The position numbers and the translations under genes are program-made. The notes beneath the pieces were generated by a model. It had not been told where the DNA came from. It did no database searches and saw only the letters and a list, made by a program, of their open reading frames with translations. From the NCBI GenBank assembly GCA_023512135.1, contig JAIMAG010000003.1, positions 1 to 64,000 of the forward strand: a stretch of 64,000 nucleotides of DNA, given 5' to 3'. Of the stretch, positions 1 to 64,000 are shown piece after piece (within the stretch, counting starts at the first letter, position 1; each line of letters begins with the position of its first letter). The DNA is from Terriglobia bacterium (GTDB lineage Bacteria; Acidobacteriota; Terriglobia; Acidiferrales; UBA7541).

Positions 1-1147
1 GCTCGAGGATGACGGCCGCGGCCAGCAGCCACGCCTCCCGCGTGGCCGGCGCGAGCGCGGTGTGGTCGATCCAACCGCCCTGCTCGAGTACCGGGTCGTA
101 GGGCACCACGCAGACCGCCCGGTTGCGCGAACGGAAGTGCCGGATCAGGTCGTCCTGCATGGGGCCGGGCCGCGGCGTGGTCATCGAGATGATCGTCACG
201 GCGTTGGCGACCAACTCGTCCCGCCCGGCCTCGGTGAGCACGTCCATCATCCAGTCGGCCGAGAACGCCGAGTCCTCGCGCGGCACCGTGGTGATCACCA
301 GCTGGTCGGCGGCCTCCATGATGGTGCGCCAGTTGCCGCTCTCCACGTTGTTGCCGGTATCGACGCAGATAACCTCGTGCGTACGGGTGAGCAGGTCGAG
401 CACCCGCCGTACGGTCGGCGGGTCCAGCCGCCAGGCGAACCGCGGGTCCTCCTCCCCGGCGAGAACGTCGTAGGTCCCGTCCGAGGCATGCCGTAGAAAG
501 TCGTCGATGCGAGCCGCCAGCGCGGGCCCGGTGTTGAGCTCCACCTCGGCCAGCTCCGAGACCAGGTGGCGGATCGTCCGGGCGTGCCGGGCGCTGCCGG
601 CCCGCAGGCCCAGCGTGCCGCGCAGCTCGTTGTCGTCCCAGGCGACCACGCCCCGGCCGCGGGCCCCGCCGATCGCCGCTGCCGCCAGCACCGTGGCGGT
701 GGTCTTGTGCACGCCGCCCTTCGGGTTGGCGAACGCGATCACCCGGGGGGTGTCGAGGTTGCGGCGCAGGATCGCCACCGCCCGCTCGGCCGGGCTGCCC
801 GGGGCGGGCACGATCCCCAGCGGCGCGGCCGACCCGCTGCGCTGCGGCAGGCCGGACTGCTGGTACGGCGCTGGGTAGGCCGCGGGCGACTGGCCAGGAC
901 CGTACTGCCCCGCACCGACCGCCGGCGCGGGTGAGCCCGGGTAGCCGCCCGCCGCCGGATACTGACCGGCCGGGTAGGCCTGCTGGTACGGCGGCGCCGG
1001 GGGGTTGGCGGTCGCCGGGGTCGCCGGCGGCGCCTGATCCGCCTCAGCCCCTGGCACACGTGCCCGGCCCGCCGCCCGATCGAGGATCGTCCGCCACCGG
1101 CCAGACGACTCACCGGCGGCTCGGCTCCACCCGGTGTCGGTCCCCAC
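1..1147 (-). CDS. ParA/MinD-like P-loop ATPase, partial (3' end off the left edge)
   Basis: About 382 codons are visible. The start is taken as GTG at 1147-1145 because GGAGAGGG lies five bases upstream of it. The first ~120 residues are a low-complexity Pro/Tyr/Gly/Gln tail. A deviant Walker A motif (ANPKGGVHKTTATV) follows near residue 140, with the ParA-type signature lysine replaced by the KGGVHKT form. Further on, a Walker B-like VICVDTGNN and a stretch ITTVPREDSAFSADW resemble SIMIBI-class MinD/ParA proteins. Such actinobacterial proteins are often annotated as chromosome-partitioning or secretion-associated ATPases, but the tail argues against a plain chromosomal ParA. It is the last visible gene of a leftward actinobacterial group. 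The family call is firm; the role is unknown. Confidence 0.8.
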   Translation of the reverse strand, partial: MGTDTGWSRAAGESSGRWRTILDRAAGRARVPGAEADQAPPATPATANPPAPPYQQAYPAGQYPAAGGYPGSPAPAVGAGQYGPGQSPAAYPAPYQQSGLPQRSGSAAPLGIVPAPGSPAERAVAILRRNLDTPRVIAFANPKGGVHKTTATVLAAAAIGGARGRGVVAWDDNELRGTLGLRAGSARHARTIRHLVSELAEVELNTGPALAARIDDFLRHASDGTYDVLAGEEDPRFAWRLDPPTVRRVLDLLTRTHEVICVDTGNNVESGNWRTIMEAADQLVITTVPREDSAFSADWMMDVLTEAGRDELVANAVTIISMTTPRPGPMQDDLIRHFRSRNRAVCVVPYDPVLEQGGWIDHTALAPATREAWLLAAAVILE

Positions 1148-1340
1148 GCTGACCCTCTCCAGCCTGTACCTGTCGTCGTGTCGGTCCGCGGGTGACACCG
1201 ACGGTGCCGCCCGCTACCGCGGCAGCACCAGACTACCGGCTCGGCCGCGATCGCCCGACGGCGCGCGCTCCCGCCCTGCCCTGACCCCCGACAGGTCCAC
1301 CCGGGCGGCCGGCGTGCGCCACCTGGCGTCCGACCCGGCA

Positions 1341-2183
1341 TCAGCCGCCGGTCGGGAGTGCCTCGTCGACCGGCGGAGTCACCCGGTCGACGTGCTCCGG
1401 CAGCAGCGGAGCGAAGACCGCCTGCCGGGGATCGGCGACGTCCGGGGCCGGATCGACCGCCCGCACGTCGGGCAGCGCCGCCAGCCCCATGAGCGCGGTC
1501 ACGCTGCCCCGGACGACCAGACCGTAGACGCAGGCGCACGCCTGCCGGTAGGCGTCCGCCTCGGCCCGGGCGACCTGCGCGTTGGACTCGTAGATGTCCC
1601 GCAGCGGGCCGGCCGGCTCGTCGCGCGCCCGGTCCGCGTACGACTGGGCGTCCGCCTCCTTGGTCTCGGCCACCTCGGCCATCGATATCAGAAGATCTTC
1701 GGGAAGCCGGATGGCGGTCAGGGTCACCAGTTGGGTCTGCCGGCCCGGCAGCGGGACACGGCCGTGGGCGGTCACGGCGCTCACCCCCGACGCCGCCGCG
1801 ACCGCCGCCGCGACCTCGTCCGGGGTCAGGTAGTGCGCGAACGAGACCAGGGCGTACACCACCCGGTCCGGGTCCTCCGCCGCCAGCGCGGCCAGGCGCG
1901 CCGCGCTCAGTCGGAGATAGACCGGCACCTGGTCGCCCTCCCGCACGCCGACCCACACCGGCGAGGTGCCCGGCGCGGCCGGTTGATCGGGACGGATCAC
2001 GACCACGAGGAGCGTGACGGCCGCGGCGGCGACCACGACAGCGGCCGGCAGCCGCGCGCGCCGCCACCACCGGGCGGCCCGGGCCCGCAGCCGGGCCAGC
2101 CCCCGGGACAGGGGAGGCAGGACCGTCTCATCCACTGTGGACAGTACGGCGTCCACCAGCCACAGAGCTCGCCGAGCACGCAT
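1341..2183 (-). CDS. Single-pass membrane protein of unknown function (actinobacterial)
   Basis: 280 residues. A basic N-terminal segment of about 45 residues (rich in Arg and Ala) precedes one hydrophobic helix at roughly 46-62 (AAVVVAAAAVTLLVVVI). The remaining ~215 residues should be extracytoplasmic and are predicted to be mostly helical, with alternating Ala/Asp/Arg. There are two cysteines close together (QACACVYG). I recognise no enzymatic motif. The stop of the RluD-type gene lies eight bases upstream of its ATG, so it is probably co-transcribed with that gene and with the ParA-like gene downstream. The N-in, C-out arrangement and the ATPase neighbour might suggest a membrane partner of that ATPase, but this is only inference from position. 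Confidence 0.7.
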   Translation of the reverse strand: MRARRALWLVDAVLSTVDETVLPPLSRGLARLRARAARWWRRARLPAAVVVAAAAVTLLVVVIRPDQPAAPGTSPVWVGVREGDQVPVYLRLSAARLAALAAEDPDRVVYALVSFAHYLTPDEVAAAVAAASGVSAVTAHGRVPLPGRQTQLVTLTAIRLPEDLLISMAEVAETKEADAQSYADRARDEPAGPLRDIYESNAQVARAEADAYRQACACVYGLVVRGSVTALMGLAALPDVRAVDPAPDVADPRQAVFAPLLPEHVDRVTPPVDEALPTGG

Positions 2184-2191
2184 GGCCCGCC

Positions 2192-3145
2192 TCAGCCGGC
2201 CGACCGGAGCACGCGTAGGGCCTCGGCGAGGTCGTCCGGGTACGGGCTGTCGAAGTGGACATGCTCACCGGTGCCGGGATGGACGAAGCCCAGTTCCTTC
2301 GCGTGCAGCCACTGCCGGGACAGGCCCAGCCGCGCCGCCAGCGTGGGGTCGGCGCCGTACGTGAGGTCACCCACGCACGGGTGCCGCAGCGCCGCCATGT
2401 GCACGCGGATCTGGTGCGTACGCCCGGTCTCCAGCCGGATCCGCAGCAGGCTCGCGCCGCGGAACGCCTCCAACGTGTCGTAGTGCGTGATACTCTCGCG
2501 ACCGCCGGAGACCACCGCCCACTTGTATTCCGACCCGGGATGGCGGTCGATCGGCGCATCGATCGTGCCCCGCAACGGATCCGGGTGGCCCTGCACCACG
2601 GCGTCGTAGATCTTCTCGACCTCACGCGCCTTGAACGCCCGCTTGAGCGCGCTGTAGGCGGTCTCGCTCTTGGCCACGACCATGAGACCAGAGGTGCCGA
2701 CGTCGAGCCGGTGCACGATGCCCTGCCGCTCCGCCGCCCCGCTGGTCGCGACCGGCTGCCCCATCGCAGCCAGGCCCGCCAGGACCGTCGGACCGGTCCA
2801 GCCCGGGCTCGGATGCGCCGCCACCCCAGGCGGCTTGTCGACCACGACGATGTCGGCGTCGCTGTACACAATGGACAGACCCGCGACCGGTTGCGGCGTG
2901 ACCGCCGGCTCCGCGGGCGTGGCCGGGCGGGGCAGCGTCACCTCCAACCAGGCGCCGGCGCCGAGCTTGTCAGCCTTCGCGCGGGCGACCCCGTCCACGA
3001 GCACGTCGCCCTGGTCGACCAGGCTCGCCGCGACCGTACGGGACAGGCCGAACAGGCGCGCGACCGCCTGGTCCAGCCGCATCCCGGCCAGGCCGTCGGG
3101 CACGGGCAGGGCACGCCGGTCCCGATCCGGGCTCCTGTCTGCCAC
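2192..3145 (-). CDS. RluA/RluD-family pseudouridine synthase
   Basis: 317 residues from a GTG start (3145-3143) preceded by GGAG at suitable spacing. An S4-like RNA-binding segment occupies about residues 20-70 ([18 protein letters not shown] and [11 protein letters not shown]). The catalytic domain follows, with the family signature [16 protein letters not shown]148 is the expected catalytic aspartate. RluD-family enzymes isomerise uridines in the helix 69 region of 23S rRNA, but RluA, RluC and RluD cannot be separated securely from sequence reading alone. It lies 15 bases downstream of lspA, an arrangement common in Actinobacteria and many other bacteria, and therefore belongs to the same leftward operon. 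Confidence 0.93.
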
Positions 3146-3160
3146 CCGCGGCTCCGCCGC

Positions 3161-3730
3161 CTACGCGTCGCCGGACGGGCGCTGGTCGACCACCCGGGTG
3201 CCGTCGCGCCGGAAGGCGAGCAACTCCAGCGCGATGGCGAGCACCACCCCGACGGTCAGCGCCGAGTCCGCGATATTGAAGATGGGAAACCTTTCGCCGG
3301 CCGGGGCGAAGACGCTGATGAAGTCGACCACGTGTCCCCGGAACGGCCCGGGTTCCCGGAACAGGCGGTCGACGAGATTGCCCTGCGCCCCGCCCATGAT
3401 GAGGCCGAGCGCCAGCGCCCACGGCCAGGACCGCACCTGCCGGGTGAACCACAGGATCCCGGCGCTGATCACGATCGCGATGATCGTGAAGATCCACGCG
3501 AACCCGGTACCGAAGCTGAACGCCGCGCCCGAGTTGAAAGCCAGGTCCAGGTAGATGAGACCGCCGAGAAGGCGCACCGTCGAACTGTCGGCCAGCCCGT
3601 CGAGGGCCAGCTGCTTGGTCCACTGGTCCAAGCCGATGATGATGGCGGCGGCGCTGAGCAGCACCAGGTACGCGGCCCGGGCGCTGCGGACTCGCCCCGC
3701 CGAGCGGGTCGGCGCCTCCTGGAGCGTCAT
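3161..3730 (-). CDS. lspA: Lipoprotein signal peptidase II
   Basis: 189 residues, a normal length for LspA. The start ATG at 3730-3728 has GAGGAGG just upstream; a longer reading frame in the same phase would add an implausible Arg-rich segment. Four hydrophobic segments are evident. Two conserved aspartates expected to form the catalytic dyad lie in GGAQGNLVDRLF (D121) and FNIADSAL (D155), with the intervening VVDFISVF stretch also typical. LspA cleaves the signal peptide of diacylglyceryl-modified prolipoproteins at the outer face of the cytoplasmic membrane. It sits 37 bases downstream of the DksA-type gene and 15 bases upstream of the pseudouridine synthase gene. Confidence 0.95.
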   Translation of the reverse strand: MTLQEAPTRSAGRVRSARAAYLVLLSAAAIIIGLDQWTKQLALDGLADSSTVRLLGGLIYLDLAFNSGAAFSFGTGFAWIFTIIAIVISAGILWFTRQVRSWPWALALGLIMGGAQGNLVDRLFREPGPFRGHVVDFISVFAPAGERFPIFNIADSALTVGVVLAIALELLAFRRDGTRVVDQRPSGDA

Positions 3731-3767
3731 GCCGCCTCCTCTGCGCCGGCGCGGGCGCCGCGACACC

Positions 3768-5102
3768 TCACCGTCGCTCCTCCAACTGCTTGCACGACAC
3801 GCAGAGGGTAGCGGACGGGAACGCGGCGAGCCGCTCCACGGGGATGGCGTTGCCACACCGCTCGCACCAGCCGTACTGACCGTCGTCGAGGCGGTCGAGC
3901 GCGCGCTCCACCTGCCCGATGCGCTCGCGCAGGTTGTTGGCGAGCGTGAGCTCCTGCTCGCGCTCGAAGGTCTTGGTACCGGTGTCGGCCTGGTCGTCAC
4001 CGGCCGAGTCGGTGAGCCGGTCGCGCTGGGCCTCGGCGATCTCCGAGATCGTCTGGTCGTACTCGGCCCGCAGATCGGCCAGGCGCTCGGTCAGGGCCGC
4101 CCGGATCGTCTCGGTCTCCGCCTCGGACCGCGCCGGTCGCGGTGTCTCGGCCTTGCGGGGCGCGGCCTTGGTCGCGCTCGCCCGGCCCGACCGTCCCGAG
4201 CTGCTGGTCTTGACCGGGGTGGGCGGGCTGGCCGGGACGGCCGGGCTCACCGGAGCCGGGCTCACCGGAGCGGGCGGGCTCACCGGAGCGGGCGGGCTCA
4301 CCGGAGCGGGCGGGCTCACCGGAGCGGGCGGGGTCACCGGGGCCGGGCCCGTGACGGTGGCGGCGACGGTGGCCGCGCTCGGCGCCGGAACCGGGGAGGC
4401 ACCGGGTGAGACCGGGACCGCCTCGGCGTCCTTCCCGGACGCCTTGGCGCCGGACGCCTTGGCGCCGGACGCCTTGGCGGACGCCCGTGTGGTCGCCTTG
4501 GCGCTCTTGGCTGGCGTGGCGGCGGCCTTGTCGGCGGCGGACTTGCCGGCGGCCTCCGTTCCGGTGGATTCCGTGGCCGCGGAAGACTTGGCGGCGGCCT
4601 TCGGAGCCGTCGCCTTCGCCGCCCGGCTCGACTTCGTCGCCTTCACCGCCCGGCTCGACCTCGTCGCCTTGACCGCGGTCGGCGCCCCGACGCCCGTCGC
4701 CGTCTCGACGCTGGGGACCGCCGGCGCGGCGGTGGGCTCAGCCGCCACGGCGGCCTTCGCGCTCCGCGCTGACTTCGCCGCCGTACGGGTCGCCTTCGCC
4801 GCAGTGTCACCGGCCGCCGTGCTCGCCTTGGCGGCCCCGGCCGCCGTCGCCTTCGCGCGGGTCGCCTTGGCCGGCCCGGCGGCCGACTTCGTCCGCGGAG
4901 CGTTGGTCGCCGCCTTGCCAGGGGCCTTCTTGGCCGCCTTGGCGGGGGCTGGGGCCGGCCGGGGGGCGGCAACCGCAGCCTTACGGGACTTCGCAGCCGA
5001 CCCTGGGGTGGACTGCGCCGGGATCACCTGGTGCTCGGCCGACATGCCGCGTCGGGTGGCACTCTTCGCGGCTTTCCGCATGGAGTTTGCCCGCTCGGCC
5101 AT
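3768..5102 (-). CDS. TraR/DksA-family zinc-finger protein with long Ala/Lys/Pro N-terminal extension
   Basis: 444 residues. The last ~115 form a canonical actinobacterial TraR/DksA domain: a coiled-coil stretch (LADLRAEYDQTISEIAEAQ, FEREQELTLANNLRERIGQ) and a C-terminal C4 zinc finger WCERCGNAIPVERL...CVSC. The first ~320 residues are low-complexity, histone H1-like, rich in Ala, Lys, Ser, Pro and Thr, and include a PAPVSP tandem repeat. DksA-type proteins bind the secondary channel of RNA polymerase; a basic tail of this kind could bind DNA or simply be a linker. The start MAERANSMRK (5102-5100) is chosen because the reading frame upstream runs into sequence of different origin. It would be the first gene of the leftward actinobacterial operon. 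Confidence 0.88.
   Translation of the reverse strand: MAERANSMRKAAKSATRRGMSAEHQVIPAQSTPGSAAKSRKAAVAAPRPAPAPAKAAKKAPGKAATNAPRTKSAAGPAKATRAKATAAGAAKASTAAGDTAAKATRTAAKSARSAKAAVAAEPTAAPAVPSVETATGVGAPTAVKATRSSRAVKATKSSRAAKATAPKAAAKSSAATESTGTEAAGKSAADKAAATPAKSAKATTRASAKASGAKASGAKASGKDAEAVPVSPGASPVPAPSAATVAATVTGPAPVTPPAPVSPPAPVSPPAPVSPPAPVSPAPVSPAVPASPPTPVKTSSSGRSGRASATKAAPRKAETPRPARSEAETETIRAALTERLADLRAEYDQTISEIAEAQRDRLTDSAGDDQADTGTKTFEREQELTLANNLRERIGQVERALDRLDDGQYGWCERCGNAIPVERLAAFPSATLCVSCKQLEERR
4246..4332 (-). repeat. Tandem repeat inside the DksA-type gene (one 15-bp unit and four perfect 18-bp units)
   Basis: Four perfect copies of the 18-mer CTCACCGGAGCGGGCGGG run head to tail from 4261 to 4332, preceded by a 15-base shortened unit at 4246. 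On the coding (minus) strand each unit encodes the hexapeptide PPAPVS. The identical nucleotide sequence of the units, not just of the peptide, points to recent slippage expansion, so copy number probably varies between strains. Confidence 0.9.
4438..4479 (-). repeat. 15-bp tandem repeat (about 2.8 units) in the DksA-type gene
   Basis: The unit GACGCCTTGGCGCCG is repeated at 4438, 4453 and, truncated, 4468. On the coding strand it gives a GAKAS pentapeptide repeat in the basic tail. Same likely slippage origin as the nearby PAPVSP array. Confidence 0.8.
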
Positions 5103-5220
5103 GACGCTCCCCCAGATAGACAAAACGGGCGCACGGCCGGGCGCCGCGGCGGCTCGTGACCCTCGCCGGCGAGATCGAGTTCCGGAGCCAGCGCTTCCGC
5201 TGCACCGACTGCGGCGCCGA
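5103..5220. other. Junction between two unrelated genomes, with a possible transposase zinc-ribbon fragment
   Basis: Left of here all genes look actinobacterial; right of here all look acidobacterial with lower GC. Between them, the plus-strand frame starting near 5141 reads LVTLAGEIEFRSQRFRC and continues TDCGAE, ending in the next frame's GVHFFK reading. This resembles the N-terminal zinc-ribbon region of ISKra4/UPF0236-like transposases, although the match is too short to prove. The hexamer GCGGCG occurs twice around 5210-5227, possible microhomology for a join. No promoter for the DksA-type gene can be recognised here. Either an assembly chimera or, less likely, an insertion-mediated junction. 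Confidence 0.6.
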
Positions 5221-5379
5221 AGCGGCGTGCATTTCTTCAAGACACGCTCCCTGCACTGCGAACCGCTGGGAGAGGCCACGGTGTACACCCAGTTGGACGG
5301 CGAAGCCACGGGGCGGCTGCCCTGCGTGTTCACGATTGTGCCCGATGCGCTGACTTTGATGGTGCCCGAGCAGCTCTGA
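5221..5379 (+). pseudogene. C-terminal fragment of a diacylglycerol/lipid kinase-like protein (5' part missing)
   Basis: The last 52 codons of an open frame end in TGA at 5377-5379. The reading VYTQLDGEATGRLPC followed by FTIVPDALTLMVPEQL matches the C-terminal end of YegS/DgkB-type lipid kinases, where a conserved aspartate-glycine-glutamate (DGE) and a xVPDALxxxVP strand close the second domain. The kinase catalytic domain is absent because the join lies just upstream. The stop is three bases before the ATG of the next gene, suggesting an original operon. The fragment is important mainly because it marks where the acidobacterial sequence begins. Confidence 0.7.
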
Positions 5380-5382
5380 ATC

Positions 5383-6372
5383 ATGGAAACGGTGACGCAG
5401 CTACTGATCGCGATGGTGCTGGCTCGGGCAGGGCTGGAACGGCTGGCCGCAGGTTCGGTGTGGGTACTCGCAGCTCTGACGCTGCTGCTGGACGCGGACC
5501 TGTTGAGCCAGCGGTTCGGCGCAGCAGCCTATCTGGAGTGGCGACGCACGGCGACTCACTCGCTGACTGGCGCGGGAGCGATCGCGATTGCGGTGGCGCT
5601 GCTGTTCTGGTGGCTCCGCCGGAGGAGTCGCCGTCCGGTGCGGTTGCTGGGCGCGCTGGCGGCAACTCTGCTGGGAGCCGGGGCGCACCTGCTGGTCGCG
5701 CTGCTGGACGTGCATGGAGCACAACTGCTCTGGCCCTTTCGCCGCGACTGGTACGCGTGGGATTTGCTCGAGCCGATGGATCCGTGGGTGCTGTTGCTGC
5801 TGACGGGCGGGCTGCTGCTGCCAGCGCTGTTCCGGCTGGTGAGCGAAGAGATCGGCGCACGCAGCAAACCACGGTCGTACAGCCCGGGAGCCCTGCTGGC
5901 GCTCGTGCTGGTAGCCGGCTACTGCGGCAGCCGGGCCGTGCTGCACGCGCGCGCCAAGCAGATGCTCGACGCGCAACTCTACTTCGGGGCCGCGCCGCTG
6001 GCCGTGGGCGTTTTCCCGGCGTCGGCTTCACCGCTGCTCTGGCGCGGCGTGGTCGAAACCGAAACGACGCTGGAAGTCTTCGAAGTACGGGCCGGAACGG
6101 AAACCACGCTGCGCACCGTGCAGACGCACTACAAACCCGAACCCTCACCGGTGCTCGAAGCGGCGCGGTCGACCGAGGCGGTGCAGCGCTTTCTGCCTTT
6201 TGCGCGCTTTCCCCTGGCGCGCATCGTGCGGCTGGTGGAAGGCTACCGGGTCGAGGTGCGCGACCTGCGCTTGGTGCCCTCACCAACGGTGCCGGTGCCC
6301 ATGGCCGTCGTGGAAACCGACGAAAGGATGCAGGTGACAGCCCAGCGGGTCGAGTTCACCTTCGCCCCTTAA
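5383..6372 (+). CDS. YdjM-like (LexA-binding/metal-dependent hydrolase family) inner-membrane protein
   Basis: 329 residues. About five hydrophobic helices fill residues 5-185; the rest is a soluble domain with beta-strand character. The N-terminal half follows the PF04307 pattern: METVTQLLIAMVLARAG, a D-x-D-L-L segment (LLDADLL) and RRTATHSLTG, which correspond to the family's VTH...G, PDxD and HRGxTHS motifs. The first histidine is Gln here and the HRG histidine is Arg, so the proposed metal site is incomplete. Family members are membrane proteins of poorly known function; YdjM of E. coli is an SOS gene. The gene starts three bases after the lipid-kinase stop, and its TAA overlaps the stop of the convergent DedA-like gene by two bases. 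Confidence 0.75.
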   Translation: METVTQLLIAMVLARAGLERLAAGSVWVLAALTLLLDADLLSQRFGAAAYLEWRRTATHSLTGAGAIAIAVALLFWWLRRRSRRPVRLLGALAATLLGAGAHLLVALLDVHGAQLLWPFRRDWYAWDLLEPMDPWVLLLLTGGLLLPALFRLVSEEIGARSKPRSYSPGALLALVLVAGYCGSRAVLHARAKQMLDAQLYFGAAPLAVGVFPASASPLLWRGVVETETTLEVFEVRAGTETTLRTVQTHYKPEPSPVLEAARSTEAVQRFLPFARFPLARIVRLVEGYRVEVRDLRLVPSPTVPVPMAVVETDERMQVTAQRVEFTFAP

Positions 6373-6980
6373 CCCGGCGCAGGGCCGCCGGGCCGCGGAC
6401 GCAGCAGCACCCGCGTGAGCAAGTAGCTGAGCGCAAACAGAACCAGAATCCCCAGCGCGAATTCCAGTTTGTGGGCAACCAGATAGTCCACCGCCTGCTC
6501 GCCGTAGCGCACGGCCAGCGCCCCTTCGCCGAAATAGCGCAGGCCGCGACCGACCAGCAAAGCCAGCACAAACGTGCGCGGCGGGAGGTTCAGGCCACCG
6601 GCGGCCAGCACGAAAGCTTTAAAGGGCATCGGCGGAGGCAGCATCGAGGGGATGGCGATGCTGAGGAAGCCGTTGCGTTCGATCCAGTGCCGGATGCGGG
6701 CGGCGCGCGCGCTCGCCGACGACCTGCGCGCAAACCACCGACTGCCACGGCGGGCCAGCTCGTACAGACAGAGACTGCCGGCCAGCGAGCCGAGCGTGGC
6801 CATCAGTGCGTAGTACGGCATCCGGGCCGGCGCCTGCATGGAAAGATGCATGACGAGCACATCGTTGATGACAGGAAAAGACAGCACGGAGCTGTCCAGG
6901 AAGGCCACCACGAACAGGCCCAACCCGCCCATCGAACCAATCAGAGATTGTAGCCAGGAGGGAAACCCGTCCGGTTGCAT
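6369..6980 (-). CDS. DedA/VTT-domain membrane protein
   Basis: 203 residues with five to six hydrophobic segments. The pattern of a re-entrant first helix (GGLGLFVVAFLDSSVLSFPV), a glycine-rich segment with GSLAGSLCLYELAR, and SMLPPPMPFKAFVLAAGG is that of the SNARE-associated/VTT (DedA) family. The conserved F-x-x-R region and the proline-rich loop are recognisable. DedA proteins take part in membrane lipid homeostasis, for example undecaprenyl-phosphate or phosphatidylethanolamine flipping and drug or pH tolerance. The substrate here is unknown. Start ATG 6980-6978 is used; a TACAAT -10 box lies at 7016-7011 on the same strand. The gene is transcribed away from hppA. Confidence 0.85.
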   Translation of the reverse strand: MQPDGFPSWLQSLIGSMGGLGLFVVAFLDSSVLSFPVINDVLVMHLSMQAPARMPYYALMATLGSLAGSLCLYELARRGSRWFARRSSASARAARIRHWIERNGFLSIAIPSMLPPPMPFKAFVLAAGGLNLPPRTFVLALLVGRGLRYFGEGALAVRYGEQAVDYLVAHKLEFALGILVLFALSYLLTRVLLRPRPGGPAPG

Positions 6981-7050
6981 CGCGCGGTTCGCTCCGCACT
7001 GCCGGCTGGCATTGTAACAAATCACAGCCGGCGCCCAGCTACAGCGATTC

Positions 7051-7079
7051 TTGACGATCAAGGGGAATCCTGCTACAAA
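7051..7079 (+). promoter_or_regulatory. Predicted sigma-70 promoter of hppA
   Basis: TTGACG at 7051-7056, a 17-base spacer, then TACAAA at 7074-7079 preceded by the extended -10 bases TGC. The predicted start site near 7086 leaves a leader of about 140 bases before the hppA ATG. The -10 context ATCCTGCTA is shared with the TonB-receptor promoter at 41,711. Confidence 0.55.
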
Positions 7080-7223
7080 GCAGCATTTGCGGCATCGGCG
7101 GTCATCACGCCTTGTCCATTGCCTGAGGGAATCTGCACGGCGTACATCGCCCGGGCACGTCCGAGCCACGGACGGCCCTACCGGGTTGGGAACAGCAAAA
7201 ACGAACCGAACAGGGGAGGCAGC

Positions 7224-9377
7224 ATGTCGCCTGAAGCTGGCTGGATGTGGTTTGTCATGGGGATCAGCGTGTTGTCGCTGGGGATGGCGGCACTCTTCAC
7301 GCGCCAGGTGCTTTCGGCCGATACCGGCACGGCCGCCATGCAGCAGATCGCCGCAGCCATCAAAGAAGGCGCCGAAGCGTTTCTGCGTCGGCAGTACAAA
7401 ACGATCTACCTCTGGAGCCTGCTGATCGGCTTGCTGATCTTTATTTTCTACCTCATGGTACACGGCGCGGCACTGGCCTGGCGGACGACGATTTCATTCG
7501 TGGTGGGAGCGATCTGCTCGGGGATTGCCGGCTTCAGCGGCATGTTCGTTTCGATTCGGGCGAATCTGCGGGCAGCGGCGGCAGCGCGGACTGACCTGAA
7601 CCGGGCGCTGCAACTGGCACTACGCGGCGGCGCTGTGACGGGCCTGTCAGTGGTGGCCATGTCGCTGTTGGGCGTGGGGGGTATCTTCCTGCTATTTGGC
7701 GGGATGGACGACCCGCAGACGGTGCCGTACCAGATTGTGGGATTCGGCTTCGGAGCGAGCCTGGTGGCGTTGTTTGCCCAGCTCGGTGGCGGTATCTACA
7801 CAAAAGCAGCCGACGTGGGCGCTGACCTGGTCGGGAAAGTGGAAGCAGGCATCCCGGAAGACGATCCGCGCAATCCGGCGGTGATTGCCGACCTGGTTGG
7901 TGACAACGTGGGCGACTGCGCCGGCCGCGGCGCGGACCTGTTCGAGTCCACTGCGGCGGAAAACATCGGGGCCATGATTCTGGGAGTGGCCCTGTTTGGA
8001 CAGTTCGGGTTGCTGGCGATTTTCTTCCCGCTGGTGGCCCGGGCGTTCGGACTGATTGCCTCGATCCTGGGCGTGTGGGCCGCACGGATGCGCAGCGAAA
8101 CCGAAGACCCCATGACGGCACTGAATCGCGGCTACCTGGTCACCACCCTGTTTGCCGGCATCGGGTTCTACATCTCCGTCCACTTCCTGCTCGGCAACAA
8201 TCTGTGGTTCTTCGCGGCGGGGCTGATCGGAATTGCCACCAGCTACCTGTTCGTGTGGATCACCCAGTATTACACCGAGTACCGCTACCGGCCGGTGCTG
8301 ACGATTGCGGAAAGCTCAAAGACCGGGCCGGCGACCAACATCATCACCGGCTTTGCCGTGGCGCTGGAGTGTACGGGACTGCCGGTGCTGACGATTTCTG
8401 CAGCGATTCTGGGCTCGTACTACTGCGGGCAGCGCGGCCTGCCGGACGTACCCGGCGCGGGGCTCTACGGCACCGCGGTGGCCACGATGGGCATGCTTTC
8501 GACGGCGGCCTACATTCTGGCGATGGATACTTTCGGGCCCATCACAGACAACGCCGGCGGGATCATCGAGATGTCCGGCGCCCCGGAGGAAGTGCGCAAG
8601 CGCACCGACCGGCTCGATTCCGTCGGCAACACGACCAAGGCACTCACCAAGGGATACGCCATCGGGTCGGCCGCGCTGGCGGCGTTTCTGCTGTTTTCCG
8701 CGTATCTCGACGAAGTCACCGTGCTGCTGCGCAAGGCCGGCGCACCGGCGACGTACTATTTCGCTTCCGTGGACATCGGTAAGGTGCCCGTGTTCATCGG
8801 CGCGCTGATCGGTGCAACGCTGGTGTTCTTGTTCAGCGCATTTGCCATCAAAGCGGTGGGGCGCACGGCACAGCTCGTCATTGAAGAAGTGCGTCGACAG
8901 TTCCGCGAAAACCCGGGCATCATGGAAGGACGCACGAAACCGGACTACGGCCGCTGCGTGGACATCGTGACGGCCGGTGCCCTGAGAGCTATGGCGCTGC
9001 CCGGGTTGCTGGCCGTCGGCGTGCCGGTCGCGGTGGGCTTTCTGTTCAAGTACCTGCCTGCCGGCGAGGGACTGACCATCGGGGAAACCGTGCTGAATAC
9101 GATCGGTGCCGAATCGGTGGCGGCCGTGTTGATGGTGGGCACCATCGGAGGCATCCTGCTGGCAACGCTGATGAACAACGGCGGCGGAGCGTGGGACAAC
9201 GCCAAGAAATATATCGAAACCGGTCAGTTTGGCGGGAAACGGTCGGAGGCGCACAAAGCCGCGGTGGTCGGTGACACCGTCGGCGACCCGTTCAAAGACA
9301 CCGCCGGGCCCTCGCTGCACGTGCTGGTCAAACTGCTGAGCACCATTACGCTGGTCATGGCCCCGCTGTTTCTCTGA
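7224..9377 (+). CDS. hppA: Membrane-bound H+-translocating pyrophosphatase, K+-independent type
   Basis: 717 residues from the ATG at 7224, which follows GGGGAGG; an in-frame start far upstream is unlikely. About 16 hydrophobic helices. The substrate site is clear: GGGIYTKAADVGADLVGKVE, then GIPEDDPRNPAVIADLVGDNVGD, and later TDNAGGIIEM and GDTVGDPFKDTAGPS, with the aspartates that bind Mg-pyrophosphate. The potassium-selectivity position reads GNTTKALTKG with Lys472, the hallmark of K+-independent H+-pumps, where K+-dependent enzymes have Ala. The enzyme couples pyrophosphate hydrolysis to proton export from the cytoplasm, saving energy from biosynthetic by-products. It stands alone behind its own promoter and diverges from the DedA-like gene. 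Confidence 0.96.
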   Translation: MSPEAGWMWFVMGISVLSLGMAALFTRQVLSADTGTAAMQQIAAAIKEGAEAFLRRQYKTIYLWSLLIGLLIFIFYLMVHGAALAWRTTISFVVGAICSGIAGFSGMFVSIRANLRAAAAARTDLNRALQLALRGGAVTGLSVVAMSLLGVGGIFLLFGGMDDPQTVPYQIVGFGFGASLVALFAQLGGGIYTKAADVGADLVGKVEAGIPEDDPRNPAVIADLVGDNVGDCAGRGADLFESTAAENIGAMILGVALFGQFGLLAIFFPLVARAFGLIASILGVWAARMRSETEDPMTALNRGYLVTTLFAGIGFYISVHFLLGNNLWFFAAGLIGIATSYLFVWITQYYTEYRYRPVLTIAESSKTGPATNIITGFAVALECTGLPVLTISAAILGSYYCGQRGLPDVPGAGLYGTAVATMGMLSTAAYILAMDTFGPITDNAGGIIEMSGAPEEVRKRTDRLDSVGNTTKALTKGYAIGSAALAAFLLFSAYLDEVTVLLRKAGAPATYYFASVDIGKVPVFIGALIGATLVFLFSAFAIKAVGRTAQLVIEEVRRQFRENPGIMEGRTKPDYGRCVDIVTAGALRAMALPGLLAVGVPVAVGFLFKYLPAGEGLTIGETVLNTIGAESVAAVLMVGTIGGILLATLMNNGGGAWDNAKKYIETGQFGGKRSEAHKAAVVGDTVGDPFKDTAGPSLHVLVKLLSTITLVMAPLFL

Positions 9378-9457
9378 GTGGCGCGGGGCTCCGCCTGCGG
9401 GGCACCACCGGGAACGTTCCACGACAGGACACAGCGAAAACGCCGCGCCCGCTCGGG

Positions 9458-10723
9458 CTAGCTGCGAAGCAAGCCGAGGAACGTTTTCTGGTCGGCGGTG
9501 AAGCCCGGGAAGACCGCATCGAGCTGTGTGTTGCCCAAGTGACGGGCGATCAGTTCGCTGAGCACGGTGCGGAAATCGGTGGTCAGCGCCAGGTCGCGAC
9601 CCTCGAACAATTGCTCACGTTCCAGCCCCGGCCATTTGCCGTAGACTTTCCCGCCCCGCACATCTCCCCCGAGAACGAAAAAGCAGGTGGCCGTACCGTG
9701 GTCGGTGCCGCGGTTGCCGTTTTCGTGCACCGTGCGACCGAACTCGCTCATAGTGACCAGAACAACATCGGCCATCCGTTCGCCCAGGTCGCGGTGAAAT
9801 GCGGCCAGTCCCTGGGCCAGGTCGCGCAGCAGATTGGCCAGCTGTCCCTGCACGCCGCCTTCGTTGACGTGGTGGTCCCAGCCACCGCTGTCGAGAAATG
9901 CGCACTCCAGGCCGATGTCGGCTTTGATGAGCTGGGCTACTTGCAACAATGCCTGGCCAAAGCGCGAGCGGGGATACTCGGCTCCGTTTTCGGGCTGGTA
10001 GCGTGCAGGATTATTGCGGCGCAGGATATCCATGGCCTCAAACATCTCCTGCCCGACGCCTCGCAGGGCCTGATCCACCGCCTGGGCGTACATGGCCTCG
10101 AAGCCACCCACCACCGCCTGCGGCGCCAGCACCTGGAATTGGCGCACGTCGGCCAGGGCCACGGCCGGAGCCGCACCCGCCAGCGTGCGGGGCAGCGCCG
10201 GCCCGAGCGCAACGGCACGGAAGGGCGACTCCCTGCGGTCTTCGGCAAGTTCGGCGTCGCTGACCTGCAGATGACGGTTCAGCCAGCCGTCCGGAGTGGA
10301 TTTCCGGCCCGGTGTGCCGGACTCCATGTAGTCCTGAGCGTCGAAGTGCGAGCGCGTATAGGCCGGAGAGCCGACCGCGTGCACAATCGCCAGTTCCTGG
10401 TTCGAAAACAGCGGCAGCAGCGGCTCGAGCGAGGGGTGCAAGCCGAAGAAGCCATCCAGGTCCAGCGCGGCTTCGCGGTTGCCGCGCTGCGGCCGCGGGA
10501 TGGCGATGGTCGGGCGCAGGCGGTAGTAGTTGGCTTCACCGTAGGGGATGACGGCGTTCAGTCCGTCCAGGGCACCGCGCTGGAACAGCACAACCAGAAT
10601 TTTCCGGCGGCTGCCCTTCTGCTGCGAAGCCGCCACCGCACGGGTCAGGAATCCAGGCAACGCACTGAAGCCGAGCAGGGCGATGCCGCTCGATTTGAGA
10701 AACACTCTGCGGGTCAGTTCCAT
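9458..10723 (-). CDS. DUF1501 family protein with Tat signal
   Basis: 421 residues. The N-terminus MELTRRVFLKSSGIALLG is a twin-arginine-type signal (TRRVFLK) followed by a hydrophobic stretch and an AVAA cleavage region. The mature part matches DUF1501, a family related to alkaline-phosphatase-fold sulfatases: VLFQRGALDGLNAVIPYG, SHFDAQDYMESGT, the SGGWDHH stretch and VTMSEFGRTVHENGNRGTDHG. The start is supported by GGAGGTCCGCC before the ATG. It lies 62 bases downstream of the DUF1800 gene, and this pair recurs together in Acidobacteriota, Planctomycetota and others, so a joint extracytoplasmic task is likely, but its substrate has not been established as far as I know. Confidence 0.9.
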   Translation of the reverse strand: MELTRRVFLKSSGIALLGFSALPGFLTRAVAASQQKGSRRKILVVLFQRGALDGLNAVIPYGEANYYRLRPTIAIPRPQRGNREAALDLDGFFGLHPSLEPLLPLFSNQELAIVHAVGSPAYTRSHFDAQDYMESGTPGRKSTPDGWLNRHLQVSDAELAEDRRESPFRAVALGPALPRTLAGAAPAVALADVRQFQVLAPQAVVGGFEAMYAQAVDQALRGVGQEMFEAMDILRRNNPARYQPENGAEYPRSRFGQALLQVAQLIKADIGLECAFLDSGGWDHHVNEGGVQGQLANLLRDLAQGLAAFHRDLGERMADVVLVTMSEFGRTVHENGNRGTDHGTATCFFVLGGDVRGGKVYGKWPGLEREQLFEGRDLALTTDFRTVLSELIARHLGNTQLDAVFPGFTADQKTFLGLLRS

Positions 10724-10785
10724 GGCGGACCTCCTGGGTCGGATTTGCGGGCTGGACGCGAAGGTCTGGCCGACTTCGTCCCTCC

Positions 10786-12720
10786 CTAACGACGCTGAAA
10801 TTCCGGCGCGCCCAGCACCAATCCGAACACGAGCGCAGCATTGATTTCACGGGCCGGATCGTCGAGCACCGCCTGGCGAATCTGCGGGTCTGCCAGCTGG
10901 CGTTCGATGGTGGTGCGCGTCTCCGGTGAGATCTGGCCGGCGAGGAATTGGCTGACCGCGCGATCGAGCACCGCGTGGGGATCGCGCGGATCGGTGCGCG
11001 CCAGCAGACCGGTCAGGTCCACGCGCACACCGCGCACGCGATTGGCAGCCAGGGCAATGGCGAAATTCAGCCGGTGCAGCAGAGCACCCGTGTTCACCCA
11101 GGCTTCGGCGCGATCGGAGTATCCGGTGGGCGGCTGGCACTGGTAGAGCGGCTCGCCGATGCGTTCGACCCAGCTCACCAGCAGCAGTGGCACTTCGACT
11201 TCTGCGCCCAGGGCACGCACAGCGCTGGCCACCAGCTCGAACGGCTTTTTGATTTTGGCGCGGTAGACCTGTCGCGACCAGAACTCTGGCGAATAGACCA
11301 TTGACTGGACGACAGCGCGAATGTCGCCATCGGTCTTCTGAAAAGTTTCTGCCATGCGCGCAACCAGCGACTCCGGGGGAGTGTCCGAGACAAACCGCCG
11401 GGCCAGCTTCGTGGCGATGAACCGTGCCGTACTGGGATGGCGGACGAGCAGGTCGAGCACAGCCTCGCCGTCTTTTTTGCCCCCGTAGTGAATCTTCTTC
11501 CCGAGAACGATTTTCTCACCCGGGTCGTGCAGCCGTGCGTCGAAATAGAACTCGGGATCGCGGTTCAGGGCCCGCAGGGTCCAACCGGTGAAGGCGCGGG
11601 CGACTTCGAGGATGTCCTGCTGGGTGTAGCCGCCATCCACGCCGAGTGTGTGCAGCTCGAGCAGTTCTCGAGCATAGTTTTCGTTCAAGCCGCGACGCTG
11701 GCGCAAGCGCTGCTGAGCAGCCTGCGGGTTGCCTGCGGCCGCAGATTGCTGCTGCCGATCTGCCCGACGCGGATCGCCGGCCATGCGGCTCTGCCGCGGG
11801 AGAACAAAAAACGGGTCGAACGGCTCGCCGAAACGGTCGCGGCGGCTGGCATTGCCGAAGCGCTGCTGGAACAGTTCCCGGCGGCGGGTCAGTTCCTGCT
11901 CGAGCCGCTCGTACGCTTTCGGGTCAATGCTGAGCCAGTTGTCCAGATAGAAAAGCATCGCCGGATGTTCGGCCGTGGCACCCAGCAAATCGCGAAACTT
12001 GCCGAGCACGTGCGGACGAATTGCGTCGCGCTCGTACGAGGTAATCAGCCAGCGATCGGCGCCTTTGCCGGCAAACACGTTGAAGTGGTTGAACCAGAAA
12101 TCCGCGAGGACCTCGGCAAGTTGCCGCTCTGAATAGATGGCCCGTGTGAGCTTGGCCATGGCCAGCTCGGCCGTGATGCGGCCCGGCAGGCGAATCTCCG
12201 TGTAGCGGGCCGGGTCCTGCGCCAGGGCACGCAACGATGCCGGGACTTCGCCCGGGCTGGGGCGCTGCTCCTGCATCCGCCGACGATATTCTTCGACCGA
12301 GATGCCCATGCGCCGTGCAGCCAGAGCTGGATTGGGAAATTCTTCCAGCAGTTGGCCCGAAGACATGGTCAGGGTGGGATAGCGTTCCAGACGGCGGGCA
12401 ACGGCGGCGTCGTGGATCTGTTCAGGATGGAGCTGCGCGCGGATCCAGGTTTCCAGTCCCATCGCGCGGATGCGTTCCACTTCCCCGGGCCGAGGACCGA
12501 AGCCCAGCCGGTTCAGCGCGTGCAGAATGGCTTCCTCTTCGGTGAGCTCAGTGATGGGCAACCGGCCCGCCCAGGCCGGTGCGCTCACCGCCGGCCGCTG
12601 TGCGCGAAGAGAGGGTACCGCCAGCGTCAGCAGCCCCAGCCAGCACAGCAGCAAACCGGCCGTTCGTAGCCGCCTGGAAGTCCATGGAAGCCATCCGGCA
12701 ACAGAACTCCTTCTCTGCAT
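10786..12720 (-). CDS. DUF1800 family exported protein
   Basis: 644 residues. The N-terminal ~40 residues form a signal peptide with an Arg-rich start and LLLCWLGLLTLAVPSLRA. The body has the DUF1800 features: HALNRLGFGPRPGEVERI near the start, then VLADFWFNHFNVFAGKG, and later GLNENYARELLELHTLGVDGGYTQQDI split across the protein, and KLARRFVSD. A Gln/Arg-rich linker (around residues 320-345) interrupts the domain. ATG at 12720 is preferred to the GTG directly before it; AGGGG precedes both. It is the first gene of a two-gene leftward operon with the DUF1501 gene. Function unknown; the partner relationship is well established by gene neighbourhood. Confidence 0.9.
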   Translation of the reverse strand: MQRRSSVAGWLPWTSRRLRTAGLLLCWLGLLTLAVPSLRAQRPAVSAPAWAGRLPITELTEEEAILHALNRLGFGPRPGEVERIRAMGLETWIRAQLHPEQIHDAAVARRLERYPTLTMSSGQLLEEFPNPALAARRMGISVEEYRRRMQEQRPSPGEVPASLRALAQDPARYTEIRLPGRITAELAMAKLTRAIYSERQLAEVLADFWFNHFNVFAGKGADRWLITSYERDAIRPHVLGKFRDLLGATAEHPAMLFYLDNWLSIDPKAYERLEQELTRRRELFQQRFGNASRRDRFGEPFDPFFVLPRQSRMAGDPRRADRQQQSAAAGNPQAAQQRLRQRRGLNENYARELLELHTLGVDGGYTQQDILEVARAFTGWTLRALNRDPEFYFDARLHDPGEKIVLGKKIHYGGKKDGEAVLDLLVRHPSTARFIATKLARRFVSDTPPESLVARMAETFQKTDGDIRAVVQSMVYSPEFWSRQVYRAKIKKPFELVASAVRALGAEVEVPLLLVSWVERIGEPLYQCQPPTGYSDRAEAWVNTGALLHRLNFAIALAANRVRGVRVDLTGLLARTDPRDPHAVLDRAVSQFLAGQISPETRTTIERQLADPQIRQAVLDDPAREINAALVFGLVLGAPEFQRR

Positions 12721-12901
12721 CACTTTTCCCCTCGGAACGTCTCTCCGCAGGATTCCGTTTTTTTTGCATACGCCCGCTCAAACAACTTAACCCCGGCCGC
12801 GCGCAAAAGTTTCGCTGCGACGCGAAAGGGTCATCTTCGGTTGGCACCCGATGAGGCAGCCGGTAGAATGGCAGAACACCGCAATTTTTCAGGGAGGCGA
12901 A

Positions 12902-14092
12902 ATGGTTCTGCATCGGACGCTGGAAGACCTGCTGCCTTCGCTGGTGGTGCTGGCCGGCGTGCTCGGCGGGATGTATCTGCTGTTCCGGGTGAGCAAACGG
13001 GCGATCCGCAAGCTGGCCGACCGCATGAAGGAAGAAGACCGCGAGCACGCCGAAGAAATCAAACAGTGGGCGGATCAGTTGACGCGGTTTGTGCTGCACT
13101 CGATCCTGTTCGTTGCAGGCGTGGCCGCCCTGTTCATTATCCTGCGCGGACTGGGTCTGCAGGGATTCCCGGCGCTGTCGTGGGAGCGGGTGGCCGACTG
13201 GTTGCTGGGGCCGGGGCTGCGGATTCTGCTCGTGCTGAGCGGGGCATTTGTCCTCAGCCGGGTGCTGCACCTGCTGATTGCGCGGATGCCGCTGCTCGTG
13301 GTGCCGCGGGAAGGGCCGCTGGCGGAGCTGGCCGAACGCAAAAAACGCACAGACACAATCACCCGGATGCTCCGCATGCTGACCACTGCCGTGGTGATGG
13401 TGATCGCCGGCTTGATCGTGCTCCGCGAGCTGGGCGTGGATATCACTCCGATTCTGACCGGCGGCGCCATCGCGGGCCTGGCGGTCGGCTTCGGTGCGCA
13501 GAATCTGGTTCGGGACGTGATCTCCGGTTTCTTCCTGATCCTCGAAAATCAAGTGCGCGTGGGGGACGTCGTCCAGATCAATGGCAAGGGCGGGCTGGTG
13601 GAAAATATCCAGTTGCGCACGATCGTGCTTCGCGGGCTGGATGGAACGGTGCACATCATTCCCAACGGCGCCATCAACGAACTGTCGAACATGACCAAAG
13701 ATTTTTCCTACTATGTGATCGACATGGGCGTGGCCTACAAGGAAGATACCGACCGCGTCGTGGCCGTGATGCAAGAAGTCGCGGAGGAGTTGCGCCGCGA
13801 TCCGAACTACGCGCCTCGCATCCTCGGTCCACTGGAGGTGCTCGGCGTGGACGCCTTCGCGGATTCTGCCGTGATCATCAAAGTGCGCATCAAAACCGTG
13901 CCGATGGAGCAGTGGAACGTGGGCCGCGAGCTGCGCCGGCGGATCAAAAAGGCGTTCGACGCCCGGGGCATCGAAATTCCCTTCCCGCACCTCTCGGTGT
14001 ACATGGGGGAAGCGAGCAAACCGTTTGCGGTGGAAGTGGCCGAACACGCTGCCCGCGAACGCAACCAGGAAAAACTCCGGGGCGATTCCTAG
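12902..14092 (+). CDS. MscS-family mechanosensitive channel
   Basis: 396 residues from ATG 12902, which has GGGAGG five bases upstream; the in-frame ATG 51 bases earlier lacks such a site. There are four or five transmembrane helices up to about residue 210. The pore-lining TM3 and the start of the beta domain read GGAIAGLAVGFGAQNLVRD and GFFLILENQVRVGDVVQING, the signature of MscS; IPNGAINELSNMTKDFSYY follows. The C-terminal vestibule is about 110 residues. Small MscS channels open under membrane tension and release solutes on hypo-osmotic shock. This one diverges from the DUF1800 gene and precedes, in convergent orientation, the gene for trehalose synthesis, an osmolyte. Confidence 0.93.
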   Translation: MVLHRTLEDLLPSLVVLAGVLGGMYLLFRVSKRAIRKLADRMKEEDREHAEEIKQWADQLTRFVLHSILFVAGVAALFIILRGLGLQGFPALSWERVADWLLGPGLRILLVLSGAFVLSRVLHLLIARMPLLVVPREGPLAELAERKKRTDTITRMLRMLTTAVVMVIAGLIVLRELGVDITPILTGGAIAGLAVGFGAQNLVRDVISGFFLILENQVRVGDVVQINGKGGLVENIQLRTIVLRGLDGTVHIIPNGAINELSNMTKDFSYYVIDMGVAYKEDTDRVVAVMQEVAEELRRDPNYAPRILGPLEVLGVDAFADSAVIIKVRIKTVPMEQWNVGRELRRRIKKAFDARGIEIPFPHLSVYMGEASKPFAVEVAEHAARERNQEKLRGDS

Positions 14093-14120
14093 TCGCCGGC
14101 CCTGCTTCCGGTGGGTGTCC

Positions 14121-15371
14121 TTATCGCTGGTTCAGCAGAATCAGGAACAGCAACAGGTAGCGCCGCAGATTGCGCGTAATCAGGAAATTCTCTTTGACGT
14201 GTTCATGACCGTTGCGGCCGAGCTGCCGGGCGAAGTCGGGGTTGGCGAGCAGATAGCGCAACTGGTAGGCACAGCCTTCCACCGAGTGCACCAGCATGCC
14301 GGTGACTTTGTGGATGACCTGAGAGGGAATTCCGCCCACGGCCGAAGCGACAACGGGCTTTTTCTTCCACAGCGCTTCCGTAACCGTGAGCCCGAAACCT
14401 TCGCGGATGGATTTCTGGATGACGATGGTGGAGGCGCGCTGCAGTGCGTTAATCTCGCGCGCACTCCAGGGCGGCAGGTTCAGCACATGGATATCGGGGT
14501 CGCCTGCAGCGGCTTCTTCGACCTCCCGGAGCACCTCTGAACCTTCCGGGTCGTCGCTGGCTGCACCGCCGGCCAAAACAAGCTGGCAGTCGTGATACTT
14601 CTTTACCATGCGATACGCCCGGATAACGCCGACCGGGTCCTTCAAGCGATCAAACCGGGACACCTGGGTCAGGATGGGCCGCTGCGGATCGATCTGAAAG
14701 CGCTCGAGCACGCTGCGGATGAATTTTGCATCCAGCTCACGGTTCTTGTCCGCGAGCGGGTCGATGGTGGGGAAGAACAGGTATTGGGGAATCGGGAGCC
14801 CTTGCGTAAAGGCCGGCGAAGAGAACAGCGCGGCATCGTATTGTTCCACATACGGCCGCAGAAACTCCCAGACCTCCGAGTTCGGATGGGAAAGGTCGAT
14901 GTGACAGCGCCAAATCCAGTGTGCCGGCGTGCGGTCCCGCTCGACCACCAAAGCCACCGGCTGGGGATCATGCACCACAATGAAATCTTCGCTGAACTCC
15001 AGACGCCGGCGATTCTCTTCATTCGTCGCCAGGAACGTCGCAAACCACTCCGGCCCTCCCTGAAAGGGCCCCCCATGGAGCGCATTGTGGAAGGCTTTGG
15101 TGATCTGAAAAAATTCGTCTCCGCCGGTGATCACATCCCAGCGGGTGGGCACCCCGACCTCCTGCAGCAGAGGCACCAGCCGATTCAGGATCTCCGCCAC
15201 GCCGCCGCCCACTGCGGTGGAGTTCACCATTTTGACGCTCCGGCCGGCCAGGCGGCGCGCCAGGGCCCGGAGTTCGTCCACTTCGCCGGGACCGATAATG
15301 CGCACGTAATCGTCCAGCCGCGGGGCGCGGCGGGCCGGAGCGGGAGACGGAACAGAAGCAGACATGTTCAT
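14121..15371 (-). CDS. treT: Trehalose glycosyltransferring synthase (TreT), GT4 family
   Basis: 416 residues. The N-terminal Rossmann domain has VNSTAVGGGVAEILNRLVPL, and the sugar-binding loops VITGGDEFFQITKAFHN, IWRCHIDLSHPN and FSSPAFTQGLPIPQYLFFP are characteristic of TreT. The GT-B C-terminal domain shows QVSRFDRLKDPVGVIRAY and the E-x7-E region SIREGFGLTVTEALWKKKP. TreT links NDP-glucose and glucose to trehalose in a reversible reaction. The start codon ATG 15371-15369 overlaps the stop of the DUF5752 gene in an ATGA arrangement, which both fixes the start and implies translational coupling. A trehalose role fits the adjacent mechanosensitive channel. Confidence 0.88.
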   Translation of the reverse strand: MNMSASVPSPAPARRAPRLDDYVRIIGPGEVDELRALARRLAGRSVKMVNSTAVGGGVAEILNRLVPLLQEVGVPTRWDVITGGDEFFQITKAFHNALHGGPFQGGPEWFATFLATNEENRRRLEFSEDFIVVHDPQPVALVVERDRTPAHWIWRCHIDLSHPNSEVWEFLRPYVEQYDAALFSSPAFTQGLPIPQYLFFPTIDPLADKNRELDAKFIRSVLERFQIDPQRPILTQVSRFDRLKDPVGVIRAYRMVKKYHDCQLVLAGGAASDDPEGSEVLREVEEAAAGDPDIHVLNLPPWSAREINALQRASTIVIQKSIREGFGLTVTEALWKKKPVVASAVGGIPSQVIHKVTGMLVHSVEGCAYQLRYLLANPDFARQLGRNGHEHVKENFLITRNLRRYLLLFLILLNQR

Positions 15372-16051
15372 GGGGAATCCCAGCTCTCGAGCAGGCGCAC
15401 GACTTCTTCGCGGACGCCTTCCAGAGTGTTCGTGTAAAAATCCACGCGGTTGATCCGCTCGGCCAGTTCGGGCAACCCGAGGCTGTGCTCCACCCAGAAA
15501 GAAAAGTCGTTGGTCTTCAACTGCAGGCGGAGCCGCGAATTGATCAGATGATAGTGCAGGGTATGCAGGCTCAGCCGACGAATGCCGCTGGCCAGCTCGG
15601 CCAGCGTGAACGCACGCAGCTCCACGGGAAAAACCACCTCGACCGCTTCGCAGAAGTGGAACGGCTCGAAGGCAGGCCGGTCGGCCGCGGGCGGGAAACT
15701 GCGGAGATGATCCTCCACCGCCTGCACCAGCGACCGGCGCAGGTCGGCAATCGAGACAAACTCGCGCAGATCGAGCGCGGCCATTCGTTCCGCGAGCGCC
15801 GGTTCGTTGCACGCTGCCATAACCCACTGGGCGAAGTCGCTGGAAAAGGTCGTGTAGTGGTGCGATTCCAGACTTTGAAACGTGTGGTAAAAAATCGATG
15901 CATCCGGACAGGTGCGCAGGTGCCGGGCGAGTTCACCCAGATTGGTCGCACGCTGCCGTCCGATGCGGATCAGGTAGGAAGCCGCGACGAACTGAAACGG
16001 CTCCGTGGCTCGCCGGGACCGGGCACTCGACGTTGCGGCGTGTTCCTGCAT
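15368..16051 (-). CDS. DUF5752 family protein, TreT partner
   Basis: 227 residues, soluble, no signal or membrane segment. The first half reads EPFQFVAASYLIRIGRQRA, followed by HTFQSLESHHYTTFSSDFAQW and EPALAERMAALD; the second half repeats the theme with FHFCEAVEVVFPVELRA, LHTLHYHLINSRLRL, DFSFWVEHSLGLPELAERI, so it looks like an internal duplication of a helical module. Proteins with this pattern (DUF5752) are found next to trehalose synthases; their biochemical role is not established. A TATGAT -10-like hexamer lies at 16076-16071. The coding sequence ends within the start codon of treT. Confidence 0.72.
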   Translation of the reverse strand: MQEHAATSSARSRRATEPFQFVAASYLIRIGRQRATNLGELARHLRTCPDASIFYHTFQSLESHHYTTFSSDFAQWVMAACNEPALAERMAALDLREFVSIADLRRSLVQAVEDHLRSFPPAADRPAFEPFHFCEAVEVVFPVELRAFTLAELASGIRRLSLHTLHYHLINSRLRLQLKTNDFSFWVEHSLGLPELAERINRVDFYTNTLEGVREEVVRLLESWDSP

Positions 16052-16142
16052 GGGAAGAAAAACTCATCCTATCATACGGGGGCTCACACCCGGTGCGGCT
16101 GCGCGGAAAATCACGCCGAGGATCGGAGCACGACAAAATCTT

Positions 16143-16172
16143 TTGACCCCGGCGACCTCGTTGCCGTATAAC
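16143..16172 (+). promoter_or_regulatory. Predicted sigma-70 promoter of the proline dehydrogenase gene
   Basis: TTGACC at 16143-16148, an 18-base spacer and TATAAC at 16167-16172. The start site should be near 16179, giving about 60 bases of leader to the chosen ATG. Confidence 0.6.
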
Positions 16173-16239
16173 CTTTGCGCGTCCGGTGATTCGGGCCACC
16201 GGAGCACGCTTGTTCGTCCGCAGGTGCCCGCGCAGGCCG

Positions 16240-17163
16240 ATGCTGATCCGCGACTTCATCTTCTGGCTTTCCACGAAAAAAGCAGTCACCGAGGCCATTG
16301 CCCGGCGGGGCATGCGCTATGGATTTGCGCGCCGCTTTGTGGCCGGTGAACGGCTGGAAGACGCGCTGGCCGCCGGCCGCGAGCTGGCACGCGACGGGCG
16401 CCGCATCAGCCTGAATCATTTGGGAGAAAATGTCCGCACCGTCCGCGAAGCCGAACAGGCGCGCGACAGCTACATCGCCATGGTGCACGCGCTCGAGCGC
16501 GAACGGATGGACGGCAACGTCTCGATCAAGTTGACCCAGCTCGGGCTGGACCTCGGCCCGGACCTCTGCCTGGAGCTGACCAGCCAGATTGCAGCCGCAG
16601 CGCAGGCCGTCGGCCGCACGATTGAAGTGGACATGGAAGGCTCGGCCTACACGGACGCCACGCTGGCGATCTTCGAGGCGGTGCGGCGGCAGCGGGACAA
16701 CATCGCGCTGGCGATCCAGGCGTATCTCTACCGCAGCGAACGCGACATCGAACGTCTGCAGCCGCTGCGGCCCAAAATCCGCCTGGTCAAAGGGGCCTAC
16801 CGCGAGCCGAAACAGATTGCCTACCAGAAAAAATCGGACGTGGATGCCAATTACCGCCGATTGCTCGTCAAGCTGATCGAAGGCGGCTTTTCGGTGGCCA
16901 TCGCCACCCATGACCCCGCGATGCTGGACTTTGCCCGGGCCCAACTGCGCGCCTATCAGCTCGGCGAAGATCGCTACGAATTTCAGATGATCTTCGGCGT
17001 GCGACGCGATCTGCAGGCGGAGCTGCGCCGGCAGGGCTATCCCCTGCGCATCTATGTGCCGTTCGGCACTGAATGGTGCCCGTACTTCATGCGACGGCTG
17101 GCGGAACGGCCGGCGAACGTCTGGTTCGTGCTGCGCAGCCTGCTGGCGGAAACGACCCGCTAG
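16240..17163 (+). CDS. Proline dehydrogenase (monofunctional PutA/PRODH domain)
   Basis: 307 residues from ATG 16240, the usual size of monofunctional bacterial PRODH. An in-frame GTG at 16186 would add 18 Arg-rich residues and lies only seven bases after the predicted transcription start, so it is less likely. FAD-barrel motifs include SLNHLGENV, VSIKLTQLGLDL, IEVDMEGSAYTDAT, LAIQAYLYRSERD, RLVKGAYREP and YVPFGTEWCPYFMRRLAERP, the last containing the RRxxER substrate-binding arginines. The enzyme oxidises L-proline to pyrroline-5-carboxylate and passes electrons to quinone at the membrane. No P5C dehydrogenase is adjacent, so the second step must be encoded elsewhere. Confidence 0.93.
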   Translation: MLIRDFIFWLSTKKAVTEAIARRGMRYGFARRFVAGERLEDALAAGRELARDGRRISLNHLGENVRTVREAEQARDSYIAMVHALERERMDGNVSIKLTQLGLDLGPDLCLELTSQIAAAAQAVGRTIEVDMEGSAYTDATLAIFEAVRRQRDNIALAIQAYLYRSERDIERLQPLRPKIRLVKGAYREPKQIAYQKKSDVDANYRRLLVKLIEGGFSVAIATHDPAMLDFARAQLRAYQLGEDRYEFQMIFGVRRDLQAELRRQGYPLRIYVPFGTEWCPYFMRRLAERPANVWFVLRSLLAETTR

Positions 17164-17185
17164 GCGGGCTTTTCTGCAAAACGCT

Positions 17186-18073
17186 TCAGGAAGCAGGGGC
17201 AGGCGACTGCTCTTCGAGCCATTCGAACACAGCGGAATAGTCGAGCTCGGCGCGCTGATGCTCTGCGGCAGCGAAGGCGTCGCGGACGGCACGGGTGGCG
17301 GGCGTGTGGGCACCGAGCTCCTGCGCGGCCGCCAGCGCCAGATCGAGGTCTTTGCGCATGTGGCGAAGATAGAAGCTCGGCGGAGTGAATTTTCTGTGGG
17401 CGATGGTTTCGCCTTTCGACTGCACCATGGGGGAATGCAGCGCCGATTCGGCAAAAATCTCCAGCATCGTGCGCGGGGGGATGCCAGCGCGCGAAGCCAA
17501 CAGCAACGATTCCGCAAGCAATTCCATCAGTCCGCCCAGGAGCAGGTTGCAGGCCAGCTTGACGCAGGTGGCCTGCTCGGGACGCGACCAGCGCCAGACC
17601 TTTTTCCCAAGGGCATCGAAGACAGGCTGGCACTGCTCCACCGCCCGGTCAGCACCGCCGGCAAAAATCAACAGGCGACCTTCCTGTGCGGCCCGCCAGT
17701 TGCCCAGCACCGGCGCATGCAGGAAATGCGCGTTGCGCGCGGCGTAGAAATCGGTCAGGTTGCGCGCAGTGGCCGGGTCAATCGTGCTCATGTCGCAATG
17801 GACTTTGCCGGCGGCCAGGCCCGCGGCGAGTCCGTCGGCGCGCTCGACCACCTCGCGCAGCGCTGCACCATCGGTAACCATGGTGATGACCAGGTCGGCC
17901 GCAGAGGCCAGCTCGCGGGGCGTCGCCGCACGGTGCGCTCCCCGTGCCACCAGCGAATCTGCACGCGAAGGCGTGCGATTCCAGACCAGCAACGGGAAAC
18001 CTTGCTCGAGCAGTCTGCCGGCCATCGGCGCACCGATCACTCCCAAACCGATGAATCCGACACGAGGCTTCAT
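17186..18073 (-). CDS. NAD(P)-dependent beta-hydroxyacid dehydrogenase (3-hydroxyisobutyrate dehydrogenase family)
   Basis: 295 residues. The N-terminal Rossmann fold has GFIGLGVIGAPMAGRLL with the GxGxxG motif. The substrate-binding signature DMSTIDPATAR follows, then a glycine-poor HAPVLGNWRAAQEGRL, and the catalytic lysine in CVKLACNLLLGG. The family reduces or oxidises beta-hydroxyacids or small aldehydes (3-hydroxyisobutyrate, tartronate semialdehyde, glyoxylate or succinic semialdehyde). In place of the usual PVSGG loop this protein has PVLGN, so the substrate cannot be predicted. It lies downstream of a small conserved gene on the same strand and ends convergently with the proline dehydrogenase gene. 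Confidence 0.85.
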   Translation of the reverse strand: MKPRVGFIGLGVIGAPMAGRLLEQGFPLLVWNRTPSRADSLVARGAHRAATPRELASAADLVITMVTDGAALREVVERADGLAAGLAAGKVHCDMSTIDPATARNLTDFYAARNAHFLHAPVLGNWRAAQEGRLLIFAGGADRAVEQCQPVFDALGKKVWRWSRPEQATCVKLACNLLLGGLMELLAESLLLASRAGIPPRTMLEIFAESALHSPMVQSKGETIAHRKFTPPSFYLRHMRKDLDLALAAAQELGAHTPATRAVRDAFAAAEHQRAELDYSAVFEWLEEQSPAPAS

Positions 18074-18142
18074 AGCCGACTCCTGACCGGCGCGGCCGTC
18101 AACACTGACATCAGAAACATTTCGGGAGCGTTGTGGCCATGC

Positions 18143-18391
18143 TCAGCGCCGGCTGGCACGGAAGGCATCGAGCGTCCAGACGTCCGCAACTTCGTCATGT
18201 CGCAGAATGTAGAAATTGCCGTCACTGGCCCGGACGCGGAAATAGATAGCGGAGGGCTCGTACCACTGATCATCCACCGCTTCCACTTCGAAGACGCGGC
18301 CGCGGAGCAAGAAGCGAAGCGGACGCTGGTCGGCGCGATGGCCAGCGTAACATTCCACCTGAAGCGATCCGGAAAGCGAGTCCAGAGACAT
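18143..18391 (-). CDS. Small conserved protein of unknown function
   Basis: 82 residues, acidic-basic mix, no cysteines beyond one and no membrane segment. The sequence is predicted to be mostly beta strand (GSLQVECYAGHRADQ, RFLLRGRVFEVEAVDDQW, AIYFRVRASDGNFYILRHD). It resembles small cytosolic proteins of the DUF6504 type, which carry a similar R-F-x-L-R-G-x-x-x-x-V motif, but I cannot confirm this. A GGGAGCG sequence precedes the ATG and an extended -10 box TGC-TAAGAT lies at 18420-18412, so it probably has its own promoter and may be transcribed with the dehydrogenase gene 69 bases downstream. Confidence 0.65.
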   Translation of the reverse strand: MSLDSLSGSLQVECYAGHRADQRPLRFLLRGRVFEVEAVDDQWYEPSAIYFRVRASDGNFYILRHDEVADVWTLDAFRASRR

Positions 18392-18478
18392 AGAGAACGC
18401 TCCCGTTCGCTATCTTAGCACGAGAGCATCGCGTGCGGCCGGTCCGCTGCCGCGCCTCCGTACAGAAGCCGGAGGGAA

Positions 18479-18832
18479 TCACCCGGCGCGGCGCAGCTCG
18501 CGTTCCCGCTCGCGGATCACATTGCCGAAGGTGCGGCCGGCTACGGTCACACCGCTGGTCACACGACCGACCAGCCGAACCCGGGCACCGCGGGAAGGTA
18601 CTCCGCGTTCGGTGATCACCCAGATGCGACCCGTGCCGTCGTCCACCTCGTAGGCACCCGGACCGAGCGCGCCGAACGAATTCACCACTTCGCCGCGAAT
18701 AGCCACATCGCGGTCGCGAAATTCAGCGGGGTCCTGATTGATCTGTGCAATCGTGGTCTGCTTCGGACAGGCCGTGATCACGACAGACACCAGCAGAACA
18801 GCCAACAACACGAGCCAACGTTGATGACGCAT
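18479..18832 (-). CDS. Small OB-fold-like lipoprotein
   Basis: 117 residues from ATG 18832-18830, which is preceded by AGGAGGAACCG. A signal peptide with a good lipobox (VVITAC) ends at Cys22, so the protein should be lipid-anchored in the periplasm. The mature part looks like a single OB-fold barrel: QDPAEFRDRDVAIRGEVVN, AYEVDDGTGRIWVITERG, ARVRLVGRVTSGV. Comparable exported OB-fold proteins are known in many bacteria, but no ligand is indicated. A longer frame starting at 19048 is rejected in favour of this start. It follows another small lipoprotein of similar organisation at 18945-19355. Confidence 0.8.
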   Translation of the reverse strand: MRHQRWLVLLAVLLVSVVITACPKQTTIAQINQDPAEFRDRDVAIRGEVVNSFGALGPGAYEVDDGTGRIWVITERGVPSRGARVRLVGRVTSGVTVAGRTFGNVIRERERELRRAG

Positions 18833-18944
18833 CGGTTCCTCCTGCTCGAGTGCCCGCGGGCCGGGACGCGGTGGAATTGTCACGGGTGAACACAACCAGT
18901 GACCACGAGCTTGGATTCCGCTGTCCGGTAGCCGAGTTGCTCGG

Positions 18945-19355
18945 TCAGCGGGTTCTCGAATCCAGTGCGGAAAGCTCCCGTAGAGACTCGATTTCGAGCA
19001 CGGGCCAGCGGCCGCGTTCGACTCCTCGGCGCCAGGTGATGCGGCCACTGGCTTCGACCCGCTTCTCTTCGAAGTCGGCCCAGCGCTCCGGTTGGGAGTT
19101 CACTTCGAGTTCGTGCAGGGTCTGACCGTCCATTTCCAGCGGGGCTTCGAGCTGGATGGCCCAGCCGGTGGTCTCGCCACCGATTGCGGCGACGCGAACC
19201 AGCACGCCGCGCACCGTGACGCGCTGGTCATCGGCAGTGCGAGTGGCGGAGCCGTTTCGCTCCGCACAGCCTGTCCCGGCAAGCGAGGCGAGCACCACTG
19301 CCCCGACCAGGCGTCGCCAGGCCACCGATCTGCCGGAAGCGCGGAATCTGCTCAT
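18945..19355 (-). CDS. Small secreted (lipo)protein of unknown function
   Basis: 136 residues. An Arg-rich N-terminus is followed by LVGAVVLASLAGTGC; Cys at the end could be lipidated although the lipobox is imperfect. The mature part is beta-rich with VTVRGVLVRVAAIGG, GWAIQLEAPLEMDGQ, ASGRITWRRG and WPVLEIESLREL, again suggestive of an OB-like barrel and distantly similar to the next gene. Its ATG (19355-19353) overlaps the stop codon of the M14 peptidase gene in an ATGA arrangement, so the two are translationally coupled and the start is secure. The coupling suggests a role alongside that peptidase. Confidence 0.7.
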   Translation of the reverse strand: MSRFRASGRSVAWRRLVGAVVLASLAGTGCAERNGSATRTADDQRVTVRGVLVRVAAIGGETTGWAIQLEAPLEMDGQTLHELEVNSQPERWADFEEKRVEASGRITWRRGVERGRWPVLEIESLRELSALDSRTR

Positions 19356-22009
19356 GGCACGGTTGCTGTCGTGGCGGCGGACCAGTGCAGCGCGTTGAAC
19401 AACAGCTTGAAGGTGGCATGCGGCTGCGCACGCCACTGCACCGGAAAACCGAACAAAATCACCCGACCGCTGCCGTGGCGCACTTCGAGAGCGCCGATGC
19501 GGTTGGAAAGATGCTCGGGGCCGCCAATCCAGCCGCTCTTCAGCGGATTCTCGGTCGGGTAGCGAACCACGGCGCGGGGTTCGCTGGCCGTGAACGGCGC
19601 AACGAGCTCGAAGGCCGGGGAGTTGCGGAAATAGCTGCCGGTCCGCTCGGGCATGCCGTAGCCGAGCGGGTGGCGATTGTCCACCAAGATTTCCAGGACG
19701 GCACCCGGGCAGAAAAACTGCGAGGCCGGCACGTTGCGCAGGACGTTGCGGACGGGCAAACCGAGCGCGTCAATGGCCAGGTCCGCCGCTTCACCCAGGG
19801 TGACCAAGGTGCCGCCGGTACGGACAAATTCGTCCAGGGCACGCACGCCGGCTTCCCCGATGCCGCCGCGATATTCCGGACGAATCCATTCGCCACGATT
19901 GCCGTTCAGGATCGAATTCTTCGATTGATCAGCGAAGACAATCACGTCAAATCGTGCGCGCAGGTTGCCGGCGCGGAGGTCTGCGTTGTGTACCGTGGTA
20001 TAGGGGAAGCCGTACTGCTCGAGCAGCCAGCGCGTCCAGCCTTCGTCCATGTTGGCGGTCCAGGGCTGGTATAGGGCAATGCGGGGTGCGCGCAGCCGCC
20101 AGGCGTTCAGGGTCGTTTGCGGCCATTCGACGGCCGTGATGCGGACATGCGTTTCACGGGCAATGTGTTCGAGGATGGCGGCCGGATCGCGCGCCGACTT
20201 TGTTGGACGCACCACGATGGTGCCCTCGGGATACTGCTGGCCGGCGATCTGGAAGCTTTGTGCGGCCCAGTACACTTCCACATCGTTCCGCGCGAGCAGG
20301 CGATTCACCGCGTGCGCACTCGCATTCCATTCGTGCGGGAGCAGGAAGGCGACGTTGCGAGCACGAGGATTGCCGACCAGTGCGCCCGCGGGCGGCGCCG
20401 GCACGAAGCGTTCGAGCGAGGCGTCAAAGGGGCGGTCAATGCGAATGGCGGTGACGCCCATCTGGTAGGGGAGCGTCCAGCCGGTTACGTCATAAGGGCG
20501 CTCAGGCGTCTCCCCGGCGCGCACCGGACGCATCGGGTACGACTGCGGCTCGAGCAGGTCTTTGGCATAGTTGCGGAACGGCTGCGCCATGGGGATGACG
20601 TAACTGCCGGCGGGAAACTTCTGGCCATCGGCTGTGAACTCTGCCGCCGCGCGGTAAATTTCAATCCCGGCCAGCCCCAAAACTTCCAGCAATTTTGCGG
20701 CGGCGCCCGGGTCATGCTGTTCGGGCGGGAAGACCCAGGCAAACGGGTTCCCTTTGCGTCCGGTTTCGATGGCTTTCCGATTCAAGGTATAAAAATTGCG
20801 CTGGAGCATTTCCCGATTGGCAGCGACACCTTCCAGCAGGGCCCAGGTCAGGACAAGCTCGTAGTCCACGATATCGCGCAGGCGCCAGGTGCCGCCGAGC
20901 CAGGGACGGGGATAGTTCGTCCGTGCCCAGGTGTCCCGCGGCGGCGGCAACGGTTCGCGCGGGTCGCGAGGGCCTCCGGAGGGTTCTTCTTCTCGAGACA
21001 ACTGGTAGAGGCGCGTGCGCCGTTGCTCGACGGGGCTGGCCAGCCACGCGCTGGCCATTTCGGTCAGCAGCCCGACCATGTTGTGATACCAGGCGCCGTT
21101 TTTTGCCGAGCCCTGCCACCACCAGGTGAACCGCTCGCCGTACTGCACACCGGTCAGGCCGGCGGCGTACGTTTTGTGGAACATGTACATGCCGAGCAGA
21201 TTCGCTGCGGCCATCACGGCGGGTTCGATGTTGGGATTGATGGGATCGGCAAACGGGGGCACGAACAACCGTGCACCGGAAGACCCCATCTGGTGCTCAT
21301 CGAGGAAGACGAGCGGGAACCAGTCTTCATAAAGGATTTTCGTCACCAGGCGCGTCTCCACCTGGGTGAGCATGTAGGCGTCGCGGTTGTTGTCGTGGCC
21401 GGTGTACTTGTGGTAGAGCCAGGGCAACGGAGAGTATTCGTACTCGGTGCCCACGTTTCGGTTGTACCAGTCCACGACCAGCACCTGCCCGTCGGGATTC
21501 ACCGAGGGCGCCAGCAGAAAGACGACTTTGTTCAGGATGTCTTCCACGTATTCGGATTGTTCTGTGGCCAGGCGATAAACCAGCTCGAGCGACATCTGGG
21601 TCGCGGCCACCTCGGTGGAATGAATCGTCAGGGTGATCAGCACGACCGCAGGATTGCGGCGGAAGATGGCTTCGGCGGCAGACTCATCCAGCTCGTAGGG
21701 ATACGCCAGACGGCGCTGATCGGCACGGATTTCTTCCAGGCGGGCAAGATTCTGCGGCGAGGAGATCGTCAGCAGGATGAAGGGATGCCCCAGGGTGGAT
21801 TTGCCCAGCTCTTCGTAGCGGATTCGGTCTGAGGCCTGCGCGGCCAATTGCATGTAGCGCACCACCTGATCCCAGGTGGCCAACTTCCGATCCGTGCCCA
21901 CACGAAAACCCAGGTACTGTTCCGGCGTGGGCAACGACTGCGCAGCAGCGGCGCCGGCCAGACAAAGAACAACGAACGCCGCCACCAGTACACGAAAGCG
22001 ATCGCGCAT
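19352..22009 (-). CDS. Exported M14-family zinc carboxypeptidase with C-terminal amidotransferase-like domain
   Basis: 885 residues. A signal peptide ends near AGAAAAQS (residue 24). The M14 catalytic domain spans roughly 50-330 and shows the zinc ligands HSTE (H130, E133) and H239 in FLDEHQMG, plus SVNPDGQ and GHDNNRD, where Asn and Arg bind the substrate carboxylate. The C-terminal ~500 residues contain an Ala/Pro-rich region and a segment resembling class I glutamine-amidotransferase-like folds (NVAFLLPHEWNASAH, DVIVFADQSKN, LVTLGEAADLA). Large M14 proteins of this kind are typical of Acidobacteriota and Bacteroidota and are thought to degrade peptides in the periplasm or outside. It is first of a coupled pair with the lipoprotein gene. 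Confidence 0.88.
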   Translation of the reverse strand: MRDRFRVLVAAFVVLCLAGAAAAQSLPTPEQYLGFRVGTDRKLATWDQVVRYMQLAAQASDRIRYEELGKSTLGHPFILLTISSPQNLARLEEIRADQRRLAYPYELDESAAEAIFRRNPAVVLITLTIHSTEVAATQMSLELVYRLATEQSEYVEDILNKVVFLLAPSVNPDGQVLVVDWYNRNVGTEYEYSPLPWLYHKYTGHDNNRDAYMLTQVETRLVTKILYEDWFPLVFLDEHQMGSSGARLFVPPFADPINPNIEPAVMAAANLLGMYMFHKTYAAGLTGVQYGERFTWWWQGSAKNGAWYHNMVGLLTEMASAWLASPVEQRRTRLYQLSREEEPSGGPRDPREPLPPPRDTWARTNYPRPWLGGTWRLRDIVDYELVLTWALLEGVAANREMLQRNFYTLNRKAIETGRKGNPFAWVFPPEQHDPGAAAKLLEVLGLAGIEIYRAAAEFTADGQKFPAGSYVIPMAQPFRNYAKDLLEPQSYPMRPVRAGETPERPYDVTGWTLPYQMGVTAIRIDRPFDASLERFVPAPPAGALVGNPRARNVAFLLPHEWNASAHAVNRLLARNDVEVYWAAQSFQIAGQQYPEGTIVVRPTKSARDPAAILEHIARETHVRITAVEWPQTTLNAWRLRAPRIALYQPWTANMDEGWTRWLLEQYGFPYTTVHNADLRAGNLRARFDVIVFADQSKNSILNGNRGEWIRPEYRGGIGEAGVRALDEFVRTGGTLVTLGEAADLAIDALGLPVRNVLRNVPASQFFCPGAVLEILVDNRHPLGYGMPERTGSYFRNSPAFELVAPFTASEPRAVVRYPTENPLKSGWIGGPEHLSNRIGALEVRHGSGRVILFGFPVQWRAQPHATFKLLFNALHWSAATTATVP

Positions 22010-22128
22010 GGATGAAACCCTCCGTCTTTATGCCGCGCGATTGTAAAAGAATGTTTCTGGAGGCGGAAGAAAAAAGAAGCCCGCAGCAGCGCCCAGTGCG
22101 ATGCCGCACCCCAGCGCAGCAGCGCCGC

Positions 22129-23391
22129 TCAGCGCGGCACGGGGACACTCGCGGGCAGACTGGCCGAAACGGGCTCGGCCAGCACAACCCGTTCGCCCGG
22201 ATAGATCGCCGTAACCCGTCCGGAGGAGATTTCCAGTGCGGCGGCGCGTCCGTCAGCGGGCGAAGCCAGAAGAAAAACCCGCTGGCCAAAGCGCGGATGA
22301 ATTCTCCCGTCGGGATGCGGAGCATGGCCGGCAACGAACCGGCGCACCTGGAACGCCTCTGCGACCAAAGCAATCTGCGCGGCACCGGCCGTCTCGTCCC
22401 ATTCAGCAAACCCGCGGAAACGCAGTGGCCCCTCGGGGTGCAGCAGGAGCCAGTTGGTGTGATCCACCAGAGACTCCAGGGCGGCGAGGTACTGCAGAAC
22501 GGCGGCATCGGGCTCCCAGAACAGTCCGCGGGCTTCGGCCTCCTTCTGCTGCTGCGCGATGCGCGTGCGATGTCGGGCCAGTTCGGCCTGGGCCGCTTCC
22601 ACCATCTCCGGCAGGCCGGCATCCGGAGGCACCAGGTCGCCTTGCACGAGCAGGCGGCGGAGGCGGTCGAACCGGTCCAGCTCGTGCCGGATGCGCTGAT
22701 TGATCTGCTCGAGCGACTGTGCACGCAGCCGGGGACTGAGGCCGGCGTGCACGAACAGAAACTCGTCCACGCGGACGACCACGTCCCGCTGGCGCAGCCA
22801 GCGCCCATAGGGGCTGTCCGGAGCGAATGCTTCCCGATATTCCAAGAAGCCGGGCGGGCGCGTGTCCAGCCACTGCTGCTCGGCGACCGGGTCCGGCCGC
22901 CACGGCGGAAGCTGATACTTTTCGGCGAATCGGCGGCGCTGGCGAACATAGTCGCGCCAAGCGCGCCGGCGACGACGCTCCGAGTCCGCGTCAGCAAATT
23001 CGCGGTAGGCTTCCGGTGCGACACCCCGCAGATCCCCGAACAGGTGCGCCACTTCCTGGTCGCCCAGCAGGACAACCACGCGGCCGCCGGCACGCGAGGC
23101 TTGTTCTTCCAGTTGGAGCAGCAGATCCAAAACGCGGCGCGACTGCCCACCCGAACCCAAAAAGTCACCCGTCTGAACGAGCGTGGCAGCGCCGCCGGCC
23201 CAGCGCAGTCGCTCGTCCACCAGGCCCGTCTGCTTCAGCAGGGTAAGCAGCGCAGCAGCATTTCCGTCCACACCACCCAGCACGACGAGGCGCTCGGCTG
23301 CGGGGTGCGGCGGCACAGTGGGAAAACCGACCGCTGGCAGAAGGAGCAAAGCCAACAACAACGCTGAGCGACACATCCGATGCCGTTGCAT
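22129..23391 (-). CDS. Secreted calcineurin-fold metallophosphoesterase homologue, probably inactive
   Basis: 420 residues from ATG 23391; a signal peptide MQRHRMCRSALLLALLLLP follows. The fold matches Shewanella-like (Shelph-type) phosphatases: VVLGGVDGNAAALL, LVQTGDFLGSGGQSRRVLDLL, VVVLLGDQEVAHLFGDL, FVHAGLSP and a late FVAGHAPH. Compared with the family motifs GDxHGN, GDxxDRG and GNHE, this protein reads GGVDGN, GDFLGSG and GDQE. It has thus lost the motif I Asp and His, the bimetallic Asp and Arg of motif II, and the Asn-His of motif III, while keeping the distal histidines. Catalysis in the usual way seems impossible. It could be a scaffold or binding protein. Lies in tandem with the M14 gene. 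Confidence 0.8.
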   Translation of the reverse strand: MQRHRMCRSALLLALLLLPAVGFPTVPPHPAAERLVVLGGVDGNAAALLTLLKQTGLVDERLRWAGGAATLVQTGDFLGSGGQSRRVLDLLLQLEEQASRAGGRVVVLLGDQEVAHLFGDLRGVAPEAYREFADADSERRRRRAWRDYVRQRRRFAEKYQLPPWRPDPVAEQQWLDTRPPGFLEYREAFAPDSPYGRWLRQRDVVVRVDEFLFVHAGLSPRLRAQSLEQINQRIRHELDRFDRLRRLLVQGDLVPPDAGLPEMVEAAQAELARHRTRIAQQQKEAEARGLFWEPDAAVLQYLAALESLVDHTNWLLLHPEGPLRFRGFAEWDETAGAAQIALVAEAFQVRRFVAGHAPHPDGRIHPRFGQRVFLLASPADGRAAALEISSGRVTAIYPGERVVLAEPVSASLPASVPVPR

Positions 23392-23443
23392 GCAGGTCAG
23401 CCCGGACATTCTACACCGAATGGCACTGTGCTAGGCTGAAGGC

Positions 23444-24028
23444 ATGCGAGCTGCCCGGCACAGCGGAGCGAGCCGAAATGATCTCCTGCTGTTTCCGTTC
23501 GCCGTAGCTGCGCTGCTGTTCACGCTGCCCACAACGAGCTCGGAACGCGTGCGGTGGAAACCGGTGGAACTCGCTGCACTCGTGCTGGACGGGCGCACCG
23601 TAGAAGACTGGCAGGTCTATCAGGCCGAGGAGCGGAATCAGTTTCTGGTGCGCATCGGACGGCGCTTTCTGCTGCTGGACACAGCGAAACGGCAGGCCTG
23701 GGAGCTCGACCCGGAACAGTTCCGCAGCGAAGACGACCTGCTGGTCTCTGCCACAGTCGAACAGCTCACGGCCGAGTCGCAGCCAGAGAACAATAAAGTT
23801 CAGGAGCCGGCAACCGCCGCCGAAGCAGCCGGCCACGAAGCACGCCGAGAACGCTCCGGGCTCGGCTATCCCGTCGTGCGGCACCGCTGGCCCCGGCGCT
23901 TTTCGACCGACCAATGGGTGGACCGGCACGCAGGCCGCGCGCGACTGATCCAGGTGCGCTTGACCGAGGAGGGCCGACTGCTCGAGCTGCAGATTTCGCT
24001 GAGTCTCTACGAGCAGATCCGCCGTTGA
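23444..24028 (+). CDS. Secreted protein of unknown function
   Basis: 194 residues. The N-terminus (about 35 residues, FPFAVAALLFTLPTTSS) is a signal peptide or anchor. The mature protein is predicted to be beta-rich: RVRWKPVELAALVLDG, WQVYQAEERNQFLVRIGRRF, LLDTAKRQAWELDP in the first half, and a short charged linker (EQLTAESQPENNKVQEPAT) before a second strand-rich half ending RLIQVRLTEEGRLLELQ. I recognise no family. The ATG lies exactly seven bases after the end of a TGC-TAGGCT extended -10 box (23429-23437), so the message could be leaderless. It diverges from the pseudo-phosphatase gene with only 52 bases between starts. Confidence 0.55.
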   Translation: MRAARHSGASRNDLLLFPFAVAALLFTLPTTSSERVRWKPVELAALVLDGRTVEDWQVYQAEERNQFLVRIGRRFLLLDTAKRQAWELDPEQFRSEDDLLVSATVEQLTAESQPENNKVQEPATAAEAAGHEARRERSGLGYPVVRHRWPRRFSTDQWVDRHAGRARLIQVRLTEEGRLLELQISLSLYEQIRR

Positions 24029-24057
24029 GGCGCGCCGAAACCGGCACGGGAGCCCGC

Positions 24058-24663
24058 TCAGCGCTCCACCGCATCTTCCTTCTGGTAGACGTCGTAGACC
24101 CACGGGATGCCGAGGAATCCACCGCGCATGCGGATTTCGACGGGGTCGCCGCGGTGGAAGCGAAGGAAGTCGTCCCGGGAGACGGGCACGCGCTCGAATT
24201 CACGGCCTTCGCGCCAGGAAACCACCAGCAAGCGGCTGGAACGCAGCGTGCCCGGCATGGTGAACTTGCCGGCGACGCGTGTAACACGGTGCACCGGCGG
24301 CTGCGCATCGAGCTGGCCATTCAAAAAAATCAAACCGGCCAACAACCACGGCACCGGCACCAGCGTGCGAAACAGGCGCCGGAGCAGCTCCAACTCGCGC
24401 CGGCGACGCGCCCGCGCATCGAGCCAGACCCCCAGCGCCAGCGTCAGGAAGAACAGTGCGCCGAGGAACACCAGCATCAGGTCGAGTTCCAGCGGCGGGA
24501 AGAGCTGACCGGCAGAAAGAAAAGCCAGTGTGCCTACCAGGAAAATTGCGGTCTGATAAATCAGCCGGCGTCGAAACGCCACTTCGGCGGCTTCCGGATG
24601 CAAACCGCAGACCTCGCAGACCGGATGTTCGCGTTCGGCGCCGCAATTCGGACAGTGCATCAT
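24058..24663 (-). CDS. Zinc-ribbon membrane protein
   Basis: 201 residues. The N-terminus MMHCPNCGAEREHPVCEVCG is a rubredoxin-like C4 zinc ribbon. It is followed by two hydrophobic helices (about 40-60 and 65-85), a basic loop ARARRRRELELLRRLF, a third hydrophobic segment near 105-120, and a C-terminal beta domain of about 75 residues (VAGKFTMPGTLRSSRLLVV, GDPVEIRMRGGFLGIPW). ATG 24663 overlaps the stop of the PilZ gene (ATGA), so the two are made as a pair. Function unknown; the ribbon could bind metal, nucleic acid or protein at the cytoplasmic face. Confidence 0.65.
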   Translation of the reverse strand: MMHCPNCGAEREHPVCEVCGLHPEAAEVAFRRRLIYQTAIFLVGTLAFLSAGQLFPPLELDLMLVFLGALFFLTLALGVWLDARARRRRELELLRRLFRTLVPVPWLLAGLIFLNGQLDAQPPVHRVTRVAGKFTMPGTLRSSRLLVVSWREGREFERVPVSRDDFLRFHRGDPVEIRMRGGFLGIPWVYDVYQKEDAVER

Positions 24664-25007
24664 TTCCTAGGCAGAGACGGCAAAATGGCCATCAGGCGCG
24701 CCTGCACTTCCGGGCTCAACCGCAGGAACTGCACGCCCATGCCGACGCCGGGCACGACACGGCGCACCACACAGTCCACGCGCAACGGCTCAGGGAAGTG
24801 CACAACCGCCGTAAACATAGCGTTTACCCAAAGTGGATTGTTCATCGCCAGGAACATACCGCTCAAGCTAATATCCGTCACCTGAGCCGAGAGAGTCCGC
24901 GAACCCCATTCGATTTCCACGGGCGCCAGAACTACATGACGCGGGTCGCGGCAGCGATTCGGGAGGTCGGCATCGGCGGGGGACGTGTGATGCTCATCGG
25001 CGCCCAC
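24660..25007 (-). CDS. PilZ-domain protein (probable cyclic-di-GMP binder)
   Basis: 115 residues from GTG 25007-25005. The N-terminal region NRCRDPRHVVLAPVEIEW contains the R-x3-R element (RCRDPR), and QVTDISLSGMFLAMN is the D-x-S-x-x-G motif, the two signature parts of PilZ. The C-terminal VVHFPEPLRVDCVVRRVV and GVGMGVQFLRLSPE complete the barrel. The RxxxR motif reads R-C-R-D-P-R, somewhat shifted from the canonical RxxxR. The start is chosen because a TTGACG-17-TACCAT promoter places transcription exactly on this GTG, implying a leaderless message. No diguanylate cyclase is nearby; the partner is probably the zinc-ribbon protein downstream. Confidence 0.78.
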   Translation of the reverse strand: MGADEHHTSPADADLPNRCRDPRHVVLAPVEIEWGSRTLSAQVTDISLSGMFLAMNNPLWVNAMFTAVVHFPEPLRVDCVVRRVVPGVGMGVQFLRLSPEVQARLMAILPSLPRK

Positions 25008-25013
25008 CCCGCG

Positions 25014-25042
25014 ATGGTATGGCGCGCGGGCGTGCCCGTCAA
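25014..25042 (-). promoter_or_regulatory. Predicted promoter of the PilZ gene, likely giving a leaderless message
   Basis: On the minus strand, TTGACG at 25042-25037, a 17-base spacer, and TACCAT at 25019-25014. The seventh base after the -10 box is 25007, the first base of the GTG start codon. Confidence 0.6.
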
Positions 25043-25070
25043 GTAGAACAGTTGTTAAGAGAGAATGTCG

Positions 25071-25076
25071 TATAAT
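25071..25076 (+). promoter_or_regulatory. TATAAT -10 box of the DinB-like gene, likely leaderless
   Basis: A perfect TATAAT lies at 25071-25076, with the seventh following base at 25083 being the G of the GTG start. No convincing -35 box is present at 16-18 bases (ACAGTT at 17). Confidence 0.45.
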
Positions 25077-25082
25077 TAGTTG

Positions 25083-25571
25083 GTGGACCTGCGGAAGATC
25101 ATCCTGGACCAGAAGCGTGCCATCCGCCGCCGCACCCAGCAGGTGCTGGAGCTGGTGCGGCCCGAGCAGATGTCGTGGAGTCCGACAGCCGGCGCGCTGA
25201 CCATCGGCGAGCTGTTGCGGCACCTCTGGGTGTCCGAGGAAGGCGTGCGGCGCGTCGCGCTCGAGGGCGACTTCCACTACTACCTGGTGCGCGTGCCCCG
25301 CGGCCTGCGCGCCGTGCTCGGGCAACCCGGAACCCTGGAAGAAGAGCTGCGGGAACTGGAACGCGTGCACCAGGAAACCCTCCAGCTTGTGAGCACCTAT
25401 CCTCTGGAACGCCTGGAGGAAGAACGCAGCGAACCTTCGCTGGGCTACCGGCGCAAGGTGTATGCCATTCTGCTGGGAATCAACGAGCACGAAGTTCACC
25501 ACCGCGCACAGCTGATGACCTACCTGCGCATGCTGGGCACACCGGTGCCCGAGCCAATGCCATCGCGCTGA
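25083..25571 (+). CDS. DinB-family metal-binding helical-bundle protein
   Basis: 162 residues. The four-helix-bundle DinB/DUF664 signature is present: GALTIGELLRHLWVSEE supplies the first metal-ligand histidine (RHLW), and INEHEVHHRAQLMTYLRMLG near the C-terminus supplies the H-x3-H pair, the usual NEHxxHHRGQ motif. DinB proteins bind a divalent metal; some are thiol S-transferases that use bacillithiol or mycothiol, while others have unknown activity. The gene diverges from the PilZ gene with 75 bases between starts. GTG 25083 is preferred to the TTG at 25080 because of the promoter geometry. Confidence 0.8.
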   Translation: MDLRKIILDQKRAIRRRTQQVLELVRPEQMSWSPTAGALTIGELLRHLWVSEEGVRRVALEGDFHYYLVRVPRGLRAVLGQPGTLEEELRELERVHQETLQLVSTYPLERLEEERSEPSLGYRRKVYAILLGINEHEVHHRAQLMTYLRMLGTPVPEPMPSR

Positions 25572-25585
25572 ACGGCGGGCCGAGT

Positions 25586-25861
25586 TTACTCGGACGGAAG
25601 CTCGCGGACAGAACGGGGCGGCGAATCCAGGCAAAGGATGTTTTCATCGCGGCCGCTAGTGATCAGCGTGCAGGCTGCCGTCTGTGCCGCGCGAATCGCT
25701 TCTTCGCGGGTCTGGCCGGACGCAACCGCGCAACGCTGGCGCCCCTGAAAGTCCATACAAACTTCGTAGCGCACCTGATCGTGCTGGAAGCTCAGGTAGA
25801 CCAGGGCCGCTACCAGAGCCGCCGCACCCACGGCAACGATCAGTTTGATCCCGGCAGACAT
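25586..25861 (-). CDS. Small single-pass membrane protein of unknown function
   Basis: 91 residues from ATG 25861. A hydrophobic helix at residues 5-25 (LIVAVGAAALVAALVYLSF) is followed by a small extracytoplasmic domain, VRYEVCMDFQGRQRCAVAS, then GQTREEAIRAAQTAACTLI and ENILCLDSPP. Four cysteines (VCMDF, RCAVA, ACTLI, LCLDS) in the exported part would be able to form two disulfides. No family recognised. It stands alone between DinB and the helical-repeat gene. The in-frame longer start at 25933 lacks a recognisable ribosome-binding site and would put an unusual segment before the helix. Confidence 0.55.
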   Translation of the reverse strand: MSAGIKLIVAVGAAALVAALVYLSFQHDQVRYEVCMDFQGRQRCAVASGQTREEAIRAAQTAACTLITSGRDENILCLDSPPRSVRELPSE

Positions 25862-25989
25862 TGCTCCCCAGCATTGTAGCAGGTTCGCACCGAATCCGTT
25901 GGCCGAATCCGAGGCAGGAACACCAACTCGCACCCCAGCACGCTCACGGAAACCCGCCGGCTGCGACGCAAGCGCCCTTCTTCTGTGTT

Positions 25990-26778
25990 TCAGCGGGGAC
26001 GGCCGGACGGCGCGCGGCGGGCGATTTCCTGCTCGAGCATCTGACGCCGTTCCGGCCGAAGGCGGCCCAGCGCGAGCAGATCCCGCAGCTCGTGGAGCGC
26101 CAGGTCGGGCAGAAGAGCGCGCACGCGCACCGACGGCGTGGCCGGATGCCGTACCAGAGCCAACCGCACACCGGGCAGGCGCACCCAGCGGGGATGTTCG
26201 GCAATGGCGGTAACGACGTGCGATGCCAGCTCGTCGCGAGCGAGCAGTTGCAGCAGATGGCCTTCCGCCAGGAACGGATTGTCCAGCGCAAGCCGCACCA
26301 CCGGCGGGACTCCCTCGGCAAGCAGAGCTGCCGCGACGCGTCCTGAGGCACGCCGCGCCAGGGTCAGCTTCTGTCCCTGGGGAACCTGCGGCAGGCGCGC
26401 GACGAGGGTGTCTTCCGCGATGCGCTTCAGCTCGGCGTGTGCGGAGGGCAACAACGTCAGCCGAACCAGGTCAAACAGATACAGTTGCCGCACCCAGCGC
26501 AACGCCACTAGCCGCGGCGCATGCGGATGCAAAACGATGTCGCGCCGCACTGCATAGCTGGCACTCAGAGCAGGATGGGTGGCCAGCGCGGCCAATACCG
26601 CCGGGGGCAGGTCGGCACGGCGGAGCAGAATTTCGGCATGCTGCTCGTTCAGCTCGGGATTTTCCACCAGCGCGAGCAGCACGGCCGGGTCCGGCGAGCT
26701 CAGCAGCCGAGGAATCTCCTCCGCCGACGCGGTGCGTGCGCGGGCTTCGTCCCGGGAGGCATTATCCTGCGCGGCCAT
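25990..26778 (-). CDS. Alpha-helical repeat protein (LRV/HEAT-like)
   Basis: 262 residues from ATG 26778, which lies inside the last codons of the kinase gene (17-base overlap). The protein is almost entirely helical with a recurring pattern of about 30 residues: SSPDPAVLLALVENPELNEQ, ADLPPAVLAALATHPALSA, ASHVVTAIAEHPRWVR, PGVRLALVRHPATPSVRVRA, the A/V-x-N-P-x-x-x pattern seen in leucine-rich-repeat-variant and HEAT-like solenoids. Such scaffolds bind proteins; no catalytic residues are visible. No signal peptide. The overlap implies co-translation with the kinase, so it could be a partner or regulator of it. Confidence 0.65.
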   Translation of the reverse strand: MAAQDNASRDEARARTASAEEIPRLLSSPDPAVLLALVENPELNEQHAEILLRRADLPPAVLAALATHPALSASYAVRRDIVLHPHAPRLVALRWVRQLYLFDLVRLTLLPSAHAELKRIAEDTLVARLPQVPQGQKLTLARRASGRVAAALLAEGVPPVVRLALDNPFLAEGHLLQLLARDELASHVVTAIAEHPRWVRLPGVRLALVRHPATPSVRVRALLPDLALHELRDLLALGRLRPERRQMLEQEIARRAPSGRPR

Positions 26779-27706
26779 GGGCTTTCGCATCGGCCGAGAG
26801 CAATCGCTGCGCCAGCCGGGCAGCACCGATCGCCGGCGCGGTGCGCAGCAACTCAATCCGTGCGCGCGGCGCTACACCCACCAGGAGCGCATCCACAGCG
26901 GAATCGAGCAGACGGCTGTGACCGAACACGCCCCCGGCCCGGGCAAGCAAAAATTCCTGCTCGGCCATCTGCAAGCGGCGAATGACGCTGGCGGCCAGTC
27001 GGGAGAGATGCAGCGCGGAGCTGAAGAGGATTTCGCGGGCCGTGGCATCTTCCTGCTCAGCAGCTTCGACGACCAGCGGAAAGATGCGCGGAAAAATCTC
27101 CTGCGGATTTTCAGCGACGCGTTCGACGAGCGTCTCCCAGTTCGGACACGCGAGTGCGGCCGGAATGCTGTCGGAAAGCAGCGTGACCGGCGCCAGGCGG
27201 TCCCGAACTCGTGCGATGGCCTGCACGGCTCTGCGGCCGATCTCAAACGCGCTGCCTTCGTCCCCGATCCAGGGGCCCCATCCCCCGGCGCGCGCCATGC
27301 GCCCGGATGGGCTGCGTCCCAGCGCGGCCGAACCGGTTCCGGCAACCAGGACCACGCCCGGGCCAGCACCGACGGCGGCTTCCAGCGCCACCTCTAAATC
27401 GGTGGTGACGTGGACGTCGGCAGCAGGAAAGCGCTCGACCAGATGGGCCATGACGCGCTTGACCACGCGGGGGCGTCCCGCTCCGGCCAGTCCGACGCAG
27501 ACGGCCGTCACCCGGCCGACATCAAGCTGAGCCGCAGCCAGCGTCTGCTCCGCGGCGACATCGAGCGCTTCCAAAGCGGCCGGAAAACCACAGCGCAGCG
27601 GGTTCGAAGGACCCGCGGTGCCGCGCCCGAGCAGCCGTCCGGAGGCATCGAGCAGAACACAGTCGGTCTTGGTGCCCCCGCCATCCACGCCGAGGTAGTA
27701 GCTCAT
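26762..27706 (-). CDS. BadF/BadG/BcrA-type N-acetyl amino-sugar kinase (GlcNAc/MurNAc kinase-like)
   Basis: 314 residues. ASKHA-fold kinase: the phosphate-1 loop reads GVDGGGTKTDCVLLD, the second reads VTTDLEVALEAA, and the adenosine loop VLVAGTGSAALGRS followed by AGGWGPWIGDEGSAFEIGRRA. This arrangement matches the BadF/BadG ATPase family members that phosphorylate GlcNAc and, in MurK, MurNAc at position 6. ATG 27706 is chosen at MSYYLGVDGG. It diverges from the SSS transporter gene and lies in the same neighbourhood as NamZ, NagZ and MurQ, which makes cytoplasmic phosphorylation of salvaged GlcNAc/MurNAc the best guess. The overlapping helical-repeat gene is downstream. Confidence 0.8.
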   Translation of the reverse strand: MSYYLGVDGGGTKTDCVLLDASGRLLGRGTAGPSNPLRCGFPAALEALDVAAEQTLAAAQLDVGRVTAVCVGLAGAGRPRVVKRVMAHLVERFPAADVHVTTDLEVALEAAVGAGPGVVLVAGTGSAALGRSPSGRMARAGGWGPWIGDEGSAFEIGRRAVQAIARVRDRLAPVTLLSDSIPAALACPNWETLVERVAENPQEIFPRIFPLVVEAAEQEDATAREILFSSALHLSRLAASVIRRLQMAEQEFLLARAGGVFGHSRLLDSAVDALLVGVAPRARIELLRTAPAIGAARLAQRLLSADAKAHGRAG

Positions 27707-27837
27707 ACCGGAGCCGTCCGCAAATCGATTACGCCACCCGCAGTGTACCGCGAATTGGACCATCTGGCAGCCATCGGAAAACAAAGGAGCGACCCCGCAC
27801 GGGATGGCAAATCGCGGACAGGCCGGTGAAACGCGCA

Positions 27838-27867
27838 TTGACACTGGTAGAAACAGGTAGCTACCAT
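27838..27867 (+). promoter_or_regulatory. Predicted promoter of the SSS-APC transporter pair
   Basis: TTGACA at 27838-27843, an 18-base spacer, TACCAT at 27862-27867. A 10-base palindrome GGTAGCTACC overlaps the -10 box (27857-27866) and might be an operator. The leader to the ATG would be about 45 bases. Confidence 0.5.
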
Positions 27868-27919
27868 CGCGCAACTCCCTGCGCTCGACACGAGATGTGC
27901 GAAGCCGGGAAGAGCAACC

Positions 27920-29365
27920 ATGCGGCTGAGCGGGCTCGACCTGACCATCCTGATGCTCTACCTGGCGGCTGTGACCGCCATCGGCCTGTGGTTTCGCCGT
28001 GGCCAGCGCGACATCCGCGACTATTTTCTGGGACGGCGTGAATCGCCCTGGTGGGCCCTGACGCTTTCCATCGTGGCCACGGAGACTTCCACGCTGACCG
28101 TAGTGAGCACCCCGGCGCTGGCCTTCGCAGAGAATTTTCAGTTTTTGCAGCTTGTACTCGGCTACGTCGCGGGCCGCGTGGTGGTGGCGCTGCTGTTCAT
28201 TCCGCAGTTTTTCCGCGGGGAGTTCTACACGGCCTATCAGTTGATCGAAACCCGCTTTGGCGCGCGCATGAAGAGCGTGGCCGCAGCAACGTTTCTGATC
28301 ACGCGGGCACTGGCCGACGGCGTGCGGATCGCTGCTGTGGCGCTGGTCGTTCAGGTAGCCTTTGGAATCGGCGAACTCTGGTCGGTCGTGATCGTCCTCG
28401 GGCTGACGCTGATCTACACATTTCATGGCGGTCTGAAAGCCGTCATCTGGACCGACGTGGTGCAGTTGGGCATCTATCTGGGCGGGGCGCTGGCGGCTCT
28501 GGGACTGCTGTTGGGGAAAATCCCGGGCGGCTGGAGCGAAGCGAGCGCCGTGGCGGCTGCCCACGGCAAGTTCCAGCTCTTCGATTTCACCTGGGATTGG
28601 ACGACGAAGTACACCTTCTGGTCCGGCGTGCTGGGAGGGATGTTTCTGACCATGGCCAGTCACGGCACCGACCAGTTGATGGTGCAGCGGCTGCTGGCGG
28701 CGCGCAGCGAACGCGACAGCAAACGGGCGCTGCTTGCCAGCGCCGTGCTCGTCTTCGCCCAGTTTGCGCTGTTCCTGCTGCTTGGCGTGTTGCTGTTTGT
28801 TTTCTACGGTGCGCCGGCGACCACGCCCGGACAGAGCTACGACGCAGTGTTCCCGCAATTCATCGTGCAGGAAATGCCGGCGGGACTGCGCGGCCTGATG
28901 CTGGCGGCTATCTTCGCCGCCGCGATGTCCACCACGAGCAGCACACTGAACGCTCTGGCCAGCTCGAGCATCGTGGACTTTCGCCGCCTGCAGGGAAAAA
29001 TTACGGAGCCGACGCGCCTGCTGTCGCTTTCGCGCCGGGCAACGCTGGTCTGGGGCGCAGTCCTGCTCCTGCTGGGCCTGGTACGCTGGGGACCGCTGCT
29101 GGAAGCGGGTCTGACGATTGCTTCGATTACCTATGGCAGTTTGCTGGGCCTTTTCGTGCTTGGTTTTCTGCACCGAGGCGCCACCGCAGGCGGAGCCCTG
29201 ACCGGGATGTTCGCCGGACTTGCCGGCATGCTCTACGTGCGATTTGCCACGCCGGTGGCGTGGACCTGGTACGTACTGGTGGGCACGCTGACCACAGTGC
29301 TGGTCGGCGTAGCAGTCAGTTGGGTGACACGGCAAGCGACGGCACAACACAAGGAGCGGTCATGA
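27920..29365 (+). CDS. Sodium:solute symporter (SSS family)
   Basis: 481 residues with about 13 transmembrane helices. Family features include DYFLGRRESPWWALTLSIVA near the start (the YFLAGR-type motif), TETSTLTVVSTPALAF, GGLKAVIWTDVVQLGIYLGG and DQLMVQRLLAARSERDSKRA. SSS transporters import sugars, amino acids, nucleosides or organic acids with Na+. Its end overlaps the start of the APC transporter gene by ATGA. Given the peptidoglycan-salvage genes around it, import of MurNAc or GlcNAc is a plausible hypothesis; sequence alone does not fix the substrate. It diverges from the sugar kinase gene. Confidence 0.88.
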   Translation: MRLSGLDLTILMLYLAAVTAIGLWFRRGQRDIRDYFLGRRESPWWALTLSIVATETSTLTVVSTPALAFAENFQFLQLVLGYVAGRVVVALLFIPQFFRGEFYTAYQLIETRFGARMKSVAAATFLITRALADGVRIAAVALVVQVAFGIGELWSVVIVLGLTLIYTFHGGLKAVIWTDVVQLGIYLGGALAALGLLLGKIPGGWSEASAVAAAHGKFQLFDFTWDWTTKYTFWSGVLGGMFLTMASHGTDQLMVQRLLAARSERDSKRALLASAVLVFAQFALFLLLGVLLFVFYGAPATTPGQSYDAVFPQFIVQEMPAGLRGLMLAAIFAAAMSTTSSTLNALASSSIVDFRRLQGKITEPTRLLSLSRRATLVWGAVLLLLGLVRWGPLLEAGLTIASITYGSLLGLFVLGFLHRGATAGGALTGMFAGLAGMLYVRFATPVAWTWYVLVGTLTTVLVGVAVSWVTRQATAQHKERS

Positions 29366-30798
29366 GTGAAACCGAGGCCAGGGGCGAGAGCAGGTCGGCT
29401 ACTGTGCAGCGCCAGGGTCTGGAGCTGGTGCGCGGTCTGGGACCGTGGGCCGCGATGGCCATGGTCGTCGGCCACATCATCGGCACCGGCATTTTCCTGG
29501 TGCCGCGGGATATGGCCGAGGCGACGCAGTCGGTGGGCCTGGTGTTTCTGGTGTGGATCTTCGGCGGACTGCTGTCGCTGGCCGGCGCACTCACGATTGC
29601 CGAGCTGGGCGCAGCCATGCCGGAAGCCGGCGGCGCCTACGTGTTCCTGAAACGCGGGCTCGGGCCGGTCTGGGGATTCCTGTTCGGCTGGATGAACAAC
29701 CTGGTAGGCAAGCCGGCTTCGATTTCGACGATTGCCGCCGGGCTGATGATTTTTCTCAGCTTTTTCTTTGGCGCATTGCGGGAAACCATTTTCACGGTGA
29801 CAATTCCCCTGCCCTGGGCGGAAACGCCGTACCGTTTCGAGTTCACCTGGGCGCAGCCGGCCGCAGCGGTGGCGATTGTGTTCATCACCTGGATCAACTA
29901 CCTGGGCGTGCGTCTGGCGGGCCGAGTGCAGGTAGTCCTTACGGTCTTAAAAGTGAGTGCAATTCTGGCTGTGGTGGTCCTGGGCTTTCTGCTTGCGGAA
30001 CCCGAATTCGCCACCGATGCTCCACTGCTTCCGCCCCTCGCCGATCTGGGTCTCCTGACCGGATTTCTGACCGCGACGGTTGCCGCGCTGTGGGCCTATG
30101 ACGGCTGGATTGACGTCACACTGGCCGGTTCCGAAGTGCAGAATCCGCAGAGGAATATTCCGCGCGCCGTTGTGGGAGGAACGGTGATCGTCGGCGGAAT
30201 CTACCTGCTGGCCAATGCCGTCTACTTCTACGTGCTGCCGCTCGAAACCGTAGCCAGCACACCCAACGTGGCCAGCGAAGCCGTCCGGCGGTTCGCCGGG
30301 CCGGCCGCAGCGGCGTGGATTACCCTGGCGATGGTGATCTCCGCCACCGGCACACTGAACAGCTCCATCTTGACCGGCGCACGGGTGCCGTATGCCATGG
30401 CGCGGGACGGGCTGTTTTTCCGCGCAACGGTTCGCATTCACCCGAACTATCGCACGCCCGCCGGTGCGCTGCTGTTTCAGGGCACGGTAGCGTGTGTGAT
30501 GGTGCTCACCGGCGAGTTCAGCGACCTGTTCTCACTGTTCATCTTCGCCCAGTGGATATTCTACGCGCTGACCGTCGCTTCCGTGTTCGGCCTGCGGCGG
30601 CGCGAGCCCGCGTTGCCCCGACCGTACCGGGCCTGGGGTTTTCCGGTCGTGCCGGCGCTGTTCATCGTGAGCGCGACGGCGCTGACCGTGAATTTGTTCC
30701 TGCAGCGGCCGGTGCGCAGCTCAATCGGGCTGGCGCTGATCCTTTCCGGGTTGATCTTCTACCGCCGCTGGAGCCGCACAGCGGCCAGTCGCGCGTAG
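29362..30798 (+). CDS. APC-superfamily amino acid permease
   Basis: 478 residues from ATG 29362, which overlaps the SSS stop and has AGGAG nine bases before. About 12 helices. The substrate-binding helix 1 motif GHIIGTGIFLVP and TM6-like VAALWAYDGWIDVTLAGSEV, with QNPQRNIPRA following, are typical of LAT/basic-amino-acid-type members. Probable role: uptake or exchange of amino acids. In this neighbourhood it could carry alanine, glutamate or other amino acids released from stem peptides. The 3' end overlaps the convergent D-aminoacylase gene by 40 bases. Confidence 0.88.
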   Translation: MSETEARGESRSATVQRQGLELVRGLGPWAAMAMVVGHIIGTGIFLVPRDMAEATQSVGLVFLVWIFGGLLSLAGALTIAELGAAMPEAGGAYVFLKRGLGPVWGFLFGWMNNLVGKPASISTIAAGLMIFLSFFFGALRETIFTVTIPLPWAETPYRFEFTWAQPAAAVAIVFITWINYLGVRLAGRVQVVLTVLKVSAILAVVVLGFLLAEPEFATDAPLLPPLADLGLLTGFLTATVAALWAYDGWIDVTLAGSEVQNPQRNIPRAVVGGTVIVGGIYLLANAVYFYVLPLETVASTPNVASEAVRRFAGPAAAAWITLAMVISATGTLNSSILTGARVPYAMARDGLFFRATVRIHPNYRTPAGALLFQGTVACVMVLTGEFSDLFSLFIFAQWIFYALTVASVFGLRRREPALPRPYRAWGFPVVPALFIVSATALTVNLFLQRPVRSSIGLALILSGLIFYRRWSRTAASRA

Positions 30799-32390
30799 CC
30801 GGTTTCCGGGCGCGCTCCCGGACCGGTGAGTACCCGACCCGGGCGCGCACCGGTGTGGCGATCCGCCTCGATCACCACTTCTCCGTTGACCAGCACATAG
30901 TCGAAGCCTTCACTGTACGCGTGCGGCCGCTCGAAGGTAGCGCGGTCGGCAATCCGGTCCGGGTCGAAGATGACCAGGTCGGCCCACAGGCCCGGGCGGA
31001 TCAGTCCGCGGTCGGCGAAGCCAAACCGTTGCGCGGGCAGCGAAGTCATCTTGCGGATGGCTTCCTCCAGCCGCAGGATGCCCTTTTCCCGCACGTAGCG
31101 GGCCAGCACGCGGGCGTTGGTGCCGTAGGAGCGCGGATGGGGCACGCCTTCACCGAACTCCACCACGCGCCCGTCCGACGCCACCATGGCATAGGGGAAT
31201 TGCAGGATGCGCTCGACGTCGGCTTCGCTCATCGAGTGGTAGACCATGCTGGCTCCACCCTTTTCCATCATTTCGAGCACGGTGGTGATTTCGTTGGCCA
31301 GGGTAGCGGCGCGGCCGCGCTCGCGATTGATCTGGGCGATGCTTTTGCCTTCGAGCGAGCGATCCCATTCGCAACGGGCGACGCGGGCGTAGTCGAGCCG
31401 ACGAAAGCCGTTGCGATTGCGGATGTGTTCGACCATTTCGGCCGCGATCCGCCGGCGCGTAGGCGGGTCGGCCAAACGCTGACGGAGCGCTTCCTGCCCC
31501 CCGGCGAGCGCCCAGGGCGGCAGCAGCACGCCCAGATTCGTGCTGCTGGCCGCGTAGGGATACTGATCTACGGTGACGTCCAGGCCAGCGGCGCGGGCAG
31601 CCAGCACCATCTGGATCGAACGCGTGCTCTGGCCCCACAGATCGCGGTGGGCTACCTTGAAGTGCGAAATCTGTACCGGCAGGCCGGCGGCGCGGCCGAT
31701 GTGCAGGGCTTCTTCGATCGCTTCGAACAGCCGGCTGCCTTCATCGCGGATGTGCGAGGCGTAGATACCTCCATAGCGTGCGGCGACGCGCGCCAGCGCC
31801 AGCACTTCATCGGTTTTTGCATAGGCACCCGGGATATAGACCAGCCCGGTCGAAAACCCAACCGCGCCTTCCCGCATGGCCCGTTCGACGAGCTGCTCCA
31901 TGCGGGCCAGCTCTTCCGGCGTGGGATCGCGCTGCTCCGCCCCCATCACCGCGCGGCGAACACTGTTGTGGCCAATCAGCATGGCCGCGTTGATGGCGAT
32001 GCCGGAGGCGCGAAGTGCAGCAAAATATTCGGCCAGGTCGGTCACCGAGCCGCCGCAGTTGCCCAGCACAATCGCAGTGACTCCGTCGCGCAAAAAATTC
32101 GTGGCGTCGGGCATGCGGCGGAGTGCTTCTTCGCCGTGCGTGTGCACATCAATGAAACCGGGGGCAACGATGCGCCCCGACGCATCCAGCACGCGCCGGG
32201 CTGTGGCCGACGGCAGCCGGCCAATCGCCACGATGCGGCCCTCGCGGATGCCAATGTCGGCCACGTACCAGGGATTGCCGCTGCCGTCCACGATGCGTCC
32301 GTTGCGAATCAGCAGGTCAAACCCCGACTGTGCGCCGGCCAGCCCGGCAACCAACAGCAAACTCAGAAGGATCAGAATCTGTTTTCTCAT
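30759..32390 (-). CDS. Exported N-acyl-D-amino-acid deacylase (D-aminoacylase) family amidohydrolase
   Basis: 543 residues from ATG 32390, preceded by AGGAGGTCGC. Residues 1-20 (MRKQILILLSLLLVAGLAGA) are a signal peptide, unusual because most D-aminoacylases are cytoplasmic. The amidohydrolase fold shows LLIRNGRIVDGSGNPWYVAD, PGFIDVHTHGEE with the HxH zinc pair, GNCGGS, SGLVYIPGAYAKTDE-like loop GFSTGLVYIPG, HIRDEG, and ISHFKVAHRDLWGQ. Its start overlaps the BtuF-like stop (ATGA). The enzyme would release D-amino acids from N-acyl derivatives or peptides, which fits salvage of the D-Ala/D-Glu-containing stem peptides. It is the last gene of the leftward arm of the salvage locus. Confidence 0.85.
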   Translation of the reverse strand: MRKQILILLSLLLVAGLAGAQSGFDLLIRNGRIVDGSGNPWYVADIGIREGRIVAIGRLPSATARRVLDASGRIVAPGFIDVHTHGEEALRRMPDATNFLRDGVTAIVLGNCGGSVTDLAEYFAALRASGIAINAAMLIGHNSVRRAVMGAEQRDPTPEELARMEQLVERAMREGAVGFSTGLVYIPGAYAKTDEVLALARVAARYGGIYASHIRDEGSRLFEAIEEALHIGRAAGLPVQISHFKVAHRDLWGQSTRSIQMVLAARAAGLDVTVDQYPYAASSTNLGVLLPPWALAGGQEALRQRLADPPTRRRIAAEMVEHIRNRNGFRRLDYARVARCEWDRSLEGKSIAQINRERGRAATLANEITTVLEMMEKGGASMVYHSMSEADVERILQFPYAMVASDGRVVEFGEGVPHPRSYGTNARVLARYVREKGILRLEEAIRKMTSLPAQRFGFADRGLIRPGLWADLVIFDPDRIADRATFERPHAYSEGFDYVLVNGEVVIEADRHTGARPGRVLTGPGARPETGYARLAAVRLQRR

Positions 32391-33310
32391 GCGACCTCCT
32401 GAAACGCAGGTGCGGCGACACCGGCGCGCAACGGAACCGGCGCGCACTCCGGATGGAGAATCGCCGCCAGGATTTCCACGCCGTCGGCCAGGCGCGGCCC
32501 GGGCCGGGCAAAATAGCTGTTCGCATCGAGCGCCCAGACGTTGCCCGCGCGCACCGCAGCAAGCTCCCACCAGCCCGGCGGCCAGCGGAGGCTGCGCGCT
32601 TCGGCGAGCGTGGCGGCCAGGTGGTAGCCGCACGGCATCAGCAGGATGACGTCCGGACGGGTTTGCAGCAGCTCCGCCCAATCCGCGCGATGCGAAGGCT
32701 CACCCGAACGGCAGCACAACGGCTCACCGCCGGCAAGGGCGATCATCTCGGGCACCCAGTGACCGGGCAGGAAAGGCGGATCGAGCCACTCCAGGGCAAG
32801 TACGCGCGGTCGTGCGGCTCCGGCTACTGCCGCACGAACGCGCTCGACGCGGGCCACGAGCTCGGCAACCAGCGCGGCCGCTCGCCCGGCTCGACCGACC
32901 GCTTCGCCGACACTGTGGATGTCCTGCCAGACACCGGCCAGGTCTTTCGGCGCCAGCGTGAGTACACGGGGCGGAACAGAAAATGTGCTGAGCACCGCAG
33001 GCAGATCTTCGGGAGAGGCGGCACAGACGTGACAGAGGTCCTGGGTGAGGATCAGGTCGGGCTGCAGCCGGCGCAGCGCGACATCGTCCACGCGATACAG
33101 GCTCTCGCCGCGGGAGAGGAAGGCACGCACCTGAGCATCCAGTTCGGCGGCAGTGCGACCCTGCGTCTCGAGCCGGGTTTCAACGACAACCGGTTTGCCC
33201 CGCACCTCGGGCGGATAGTCACACTCGTAGGTGATGCCGACCAGCGCATCGCCCAGGCCCAGCGCGCAGACGATTTCGGTCGCCGAAGGAAGAAACGAGC
33301 AGATGCGCAT
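32387..33310 (-). CDS. BtuF-like (periplasmic-binding-protein fold) cobalamin/metal-chelate binding protein without signal peptide
   Basis: 307 residues. The N-terminus MRICSFLPSATEIVCALGLG begins directly with the first beta strand of the TroA/BtuF fold (SLxPSxTE motif); there is no signal peptide. Other landmarks are VGITYECDYPPEVRGKPVV, LYRVDDVALRRLQPDLILTQ, CHVCAAS, ALEWLDPPFLPGHWVPEMI and DVILLMPCGYHL, typical of the cytoplasmic 'cobalamin-binding protein' group. The four cysteines in CHVC and CGY and CCRS could bind metal. It is sandwiched between the Dph6-like and D-aminoacylase genes, ten bases after the former. A cytoplasmic binding protein with no transporter nearby is puzzling; the ligand is unknown. 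Confidence 0.8.
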   Translation of the reverse strand: MRICSFLPSATEIVCALGLGDALVGITYECDYPPEVRGKPVVVETRLETQGRTAAELDAQVRAFLSRGESLYRVDDVALRRLQPDLILTQDLCHVCAASPEDLPAVLSTFSVPPRVLTLAPKDLAGVWQDIHSVGEAVGRAGRAAALVAELVARVERVRAAVAGAARPRVLALEWLDPPFLPGHWVPEMIALAGGEPLCCRSGEPSHRADWAELLQTRPDVILLMPCGYHLAATLAEARSLRWPPGWWELAAVRAGNVWALDANSYFARPGPRLADGVEILAAILHPECAPVPLRAGVAAPAFQEVA

Positions 33311-33320
33311 GGGGCTGAGT

Positions 33321-34019
33321 TTACTGCGGGCCGACCGCGGCAGGCAATTGTTCGGCGAGCTGCACATCGGCGAAAACGAAGCCATCCAGCAACACGCGCT
33401 GGCCGATGACCACGGACACGGGCGCACGGAACATAGGGCCAGCGAAGGCAAAGGTATGGAATTCGCCACGTTCTCCACAGGGATCCACGCCGACGGGCAG
33501 GTCAGCGAGCAGGCGCGCGTCGAAGCAGCGACCGGCGAACTCTGCGGAGAGCTGCTTCGGATCCACGCAGGTGAGCACGGCGCGCAGGCCCGCCGCAATC
33601 ATCTGGCGCGCGAGCGCACCGGTGTCGCGTCCCCAGAGGGGGAAGAGCGGAGCGATGCCGGTGTCGGCCAGCATGGCCTCGCGGTAGCGGCGGACGTCTT
33701 CCAGATACAGGTCACCGAACGCAATGTGAGTGACGCCCTCGACGCGGGCCCGTGCCAGCGCCGTGGCCATGGCCTGCTGGTAGAGCTCGTTCGGGCAGGG
33801 ATGCGGAATAGGCACCTTGACCAAGGGCAAGCCCACGGCGGCGGCCTGGGCTTCGAGCACCGTTTCGCGCACCGCGTGCATAGCCACGCGGCCGAAGGCG
33901 GCATTGACGGTGGTCAGCAGTGCGACGACTTCGACGCCCGGCCACCGGCGCAGCTCCTGCAGGGCCCAGGCGGAATCCTTACCGGTGCTCCAGGAAAGCC
34001 AGACCCGCAGGGATGGCAT
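33321..34019 (-). CDS. Dph6/DUF71-type ATP pyrophosphatase (diphthine-ammonia-ligase-like)
   Basis: 232 residues. PP-loop: LRVWLSWSTGKDSAWAL, that is the SGGKDS-type P-loop in the form STGKDS, followed by HAVRETVLEAQAAAVGLPL. The C-terminal CGERGEFHTFAFAGPMF is the family-specific E(F/Y)HT motif, and THIAFGDLYLEDVRRYRE and TCVDPKQL are also typical. In archaea and eukaryotes the family amidates diphthine on elongation factor 2; bacterial members are DUF71 proteins of unclear substrate, some probably ATP-dependent amide ligases. It lies between the NamZ fusion and the BtuF-like gene, separated by 12 and 10 bases, so it belongs to the same operon. A role in making or modifying an amide of wall-derived amino acids is speculation. 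Confidence 0.85.
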   Translation of the reverse strand: MPSLRVWLSWSTGKDSAWALQELRRWPGVEVVALLTTVNAAFGRVAMHAVRETVLEAQAAAVGLPLVKVPIPHPCPNELYQQAMATALARARVEGVTHIAFGDLYLEDVRRYREAMLADTGIAPLFPLWGRDTGALARQMIAAGLRAVLTCVDPKQLSAEFAGRCFDARLLADLPVGVDPCGERGEFHTFAFAGPMFRAPVSVVIGQRVLLDGFVFADVQLAEQLPAAVGPQ

Positions 34020-34031
34020 GACCGCGGCACC

Positions 34032-36455
34032 TCAGCGATAAAGCAGATAGGGCTGGCGCCGCTTGCGGAAGGCAGCCAGATCGTCGGCCATCTCGTCGAC
34101 GATGCGCGTGGGGGCATCCCCGCGACGAAGCCGCTCCAGTGTGGCGGCACTGCCGAGCAGGGTGAGGATAGCATCCAGTTTGAAGTGCTCGGGATAGAGC
34201 GTGCGAAGCGCAGCGGCAATTTCCAAGCCGGCGAGCATGGCGTGCACCGAAGGACGGTCGGTGATCACCACGGCGATGCCTTCGCATCGGCTGCCTCGAT
34301 AGAGGCCCTCGGCGGGAGTGAATTCGGTGGGCACAAAGAGCAGACCCGGCACAAAACGGCGATTCAGATAGGCAGCCAGCTCTGCGGCGCGGATCCACGG
34401 CGCGCCGAAAACTTCAAAGGGCGTGTCTGTACCGCGGCCGACCGAAACGCCTCCCGCCTGCAGAATCTCCAATCCGGGATAGAGCAGTGCGGCGTCCAGC
34501 GAGCGCAGATTCGGTGAAGGAGCGATCCATCGCAGTCCGGTCAATTCGAATGTATCGCTGCGGCGCCAGTCCTGCAGAGGAATCACGTGCAGGCGCGCGC
34601 CAATGCGGTTTTCCGCGTTGAACATGCGCGCCAGCTCGCCGACCGTCATGCCGTGCACCACCGGCAGAGGAAAATAACCGGTGAAGCTGAGCCGGTCCGG
34701 GTCAAGCAGCGGGCCCTCGATGCGTTCGCCGCCGAGCGGATTGGGACGGTCCAACACATAGAATTCGAGGCCGTGCCGGGCGGCTTCTTCCATGGCGTAG
34801 GCCATCGTGGTGATGTAGGTGTAGAAGCGCACGCCGGCATCCTGAATGTCAAAGACGAGCGCATCCAACCCGCGGAGCATCTCCGGCGTGGGCCGGCGCG
34901 TTTCCCCGTACAGACTGTAGACTGGCAGGCCGGTCCCGGGGTGGGTGCTCGACACCACCTGGCCCTCCGCGCGCCCGGCCAAGCCATGCTCAGGACTGAA
35001 CAGAGCCACGAGTTTGACGCCCGGCGCCGTGGCCAGCAATTCGATCGTGCTGTGGCCATCGCGCGCCACACCGGTGTGATTCGTAATCAACCCGACGCGC
35101 TTGCCTGCCAAGGGGGCGAAGTTCTGCGCGATGAGCACGTCGATTCCCGTCTTCGTGCTGCCCTGCCGGGACGAAGTGCCCTCCGGGGAAACACTGCGCG
35201 CGGCGCCCGCGCTGCGTTCGAGGGCGCTGTTGGCCGGCGGACCGGCGCCTACAGCCGCCGCCACCATCGTGGCCACTTTCGACCGCAGCGAAGAAATCGG
35301 TGGACGCACCCGGGGATGAATGCTGTTGGTCAGCAGGACGATGAACGTGCGACTGGCTGGGTCGATCCAGATCGAAGTTCCGGTGAAGCCGGTGTGTCCG
35401 AACGAACTGTCGGGGAACAGTTCGCCTCGCGGTGCGGAGTACACCGAATCGATATCCCAGCCCAGGCCGCGCCGCGTACGGCTCCAGGGAGGCGATTGCG
35501 GGGCAGCCATTTTGCGAATCGTGGCCGGCGCAAGCAGTTGAGGCGATGCGTCGGTGCCGGCGGGCGTGTTGCTCCACGCTGCAAGGATCATGCGGCAGAA
35601 GCGGGCCAGGTCATCGGCGGTGCCGAACAGTCCGGCATGGCCGGCGACACCCCCCATGCCGCGCGCGCGCGGGTCATGGACGACGCCGCGGAGCAGACGT
35701 CCGCGTCCGGAACCCGGTGCCGCGCCTGCCGGCAGATCGATTTCCTCGGTGGGCGCGATGCGGGGGCGCCACTCGGGCGGAGGCAAAAACCGCGTCTGTT
35801 GCATGCCCAGCGGCTGTGCAATCTCTCGAGCGAAGAATTCGTCCAATGAAAGGCCGCTCACGCGCCGGACGAGCTCACCCAGAACAATGTACCCGGTGTC
35901 GCTGTAGATGAAGCGGGCGCCGGGCGGGGCAATCAGTTCGTCGCGATAGATCGCATCGAGCACGGCCGATGCGCCCGACCAGGACTCGGGCAACACCGGA
36001 ATCGGCCGCAAACCCGAATGATGGACGAGCAGCATGCGGACCGTCACCTGATCCTTGCCGCCGCCGGTGAACTCGGGCAGGTAGCGAACGACGGGATCGT
36101 TCAAACGGAGCTGCCCCCGCTCGACCAATTTCATGATCGCCGGGGCGGTGGCCACGACTTTGGTGAGCGAGGCCAGGTCGAAGATCGTGTCTACGGTCAT
36201 CGGCTCCTGCGCGGGCACGAGGGCCCGCGCACCGTACGCTTTCCGGTGCAGGATGCGGTCGTTGTGCCCCACCAGCAGCACCGCCCCGGGGATTTCATCG
36301 CGGGCAACCGCGTCTTCGAGGATGGCGTCGAGCGAGGCCAGTCCGTCCGCCGCCGGTGACGACACACCGGTGACGGCAAACCAGGAGAACAAGGCGAAGC
36401 AGACGAGCACTCCTCCGGATGGAAACTGTCGCCGGTGCGTGCGGTTGTCGAGCAT
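34032..36455 (-). CDS. Exported serine hydrolase fused to NamZ-type exo-beta-N-acetylmuramidase (DUF1343)
   Basis: 807 residues from ATG 36455. A signal peptide occupies about residues 12-37 (GGVLVCFALFSWFAVTG). Residues about 40-400 are a beta-lactamase/penicillin-binding-protein-like serine hydrolase with S96-L-T-K99, Y184-S-D and a GHTGFTG triad element, all three expected catalytic motifs. A Ser/Gly-rich linker follows, then DUF1343 from about 440 to the end, with LITNHTGVARDG, LFSPEHGLAG and DIQDAGVRFYTY. DUF1343 is the NamZ fold, which removes MurNAc from the non-reducing end of peptidoglycan fragments. The fusion combines an esterase or D,D-peptidase-like activity with the muramidase. 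In Bacillus the corresponding ybbC and ybbE are separate but adjacent genes. First gene of a four-gene leftward operon. Confidence 0.88.
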   Translation of the reverse strand: MLDNRTHRRQFPSGGVLVCFALFSWFAVTGVSSPAADGLASLDAILEDAVARDEIPGAVLLVGHNDRILHRKAYGARALVPAQEPMTVDTIFDLASLTKVVATAPAIMKLVERGQLRLNDPVVRYLPEFTGGGKDQVTVRMLLVHHSGLRPIPVLPESWSGASAVLDAIYRDELIAPPGARFIYSDTGYIVLGELVRRVSGLSLDEFFAREIAQPLGMQQTRFLPPPEWRPRIAPTEEIDLPAGAAPGSGRGRLLRGVVHDPRARGMGGVAGHAGLFGTADDLARFCRMILAAWSNTPAGTDASPQLLAPATIRKMAAPQSPPWSRTRRGLGWDIDSVYSAPRGELFPDSSFGHTGFTGTSIWIDPASRTFIVLLTNSIHPRVRPPISSLRSKVATMVAAAVGAGPPANSALERSAGAARSVSPEGTSSRQGSTKTGIDVLIAQNFAPLAGKRVGLITNHTGVARDGHSTIELLATAPGVKLVALFSPEHGLAGRAEGQVVSSTHPGTGLPVYSLYGETRRPTPEMLRGLDALVFDIQDAGVRFYTYITTMAYAMEEAARHGLEFYVLDRPNPLGGERIEGPLLDPDRLSFTGYFPLPVVHGMTVGELARMFNAENRIGARLHVIPLQDWRRSDTFELTGLRWIAPSPNLRSLDAALLYPGLEILQAGGVSVGRGTDTPFEVFGAPWIRAAELAAYLNRRFVPGLLFVPTEFTPAEGLYRGSRCEGIAVVITDRPSVHAMLAGLEIAAALRTLYPEHFKLDAILTLLGSAATLERLRRGDAPTRIVDEMADDLAAFRKRRQPYLLYR

Positions 36456-36473
36456 CGACCCCTGTGCTATACC
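36445..36473 (+). promoter_or_regulatory. Rightward half of a bidirectional promoter (NagZ fusion, murQ and murA)
   Basis: TTGTCG at 36445-36450, a 17-base spacer, and TATACC at 36468-36473 preceded by TGC. The expected start near 36480 is two bases from the GTG of the NagZ fusion gene, implying a leaderless message. The -10 box overlaps the -10 box of the opposite-strand promoter. Confidence 0.6.
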
Positions 36474-36494
36474 AAGCGACGGTGCGTGCGTCAA
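36466..36494 (-). promoter_or_regulatory. Leftward half of a bidirectional promoter (NamZ fusion operon)
   Basis: On the minus strand TTGACG lies at 36494-36489, a 17-base spacer, and TATAGC at 36471-36466. The expected start near 36459 is four bases before the ATG of the NamZ fusion gene (36455). The two -10 boxes share GCTATACC (36466-36473). Confidence 0.6.
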
Positions 36495-39253
36495 CGCCAG
36501 CTTTGTCGTCTTACCGGCTGTGTAAGGCCCTGTGCCCTGCACTGCTCGCCGCAGTGCTGCTGGGACCTGCGCTGTTCAGCCGTCAGCCCGCAGCATACGA
36601 ACCAGACCTACCAGCCGCCGCGGTGCGGTGGGTGGAGCAGACGCTTCAGAACCTGTCGCTGGAGGAAAAACTCGGCCAACTGGTCATGATTCACTACTAC
36701 GGAGGATTCACGCACACCGACAGCGAATCATACCGCGAATTGCTGCGGCGGATCGAAACGCAGCATATCGGCGGAATCGTGGTGTCCACGCGGCCGGGGG
36801 CGCTGGGTACCGAGCTGAGCCAGGTCTACCCCACCGCGGTACTGACCAATCAACTGCAGCGCCGCGCGAAGGTTCCGCTGCTTGTCGCCGCCGATTTCGA
36901 GCGCGGCACCGCCATGCGGATTGCCGAAGGCACATCGTTTCCTTACGCGATGGCAGTGGCGGCCGGAGGCGACCCGCGGGATGCGTACGAGATGGCCCGG
37001 ATTACAGCGATCGAAGCGCGCGCCGTGGGAGTGCACTGGAACTTCGCACCGGTGGCGGATGTAAACAGCAACCCGCAGAATCCGATCATCAACACGCGGT
37101 CGTTCGGGGAAGATCCACGGCGGGTGGCCGAGTACGTGGCCGCCTTCATCCGCGGCAGCGAAGAAAACGGAGTCCTGGCCACCGCCAAGCATTTCCCCGG
37201 CCACGGCGACAGCAGCGAAGACTCGCACATCGGCCTGCCGGTGATTTGGGGAGACCGGGCAAGACTGGAACAGGTGGAACTGGTGCCCTTCCGCGCGGCC
37301 ATCGCGGCAGGCGTGAGCACGATCATGACCGGGCATCTGGCAGTACCGGCGTTCGAACCCGATCCGGAGCTGCCCGCAACGATGTCGCGGCGCATCCTGA
37401 GCGATCTGCTGCGGGGCGAGCTGGGATTCCGCGGACTGATCGTCACCGATGCGCTGACCATGGGTGGCGTGACCGCCCGCTACGCGCCCGGCGACGTGGC
37501 GGTGCGTGCGCTGGAAGCGGGTGCGGATGTGCTGCTGGTGCCGCCGGTGCCGGACGCCGCGCTGCTCGGACTGCGCCGGGCTGTCGAGCAGGGGCGGCTC
37601 AGTCAGGCCCGGATCGACGAATCCGTGCGGCGCATCCTGACGGCCAAAGCACGGCTCGGCCTGCATCGCCAGCGCGAGGTCAACGTGAACGCACTGAATG
37701 AAATCTTCGGTCGGCCGGAGTTCCGCACCCGCGCGCAGGAGATAGCCGACCGCGGCATTACCCTGCTGCGCAACCGGCTCGGGCTGCTGCCGCTGGATGC
37801 GACACAACCGCTGCGCGCTTTGCTGGTGGCGGTGGCCGGCGACCCGGATCCGCTGCCGGCCAACGTGCTCGAGCAGGAAATCCGCTGGCGCGTGGACCGG
37901 TTGCAGGTCGTGCGGACCGATACGCGCTGGGTGCCGGTCAGCAACGTGAAACTGCCGCCGAGCGATAGCTACGACGTCGCCATTGCAGCGCTGTTCGTCC
38001 GGCTGGCCGACCGCAAGGGCCACGTCAGCCTGCCGCCGGAACAGATCGCGTTCGTCAACGAGCTGCTCGGCGCAGGCAAGCCCGTCGTGGTGGCTGCGTT
38101 CGGCAGTCCGTACGTCGTGGAGCGGTTCCCGAACGCAGACACCTGGCTGGCTGCGTTTTCGACCCACGGAGTCGCCCAGGCCGCCGTTGCCCGCGCCCTG
38201 TTCGGACAGATAACCATCGGCGGAAAACTGCCCGTGACCGTGCCCGGCGTGGCCCAGCTCGGCGACGGGTTTGCCCTGGCTGCCCGCCCCATGACGCTGG
38301 CTTCGGCGTCGCCAGAACTGGAAACCAGGCTGGCGCCGGTTTTCGCCCGGCTGGAGCCGTTCGTTCGTGAAGGTTGGATCTCCGGCGCAGCCATCGCCAT
38401 CGGTCAGGGCAACCGGCTGGTCGTGCGCGGCTTCGGTCGCACGTCCTTCGGCCGCGGGGCTGTGCCGGTAGAAGGTGAGACACGGCTCAACGGGGGAGCC
38501 ACTCTGCAGAACACAGCGCTTGTGCTCGCGACGGCTCTGCTGGTCGAAGACGGTTTGCTGGACCTGCAGGCACCGGTTGCGCGATACCTGTCCGACAATC
38601 CATCCAGCGCAGACTCGGGCGGGTATGGCAGCACTACTCTGTGGCAACTCCTGCTCGATGCGGGTGGCGGAAGCGGGCAGCCAGCCGGCGGTGCCTCTAC
38701 GGCGTCCTGGCCGGCGGAGCGATGGAGCATCCTGAGCCAGATCCTCGAAGCCGTGAGCGGCAAATCGGCGCAGGAGCTTTTTGCGAGTCGCGTGCTCCGT
38801 CCCCTGGGAGTCGAGTGGCACTGGAAGACTACACAGCAGCCCCCTTCGCCGGCCGGCCCGCCGCAGCAACGGCCGCTTGCCGATATTTCCGCCGCAGCGA
38901 CCCAGATCGCTCCGCTGGCCCAGATGCTGCTGAACGGCGGCATCTACAGCCACAGACGAATTCTGAAGCGCGGCACCATCGATCTGTTTGCGGCCCGGCA
39001 GCGCGTGGGCGATGCGGTGCGGGCACTCGGTTGGAACGTCGGCCCCTGGAACGGCAGCACGATTTCTCGCCGCGCCTACGGTTGGGACGACCCGCGAGGT
39101 GCTTCGCTCTGGATGGACCCTGAAAAAAATCTCTTCGTTGTGTTCCTGCCTGCGGAGGTGCAGGCCGGCGCGGAAGACAGGCTGCGAGCGCTGCGCGACG
39201 AGCTCCACCGGGCCGCTGCCGAAGCACTCGGACTGGCCGGTTCGACACGCTGA
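36482..39253 (+). CDS. Exported NagZ-type GH3 beta-N-acetylglucosaminidase fused to a degenerate serine-hydrolase domain
   Basis: 923 residues from GTG 36482, chosen because a promoter places transcription almost exactly there; it leaves a normal signal peptide (CKALCPALLAAVLLGPALF). The GH3 part (about 60-600) carries the NagZ active site: KHFPGHGDSSEDSH (K236-H249), where His and Asp form the acid/base dyad, and VTDALTMGG with D323 as nucleophile. It should remove terminal GlcNAc from muropeptides. The C-terminal domain from about residue 640 aligns with the serine hydrolase of the neighbouring gene but has TLQN (674-677) instead of SxxK, and no equivalent YxN or HTG, so it cannot act as a serine hydrolase. 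It may bind wall fragments or help position the enzyme. Confidence 0.85.
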   Translation: MRASTPALSSYRLCKALCPALLAAVLLGPALFSRQPAAYEPDLPAAAVRWVEQTLQNLSLEEKLGQLVMIHYYGGFTHTDSESYRELLRRIETQHIGGIVVSTRPGALGTELSQVYPTAVLTNQLQRRAKVPLLVAADFERGTAMRIAEGTSFPYAMAVAAGGDPRDAYEMARITAIEARAVGVHWNFAPVADVNSNPQNPIINTRSFGEDPRRVAEYVAAFIRGSEENGVLATAKHFPGHGDSSEDSHIGLPVIWGDRARLEQVELVPFRAAIAAGVSTIMTGHLAVPAFEPDPELPATMSRRILSDLLRGELGFRGLIVTDALTMGGVTARYAPGDVAVRALEAGADVLLVPPVPDAALLGLRRAVEQGRLSQARIDESVRRILTAKARLGLHRQREVNVNALNEIFGRPEFRTRAQEIADRGITLLRNRLGLLPLDATQPLRALLVAVAGDPDPLPANVLEQEIRWRVDRLQVVRTDTRWVPVSNVKLPPSDSYDVAIAALFVRLADRKGHVSLPPEQIAFVNELLGAGKPVVVAAFGSPYVVERFPNADTWLAAFSTHGVAQAAVARALFGQITIGGKLPVTVPGVAQLGDGFALAARPMTLASASPELETRLAPVFARLEPFVREGWISGAAIAIGQGNRLVVRGFGRTSFGRGAVPVEGETRLNGGATLQNTALVLATALLVEDGLLDLQAPVARYLSDNPSSADSGGYGSTTLWQLLLDAGGGSGQPAGGASTASWPAERWSILSQILEAVSGKSAQELFASRVLRPLGVEWHWKTTQQPPSPAGPPQQRPLADISAAATQIAPLAQMLLNGGIYSHRRILKRGTIDLFAARQRVGDAVRALGWNVGPWNGSTISRRAYGWDDPRGASLWMDPEKNLFVVFLPAEVQAGAEDRLRALRDELHRAAAEALGLAGSTR

Positions 39254-39326
39254 GCTCTGCCCGCCGGGCGCAGATCCGTGAGCGGGTCTATAATCCGATG
39301 CCCGGGCCACGCACAGCGAGGGAGCT

Positions 39327-40277
39327 TTGAGCAGTCGCGTCCAGCAAATTCCTGTCACGGAACGACGCCATCCACGCACGCAGGGGCTCGACCGGCTGCC
39401 GACGCGCGAACTGCTGGAGCGAATCAACCGCGAAGACGCACGGGTGGCACCCGCCGTGGCGCGGCAGATCCCCGCGATTGCCCGTGCGGTGGAAACCATC
39501 GTGACCGCGCTGCGTGCCGGCGGGCGATTGATTTACGTCGGAGCGGGAACCAGCGGACGACTGGCTGCGCTGGACGCAGCGGAGTGTCCGCCGACGTTCG
39601 GTGTGCCTCCACGCCAGGTGCAGGCGGTGATTGCCGGTGGCAGGGCTGCGCTCGACCGCGCCGTCGAGGGCGCTGAAGATTCAGCCGCCCGGGGCTGGCG
39701 CGACCTGATGCGGCGCAGGCTGAACCGTCACGATGTGGTGGTGGGGTTGTCGGCGAGCGGCACCACACCGTACGTGCTCGGGGCGCTGCGCTATGCGCGA
39801 TCGCGCCGGGTGAAAACCGTCGCGGTAACCTGCAATCCGGCAGCGCCACTGGCTCGGCTGGCCGACATTGTGATTGCGCCGCGAGTCGGTCCGGAAGTGA
39901 TTGCCGGCTCAACACGGCTGAAAGCAGGAACTGCGCAGAAGCTGGTGCTGAATATGCTGAGCACGGCAGCCATGGTGCGGCTCGGGCACGTCTACGACAA
40001 CTGGATGATCCACGTGGCTCCAGCCAACCGGAAACTGCGGGAGCGCGCCCTGCGGATTCTGCAGCAGGCTACCGGAGCGAGCCGGCAACAGGCCCGGCGG
40101 GTACTGGCACAGGCGGCAGCGGCGAAACGACGCGCGGGCCCACGACACGAGCCCGATGCGCTGCCGGTCGCGCTCATCATGCTGAAGCGGGGCATGAACG
40201 CCACCGAGGCCCGGCGACGGCTGCGCGCTGCCGGCGGAAATCTGCGCCGTGCCCTAGGCGAAGTCGGCCAGCAGTAA
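39327..40277 (+). CDS. murQ: N-acetylmuramic acid 6-phosphate etherase
   Basis: 316 residues. The start is TTG at 39327 with GAGGGAGC just upstream and a TATAAT box at 39289-39294. The SIS fold shows LIYVGAGTSGRLAALDAAECPPTFGVP, the diagnostic MurQ sequence including the ligand-binding loop and the AECPPTF element. The second motif, VVGLSASGTTPYVLGAL, is the sugar-phosphate loop. TRLKAGTAQKLVLNMLSTAAMV is a typical MurQ segment, and a helical C-terminal domain with a repeated ATGAS/ARRVLAQA motif follows. MurQ cleaves the lactyl ether of MurNAc-6-phosphate to give GlcNAc-6-phosphate and D-lactate. Placement between NagZ and MurA makes its role in wall salvage clear. Confidence 0.95.
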   Translation: MSSRVQQIPVTERRHPRTQGLDRLPTRELLERINREDARVAPAVARQIPAIARAVETIVTALRAGGRLIYVGAGTSGRLAALDAAECPPTFGVPPRQVQAVIAGGRAALDRAVEGAEDSAARGWRDLMRRRLNRHDVVVGLSASGTTPYVLGALRYARSRRVKTVAVTCNPAAPLARLADIVIAPRVGPEVIAGSTRLKAGTAQKLVLNMLSTAAMVRLGHVYDNWMIHVAPANRKLRERALRILQQATGASRQQARRVLAQAAAAKRRAGPRHEPDALPVALIMLKRGMNATEARRRLRAAGGNLRRALGEVGQQ

Positions 40278-40353
40278 AGCGGGGTAACCCTTCGGCGGCC
40301 GGAATGCCGCGCCTGCAGCCAAGGAAGCCAATCCGGACTAAGATGAACTCACC

Positions 40354-41625
40354 ATGGACAAGTTTCTGATTCGCGGCGGGGCGCGTCTGGAAGGCGAGAT
40401 CCGGATCAGCGGAGCCAAAAACGCCGCGTTGCCGGCGATGGCCGCGGCGTTGCTGACCGACGAGCCGGTCCATCTGGAGAACATCCCGCGCGTGCGCGAC
40501 ATCATCACGATGGGCAAGCTGCTGGCCCACATGACCGCGCACGTCGAAACGCCCGAGCTGCCTCCGAACCAGGTGACAATCCGCGCCGAAACCGTATCTC
40601 ACGCCGAGGCACCCTACGAACTGGTCAAGACCATGCGCGCCTCGGTGCTCACGCTGGGGCCCCTGGTGGCGCGCTTCGGCTATGCGCGGGTTTCGCTGCC
40701 CGGTGGCTGCGCGATCGGCGCGCGGCCCATCGACCTGCATCTGAAGGCACTCGAAAAACTGGGTGCCTCCATCCGCACCGAGCACGGCTATGTGGAAGCG
40801 AGGGTATCCGACAGCGGCCGCCTGCGCGGCGCACACATCCTGTTCGACAAAATCACCGTGACCGGCACGGAAAATATTCTGATGGCCGCAACGCTGGCCG
40901 AAGGGGAAACCCTGATCGAAAACGCTGCACGGGAGCCGGAAGTTGTCGATCTGGCAGCACTGCTCGTCAAGATGGGCGCGCAGATCGAAGGCGCGGGCAC
41001 GAGCGAAATCCGGGTGCGCGGTGTTTCTGCCCTGCACGGCGCCAGCCACGCCATCATCCCGGACCGCATCGAGGCCGGTACCTACCTGGTCGCCGGAGCC
41101 CTGACCGGAGGAGAGCTGCGGTTGACTGCCTGCGAGCCGGCCCACCTGACCGCTGTCGTGAACAAGCTGCGCGACACGGGCGTCGAGATTCACTGCGAGG
41201 GTCAGAACTGCCTGCGCGTACGCGGGCGCCGACGGCTGCGCGCATGTGACCTGAAAACCGAAGAGTATCCCGGCTTCCCGACCGACATGCAGGCCCAGTA
41301 CATGGTGCTGGCCACGCAGGCCGAGGGAAGCACCGTCATCACCGAAACGATTTTCGAAAATCGCTTCCTGCATGCGCTCGAGCTGGTACGCATGGGGGCG
41401 AACATCACTCTGGAGGGCCGACAGGCTGTGGTGCGCGGGCCGACGGCCCTGAGCGGGGCCACGGTCATCGCTTCGGACCTGCGCGCCAGCGCTTCGCTGG
41501 TGCTCGCCGGGCTGGTCGCTTCGGGTGAAACCCTCGTCGACCGCGTCTATCACCTGGACCGGGGCTACGAGCAGATGGCCGAAAAACTCTCCGCGGTGGG
41601 TGCCCGCATCCAGCGAATTCGCTGA
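40354..41625 (+). CDS. murA: UDP-N-acetylglucosamine 1-carboxyvinyltransferase
   Basis: 423 residues, the normal MurA length. The N-terminus has [19 protein letters not shown] with Lys22 for UDP-GlcNAc binding. The catalytic Cys lies in [18 protein letters not shown] at C119, so this is the fosfomycin-sensitive Cys form, not the resistant Asp form. Other typical parts are [32 protein letters not shown] and [19 protein letters not shown]. It transfers enolpyruvate from phosphoenolpyruvate to UDP-GlcNAc as the first committed step of peptidoglycan synthesis. A TAAGAT hexamer at 40339-40344 ends ten bases before the ATG. Its position after murQ links recycling with new synthesis. Confidence 0.95.
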
Positions 41626-41710
41626 GCAATACCAGCCCGGAGCAGACGCTCGACCCGGCTGACCGCGCAAAGCCACAACTCCCCCAACGCGCTGGCCTGC
41701 CGGGAATTTC

Positions 41711-41739
41711 TTGACAGCGAACCCGTATCCTGCTATCTA
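41711..41739 (+). promoter_or_regulatory. Predicted promoter of the Oar-like receptor gene
   Basis: Perfect TTGACA at 41711-41716, a 17-base spacer ending in TGC (extended -10) and TATCTA at 41734-41739. Expected start near 41746, giving a leader of about 150 bases to the ATG at 41899. Confidence 0.65.
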
Positions 41740-41740
41740 G

Positions 41741-41762
41741 CCGGACAAAGCGGGGTGTCCGG
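41741..41762 (+). repeat. Inverted repeat at the transcription start of the Oar-like receptor gene
   Basis: CCGGACA at 41741-41747 is matched by TGTCCGG at 41756-41762 with an eight-base loop. It overlaps the predicted start site, so it may be an operator or a 5' stem loop. Confidence 0.5.
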
Positions 41763-41898
41763 TGGACGCGAGCCAGCAGTCGCGGCCAGGAAGTTTTCTT
41801 CTTTCTCAGCGAATCCCCATGAGCAAATGGGTGTGCGAAGCAGGAGCGGCGGCTGCGTGCGCACCGGCCAGCCATCCACGCAAGGGAGGAGTGGTCCC

Positions 41899-44800
41899 AT
41901 GAAAATCCGGCAAGTGTGGGTTTGCGCCGGCTTGTTGCTCCTGGCGGGCCTGATCGCTTCGGCGCAGGTCAGCACCTCGAGCATCACAGGCACGGTTTCA
42001 GATGCGAGCGGTGCGGTGGTGGTGGGCGCCCGGGTGACGGCGCTGCACGAGCAGACCGGCATGCGGTTCACCACGACCACCACCGATGCGGGCATCTTCA
42101 ACTTCCCTTCCATCCAGGTGGGGCGATACACCCTCACCGTCGAAGCCGATGGGTTCAAGAAGTGGGTCAGCGCCGGCAACGTGCTCGCGGTAGGCGAACC
42201 GCTGGTGCTGAATGTCGTGCTGGAAGTGGGAGACGTTGCCGAGGTCGTGCAGGTCGAGTCCACCTATGAGCGGCTGAACACCACGAACGCCATGATCAGC
42301 GGAGTGGTCACCCGCACGGAGATCGCTCAGTTGCCGCTGAACGGGCGCAACCCGTTGAACCTGGTCGTGCTCGAACCCGGGCTGGTGCAGCGTTCCACGG
42401 GCGCGGCCGGTTCGGGAACGCATGTGTTTGGTTCGCGGGACCGGGCCCACAACGTCACGATTGACGGCATCGACGCCAACGAATCCTCGGTCCCCAATCC
42501 ACAGTCGAACATCTTTCGGCTCACGCCGGACAATGTGCAGGAATACCGGGTAGTGACGCACAACGCCACGGCTGAGTTCGGGCGCAATAGCGGCGCCAAC
42601 GTTTCGATCGCGACACGTTCCGGCACAAACGAATTCCATGGCGGCGTTTTCTACTACCATCGGAACACGGCGCTGAACGCCAACGAATCGTTCAACAAGC
42701 TGTTCGGACAGGAACGGCCCAAGCTCCTGCTCCACCAGTGGGGCGGCGACATCGGCGGGCCGGTGTTGCCGAACCGGACCTTCTTCTTCTTCAGCTACCA
42801 GGGCAATCGCATCCTGCAAACGCAGCCCATCAGCCAGTCGTTCGGCATTCCGCTGGTGTATACCGAGCTGGCCCGGAACGGAATCTTCCGCTATGTGAAG
42901 GGCACCATCAACGTGGACGGGGTAAATATCTCGCAGAACGACCGCCGGCTGGTGGACGAGAACGGCAATCTGAAGCCCGGCGTGCCGGTCTGCGCAAATC
43001 CAGCGACGGATACGAACTGCGTGGCCACCTACAACATCTTTGCCAATGATCCGGCCGCGCGTGGCCCCGATCCCCGCATGCAGGCCATGCTGAACAGCTT
43101 CCCGCTGCCCAATTCGTTCACCAGCGTGGGCGACGGGTTGAACACGGCCGGGTTTGTCTGGAACACTCCGTCGAAGTTCACCGGACCGTTCTTCCTGGTC
43201 CGGCTCGATCACAAGTTCAATGAAAACCACAACATCTTCGGTCGAGTGCTGTGGAGCGAATACAACACGACCGAGGGCGACCTGCTGAACGCCCGACCTG
43301 CGGTTTTTCCCGGCTTCCCTCCGCTCGGGGAAGTGTTCCGTTCCTCGCAGAGCGCGGCCATCAGCTATCGGGCTGTGCTTTCTGCGCAACTGGTGAACGA
43401 ATTCACGATGGGCTTCAGCCGGTTCAACTTTTTCTTCTCGCTGGCCGAATCGAACCTGGCCGGAGGCAATCCGGTCCCGTGGGGACAGGAATGTTTCGGG
43501 ACGGACTCGCTTGGGAACGTGGACACTCCGTTCTGCAACACTCCGCACACCCAGCGCGCTGTTTCTTCCATCCAGTACATCGACAATTTGAGTTACACCA
43601 CGGGCGCTCACGCGGTGCGGACGGGCTTCAACTTCCGGTTCTATCGCCACAACGACTCGCGCGGTGTGCCCGGCGGATTCAACATGGCCCCCACGGTGGT
43701 CTTCAGCCAGAGCGTGCGTTCGCCCAGCGCGAACACGGCACCCGGGGTCAGCGCTGGCTTCCCGGCGGCGCCGGGCATCAACAGCGCTGATGTCGGCCGG
43801 CTCAACCAGGCCATCGTGGAACTGATGGGCATTCCGGCGCGCGTGCAGCAGGTGTTCCAGGCGGATCTGTCCGGCAACCAGTACACCACCGACCTGTTCA
43901 CCATGGGAACGCGCATGCGCCAGTTTAATGTGTATGCACAGGACGAATGGCGCGTCCGTCGCAACCTGACGATCAACTACGGATTGCGCTGGGAGTACAA
44001 CCGTCCACCCACCGATTGCTGCAACCGGGTATTCGTCCCCGACCGAAAGATTGACGGCTCAGAAGGACCGGTGACGTTTGTCGCAGCCGACAGTTGGTTC
44101 CGCCGCAGCAACTGGAATACCTTTGCCCCGCGCGTGGGGATCGCCTGGGACCCGTGGTCGAGCGGGAAGACCGTCGTGCGTCTGGGTTACGGGATCGCCT
44201 TCGACACGATTTCGTCGTTCCAGGTGACCGCGATCAGCGGAAAGGTACCCGGCAGCACTCTGCAGTGCTTCACCACCGTGCCGTTCGGCTCCAGTCCGGC
44301 AGCACCGCCCGCGGGCTGCGCTGACTTGCGCGGTCTGGTGCCCACGAACGCGCGACTGAGCGAACTGCTGGCAACGCTCGGCGACACAGCCGCACAACCG
44401 TTGCCGATCAGTACACCGCAAACCCTGTTCAGTCCGCCGCCGCGGCCAGCCGGCACGGCTCCCGGGGTAGGCGCCTTCGACCCGGATCTGAAAGTCCCCA
44501 CCGTGCATGAGTGGAGCCTGACGATTCAGCGAGAGCTGCCCTGGGGCTTCACTGCACAGGTGGGGTACGTCGGCAAGCGCGGGATGCGGCTCTACCGGGC
44601 CTACGACCTGAATCAAATTCGCACCGATCAACCGGGGTTCCTGGAAAGCTTCCTGATCGCCCAGCAGAACGTGTTCAATGGCTGCCGCGCAGACGGCACC
44701 GGCTGCCCGGCTGGCGTCACCGGGCAGACGCCCACGCTTCTGCTGCAACTGACCAACAGCACACTGGGCAGTTCCTCTTCGTTCCTGAACTCTTCGACGA

Positions 44801-45861
44801 CCCGCTCGAACCTGCTGCTGAACGGGCTGGGGGACCTGGCCGCGCGAATTGACGAACTGGACATCACCCAAGTGACGGCCAACCGGCCCACGCCCTTCCC
44901 GGCCGACTATTTCCGTCCGAACCCGCAGTTCAGCGACATCTTCTACTTCGACAGCGGTGGCGGCTCGATCTACCACGGGATGATCGTGCAACTGCGGCGG
45001 AAATTCGAGCGGGGACTCACGTTCGGCCTGTCCTACACGCTGGCGAAGTCCATCGACGACATGTCCGTGGACCCGGTTGCCGCGACTTCTGGCGGCGGGC
45101 TGAGCACGACGAACTCGCGCACGCCCACCGACGTGCGGAACTTCGGTCTGGACCGCGCCGTATCGGACTTCGACAACCGCCATGTGGTGGTGATGAACAT
45201 TCTGTACGAGCTGCCGTTCGGCCGGGGCCGGCGCTGGGCTGCGAACGTCCACCCGGCGCTGAATCACCTGATCGGCGGCTGGACGATCACCAGCATCTAC
45301 GTTTTCCAGAGCGGTGAACCGTTCACGCTGAACAGCGGTGCCCGCACAGTGCACAACACGAAGCAGTCGCGAGCCTCGGTGCGCGGGCCCCTGATCCAAC
45401 CCGGGCTGTTCAACGTCCCGGGGGTGGACGGCCCCGTGGTGTACAACGTCGGGCCGCGGATCACGAATCCGCTCGACCCGAACTACAACTGCCGGAACAT
45501 CCTGACGCCGGACGGCACGCCGACTTCTTCCTTCTTCTGCATCCCCGCGCCGGGCGAGAATGGCAACACCGGCCGCAACGCCGTCTACGGCCCGGGATTC
45601 TGGAACACCGACATCGGCATCCTGAAACAGTTCAGCCTGACGGAACGGATCGGTCTCCAATTCCGCGCCGAACTGTTCAATGCCTTCAACCACCCGAACT
45701 TCGACAACCCGCGCAATGCTTCCGATGGGTCACCCACGCTGACCAGTTCGCTGTTCGGCCAGACCTGCTGCGTCACCAGTGCGGTACCCAGCTCGACGAC
45801 CGTGATTGCCAACGGCGAACCGAACCGTGTGATTCAGTTCGCCCTGCGCATCACGTTCTAG
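41899..45861 (+). CDS. Oar-like TonB-dependent outer-membrane receptor with N-terminal carboxypeptidase-regulatory-like domain
   Basis: 1,320 residues from ATG 41899, which follows GGGAGGAG; a frame open further upstream is ignored because the signal peptide (VWVCAGLLLLAGLIASAQ) begins here. Residues about 25-110 form a CarboxypepD_reg-like beta sandwich (ITGTVSDASGAVVVGARV). The plug domain follows with IAQLPLNGRNPLNLVVLEPG and VTIDGIDANESSVPNPQ, then a 22-strand barrel ending in VIQFALRITF. Acidobacteriota carry many such Oar/SusC-like receptors; the substrate is often a glycan or peptide, but it cannot be predicted here. It has its own promoter and a strong terminator, so it is monocistronic. 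The barrel contains SGGGSIYHG and GRNAVYGPGFWNTD, typical late motifs. Confidence 0.9.
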   Translation: MKIRQVWVCAGLLLLAGLIASAQVSTSSITGTVSDASGAVVVGARVTALHEQTGMRFTTTTTDAGIFNFPSIQVGRYTLTVEADGFKKWVSAGNVLAVGEPLVLNVVLEVGDVAEVVQVESTYERLNTTNAMISGVVTRTEIAQLPLNGRNPLNLVVLEPGLVQRSTGAAGSGTHVFGSRDRAHNVTIDGIDANESSVPNPQSNIFRLTPDNVQEYRVVTHNATAEFGRNSGANVSIATRSGTNEFHGGVFYYHRNTALNANESFNKLFGQERPKLLLHQWGGDIGGPVLPNRTFFFFSYQGNRILQTQPISQSFGIPLVYTELARNGIFRYVKGTINVDGVNISQNDRRLVDENGNLKPGVPVCANPATDTNCVATYNIFANDPAARGPDPRMQAMLNSFPLPNSFTSVGDGLNTAGFVWNTPSKFTGPFFLVRLDHKFNENHNIFGRVLWSEYNTTEGDLLNARPAVFPGFPPLGEVFRSSQSAAISYRAVLSAQLVNEFTMGFSRFNFFFSLAESNLAGGNPVPWGQECFGTDSLGNVDTPFCNTPHTQRAVSSIQYIDNLSYTTGAHAVRTGFNFRFYRHNDSRGVPGGFNMAPTVVFSQSVRSPSANTAPGVSAGFPAAPGINSADVGRLNQAIVELMGIPARVQQVFQADLSGNQYTTDLFTMGTRMRQFNVYAQDEWRVRRNLTINYGLRWEYNRPPTDCCNRVFVPDRKIDGSEGPVTFVAADSWFRRSNWNTFAPRVGIAWDPWSSGKTVVRLGYGIAFDTISSFQVTAISGKVPGSTLQCFTTVPFGSSPAAPPAGCADLRGLVPTNARLSELLATLGDTAAQPLPISTPQTLFSPPPRPAGTAPGVGAFDPDLKVPTVHEWSLTIQRELPWGFTAQVGYVGKRGMRLYRAYDLNQIRTDQPGFLESFLIAQQNVFNGCRADGTGCPAGVTGQTPTLLLQLTNSTLGSSSSFLNSSTTRSNLLLNGLGDLAARIDELDITQVTANRPTPFPADYFRPNPQFSDIFYFDSGGGSIYHGMIVQLRRKFERGLTFGLSYTLAKSIDDMSVDPVAATSGGGLSTTNSRTPTDVRNFGLDRAVSDFDNRHVVVMNILYELPFGRGRRWAANVHPALNHLIGGWTITSIYVFQSGEPFTLNSGARTVHNTKQSRASVRGPLIQPGLFNVPGVDGPVVYNVGPRITNPLDPNYNCRNILTPDGTPTSSFFCIPAPGENGNTGRNAVYGPGFWNTDIGILKQFSLTERIGLQFRAELFNAFNHPNFDNPRNASDGSPTLTSSLFGQTCCVTSAVPSSTTVIANGEPNRVIQFALRITF

Positions 45862-45878
45862 GCATCGGCAGCGGCTTC

Positions 45879-45913
45879 ACGGGGGAGGCGAATCGCCTCC
45901 CCCGTTTCATTTT
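45879..45913 (+). terminator. Rho-independent terminator after the Oar-like receptor gene
   Basis: A 13-base perfect stem (ACGGGGGAGGCGA at 45879-45891 and its complement at 45893-45905) is followed by TTCATTTT. It lies 18 bases after the stop codon. Confidence 0.85.
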
Positions 45914-46034
45914 CTGGCACCGAAACCGCGGGGCATGCCGAGGGAATCGATCCGGGAAGGAACTCTGCGGAATCTTCGGCGGGCGTCGATACGCCTCCCA
46001 TCGTCCGGCAGCTCGCAGATACCTCCACTCTCGG

Positions 46035-48200
46035 CTAGGGACGCGTGCCGGGTGAGGCGGGACCTTGTGGCCGGCGCGGAACGTGGCCGGCTTCGCGACG
46101 CTGCTTTTCGCGCTGTTCGCGCAGCACCGCCTTGCGCGAAAGCCGGATTTTGTTGCCCTCGATGGAGAGCACCTTGACCAGGACCTGATCGCCCAGCTTC
46201 AGCTCATCGCGCACGTCGCGGATGCGCTGCTCGGAGATTTCACTGATGTGCAGCAGGCCATCGGTGCCCGGGAACAGCTCGACGAACGCGCCGAAATCGG
46301 CCAGGCGAACGACCTTGCCCAGATAGGTTTTGCCGACTTCCGCCGAGGCGGTCACTTCGCGGATCATCTGCAGGGCGCGGTCGGCCGATTCGCCGTTCTG
46401 GGCGAAGACGTGAACGCGCCCATCGTCCATCACGTCGATCTTGACGCCGGTCGCATCGGTGATCGAACGGATTTTCTTGCCGCCCGGCCCGATCAAGTCG
46501 CGGATTTTTTCGGTGGGGATGGTGAGGACATAGAGTCGCGGCGCGTAGGCAGAGATGGAAGCGCGCGGCTCGCGGATGGTCTGGTCCATGATGTCGAGCA
46601 GTTCCATGCGTGCGCGGCGAGCCTGCTCGAGTGCTTCGCGCATCATCTGCGTGCTGATGCCGGAGACCTTGATGTCCATCTGCAATGCGGTGATGCCCTG
46701 GCGAGTGCCGGCAACCTTGAAGTCCATGTCGCCATAGTGGTCTTCTGCGCCGGCGATATCGGTCAGGATGGCGTAGCGGTCGCCTTCCGTCACCAGCCCC
46801 ATGGCGATACCGGCACAGGCGGCGCGAACAGGCACGCCGGCATCCATCAGGGCCAGCGAGCCTCCGCAGACTGTGGCCATGGAGGAAGAGCCGTTCGATT
46901 CCAGAATGTCGCTGACGATCCGAATCGCATAGGGGAAATCGGTTTCCGGAGGCAGCAGGTTGACCAGAGCCCGCTCCGCCAGCGCGCCGTGGCCGATTTC
47001 CCGGCGACCGGGCCCGCGCAGGAACCGCACCTCGCCGACACTGAACGGCGGGAAGTTGTAGTGGAGCATGAAACGCTTGAAGGCCTCTTCTTCAAAGAGC
47101 AGGTCGAGCCGCTGCATGTCTTCGCGCGTGCCCAGCGTGACCGTCGCCAATGCCTGCGTCTCTCCGCGTGTGAACAGCGCTGAACCATGCACGCGCGGCA
47201 GCAGGCCGACCTCGCAGGTGACCGGTCGGATCTGATCGAAGCGGCGGCCATCGGGGCGGCGCCCGTGGATCAGGATGTCGTCGCGGAAGTAGCATTCCCG
47301 GAGTCGCTCGAAAGCGCGGCTGGCCAGGGCGCGCTTTTCTTCGTCTTCTTCGGGAATGGCAGCGAGAATTTCTTTTTTGAGCGCTTCGACGCGGCGATAG
47401 CTTTCCCGCTTGGGGTATTTGGCGGTATCGAGCGCGTCGTGCAGCCGCTCTCCGTACTGCGCTTCGATCTGCCGATACAGTTCTTCATCGAATGGCGGGG
47501 GCTGCACGTCCACCTTCTGCGGATTCACCCGCTCCTGCAGCTCGCGTATGGCGGCAATCACCTTGCGGATTTCCTGATGGCCAAACTCGAGCGCTTCCAC
47601 GATTTTTTCTTCCGGCACCTCGAGCGCACCGGCTTCCACCATGACGATGGCCTGCTCGCTGCCGGCCACGACAATATTCAGTGCACTGCTTTTCTGTTCG
47701 GCCACCGTGGGGTTGGCCACCAGGGTGTCGTTCAGCAGGCCGACCCGCACGGCTGCGATCGGCGTCGTGAAGGGAATCGGCGAACAGCACAGCGCGGCCG
47801 AAGCCGCCGTGACGGCAATGACATCCGGATCGTTTTCGCTGTCGGCCGAAAGCACCATGGCGATCACCTGGGTTTCGTTGCGCCAGCCTTCGGGGAAGAG
47901 GGGACGCAGCGGGCGGTCGATCAACCGGCTGACGAGCACTTCGCGTTCCGACGGGCGTCCCTCGCGCTTGAAAAATCCTCCGGGAATCTTTCCGGCCGAG
48001 TAGGTGTACTCCCGGTAGTCCACGGTGAGCGGGAGAAAATCGCGTCCCTCGACCGGTTCGGGCGCCATGCAGGCGGTCACGAGCACCACGGTGTCGCCAT
48101 AGCGAGCCACGACCGCGCCATCGGCCTGCTTGGCCACCCGGCCGGTCTCCAGGGAAAGTTTTCTTCCTCCCACTTCCACTTCGATCTGGTTGTGCGACAT
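46035..48200 (-). CDS. pnp: Polyribonucleotide nucleotidyltransferase (PNPase)
   Basis: 721 residues, normal length. Two RNase PH-like domains (about 15-240 and 320-550), with AKQADGAVVARYGDTVVLVT near the start and GSALFTRGETQALATVTLG opening the second core domain. The KH domain carries DLIGPGGKKIRSITDATGV and the S1 domain carries GKVVRLADFGAFVELFPGTDGLLHISEIS near the C-terminus. PNPase degrades RNA 3'-to-5' with phosphate and also adds tails; it is part of the degradosome. It lies downstream of rpsO, the usual order, separated by 226 bases. Confidence 0.97.
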   Translation of the reverse strand: MSHNQIEVEVGGRKLSLETGRVAKQADGAVVARYGDTVVLVTACMAPEPVEGRDFLPLTVDYREYTYSAGKIPGGFFKREGRPSEREVLVSRLIDRPLRPLFPEGWRNETQVIAMVLSADSENDPDVIAVTAASAALCCSPIPFTTPIAAVRVGLLNDTLVANPTVAEQKSSALNIVVAGSEQAIVMVEAGALEVPEEKIVEALEFGHQEIRKVIAAIRELQERVNPQKVDVQPPPFDEELYRQIEAQYGERLHDALDTAKYPKRESYRRVEALKKEILAAIPEEDEEKRALASRAFERLRECYFRDDILIHGRRPDGRRFDQIRPVTCEVGLLPRVHGSALFTRGETQALATVTLGTREDMQRLDLLFEEEAFKRFMLHYNFPPFSVGEVRFLRGPGRREIGHGALAERALVNLLPPETDFPYAIRIVSDILESNGSSSMATVCGGSLALMDAGVPVRAACAGIAMGLVTEGDRYAILTDIAGAEDHYGDMDFKVAGTRQGITALQMDIKVSGISTQMMREALEQARRARMELLDIMDQTIREPRASISAYAPRLYVLTIPTEKIRDLIGPGGKKIRSITDATGVKIDVMDDGRVHVFAQNGESADRALQMIREVTASAEVGKTYLGKVVRLADFGAFVELFPGTDGLLHISEISEQRIRDVRDELKLGDQVLVKVLSIEGNKIRLSRKAVLREQREKQRREAGHVPRRPQGPASPGTRP

Positions 48201-48426
48201 AGTGCCAATGCCTCGATGCAGGGAGCGGAAAAATCCGCTTCCTCGCTTGGAATGGTATTCCTGCAGAAGAGAAAACGCGGGAACGGGCGCGACGCCGAAA
48301 CCGAGTACCGGTCAGAAAAAAAGCGACCTGTCAGCTTCGCCGAGCGAAACCACAAGTCGCCGCACGCTTCGGAAGCGTTCTCGAACCGGTTCTTCGCAGT
48401 GGGCCGGGCTGCAGCCGGCCCCAAAA

Positions 48427-48687
48427 CTACTTGCGCAGACTGAGTCGTTCGACAATCTCGCGATACCGATCCGGGTCACGACGATTCAAGTAGTCCAGCA
48501 GCCGCCGGCGCTTGTTCACCATCATGATCAAGCCGCGGCGGGATGCGTGGTCCTTGGTATGCGTCTTGAGGTGTGAGGTCAGATAGTTGATCCGTTCGCT
48601 CAGCAGTGCGATCTGCACTTCCGGCGACCCGGTGTCTTTCGCATGCTGTCGGAATTGCTCGATCAACGCTGACTTCCCGTCGCTCAA
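48427..48687 (-). CDS. rpsO: 30S ribosomal protein S15
   Basis: 86 residues from a TTG start (48687-48685) with AGGGGAGGG four bases upstream; no ATG is available in this frame near the start. The sequence [20 protein letters not shown], then [20 protein letters not shown] and [19 protein letters not shown] is diagnostic of S15. It binds 16S rRNA helix 22 and helps assemble the small-subunit platform. The rpsO-pnp order is conserved in most bacteria. A TTG start for a ribosomal protein is uncommon but supported by the site. Confidence 0.95.
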
Positions 48688-48749
48688 TTCGCCCTCCCCT
48701 GGATCGTCGCACCCTGTTCTCAACGATTCGTCTTCTCTTCGACACGAAA

Positions 48750-48779
48750 ATGCTAGCACAGGGCGGAAGCTGCTGTAAA
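48750..48779 (-). promoter_or_regulatory. Predicted promoter of rpsO-pnp
   Basis: On the minus strand TTTACA at 48779-48774, an 18-base spacer and TAGCAT at 48755-48750, preceded by TGC. Leader to the rpsO start about 56 bases. Confidence 0.6.
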
Positions 48780-48847
48780 GAATTGTCCTTGCAAGCCCGG
48801 GCCGGCCCGGGGATACCGCAGCGCGCGGGGCCAAAACGGCAAGCGCT

Positions 48848-49453
48848 TCAGCGACCCGGATGGATCAGGGAGAGGAACTCTTCGCGGGTCTGCTGATTGT
48901 CGCGGAAGGCACCCAGCATCGCGCTGGTCACGGCCTGGGAATGCTGTTTTTCCACACCGCGCATCACCATGCAGAGATGGCGGGCTTCGATCACCACGCC
49001 CACGCCCACCGGATCGAGCCGTTCCTGAATCGCGCGGGCGATTTGCTGGGTGAGTCGCTCCTGAATCTGCAGCCGGCGGGCGTACATGTTCACCAGCCGG
49101 GCCAGTTTGCTCAGGCCCACCACCTTTTCCCGCGGGATGTAGGCGACGTGGCATTTGCCGAAAAAGGGCAGCAGGTGATGTTCGCACAGGCTGTAGATTT
49201 CGATGTCCTTGACGACGACCATCTCGTCGTAGCAGACGCGGAAGATGGCGCCGTTCAGCATCTTTTCCGGGTCCTGGTGATAGCCGGCCGTCAGGAATCG
49301 CAAAGCCTTTTCCACCCGTTGCGGGGTCTGGCGCAAGCCTTCGCGCTGCGGATCTTCACCCAGCAGCACCAGAATGCGACGCACAAGGTCGGCAATGGTC
49401 TCCTGCGGCGATTGGGATTCGCCGATCACGACAGTTTCTTCGGGTTTGCGCAT
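48848..49453 (-). CDS. folE: GTP cyclohydrolase I (type IA)
   Basis: 201 residues from ATG 49453, with AGGAGACCTTG upstream. Zinc ligands are C90 and H93 in [12 protein letters not shown] and C161 in [32 protein letters not shown] and [13 protein letters not shown] are core FolE motifs. The enzyme converts GTP to 7,8-dihydroneopterin triphosphate, the precursor of folate, tetrahydrobiopterin and queuosine. Its ATG overlaps the stop of the upstream PTPS-like gene (TGATG), so the genes are translationally coupled. Confidence 0.96.
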
Positions 49454-49887
49454 CAAGGTCTCCTGCTGGCCTGGCCAGCGTATTCGAAACTGTTGCGCCC
49501 GGTCTCTTCCAGCCGCACCCGGCAGAGCCGGGCAAACGGGAAGGGTTGCAGGCGTCGGAAAATTTCGATGCAAAGATTCTCTGTGGTCGGCACCTGCCCG
49601 CCGGACTCGGGTCGGAAGGCCTCGATCTGTTCGTTCAGATAAACGTGGTCGAACACATCCAGCACTTCGCGCTGCACGAAGCCATCGAGGTCGGCCAGGT
49701 TCGCCACCATGCCCGTCGTCGCATCGACCGGACCGGCCACGGTGACCTCCAGAACATAGTTATGGCCGTGGCCATACGGGTTTGCGCACTTGCCGTAGAG
49801 GCGGCGATTTTCCTCCTCAGTGAACCGGGGATGAGCCAGCCGGTGCGAGGCGGCAAACGAATACCGGCGCGTCAATTCAATTTTCAC
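49453..49887 (-). CDS. 6-pyruvoyl-tetrahydropterin synthase/QueD-family protein, copy 1
   Basis: 144 residues from GTG 49887-49885, a start overlapping the upstream copy's stop (GTGA). Zinc-binding histidines H15, H40 and H42 and the catalytic cysteine C34 lie in SFAASHRL and [14 protein letters not shown]. The C-x5-HGH spacing is that of PTPS-II-type enzymes (eukaryote-like 6-pyruvoyl-tetrahydropterin synthases), not the C-x3-HGH of canonical Que[24 protein letters not shown] and [11 protein letters not shown] complete the fold. It acts on dihydroneopterin triphosphate, made by the adjoining FolE. The product could be 6-pyruvoyl-tetrahydropterin or 6-carboxy-tetrahydropterin. Confidence 0.85.
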
Positions 49888-50297
49888 TGGGCGTCTCCAT
49901 AACAATCCACGAACAGATCCGGGGATTCGTACAAGCGGATGCGATGCAGGCGACCCTGCCGGATTTTGGGCGCGAGCAGATGCCAGATGGTCATCGCCAG
50001 ATTTTCTGTCGTGGGCTGGCGTCCGGCCAGCTCCGGCACTTCAAAATTCAGGTGGCGATGGTCGAAGCGCTGGGTGATTTCGCGGTCGAGCAACTGCTTC
50101 AGCTCGGCCAGGTCGAGCACCATGCCCGTCTGCGGATCGGGCATGCCGGCCACAGTAACCTCAAGCGTGTAGTTGTGGCCGTGACCGTGGCGGTTCGCGC
50201 ACTTGCCGAAGACCCGCTGGTTCTGCTCCTCGGACCATCCCGGATTGTAGTAGAAATGCGCTGCCGAAAATTCCAACTTCCTCGTCAGATAAATCAT
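49884..50297 (-). CDS. 6-pyruvoyl-tetrahydropterin synthase/QueD-family protein, copy 2
   Basis: 137 residues from ATG 50297-50295, which overlaps the glycosyltransferase stop (ATGA). It resembles copy 1: LEFSAAHFYY (H14) and FGKCANRHGHGHNY with C33, H39 and H41, again C-x5-HGH. DLAELKQLLDREITQRFDHRHLN and PTTENLAMTIWHLL follow. It differs from copy 1 in the helical region and the C-terminal strand, so the two are old paralogues rather than a recent duplication. They could form a heterohexamer or serve different pterin branches; this is inference. Confidence 0.85.
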   Translation of the reverse strand: MIYLTRKLEFSAAHFYYNPGWSEEQNQRVFGKCANRHGHGHNYTLEVTVAGMPDPQTGMVLDLAELKQLLDREITQRFDHRHLNFEVPELAGRQPTTENLAMTIWHLLAPKIRQGRLHRIRLYESPDLFVDCYGDAQ

Positions 50298-51301
50298 GGC
50301 CATTCGACTGGATATTCCCTTCCCTTCCAGATCACGCGGCCCCGTGCGTACCGTCGAGCCGAGTTCAGCAGCACGGCCGAGTACAGCAGAACTGCAAGCA
50401 AATAGTATACGACGTAGCGCACCGGATAACGATTCCGGCGTAGCATCGCCGCATAGGCTGCATGGCGTCCGGCCAGCAGCACCAAGCCGAGCACGGAAAA
50501 CAGCGGATGCACGCCCCCCAGGCCGAGCAGGGCGAGCGGCAACCACGGCACCACGACCGCCAGCTCGGCCGCCACCGAGCGCTGCCCCAACAGCGGCAGC
50601 AAGTTTTTCGTCCAGCCCTGCCACATCGCGGGAAAGCTGGAATACATCCGCGTGCGCACCACGCCCGTGCCGGGAGCGAACCACAGCCGGTGTCCGGCGC
50701 GCTTGACGCGCTCGGCCAGCGCAACATCTTCCAGCACTTCGCCGGAAACAGCCGCATGGCCGCCGATCTGCTCATAGACGTCGCGACGAATCAGCAAGAA
50801 CTGGCCATTCGCGGCAGCGGCGGGAGAGTTCGGATCGTTCACCTCGGCGAACGAATAGAGCTGTGCGAGCCGGCAGTAGAGGAACGGAATCAGGGCGCGC
50901 TCCCACCAGGTGGGCGTGTGCTGCTCCGGGGAGTAGGAAACCAGAGCCGCTCCGCAGCGCTGCGCCTGCTCGAGCGCACGAGCCGCGGCGCCGGGCAGAT
51001 GCTCCGTATCGGCATCGGTGAACAGCAGCCAGTCGCAGCGCGCTGCCGCAGCGCCCAGACTGGCAGCGTAATTTTTACCGACCCAGCCCTCGGGCAGCCC
51101 GGCGCTTTCGAGCACCCGCAGCCGGGGAATCTCGACAGCCATGCGCGCCAAGACTTCGCTGCTGCCGTCGGTGGACTGGTCGTTCACAACCAGAATCTCC
51201 GCGATCTCCGGCTGCCGGGACAGGGAACGCACCACGCGTTCCAGATTGTCTGCCTCGTTGCGCGCAGGCACAACGGCCGAGATGGGCGCCGCGGGATGCA
51301 T
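50294..51301 (-). CDS. Family 2 glycosyltransferase, membrane-associated
   Basis: 335 residues. GT2 fold: ISAVVPARNEADNLERVVRSL, ILVVNDQSTDGSSEVLARMA, LLFTDADTEHLPGAAARALE with the D-x-D metal motif, and LEDVALAERVKRAGH with the ED acid dyad. The C-terminal ~100 residues contain about three hydrophobic helices (AVVVPWLPLALLGLGG, VLGLVLLAGRHAAYA, YYLLAVLLYSAVLL) that anchor it. This architecture is like carotenoid or lipid-glycosylating GT2 enzymes, but the acceptor is unknown. It is the first gene of the four-gene operon with the two PTPS-family genes and folE; this could mean a glycosylated pterin product, as in cyanobacterial pterin glycosides, which is only inference. Confidence 0.8.
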   Translation of the reverse strand: MHPAAPISAVVPARNEADNLERVVRSLSRQPEIAEILVVNDQSTDGSSEVLARMAVEIPRLRVLESAGLPEGWVGKNYAASLGAAAARCDWLLFTDADTEHLPGAAARALEQAQRCGAALVSYSPEQHTPTWWERALIPFLYCRLAQLYSFAEVNDPNSPAAAANGQFLLIRRDVYEQIGGHAAVSGEVLEDVALAERVKRAGHRLWFAPGTGVVRTRMYSSFPAMWQGWTKNLLPLLGQRSVAAELAVVVPWLPLALLGLGGVHPLFSVLGLVLLAGRHAAYAAMLRRNRYPVRYVVYYLLAVLLYSAVLLNSARRYARGRVIWKGREYPVEWP

Positions 51302-51371
51302 GGTGCCGGGGTGTGGAGTCCTCGGGTGCGGGCGAGGCGAAGGAAAATTCGCCTCCGGCCCCTCGCCACAG

Positions 51372-51380
51372 TATAGTATA
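51372..51380. promoter_or_regulatory. Symmetric -10 region between the glycosyltransferase and TlpA-like genes
   Basis: The sequence TATAGTATA contains TATAGT on the plus strand (51372-51377) and TATACT on the minus strand (51380-51375). It lies between two divergent genes and could serve both. The -35 boxes are weak, so this is a low-confidence call. Confidence 0.4.
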
Positions 51381-51397
51381 GGCGGAAGGAGGTCACC

Positions 51398-51919
51398 GTG
51401 CTGCGGAAGCTTGCGAGCGGCATCGCGGTCGCCGGCGCGCTGGGACTGCTCCTGCTGTTCGCCAGCCCGAGTTACCGCCAGGGCGAACCCAGCATCGTGG
51501 GCCGGCGCGCACCGGATTTTTCTTTCACACACGCCGGGAAGACGCAACGGCTCTCCGAGCTGCGCGGGAAAGTCGTGGTGCTGAATTTCTGGGCGACCTG
51601 GTGTCCGCCCTGCGTGGAAGAGATGCCTTCGCTCGAAGCGCTGCACCGGGAGCTGGCGGACGAAGGCGGCATGGTGCTCGGCGTCAGCGTAGATGAAAAC
51701 GCGCAGGCCTATGAAGAATTCCTGCAGCGATTCCAGATCACCTTCCCCAACCACCGCGATCCGAATCGCGAGCTCGCTGCGAAGTACGGCACGGTGATGT
51801 TCCCGGAAACCTACATCCTGGACCGAGAGGGGCGCATCGCGAAGAAAATCATCGGAGCACAGGACTGGATGAGCGCCGAACAGCTCGGCTACCTCCGCAG
51901 CCTGCTGGAACGCCGGTGA
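51398..51919 (+). CDS. TlpA-like thiol-disulfide oxidoreductase (membrane-anchored thioredoxin fold)
   Basis: 173 residues from GTG 51398, preceded by AGGAGGTCACC. The N-terminal hydrophobic anchor (AVAGALGLLLLFAS) is followed by the thioredoxin fold: RAPDFSF, VVVLNFWATWCPPCVEEMPS with the CPPC active site C69-C72, and the cis-proline segment TVMFPETYILDREG. It would reduce or oxidise disulfides in exported proteins or in cytochrome c maturation. It starts a short plus-strand unit; the convergent MacB-like permease gene ends immediately after its stop codon. Confidence 0.92.
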   Translation: MLRKLASGIAVAGALGLLLLFASPSYRQGEPSIVGRRAPDFSFTHAGKTQRLSELRGKVVVLNFWATWCPPCVEEMPSLEALHRELADEGGMVLGVSVDENAQAYEEFLQRFQITFPNHRDPNRELAAKYGTVMFPETYILDREGRIAKKIIGAQDWMSAEQLGYLRSLLERR

Positions 51920-53206
51920 CTACTCGTAGCGGAGCGCAACCACCGGGTCGAGCCGCGCAGCGCGCACAGCGGGCACCCAGCCACTGGCCACGCCGACCAC
52001 CATCAGCACCGCGCTGGAAATCAGCAAGTTCATCCAGGAAATCCGCAGAGTGATGTCGCCGCGGCCGGAGTCATCCTCAAACAGCGGCCCAAGCAAGGGA
52101 AGCGTACCGATTCCGAACGCGACGGCCTGCGCGAGCAAAATACCGGCCAGTCCGCCGGCCAGCGTCAGCAGCAGGGCTTCGGCCAGAAACTGAAGCTGAA
52201 TGTGCCAGCGTCGGGCCCCCAGGGCACGGCGCAGGCCAATTTCGCGCGTACGCTCGTCCACCGAAACGAGCATGATGTTCATCACGCCCACACCGCCAAT
52301 GCCCAGCGTGAGCACACCGATGAAGAGCAGCAGCACCTGCAGACCAATCGTGATGCCGTCGATGATCGGTCGGAACTGTTCCCGGCCGAACATCAGGATC
52401 GCGCGTTCGTCGGTGGGAGAAAAACGCTGCCGCCGGCCTATGATTTCTCGCACCTGACGCATCGCCGCAGCTTCGTACTGTGGCGCGATGCTGCCGAAAA
52501 CCAGAACACTGGCGTAGCGGTTATCCCACAAATCGCCCGCACTGCTGTAGGGAATCCACGCGGATTCGTCGTCGCTGCCGAAATAGTTGGAGAGCTGAAT
52601 TTTCCGATCCATGACGCCGATTACGGTGAACGCCACCCCGCTGACGCGGACGACTTCGCCGACGGCGGGGCGGCCGCTGAACAGTTTCTCCCTCAACCGC
52701 CCGCCGAGAAAAATGACGCGGCGACGCTGATGCAGGTCGTCGTAGCTGAGCCAGCGGCCCTCGGAGGGGACTTCGTTGCGCAGCTCGCCGTATTCGGGGT
52801 AGACGCCGCGCACCGCCGCGTTCTGCAACCGATCGCCGTAGGCGACGGGCACCCAGCGAACCGTTTCCAGACTCGCGGCGCGCACCAGGGTAGCTTCGCT
52901 GCGGACGGCCTCCAGATCAGCCCGTTCGAAACGGATGCGTCGCCCGGCGCGTTCGCCGCCTGCCTGTTCGCTGGTCTGGCCCGGCCAGCAAACGACCGTG
53001 CTTTTGCCAAAGGCTTCGAACCCGCGCACGAGCACGTCTCGGAAACCGCCGCCGTAGGCGAGCAGAACGGTGACCGCCACGATGCCCCAGACGATGCCGA
53101 GCATCGTCAGCGAGCTGCGGAGCGGATTCCGCCGCAAAGCATCCCAGGACTCGCGCAGCATCTCGCGCCACAGGGCGGATCCGAACATCTTACCCACCCG
53201 GTTCAT
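51920..53206 (-). CDS. MacB-type FtsX-like ABC transporter permease, copy 2
   Basis: 428 residues. One N-terminal transmembrane helix (SSLTMLGIVWGIVAVTVLLA), a periplasmic domain of about 215 residues, and three C-terminal helices with the FtsX signature GGVGVMNIMLVSVDERTREIGLRRALGARR. The N-terminal region ESWDALRRNPLRSSLTMLGI matches the MacB periplasmic core family. No ATP-binding domain is present in this protein. It overlaps the first permease's 3' end by 17 bases and is last in the adaptor-permease-permease operon. Proteins of this type export lipids, lipoproteins, peptides or antibiotics with a MacA adaptor; the substrate is unknown. Confidence 0.88.
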   Translation of the reverse strand: MNRVGKMFGSALWREMLRESWDALRRNPLRSSLTMLGIVWGIVAVTVLLAYGGGFRDVLVRGFEAFGKSTVVCWPGQTSEQAGGERAGRRIRFERADLEAVRSEATLVRAASLETVRWVPVAYGDRLQNAAVRGVYPEYGELRNEVPSEGRWLSYDDLHQRRRVIFLGGRLREKLFSGRPAVGEVVRVSGVAFTVIGVMDRKIQLSNYFGSDDESAWIPYSSAGDLWDNRYASVLVFGSIAPQYEAAAMRQVREIIGRRQRFSPTDERAILMFGREQFRPIIDGITIGLQVLLLFIGVLTLGIGGVGVMNIMLVSVDERTREIGLRRALGARRWHIQLQFLAEALLLTLAGGLAGILLAQAVAFGIGTLPLLGPLFEDDSGRGDITLRISWMNLLISSAVLMVVGVASGWVPAVRAARLDPVVALRYE

Positions 53207-54464
53207 AACGCAGCGCTTCGATCGGATCTACGGAAGCAGCGCGCCGCGCGGGGTAAAGTGCCGAACACACCGCCACACTGCCCAGCAGAACGAAGGCCAG
53301 CAAACCAGACTCGATCGTGGGCAACAAGCCGGCAAAGTAGGATTGCGGAGAAGGGCTCCGGAACAAGGTCGCATTGACCAGCAAACACAGTCCATAAGCG
53401 ACGCTCAGCCCGAGCAGGCCGCTGGTGAAAACCACCATCGTGGTTTCGGCAAAAAACTGCCGCAGAATGGCCCGGCGGGTTGCCCCGACAGCTTTGCGCA
53501 CACCAATCTCGCGCGTGCGCTCGCGCACCGCCACCAGCATGATGTTCATCACGCCGATGCCCCCCAGAAACAGCGTGGTGATGCCCACGGCGCCGAGAAA
53601 GTATTTCATCCCATCGGTCATCTTCTGAAATTGTTTGGCATTCTCGACGGTGTCCCAGATGCTGGCGGCTTCTTCGTCGCGCGGATCGAACTGGTGGAGC
53701 CGGGCGAGCGCGCGCCGCACCTGCCCTTTGCATTCTTCGTGCTGGGCGAGCGATTGCGGCTGCACGAGCAGGCGATCCACAGAATCCGGCGGCCACGGCG
53801 GGCGGTTTGGAAAATCCCGCAGCATGGCGGTGAAGGGGATGAAAATCTTCTGCACATCGAAGCCGTCGTAGGAGGAGTCCTGGTCTTTCGCACGCATCAC
53901 GCCAATCACGGTGTAGGGAAAATCGCCGATATACACGGTTTGCCCCAGAGCCGGATGGCGGGCGAAGAGCTGGTTGCGGACGTCGCTGCCGAGAAACGCG
54001 ACGCGGCGCGCGGCCGCCACGTCGGCGTCGGTGTAAAAGCGACCTTCAGCCACCGCCAGGCTGCGGAGTTCTGCAAAAGGCGGCAGCGAACCGGTGACCA
54101 GCAACGCGGCGGCATTGTGCGCGCTGCGCACCGGCAGGTTTTCCTGGCCGAGCTCCGGCAGGACCAGGCGGCAGGCAGGAGCCTGTTCGGCCACGCGCCA
54201 ATGATCATCAGCATGCCAGATGACCCGACGGCCAGCGCGCGTCCCGCCCACCTGCATGCTGGTCCGGCCAGCGAAGACGATCAAGATGTCCTTGCCCAGG
54301 GTCTCGGCCGCGCGCTGCTGGCCGACGCGCAGCCCTTCGCCGGCGGCGACCATCAGCGTGATCGAAATGATGCCCCAGGCGATGCCGAACATGGTCAGCA
54401 TCGTGCGCAGCTTGTGCGCCCAGAGCGTGCGGAAGGTATCGGTAAACAGATCGCGCAGCGACAT
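53190..54464 (-). CDS. MacB-type FtsX-like ABC transporter permease, copy 1
   Basis: 424 residues with the same layout: N-terminal helix (LRTMLTMFGIAWGIISITLM), a large periplasmic domain and three C-terminal helices with GGIGVMNIMLVAVRERTREIGVRKAVGATRR. The two permeases share the same module order but differ clearly in the periplasmic part (this copy has ERLYTD-like AEGRFYTDADVAAARRVAFLG where the other has WLSYDDLHQRRRVIFLGG). They could form a heterodimer. No fused or neighbouring MacB-type ATPase is present. Start ATG 54464 with AAAGGAACAC upstream. Confidence 0.88.
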   Translation of the reverse strand: MSLRDLFTDTFRTLWAHKLRTMLTMFGIAWGIISITLMVAAGEGLRVGQQRAAETLGKDILIVFAGRTSMQVGGTRAGRRVIWHADDHWRVAEQAPACRLVLPELGQENLPVRSAHNAAALLVTGSLPPFAELRSLAVAEGRFYTDADVAAARRVAFLGSDVRNQLFARHPALGQTVYIGDFPYTVIGVMRAKDQDSSYDGFDVQKIFIPFTAMLRDFPNRPPWPPDSVDRLLVQPQSLAQHEECKGQVRRALARLHQFDPRDEEAASIWDTVENAKQFQKMTDGMKYFLGAVGITTLFLGGIGVMNIMLVAVRERTREIGVRKAVGATRRAILRQFFAETTMVVFTSGLLGLSVAYGLCLLVNATLFRSPSPQSYFAGLLPTIESGLLAFVLLGSVAVCSALYPARRAASVDPIEALRYEPGG

Positions 54465-54494
54465 GTGTTCCTTTCCGGCGCTGCCGGCACGGGG

Positions 54495-55700
54495 CTACTG
54501 CAGGATGACTCGCTGCCCCTCCGCGAGACCTTCGAGCAGCTCGGTCTTCACGCCGTTTGAAATCCCCAGTTTCACCGCTACACGGCGGCGTCCCTGCTCG
54601 GCCTTCGGGTCGGGAACTTCGAGAAACGTGTTGCGCTCGCGGTCGTAGAGGACTGCGGATTCCGGCACGAGCAGCACACCTTTCCGCTCTTCGAGAATGA
54701 TTTCCGCGTTGGCGGTCATATTGGCTTTCAACTCGCCGCCCGGGTTGTGGATCGAAACGCGCACCTCGAACGTGGTGACGTTGTCCTTCTCCACGCCCAG
54801 CGGAGAAATCTTGGTCACCTGTCCGGTAAACGTTCTGTCCTTGAACGATTCCACGACGATGCGCGCGGGCTGGCCCAGATAGACCTTGCCGATGTCGCTC
54901 TCGTCCACCTTGCCGAGCACATACACATCGCGGACGTCGCCGAGGGTCATGACCAGCGTGGCCTGCGAACCGAGCACCAGGATCGAGCTGACAGCATCGC
55001 CGACTTCCACGTCGCGCGAAAGTACCAGTCCGTCCATCGGGCTGGTGATAGTGGCATTCCGCAGGTCTTCTTCGGCGCGTTCGAGCGCAGCCTGGGCCTG
55101 CGCCACCTGTGCCCGTGCGCGAGCCACTTCGGCGCGGCTCACACCCAGGTTGCGCAGGGCGGCCTGTTGGCGGTTCAAGGCAAGCTGATAGTTCTTTTCC
55201 GCATCCTCGAGCGTGCTTTTGGCAATCAGGCCATCTTCGTAAAGATCGCGGGCGCGCTCCCAACTTGCTTTCAGGAATGGCAGGTCGGGGCCTTCGGCTT
55301 CCACCTGATTGCGTTCCAGCGTGGCGAGCGCCGCCTGTTCGGCGGCCTGCGCAGCCTGCAGTTGCGCACGGGCTTCGCGGACACGTGCGGCCAGCTCCTC
55401 CCGGTCCAGCTCGACGAGCACCTGTCCCTGCCGGACGCGGTCACCGTAGTCCACGTAGATGCGCTTGACGATGCCACTGGCCTTGGACTTCACTTCGACC
55501 TTGGCGAGCGGCTGCACCTTGCCGGTGGCCACCACGGAGCGGGCAATGTCACCCCGTTCGACAACGGCCAGCCGGGAAGGGTCTATGGTGGCGTTGGAGC
55601 TGAAAACGTGCGCGGTGCTAAACACCACCGCGAGCAGCAAAAGCACCGCGGCGGTTACCCAGAACCATCGGCGGCGCTGGCGAGCATGGTTTCGCGTCAT
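54495..55700 (-). CDS. MacA-like periplasmic adaptor (HlyD/RND membrane-fusion protein)
   Basis: 401 residues from ATG 55700 with GGAGGGGAA upstream. One N-terminal hydrophobic segment (WFWVTAAVLLLLAVVFSTAH) is followed by the lipoyl domain (VERGDIARSVVATGKVQPLA), a long coiled-coil hairpin (about residues 95-205, full of Ala/Gln/Glu/Leu), then the beta-barrel and membrane-proximal domains ISPLGVEKDNVTTFEVRVSI, NPGGELKANMTANAEI. It would connect the two FtsX-type permeases to an outer-membrane channel. First gene of a three-gene operon; a terminator lies just upstream on the other side of its promoter region. Confidence 0.92.
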   Translation of the reverse strand: MTRNHARQRRRWFWVTAAVLLLLAVVFSTAHVFSSNATIDPSRLAVVERGDIARSVVATGKVQPLAKVEVKSKASGIVKRIYVDYGDRVRQGQVLVELDREELAARVREARAQLQAAQAAEQAALATLERNQVEAEGPDLPFLKASWERARDLYEDGLIAKSTLEDAEKNYQLALNRQQAALRNLGVSRAEVARARAQVAQAQAALERAEEDLRNATITSPMDGLVLSRDVEVGDAVSSILVLGSQATLVMTLGDVRDVYVLGKVDESDIGKVYLGQPARIVVESFKDRTFTGQVTKISPLGVEKDNVTTFEVRVSIHNPGGELKANMTANAEIILEERKGVLLVPESAVLYDRERNTFLEVPDPKAEQGRRRVAVKLGISNGVKTELLEGLAEGQRVILQ

Positions 55701-55842
55701 TTCCCCTCCAACGGCTACGAGCCTTCACTCAGAAATACGCACAGGCACGCGAAATGTTCCGCCGGGCTTCCTACCGAGCGGCAAACCCTACGGCGACACC
55801 TGTTTGGACGGAGGGGAGGGAAAAAAGTGGGCAGGCGGCTCC

Positions 55843-55884
55843 AGAAAACCAGAAGCGCCCCGACTGGATTCGTCGGGGCGCTTC
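55843..55884 (-). terminator. Rho-independent terminator of the TonB-like/M48 operon
   Basis: A perfect 13-base stem, GAAGCGCCCCGAC at 55852-55864 and its complement at 55872-55884, with a seven-base loop; on the minus strand it is followed by TGGTTTTCTGG (55851-55842). It separates the M48 gene from the downstream MacA gene. Confidence 0.75.
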
Positions 55885-55908
55885 CGGGCGAACAGGGGTA
55901 ACGTCGCG

Positions 55909-57609
55909 CTAGTGCTGTGGCGGTTGCGGCGGCTGCGGCGATCGTGACGGCTGCTGGGACTGTGCGGCAACGGCATCGGCTGGCCGCGCCACGTAGCGGG
56001 TCAGGTAAGGCCGGAACGGCGTGACCTCGAGCGGCATCTTTTCTCGAGCGGAGATCAACGCCACCGGCCGCGCATTCAGCAACGCCACTTCGTTGTTCCA
56101 GGGATTGAGTTTGACGCGAGAGCCGAGCGGAAGCGCAGCAATCTGGTCGAGCTGGTTCGGTTCAAGCTGCGGGGCCGCGGCGAGCAGCTCGCTGTTGATC
56201 AGCACGCTGTTGCCCAGGTGCGGGCTGACCAGCCGTTGCTGCACCTGAGCCCGCTGCTGGAGCTGACGCAGGAAGAGGCCGGCACTGTGCAGCTTGTCCT
56301 TGTAGGGCGAGTTGCGCAGCAGTTCGACGGCCTTAGCGGCGACCTTGTCGTCGCTGGTGTGCGAGGCGAACGAGAACCGGCGGAAGACCTCTTCGCTGGG
56401 GAATAGCAGCCGATCCACAAAGCCCCAGCGATCGGCATCCACACGCGGCTCGATCAGGATGTGAGCCAGCTCGTGAGCCAGCACGGCAGCCAGGCTGGCT
56501 TCGTCCGGCAGGACATCGAGCAGGCCGCGGCTGATGACAATCGTGTGGCCGAAGCTGAATGATTCCAGTGTCGAAGTCAACAGCACGCGGCACTGCACTT
56601 CGGGCTGGATATCCAGGTTGTTGGTCACCTGGAGGTTGTTCACAACGGTTTCGAGGATTTTGTCCACGTCGCCCCGGGGCGCTACCAGGCCGACCTTTTC
56701 CAGGCGATGGACGACGTTCAGTTCGGCTTCGCGCTGCCAGAGCCGCTGTGCTTCGATCGGGGAAACATCCGGCGAGGTTTCGCTCTGATCCACCATGGGG
56801 GCTGCGATTTCGACGCGGATGGCACTGAACTCATCGGCCTGACGCTTCGTCTTCAAGCTGTAGCCCCAGAGGCGGGTTTGTGCCTTGAACCGAACGCGCA
56901 TCCAGAGTGTGTCTTTCAATTCCGATTCGGCGGTGTAGACATAGGCCGGTACCCACAGACCCGGCGCGGCGTTGACCCGCCAGCTGTCAAAATGGAAGCG
57001 GAAACCGGTCAGGGTGCGTTCCGGCGTGCGCACACCGTTGAAGCGGACAATCGTGTAATCCTGGTCTTCGACCCAGATGCGGCCTTTGAAGCGTCCATCG
57101 CCCTCGCGGACCGGGGTCACATCGAACACCAGGCAACGGATCTCACCCAGAAACTCGCGGCGAACGAATTCATAGTTGTACTGATCCCGACCGATGCCCC
57201 GCGTATCCACGAAAATCTTGCGCAGGAAGCCGCCGGGCTCGTAGTCTGCGGAGAACCATCCACCGATGGCCCGAAAGGGAGCAAGCAGAGCCCGGCTCCA
57301 ACCGCCCGGTTTGGCCTCGGTCATGGGCAGCAGGACAAGACCCTGGCGGAGGTCGGCCTTGCCCAGAAAGTAGTAGTCGCGATGAACGACCATGCCGCGT
57401 TCGGCATCAGGCCGCAGATCCTGCAGGTAGGTTTCGACCAGAGGCTGGTACTCGCGCAGGGCTTTCACCAGCTCGGCCTCACGCACCACGATGCGATCGA
57501 TCACCTGTTCCAGTGCCGCGGAGCCGCTCTCGGCGGGCTGCTGGGCAGCCGCCGGCCACGGCACGACCACCAGCACCACCCAAAGAAGGAATCGCTTGCA
57601 ACGCTTCAT
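55909..57609 (-). CDS. Exported M48-family metalloprotease with N-terminal LolA-like domain
   Basis: 566 residues. A signal peptide ends near PWPAAAQQ (residue 22). Residues about 60-280 look like a beta-rich outer-membrane-lipoprotein-sorting fold (DYYFLGKADLRQGL, YNYEFVRREFLGEIRCLVFD, GRIWVEDQDYTIVRFNG). The protease domain starts near 300 and has the zinc motif HELAH (H379-H383) with a downstream R-V-D-A-D-R-W-G segment carrying the third ligand. A Pro/Gln-rich tail ends the protein (PSRSPQPPQPPQH). M48 enzymes such as BepA process or degrade outer-membrane proteins; the combination with the LolA-like part suggests outer-membrane assembly quality control. It is downstream of the TonB-like gene, 35 bases apart. 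Confidence 0.82.
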   Translation of the reverse strand: MKRCKRFLLWVVLVVVPWPAAAQQPAESGSAALEQVIDRIVVREAELVKALREYQPLVETYLQDLRPDAERGMVVHRDYYFLGKADLRQGLVLLPMTEAKPGGWSRALLAPFRAIGGWFSADYEPGGFLRKIFVDTRGIGRDQYNYEFVRREFLGEIRCLVFDVTPVREGDGRFKGRIWVEDQDYTIVRFNGVRTPERTLTGFRFHFDSWRVNAAPGLWVPAYVYTAESELKDTLWMRVRFKAQTRLWGYSLKTKRQADEFSAIRVEIAAPMVDQSETSPDVSPIEAQRLWQREAELNVVHRLEKVGLVAPRGDVDKILETVVNNLQVTNNLDIQPEVQCRVLLTSTLESFSFGHTIVISRGLLDVLPDEASLAAVLAHELAHILIEPRVDADRWGFVDRLLFPSEEVFRRFSFASHTSDDKVAAKAVELLRNSPYKDKLHSAGLFLRQLQQRAQVQQRLVSPHLGNSVLINSELLAAAPQLEPNQLDQIAALPLGSRVKLNPWNNEVALLNARPVALISAREKMPLEVTPFRPYLTRYVARPADAVAAQSQQPSRSPQPPQPPQH

Positions 57610-57644
57610 GGTTTCCCCCCACTCCTGAAATGAAATTCGCCTGC

Positions 57645-58679
57645 CTACTCGGCAAGCTGAAAAATGATGTGGACCACGCCCACGACATCCACCGGCTGGC
57701 CACCGCGCCGCGCCGGGCGGAACTTGATGTTTTGCGCCGCCGTCAGTGCGGATTCGTCCAGCCCATAGCCCAGTCCCCGGAGGACGCGCCGTACCACCAC
57801 TTCGCCGGAGGCGGTGAACAGCACCTCCACCAACACTTCACCCTCGACCTTCGCCGCCCGTGCGGCATCGGTGTATGCCGGGCGAGGCTTGACGAGAATT
57901 TCGACTGGCTCGAGTTTGCCTTCCGGCTCCGACCGACGCGGCTTGGGAGCACTGCTTGCCGCTACCGGAGGCTGATCGCCAAATGCCCCGGTCTGAACTG
58001 TGCCCTGCCCGGAACCGGAGCCACTACTCCCCACGGCCACCCCGCGACCGAATCCCGCGCTGGCCACCACACCGCGCTGGCCGCGGGCGCCACCGGTGCC
58101 GTTGCCCAACCCCGGGCCGGGCGGCAGGTCGAACGAGCCAAGCGTGGCAATGTTCGGAGTGCCACCGGTATAGGCCGAAGCCGGCACCCCATGCGGGTCG
58201 CCGAAGCCTCCGGTTTGTACTTCGGGCCGCGGCCTTCGCAACGTGGGTGTGGCGGAGCTGCCGGTCAGCAGACGCGGGTCCAGCGCCTTGATGGCGGCAG
58301 CCACCTGCGGCGCTTCCGCGTTCTCCACGGTGAGCGGCTTCGCCTTCGGGCGCGCAATGGGCGAGGCAAACTTCGGTGCCAGGATGCGCCGTTCGACTGG
58401 AGTTTCGACCACCGGTCGAGGTGTTTCGGCGCGGGCCGTCTCCACCGGCGCCACCGGCCGGGAGCGCGGCTTGGGTGGCGGAGGCAGTTCCGGAACCGGC
58501 AGCAAGAACGTCAGGCGATAGTTCCGCAGCGGTTCGATGGTATCCGGAAACAGCAAGGGCACCCCCAGCAACAGCAGCACAGCCAGACTCTGCAGAAGCA
58601 GACTGGCGGCGAAGGCTCTCCAGGGCGGCCTGCGGCTCTCGAGCAAGGAAGACGGCAGTTCGTAGTAGTTTGGTCTCAT
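57645..58679 (-). CDS. TonB-family energy transducer with unusual Gly-rich linker
   Basis: 344 residues. An N-terminal cytoplasmic stub, one hydrophobic anchor (AFAASLLLQSLAVLLLLGVPLLF) and a Pro-rich stretch (LPPPPKPRSRPVAPVE) are typical of TonB. The middle, about residues 140-250, is rich in Gly, Ser and Thr (GTPNIATLGSFDLPPGPGL, GNGTGGARGQRG, VGSSGSGSGQGTVQTG). The C-terminal TonB domain is VKPRPAYTDAARAAKVEGEV, with LVEVLFTASGEVVVRRVLRG and AAQNIKFRPARRGGQPVDVV. It should energise TonB-dependent receptors such as the Oar-like receptor in this window. No ExbB or ExbD gene is adjacent. Start ATG 58679 is chosen; a slightly longer start at 58691 is possible. M48 gene follows in the same operon. 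Confidence 0.83.
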   Translation of the reverse strand: MRPNYYELPSSLLESRRPPWRAFAASLLLQSLAVLLLLGVPLLFPDTIEPLRNYRLTFLLPVPELPPPPKPRSRPVAPVETARAETPRPVVETPVERRILAPKFASPIARPKAKPLTVENAEAPQVAAAIKALDPRLLTGSSATPTLRRPRPEVQTGGFGDPHGVPASAYTGGTPNIATLGSFDLPPGPGLGNGTGGARGQRGVVASAGFGRGVAVGSSGSGSGQGTVQTGAFGDQPPVAASSAPKPRRSEPEGKLEPVEILVKPRPAYTDAARAAKVEGEVLVEVLFTASGEVVVRRVLRGLGYGLDESALTAAQNIKFRPARRGGQPVDVVGVVHIIFQLAE

Positions 58680-58924
58680 TCCATTCCCCATGATTGCGAT
58701 TGAGCTGTTCCCCGCAGCGCGGAGCGGCTCCCTCGTGCTTGCTGTCACTAGGATGGCCGGCCTCATCAACCCTACCCGGCTGCTGACACCCGCGGAATAT
58801 CCCTGTGGTCGAGCGGTGCTCGAACCGATACCTGTACGCGCGAACAGGCCGGCTTCACCCGTGCGAAATTCCAGGAATTCGAGGTCAGAACCGGAGGACA
58901 CCCGGGAAGGAAAAAACTCCAGCC

Positions 58925-60358
58925 TCACCACAAACCGAGCCAGCGCCACCAGAGCAAGCCCAGTCCCAGCCAGACAACCAGATGGCACAGCACCACGACG
59001 AATCCCACGCGCCACCACGTGGGCAGGGAGACGTAGCCGCTGCCGAAGAAGATCGGTGCCGGGCCGGTGCCGTAATGGGTGAGCGACGCGTTCAGATTGG
59101 AGAAAAAGGCCAGAGCCAGGGCCGAGACCAGCGGCGGCGCACCGTTGGCCACCGCGAGCAACAGAAAGGCGGGATAGAGCGCGGTGATGTGTGCCGTCAT
59201 GGACGCAAAACCGTAGTGAAGATAAACGTAGGCCAGAACGAGCACGACCAGGACAGTGGTCGGCCCGAGACCGCTCAGCGGTCGCGCCAGCGCATCCGTA
59301 AACGCCCGAATGACGCCCATCTGATTCAGCCCGTCGGCCATCATCACCAGGCCGCCAAACCAGATGAATGCATCCCAGGCGCGCCGTTCCGCCAGCACAT
59401 CTTCCCACTGCATCACACCCACCAGCAGCAGCAGCGAGATGCCGGCATAGGCCACTATCGCCGGATGCAAGCCATGCCAGGGCTGCGCGACCCAGCCGGC
59501 AATCACGGCCAGCAGCACAGCGAGCAGGCGTTTTTCTCCTGCTGTCATGGCGCCCATCTGCTTCAATTCGCGCAGGGCGATCTGTTGCGCCTGCGGAGTG
59601 CGCTCGAGTTCAGGACGGTCGAGCCGGTAGATCAGCCAAGGCAGAACGAGCAGCGAGACCCCGGCGGGCACGCTCGAGGCCAGCGCCCACCGACCCCAGG
59701 TGATTTCCACTCCCGCAAACTCGCGAGCGAACTCCGCCGCCAGGGGATTCGCAGCCATGCTGGTCAGAAACACAGCCGCGGTGGTGCAGCCGACATGGTA
59801 CGCACACTGCATCAGATACGTCCCGAGGCGGCGCGCCGTCGGGCCGGGCTGCGACCCGTAGCCTTCGGCCAGGCTGCGCGCAATCGGGAAGATAATGCCG
59901 CCGGCCCGTGCGGTGTCCGAGGGAATGAAGGGCGAAACGACAAAGTCCGCACCCGCCAGTGCATAGCCGAGCCGGAGCGTGCTGGATCCGAACCAGCGCA
60001 CAAACAGATAGGCGATCCGCCGGCCGAGTCCGGTGCTGATCACCGCACGAGCAAAAAGAAACGCAGCCACAATCAACCAGATGACCGGATTGGCAAAAGC
60101 AGAAAGCGCCACCGGAGCGGAAACCGTTTTCGTCACCGCGGCCACCGTGATGGCCAGCACCGCCATGGCTCCCATGGGCAACGGCTGCACGATCAAACCG
60201 ACCACCGTGGCCACGAAGATGGCGAGCAGCCGCCAACCCGCGGCGCTGACCGAGGCCGGCGCTGGCAAAAGAAACACCAGCAGGCCTGCCCCCAACACCG
60301 CCAGCCAACGGGTCCACCGGCGGCCGGAGTCGTCAGGTGTGTGCGGAACAGAAGCCAT
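58925..60358 (-). CDS. DASS-family (SLC13-type) dicarboxylate/anion transporter
   Basis: 477 residues with about 12 helices. Landmarks match the 2-oxoglutarate/malate translocator branch: FANPVIWLIVAAFLFARAVI, the first SNT-like region PSDTARAGGIIFPIARSLA, and the second, SNLNASLTHYGTGPAPIFFGSGYV, followed by WWRVGFVVVLCHLVVWL. The DASS family exchanges or co-transports di- and tricarboxylates, sometimes with sodium. The SLTHYGTGPAPI element is typical of the bacterial CitT/OMT group. Start ATG 60358 is chosen; a longer start 30 bases upstream has no better site. It stands alone between the TonB-like and M28 genes, ending 245 bases before the TonB-like gene start, a stretch in which I see nothing else. 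Confidence 0.88.
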   Translation of the reverse strand: MASVPHTPDDSGRRWTRWLAVLGAGLLVFLLPAPASVSAAGWRLLAIFVATVVGLIVQPLPMGAMAVLAITVAAVTKTVSAPVALSAFANPVIWLIVAAFLFARAVISTGLGRRIAYLFVRWFGSSTLRLGYALAGADFVVSPFIPSDTARAGGIIFPIARSLAEGYGSQPGPTARRLGTYLMQCAYHVGCTTAAVFLTSMAANPLAAEFAREFAGVEITWGRWALASSVPAGVSLLVLPWLIYRLDRPELERTPQAQQIALRELKQMGAMTAGEKRLLAVLLAVIAGWVAQPWHGLHPAIVAYAGISLLLLVGVMQWEDVLAERRAWDAFIWFGGLVMMADGLNQMGVIRAFTDALARPLSGLGPTTVLVVLVLAYVYLHYGFASMTAHITALYPAFLLLAVANGAPPLVSALALAFFSNLNASLTHYGTGPAPIFFGSGYVSLPTWWRVGFVVVLCHLVVWLGLGLLWWRWLGLW

Positions 60359-60397
60359 ATCTCGCCCGCCCGCGAAAAGTAACTGCACGAGACCGGA

Positions 60398-62062
60398 TCA
60401 GCGCGCCGTGCGCGCGAACTTCTCGCCGAAGAAATCGCCCGGGTTCCAGCGTGGCCGTTCTTCGGTCTGCGCGATGCGGTAGCCGATCAGAAAATTCAGT
60501 CGGGCCACGGTAGCGGCCGCTTCGAAATCGAGCGGTTGCTGCAGGTCGTCCTTCGGTGTGTGATAGAACGTAGTCAGGTAGTGCTGCAGCCGTTCGCGAG
60601 GATCGACGCCATCGGCAGCCCCCTGCACACCCGGAATCAAAAACAGAGCGGGAACCCCCTGCCGCACAAAGGGGTACTGATCGCTGCGAACAAAAAAGGC
60701 CTGCTCCGGCGCCCAATCGGGGCTCAGAGCGAGGCCGAGCTCGCGCGCAGCCGCTTCCGCCACCGCGCCGAGTGTGGAGTGCTCAGCGCCCAGGGCGACA
60801 AAATCCCGGGTCGCGACCAGGGCCGGAACAGCGTCCAGGTTGATGTTGGCGACGATCTGCGCGATGGGCACGGTGGGGTGCTGCGCAAAGTAATCTGCGC
60901 CCAGCAGCCCTTCTTCTTCTGCGGTGGTGGCCAGGAACAACACCGAGCGCCGCGGCGGCTGCTCGAGTGCCGCAAAGGCGCGCGCAATCTCCAGCAGCAC
61001 GGCGGAGCCCGAGGCGTTGTCCAGGGCACCGTTATAGATGGCGTCGCCGTCGAGCGGCGCACCGATGCCTTCGTGGTCGAGGTGCGCGCTGAACACCACA
61101 TACTCCTCTCGCAGTCGCCGGTCGGAGCCGCGCAGCACAGCAACCACGTTGGCGCATTCGACTGATTCATGCCGGCTGCGCACCCGCATCCGCACCTGAC
61201 CGGGCAAGTCGAAGCCGCGCAGCGTTCCGGCTCGGGCGTCGGCGAAAACCTTTTCGAGCGAGCTGGGCGCGCCAGCAAACAGTTGTGCCGCTGCCTCTGG
61301 GTGCAGCACCGCCAGGCCGCGCAGCGAGGGATAGACATCGTTCAGCCGGTCTTCACGGTCATGCCAGTGCAGGCTGGGACGGCTGCTGAAGCGCCGGAGC
61401 TGAGCCCAGGGAAACCGCTGCTCATCACTCGGGGTCCAGATGGTCAGGATACCGACGGCACCGTGAGCGGCGGCGTTGGCCAGTTTGGTGCTGCTGGCAC
61501 TGTAATGGGCACGCACAGCGGAAGGGAACGACTCCGGAGCTCCGTTGAGCAGCACGACCACCTTGCCGCGCGCATCCACACTCGCATAGTCGTCGTAGTT
61601 GCGCTCCGGAGCGGTCACGCCGAAGCCAGCGAAAACGAGCGGCGCCGTCACCTCGGACGCTTCCAGCAGCGGATGGCCTCGCATGACGAACTCGTCGCCG
61701 AAACGGAAATTTCGATGCTGCCCGCCGTTGAGCCAGCTCAAACGGCTGCCTTCCGGCTCAAGCCACACGCGACGAAACCGCACCTGCTGGCGATAGCTGC
61801 CCGCCTCTCCGCCCGGCTCCAATCCGAGCGCTTCGAACTGCGCGGCGGCATAATTGGCAGCCAGCAACATTCCCCGGGTGGTGGTGCCACGGCCTTCGAG
61901 CGCATCGTCGGCAAGAAAGCGCGTGTGCGCAGCAATTGCCGCGGCTCGAATCGCCCGCAGGCCACTTTGGGGGCCTGGCTGGCGTTGGCAGCCGGATACG
62001 GTGGCCAGCACCATCAGCAAGAACAAGAAGATGAAACCCCGGAGCAAAGCACGACCGCACAT
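60398..62062 (-). CDS. Exported M28-family metallopeptidase, lipoprotein
   Basis: 554 residues from ATG 62062, preceded by AAGGGGGTTCC. Signal peptide with a lipobox (LATVSGC), so the mature protein begins at a lipid-modified Cys25 or so. A protease-associated domain fills roughly 120-260 (EVTAPLVFAGFGVTAPERNY and following). The M28 core shows FSAHLDHEG (first zinc ligands), YNGALDNASGSAVLLEIARA (bridging Asp), TTAEEEGLLGADYFAQHP (two Glu), NINLDAVPAL (Asp) and YHTPKDDL (His), the complete set for a dinuclear zinc aminopeptidase. It would remove N-terminal residues from peptides in the periplasm. It diverges from the copper ATPase gene. Confidence 0.9.
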   Translation of the reverse strand: MCGRALLRGFIFLFLLMVLATVSGCQRQPGPQSGLRAIRAAAIAAHTRFLADDALEGRGTTTRGMLLAANYAAAQFEALGLEPGGEAGSYRQQVRFRRVWLEPEGSRLSWLNGGQHRNFRFGDEFVMRGHPLLEASEVTAPLVFAGFGVTAPERNYDDYASVDARGKVVVLLNGAPESFPSAVRAHYSASSTKLANAAAHGAVGILTIWTPSDEQRFPWAQLRRFSSRPSLHWHDREDRLNDVYPSLRGLAVLHPEAAAQLFAGAPSSLEKVFADARAGTLRGFDLPGQVRMRVRSRHESVECANVVAVLRGSDRRLREEYVVFSAHLDHEGIGAPLDGDAIYNGALDNASGSAVLLEIARAFAALEQPPRRSVLFLATTAEEEGLLGADYFAQHPTVPIAQIVANINLDAVPALVATRDFVALGAEHSTLGAVAEAAARELGLALSPDWAPEQAFFVRSDQYPFVRQGVPALFLIPGVQGAADGVDPRERLQHYLTTFYHTPKDDLQQPLDFEAAATVARLNFLIGYRIAQTEERPRWNPGDFFGEKFARTAR

Positions 62063-62082
62063 GGAACCCCCTTGGCGAGTAG

Positions 62083-62094
62083 GTTTGGCCAAAC
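62083..62094. repeat. 12-bp palindrome between the M28 and copper-ATPase genes
   Basis: GTTTGGCCAAAC is perfectly self-complementary, flanked by CGAGT on the left and TCG on the right, giving a longer imperfect dyad. It lies 20 bases upstream of the M28 start and 157 bases upstream of the ATPase start; a transcription factor operator is possible. Confidence 0.4.
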
Positions 62095-62251
62095 TCGACG
62101 CTGCAGGGTAATCGCGAACGGCAACTGCGTCAATCGCAGGATGAAATACCTGCAGGTTGCCGGACGAGGCGCGACAATTTTCTCCGGCTGTTTGTAGTAC
62201 CCTGTAGCCTGGCCTATCCGGCTTGCATCCAAAACTGCAGCGAGGCTGACC

Positions 62252-64000
62252 ATGCACGAACACCATCCGCAAGCTTCCCCGGGTTCACCGCTGACAGCTC
62301 GACACACCGACCCGGTCTGCGGCATGACGGTTCTGCCCGAAAAAGCTGCAGGGAGCTTGGTGCACGCGGGCACGACCTACTACTTCTGCTGCACACATTG
62401 CCTGGAGAAATTCCGCACTGAGCCGGAGAAGTATCTATCGACACCGAAGGCCGCGCGGGCCATGGCGCCCGGGCTGGTGCAGCTCGGCGTGAGCGATGTG
62501 CCGCGGGCCGAACCACCGCAGCCGCCCGGCGTCGCTCTCACCTCTGCCGACTACATCTGCCCGATGGATCCCGATGTTCATGCCACGCAACCCGGCCACT
62601 GCCCCAAATGTGGTATGGCCCTGGAACCGGCTATCCCGGAAACTGCTACGAAAACGGAATACACCTGTCCAATGCATCCGGAAGTGGTGCAGGACCGCCC
62701 GGGCACGTGTCCCAAGTGCGGCATGGCGCTGGAGCCGCGCGTGGTCACGCTGGAAGAGCCAGCGAATCCAGAACTGGCGGAGATGAGCCGGCGGTTCTGG
62801 ATCAGCCTGCTGCTGACGGCGCCCCTGGTACTGGTGGCCATGGGCGAGATGCTGCTGGGTCCGTGGCTCGAGCAACTGCTCACCACGAACGGGCAGAGGT
62901 GGCTCCAGCTCGTGCTGGCCACACCGGTGGTGCTGTGGGGCGGTTGGCCGTTTTTCGTGCGCGGGTGGCAGTCCGTCGTGCGGCGCAGCCCGAACATGTT
63001 CACGCTGATCGCGATGGGCACCGGGGCCGCCTACGGCTACAGCGTGCTGGCCGTTGTGGCGCCGCAGATGTTTCCCGCCTCGTTCCGGACTAACGGGCAG
63101 GTCGCCGTGTATTTCGAAGCTGCTGCTGTCATCACCACGCTGGTGTTGCTGGGCCAGGTGCTCGAGCTCCGCGCCCGCGCACAGACCTCCGGCGCTATCC
63201 GGCGCCTGCTGGGATTGGCCCCGAAAACAGCGCGGCTGGTGCGCGCAGACGGCACCGAAGTGGATGTGCCGGTCGAGCAGATTGCCGTCGGGGATCGACT
63301 GCGAGTGCGTCCGGGCGAAAAGATTCCGGTGGATGGCATCGTCGTGGAAGGCACAAGCAGTGTAGACGAATCCATGCTCACCGGCGAGCCGATACCCGCC
63401 GAAAAATACCCGGGCAGCGCCGTAACGGGTGGCACCGTAAACCAGACCGGCAGCTTTTTGATGCAGGCGACCCGGGTGGGCCGGGAGACCTTATTGGCGC
63501 AAATCGTGCGCATGGTGAGCCAGGCACAGCGCAGCCGCGCGCCCATTCAACGACTGGCCGACCGCGTCTCGGCATTCTTTGTGCCGGCGGTAGTAGCGGT
63601 GGCGCTGTTGACCTTCGTCGCCTGGAGCCTGTGGGGGCCGGAGCCGCGCATGGCTCATGCGCTGGTCAGCGCCGTGGCGGTGCTGATCATCGCCTGTCCG
63701 TGCGCGCTGGGTCTGGCTACGCCGATGTCCATCATGGTGGGAACTGGCCGCGGCGCAACCGTGGGTGTGCTGATCAGGGACGCCGAAGCCCTAGAAACGA
63801 TGGAGAAGGTAGACACGCTCGTTGTGGACAAAACAGGCACCCTGACCGAAGGCCGGCCCGAGCTGGTGTCCGTAGAAGCCTTGGATGGGTTCAGCACCAA
63901 CGAACTGATCCGACTGGCCGCCAGCCTGGAACGCGCCAGCGAACATCCCCTGGCCGCAGCGATTGTGCGCGGAGCGGAACAGCGCGGAATCACACTGGTG
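62252..64000 (+). CDS. Copper-transporting P1B-type ATPase with N-terminal YHS and two heavy-metal-binding domains, partial (3' end off the right edge)
   Basis: 583 codons are present and the frame is open to the window edge. Residues about 15-65 are a YHS domain ([14 protein letters not shown], then [12 protein letters not shown]). Two HMBD (PF19335-type) modules follow, the first [20 protein letters not shown] with Asp where the usual CPMHP has His, and the second [20 protein letters not shown]. The P1B core has eight helices of which six are visible, an [11 protein letters not shown] phosphatase loop, the CPC motif C482-P-C484 in TM6 ([11 protein letters not shown]), and the phosphorylated D526 in [19 protein letters not shown] is the start of the nucleotide-binding domain. 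The CPC motif implies Cu+ (or Ag+) export. Probably a CopA/CopB-type pump. Confidence 0.9.

Follow-up and report, generated by a model that had tools for sequence, protein, structure and literature searches.

An actinobacterial segment and a truncated lipid-kinase gene at the terminus of a Terriglobia contig: a very probable assembly or library chimera

The window analyzed here, a stretch of 64,000 nucleotides, comprises bases 1-64000 of contig C29 (211,361 bases) and therefore opens at the first base of that contig, within a draft genome of 51 contigs and 2.83 Mb (completeness 97.4%, contamination 1.6%). Its first 5.1 kb, which form the terminus of the contig, encode five genes on the reverse strand. 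A ParA/MinD-like ATPase gene (2..1198, weak AAA_31/ParA matches), cut by the contig end, is followed by a reading frame for a hypothetical protein lacking a family match (1341..2183), an RluD-type pseudouridine synthase gene (2192..3145) whose amino acid identities mark it as actinobacterial, and a gene for the signal peptidase II LspA (3161..3730, family matches, with an inferred start codon). The fifth gene encodes a DksA/TraR-type regulator (3768..5102, family matches) with a long Ala-rich N-terminal part. This part, which is Ala/Pro/Lys-rich, exceeds 300 residues and contains short direct repeats. An Rfam search of bases 1-12000 returned no match.

The preliminary description of this DNA had attributed an actinobacterial character to the five leftward genes, and this attribution is borne out by the comparison with named genomes, in which RluD shares 56-69% amino acid identity with Actinomycetota compared to 36-44% with relatives of the binned organism. 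Furthermore, a scan of 396 Actinomycetota genomes led to G256, a genome with a 7.0-Mb single-contig chromosome, in which dksA, lspA, rluD, the hypothetical gene, and the parA-like gene occur in the same order as in the window. DNA identity to G256, likewise in the same order, amounts to 78% for parA (bases 18-772), 72% for rluD-lspA, and 83% for the C-terminal coding region of dksA. The region in G256 has its genes, their order, and their strands in common with the window, including a parA-like gene beyond dksA-lspA-rluD, while differing from it in two respects: the DksA of the window has a far longer Ala-rich N-terminal part, and the antiporter gene found upstream of dksA in G256 is missing from the window owing to the join described below. 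The similarity extends past the dksA start, as the sequence directly preceding dksA in G256 recurs identically in 18 bp of the window (5120..5137, reverse strand, E 3e-5), making base 5137 the last one attributable to the actinobacterium. Judged by these matches, bases 1-5137 are an ordinary, colinear segment of an actinobacterial chromosome. It is worth noting that the draft contains a second pair of lspA and rluD on contig C34.

On the other side, a YegS-type lipid-kinase gene is represented on the forward strand by approximately its last 60 codons (5198..5379, YegS_C match), its 5' part being missing, and is followed by the gene for a YdjM-like membrane protein (5383..6372, forward strand, Pfam YdjM), with which the intact genes of the binned organism begin. 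Homology to the genus sister G001 runs from base 5198 rightward, with 83% DNA identity over 1503 bp; the kinase remnant shares 78% amino acid identity with the end of the full-length kinase in the sister, and the YdjM-like gene is 82% identical in the sister. By homology, the sequence from 5198 onward is thus assigned to the binned organism, and the YegS_C match together with the full-length kinase of the sister confirms the earlier statement that the right side starts inside a lipid-kinase gene.

Composition changes abruptly between the two parts. The GC content falls from 71-78% within bases 1-5000 to 62-69% beyond, and the tetranucleotide distance of bases 1-5000 to the centroid of the right-hand sequence is 0.461, while the right-hand windows (n = 54) lie at 0.134 +/- 0.020 (SD) from their own centroid, with a maximum of 0.199. 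Conversely, the left piece is only 0.176 away from the actinobacterial segment of G256, compared to at least 0.416 for the right-hand windows. The GC fall, the tetranucleotide profile, and the homology of each side confirm that sequences from two different genomes meet abruptly at this site, as had been claimed before. The breakpoint itself had been placed at 5103/5221 and has to be moved to within 5138-5197, because actinobacterial homology reaches 5137 and homology to the sister begins at 5198.

The intervening 60 bases (5138-5197) match neither side. Together with the following 23 bases, they form a fragment (5138..5220, forward strand) resembling the zinc ribbon of ISKra4/ISH6-type transposases (NCBIfam ISH6, E 4e-5; ISKra4, E 5e-4), which comprises fewer than 30 codons and is cut at both ends. 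The preliminary description had made no mention of this fragment. Neither shuffled peptides nor peptides from the sister's kinase region, used as controls, gave a transposase match. Nevertheless, since the 23 bases at 5198-5220 are counted both in the transposase-like stretch and in the kinase homology, some of the similarity to transposases may be due to chance. When copies of 5105-5235 were sought in the draft and its relatives, the kinase end of the sister was recovered along with weak, short matches only, and plasmid searches likewise yielded only weak matches. The join was seen in none of the relatives examined.

At the same site, the sister carries a complete kinase gene (353-codon reading frame) preceded by a divergent ligA. 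This arrangement is widely conserved: in 29 of the 30 relatives with a YdjM homolog, ligA lies on the YdjM contig, on the opposite strand and within 2.8 kb. In the draft, ligA was not found on any contig, and queries with DNA and the kinase protein of the sister did not recover the 5' end of the kinase gene from anywhere in the draft; contig C44 encodes only a distant kinase paralog (26% identity). A clue to the position of the missing sequence comes from the contig ends of the draft, which were fetched and compared, those of contigs of at least 3 kb being judged. Many of these ends share overlaps of exactly 77 bp, from which we infer that the draft was assembled from a de Bruijn graph with k = 77. 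Moreover, contig C173 of the sister ends with exactly 77 bp (L119:19176-19252) that also open contig C4 of the draft (L156:1-77), and a TonB-receptor-like reading frame runs through this overlap. This suggests a shared assembly graph for the two drafts, or else a misbinned C4; it likewise points to the gap between C29 and C4 as the place of the missing sequence of approximately 4.6 kb, again unless C4 is misbinned.

Taken together, we consider it very probable (roughly 96%) that the contig is chimeric, with bases 1-5137 originating from an actinobacterium and the sequence from 5198 onward from the binned organism. A chimeric contig had already been put forward as the simplest explanation, and it is supported by the colinear actinobacterial terminus, by the loss of the kinase 5' part and ligA, and by the absence of the join from relatives. 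The two sides differ in taxonomic affinity, the join breaks a gene and a linkage that relatives conserve, and 29 of the 30 relatives with the YdjM gene have the opposite-strand ligA next to it instead. In the proposed course of events, an actinobacterium of the same sample would have supplied bases 1-5137, the two pieces would have become fused at the library or assembly stage, and the true left neighbors, i.e., the kinase 5' part and ligA (approximately 4.6 kb in the sister), are those missing from the draft. A short stretch of approximately 23 bp (5198-5220), shared by the transposase-like fragment and the kinase gene, could have guided the wrong join, and we infer that the join arose in this way. 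The exact route is nonetheless unexplained, because this stretch is shorter than the k of 77 deduced above. A contig of the same sample in which either side continues intact was not recovered. With its terminal foreign segment, abrupt composition step, cut gene, and missing neighbors, the contig resembles interphylum chimeric contigs in metagenome-assembled genomes, from which it differs by the third, approximately 60-bp transposase-like fragment between the two parts.

The alternative that fares best, albeit as a very unlikely one, is a recent natural transfer, in which an actinobacterial segment of at least 5 kb entered or replaced the kinase-ligA region, perhaps via an insertion sequence. 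The transposase-like fragment at the join and the intactness of the actinobacterial genes would fit such an event, but it would have truncated the kinase gene and deleted ligA, which is essential and present on no other contig, and it would have added second copies of lspA and rluD to a genome that already has its own. In addition, the segment has retained its actinobacterial composition unchanged, is terminal on the contig, and is absent from relatives. An acquired island would have host flanks continuing beyond it or elsewhere, whereas neither ligA nor the kinase 5' part occurs anywhere in the draft. As to a mobility module or attachment site, the join shows only the truncated transposase-like stretch. 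An insertion sequence as the main cause of a natural join was rejected, as the fragment comprises fewer than 30 codons, is truncated at both ends, and overlaps kinase DNA. Slightly less probable still is a true recent actinobacterial transfer in which the incoming DNA took the place of ligA and the 5' part of the kinase gene while DNA ligation passed to an unrecognised enzyme. Finally, the least probable reading takes the contig as one genome throughout and its left part as a GC-rich region of the lineage's own: GC content does vary along the contig, but the RluD identities given above and tetranucleotides far outside the right-hand range refute it.

An assembly or library chimera represents a data error rather than a gene transfer, and the finding therefore bears on data quality only. 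Bases 1-5197 should be trimmed from the contig, because they would otherwise give rise to false cases of gene transfer and to duplicated lspA and rluD in the genome. The absence of ligA, in turn, should be taken as an assembly gap and not as a biological loss.

The bin holds further foreign DNA besides the 5.1-kb piece, namely contigs C1 and C7 (L153 and L159), which have a GC content of 28-31% and of which C1 carries genes of glycosyltransferase and polysaccharide-export type. Contig C12 (L164, 4118 bases) has a GC content of 70% at its start, encodes proline-rich and phage-like reading frames, and is slightly nearer in its tetranucleotides to the actinobacterial G256 than to the right side of the window. 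Furthermore, the end of C50 (L236) and the start of C44 (L195) show unusual tetranucleotides (distances of 0.73 and 0.53, respectively) and a GC content of 53-56%.
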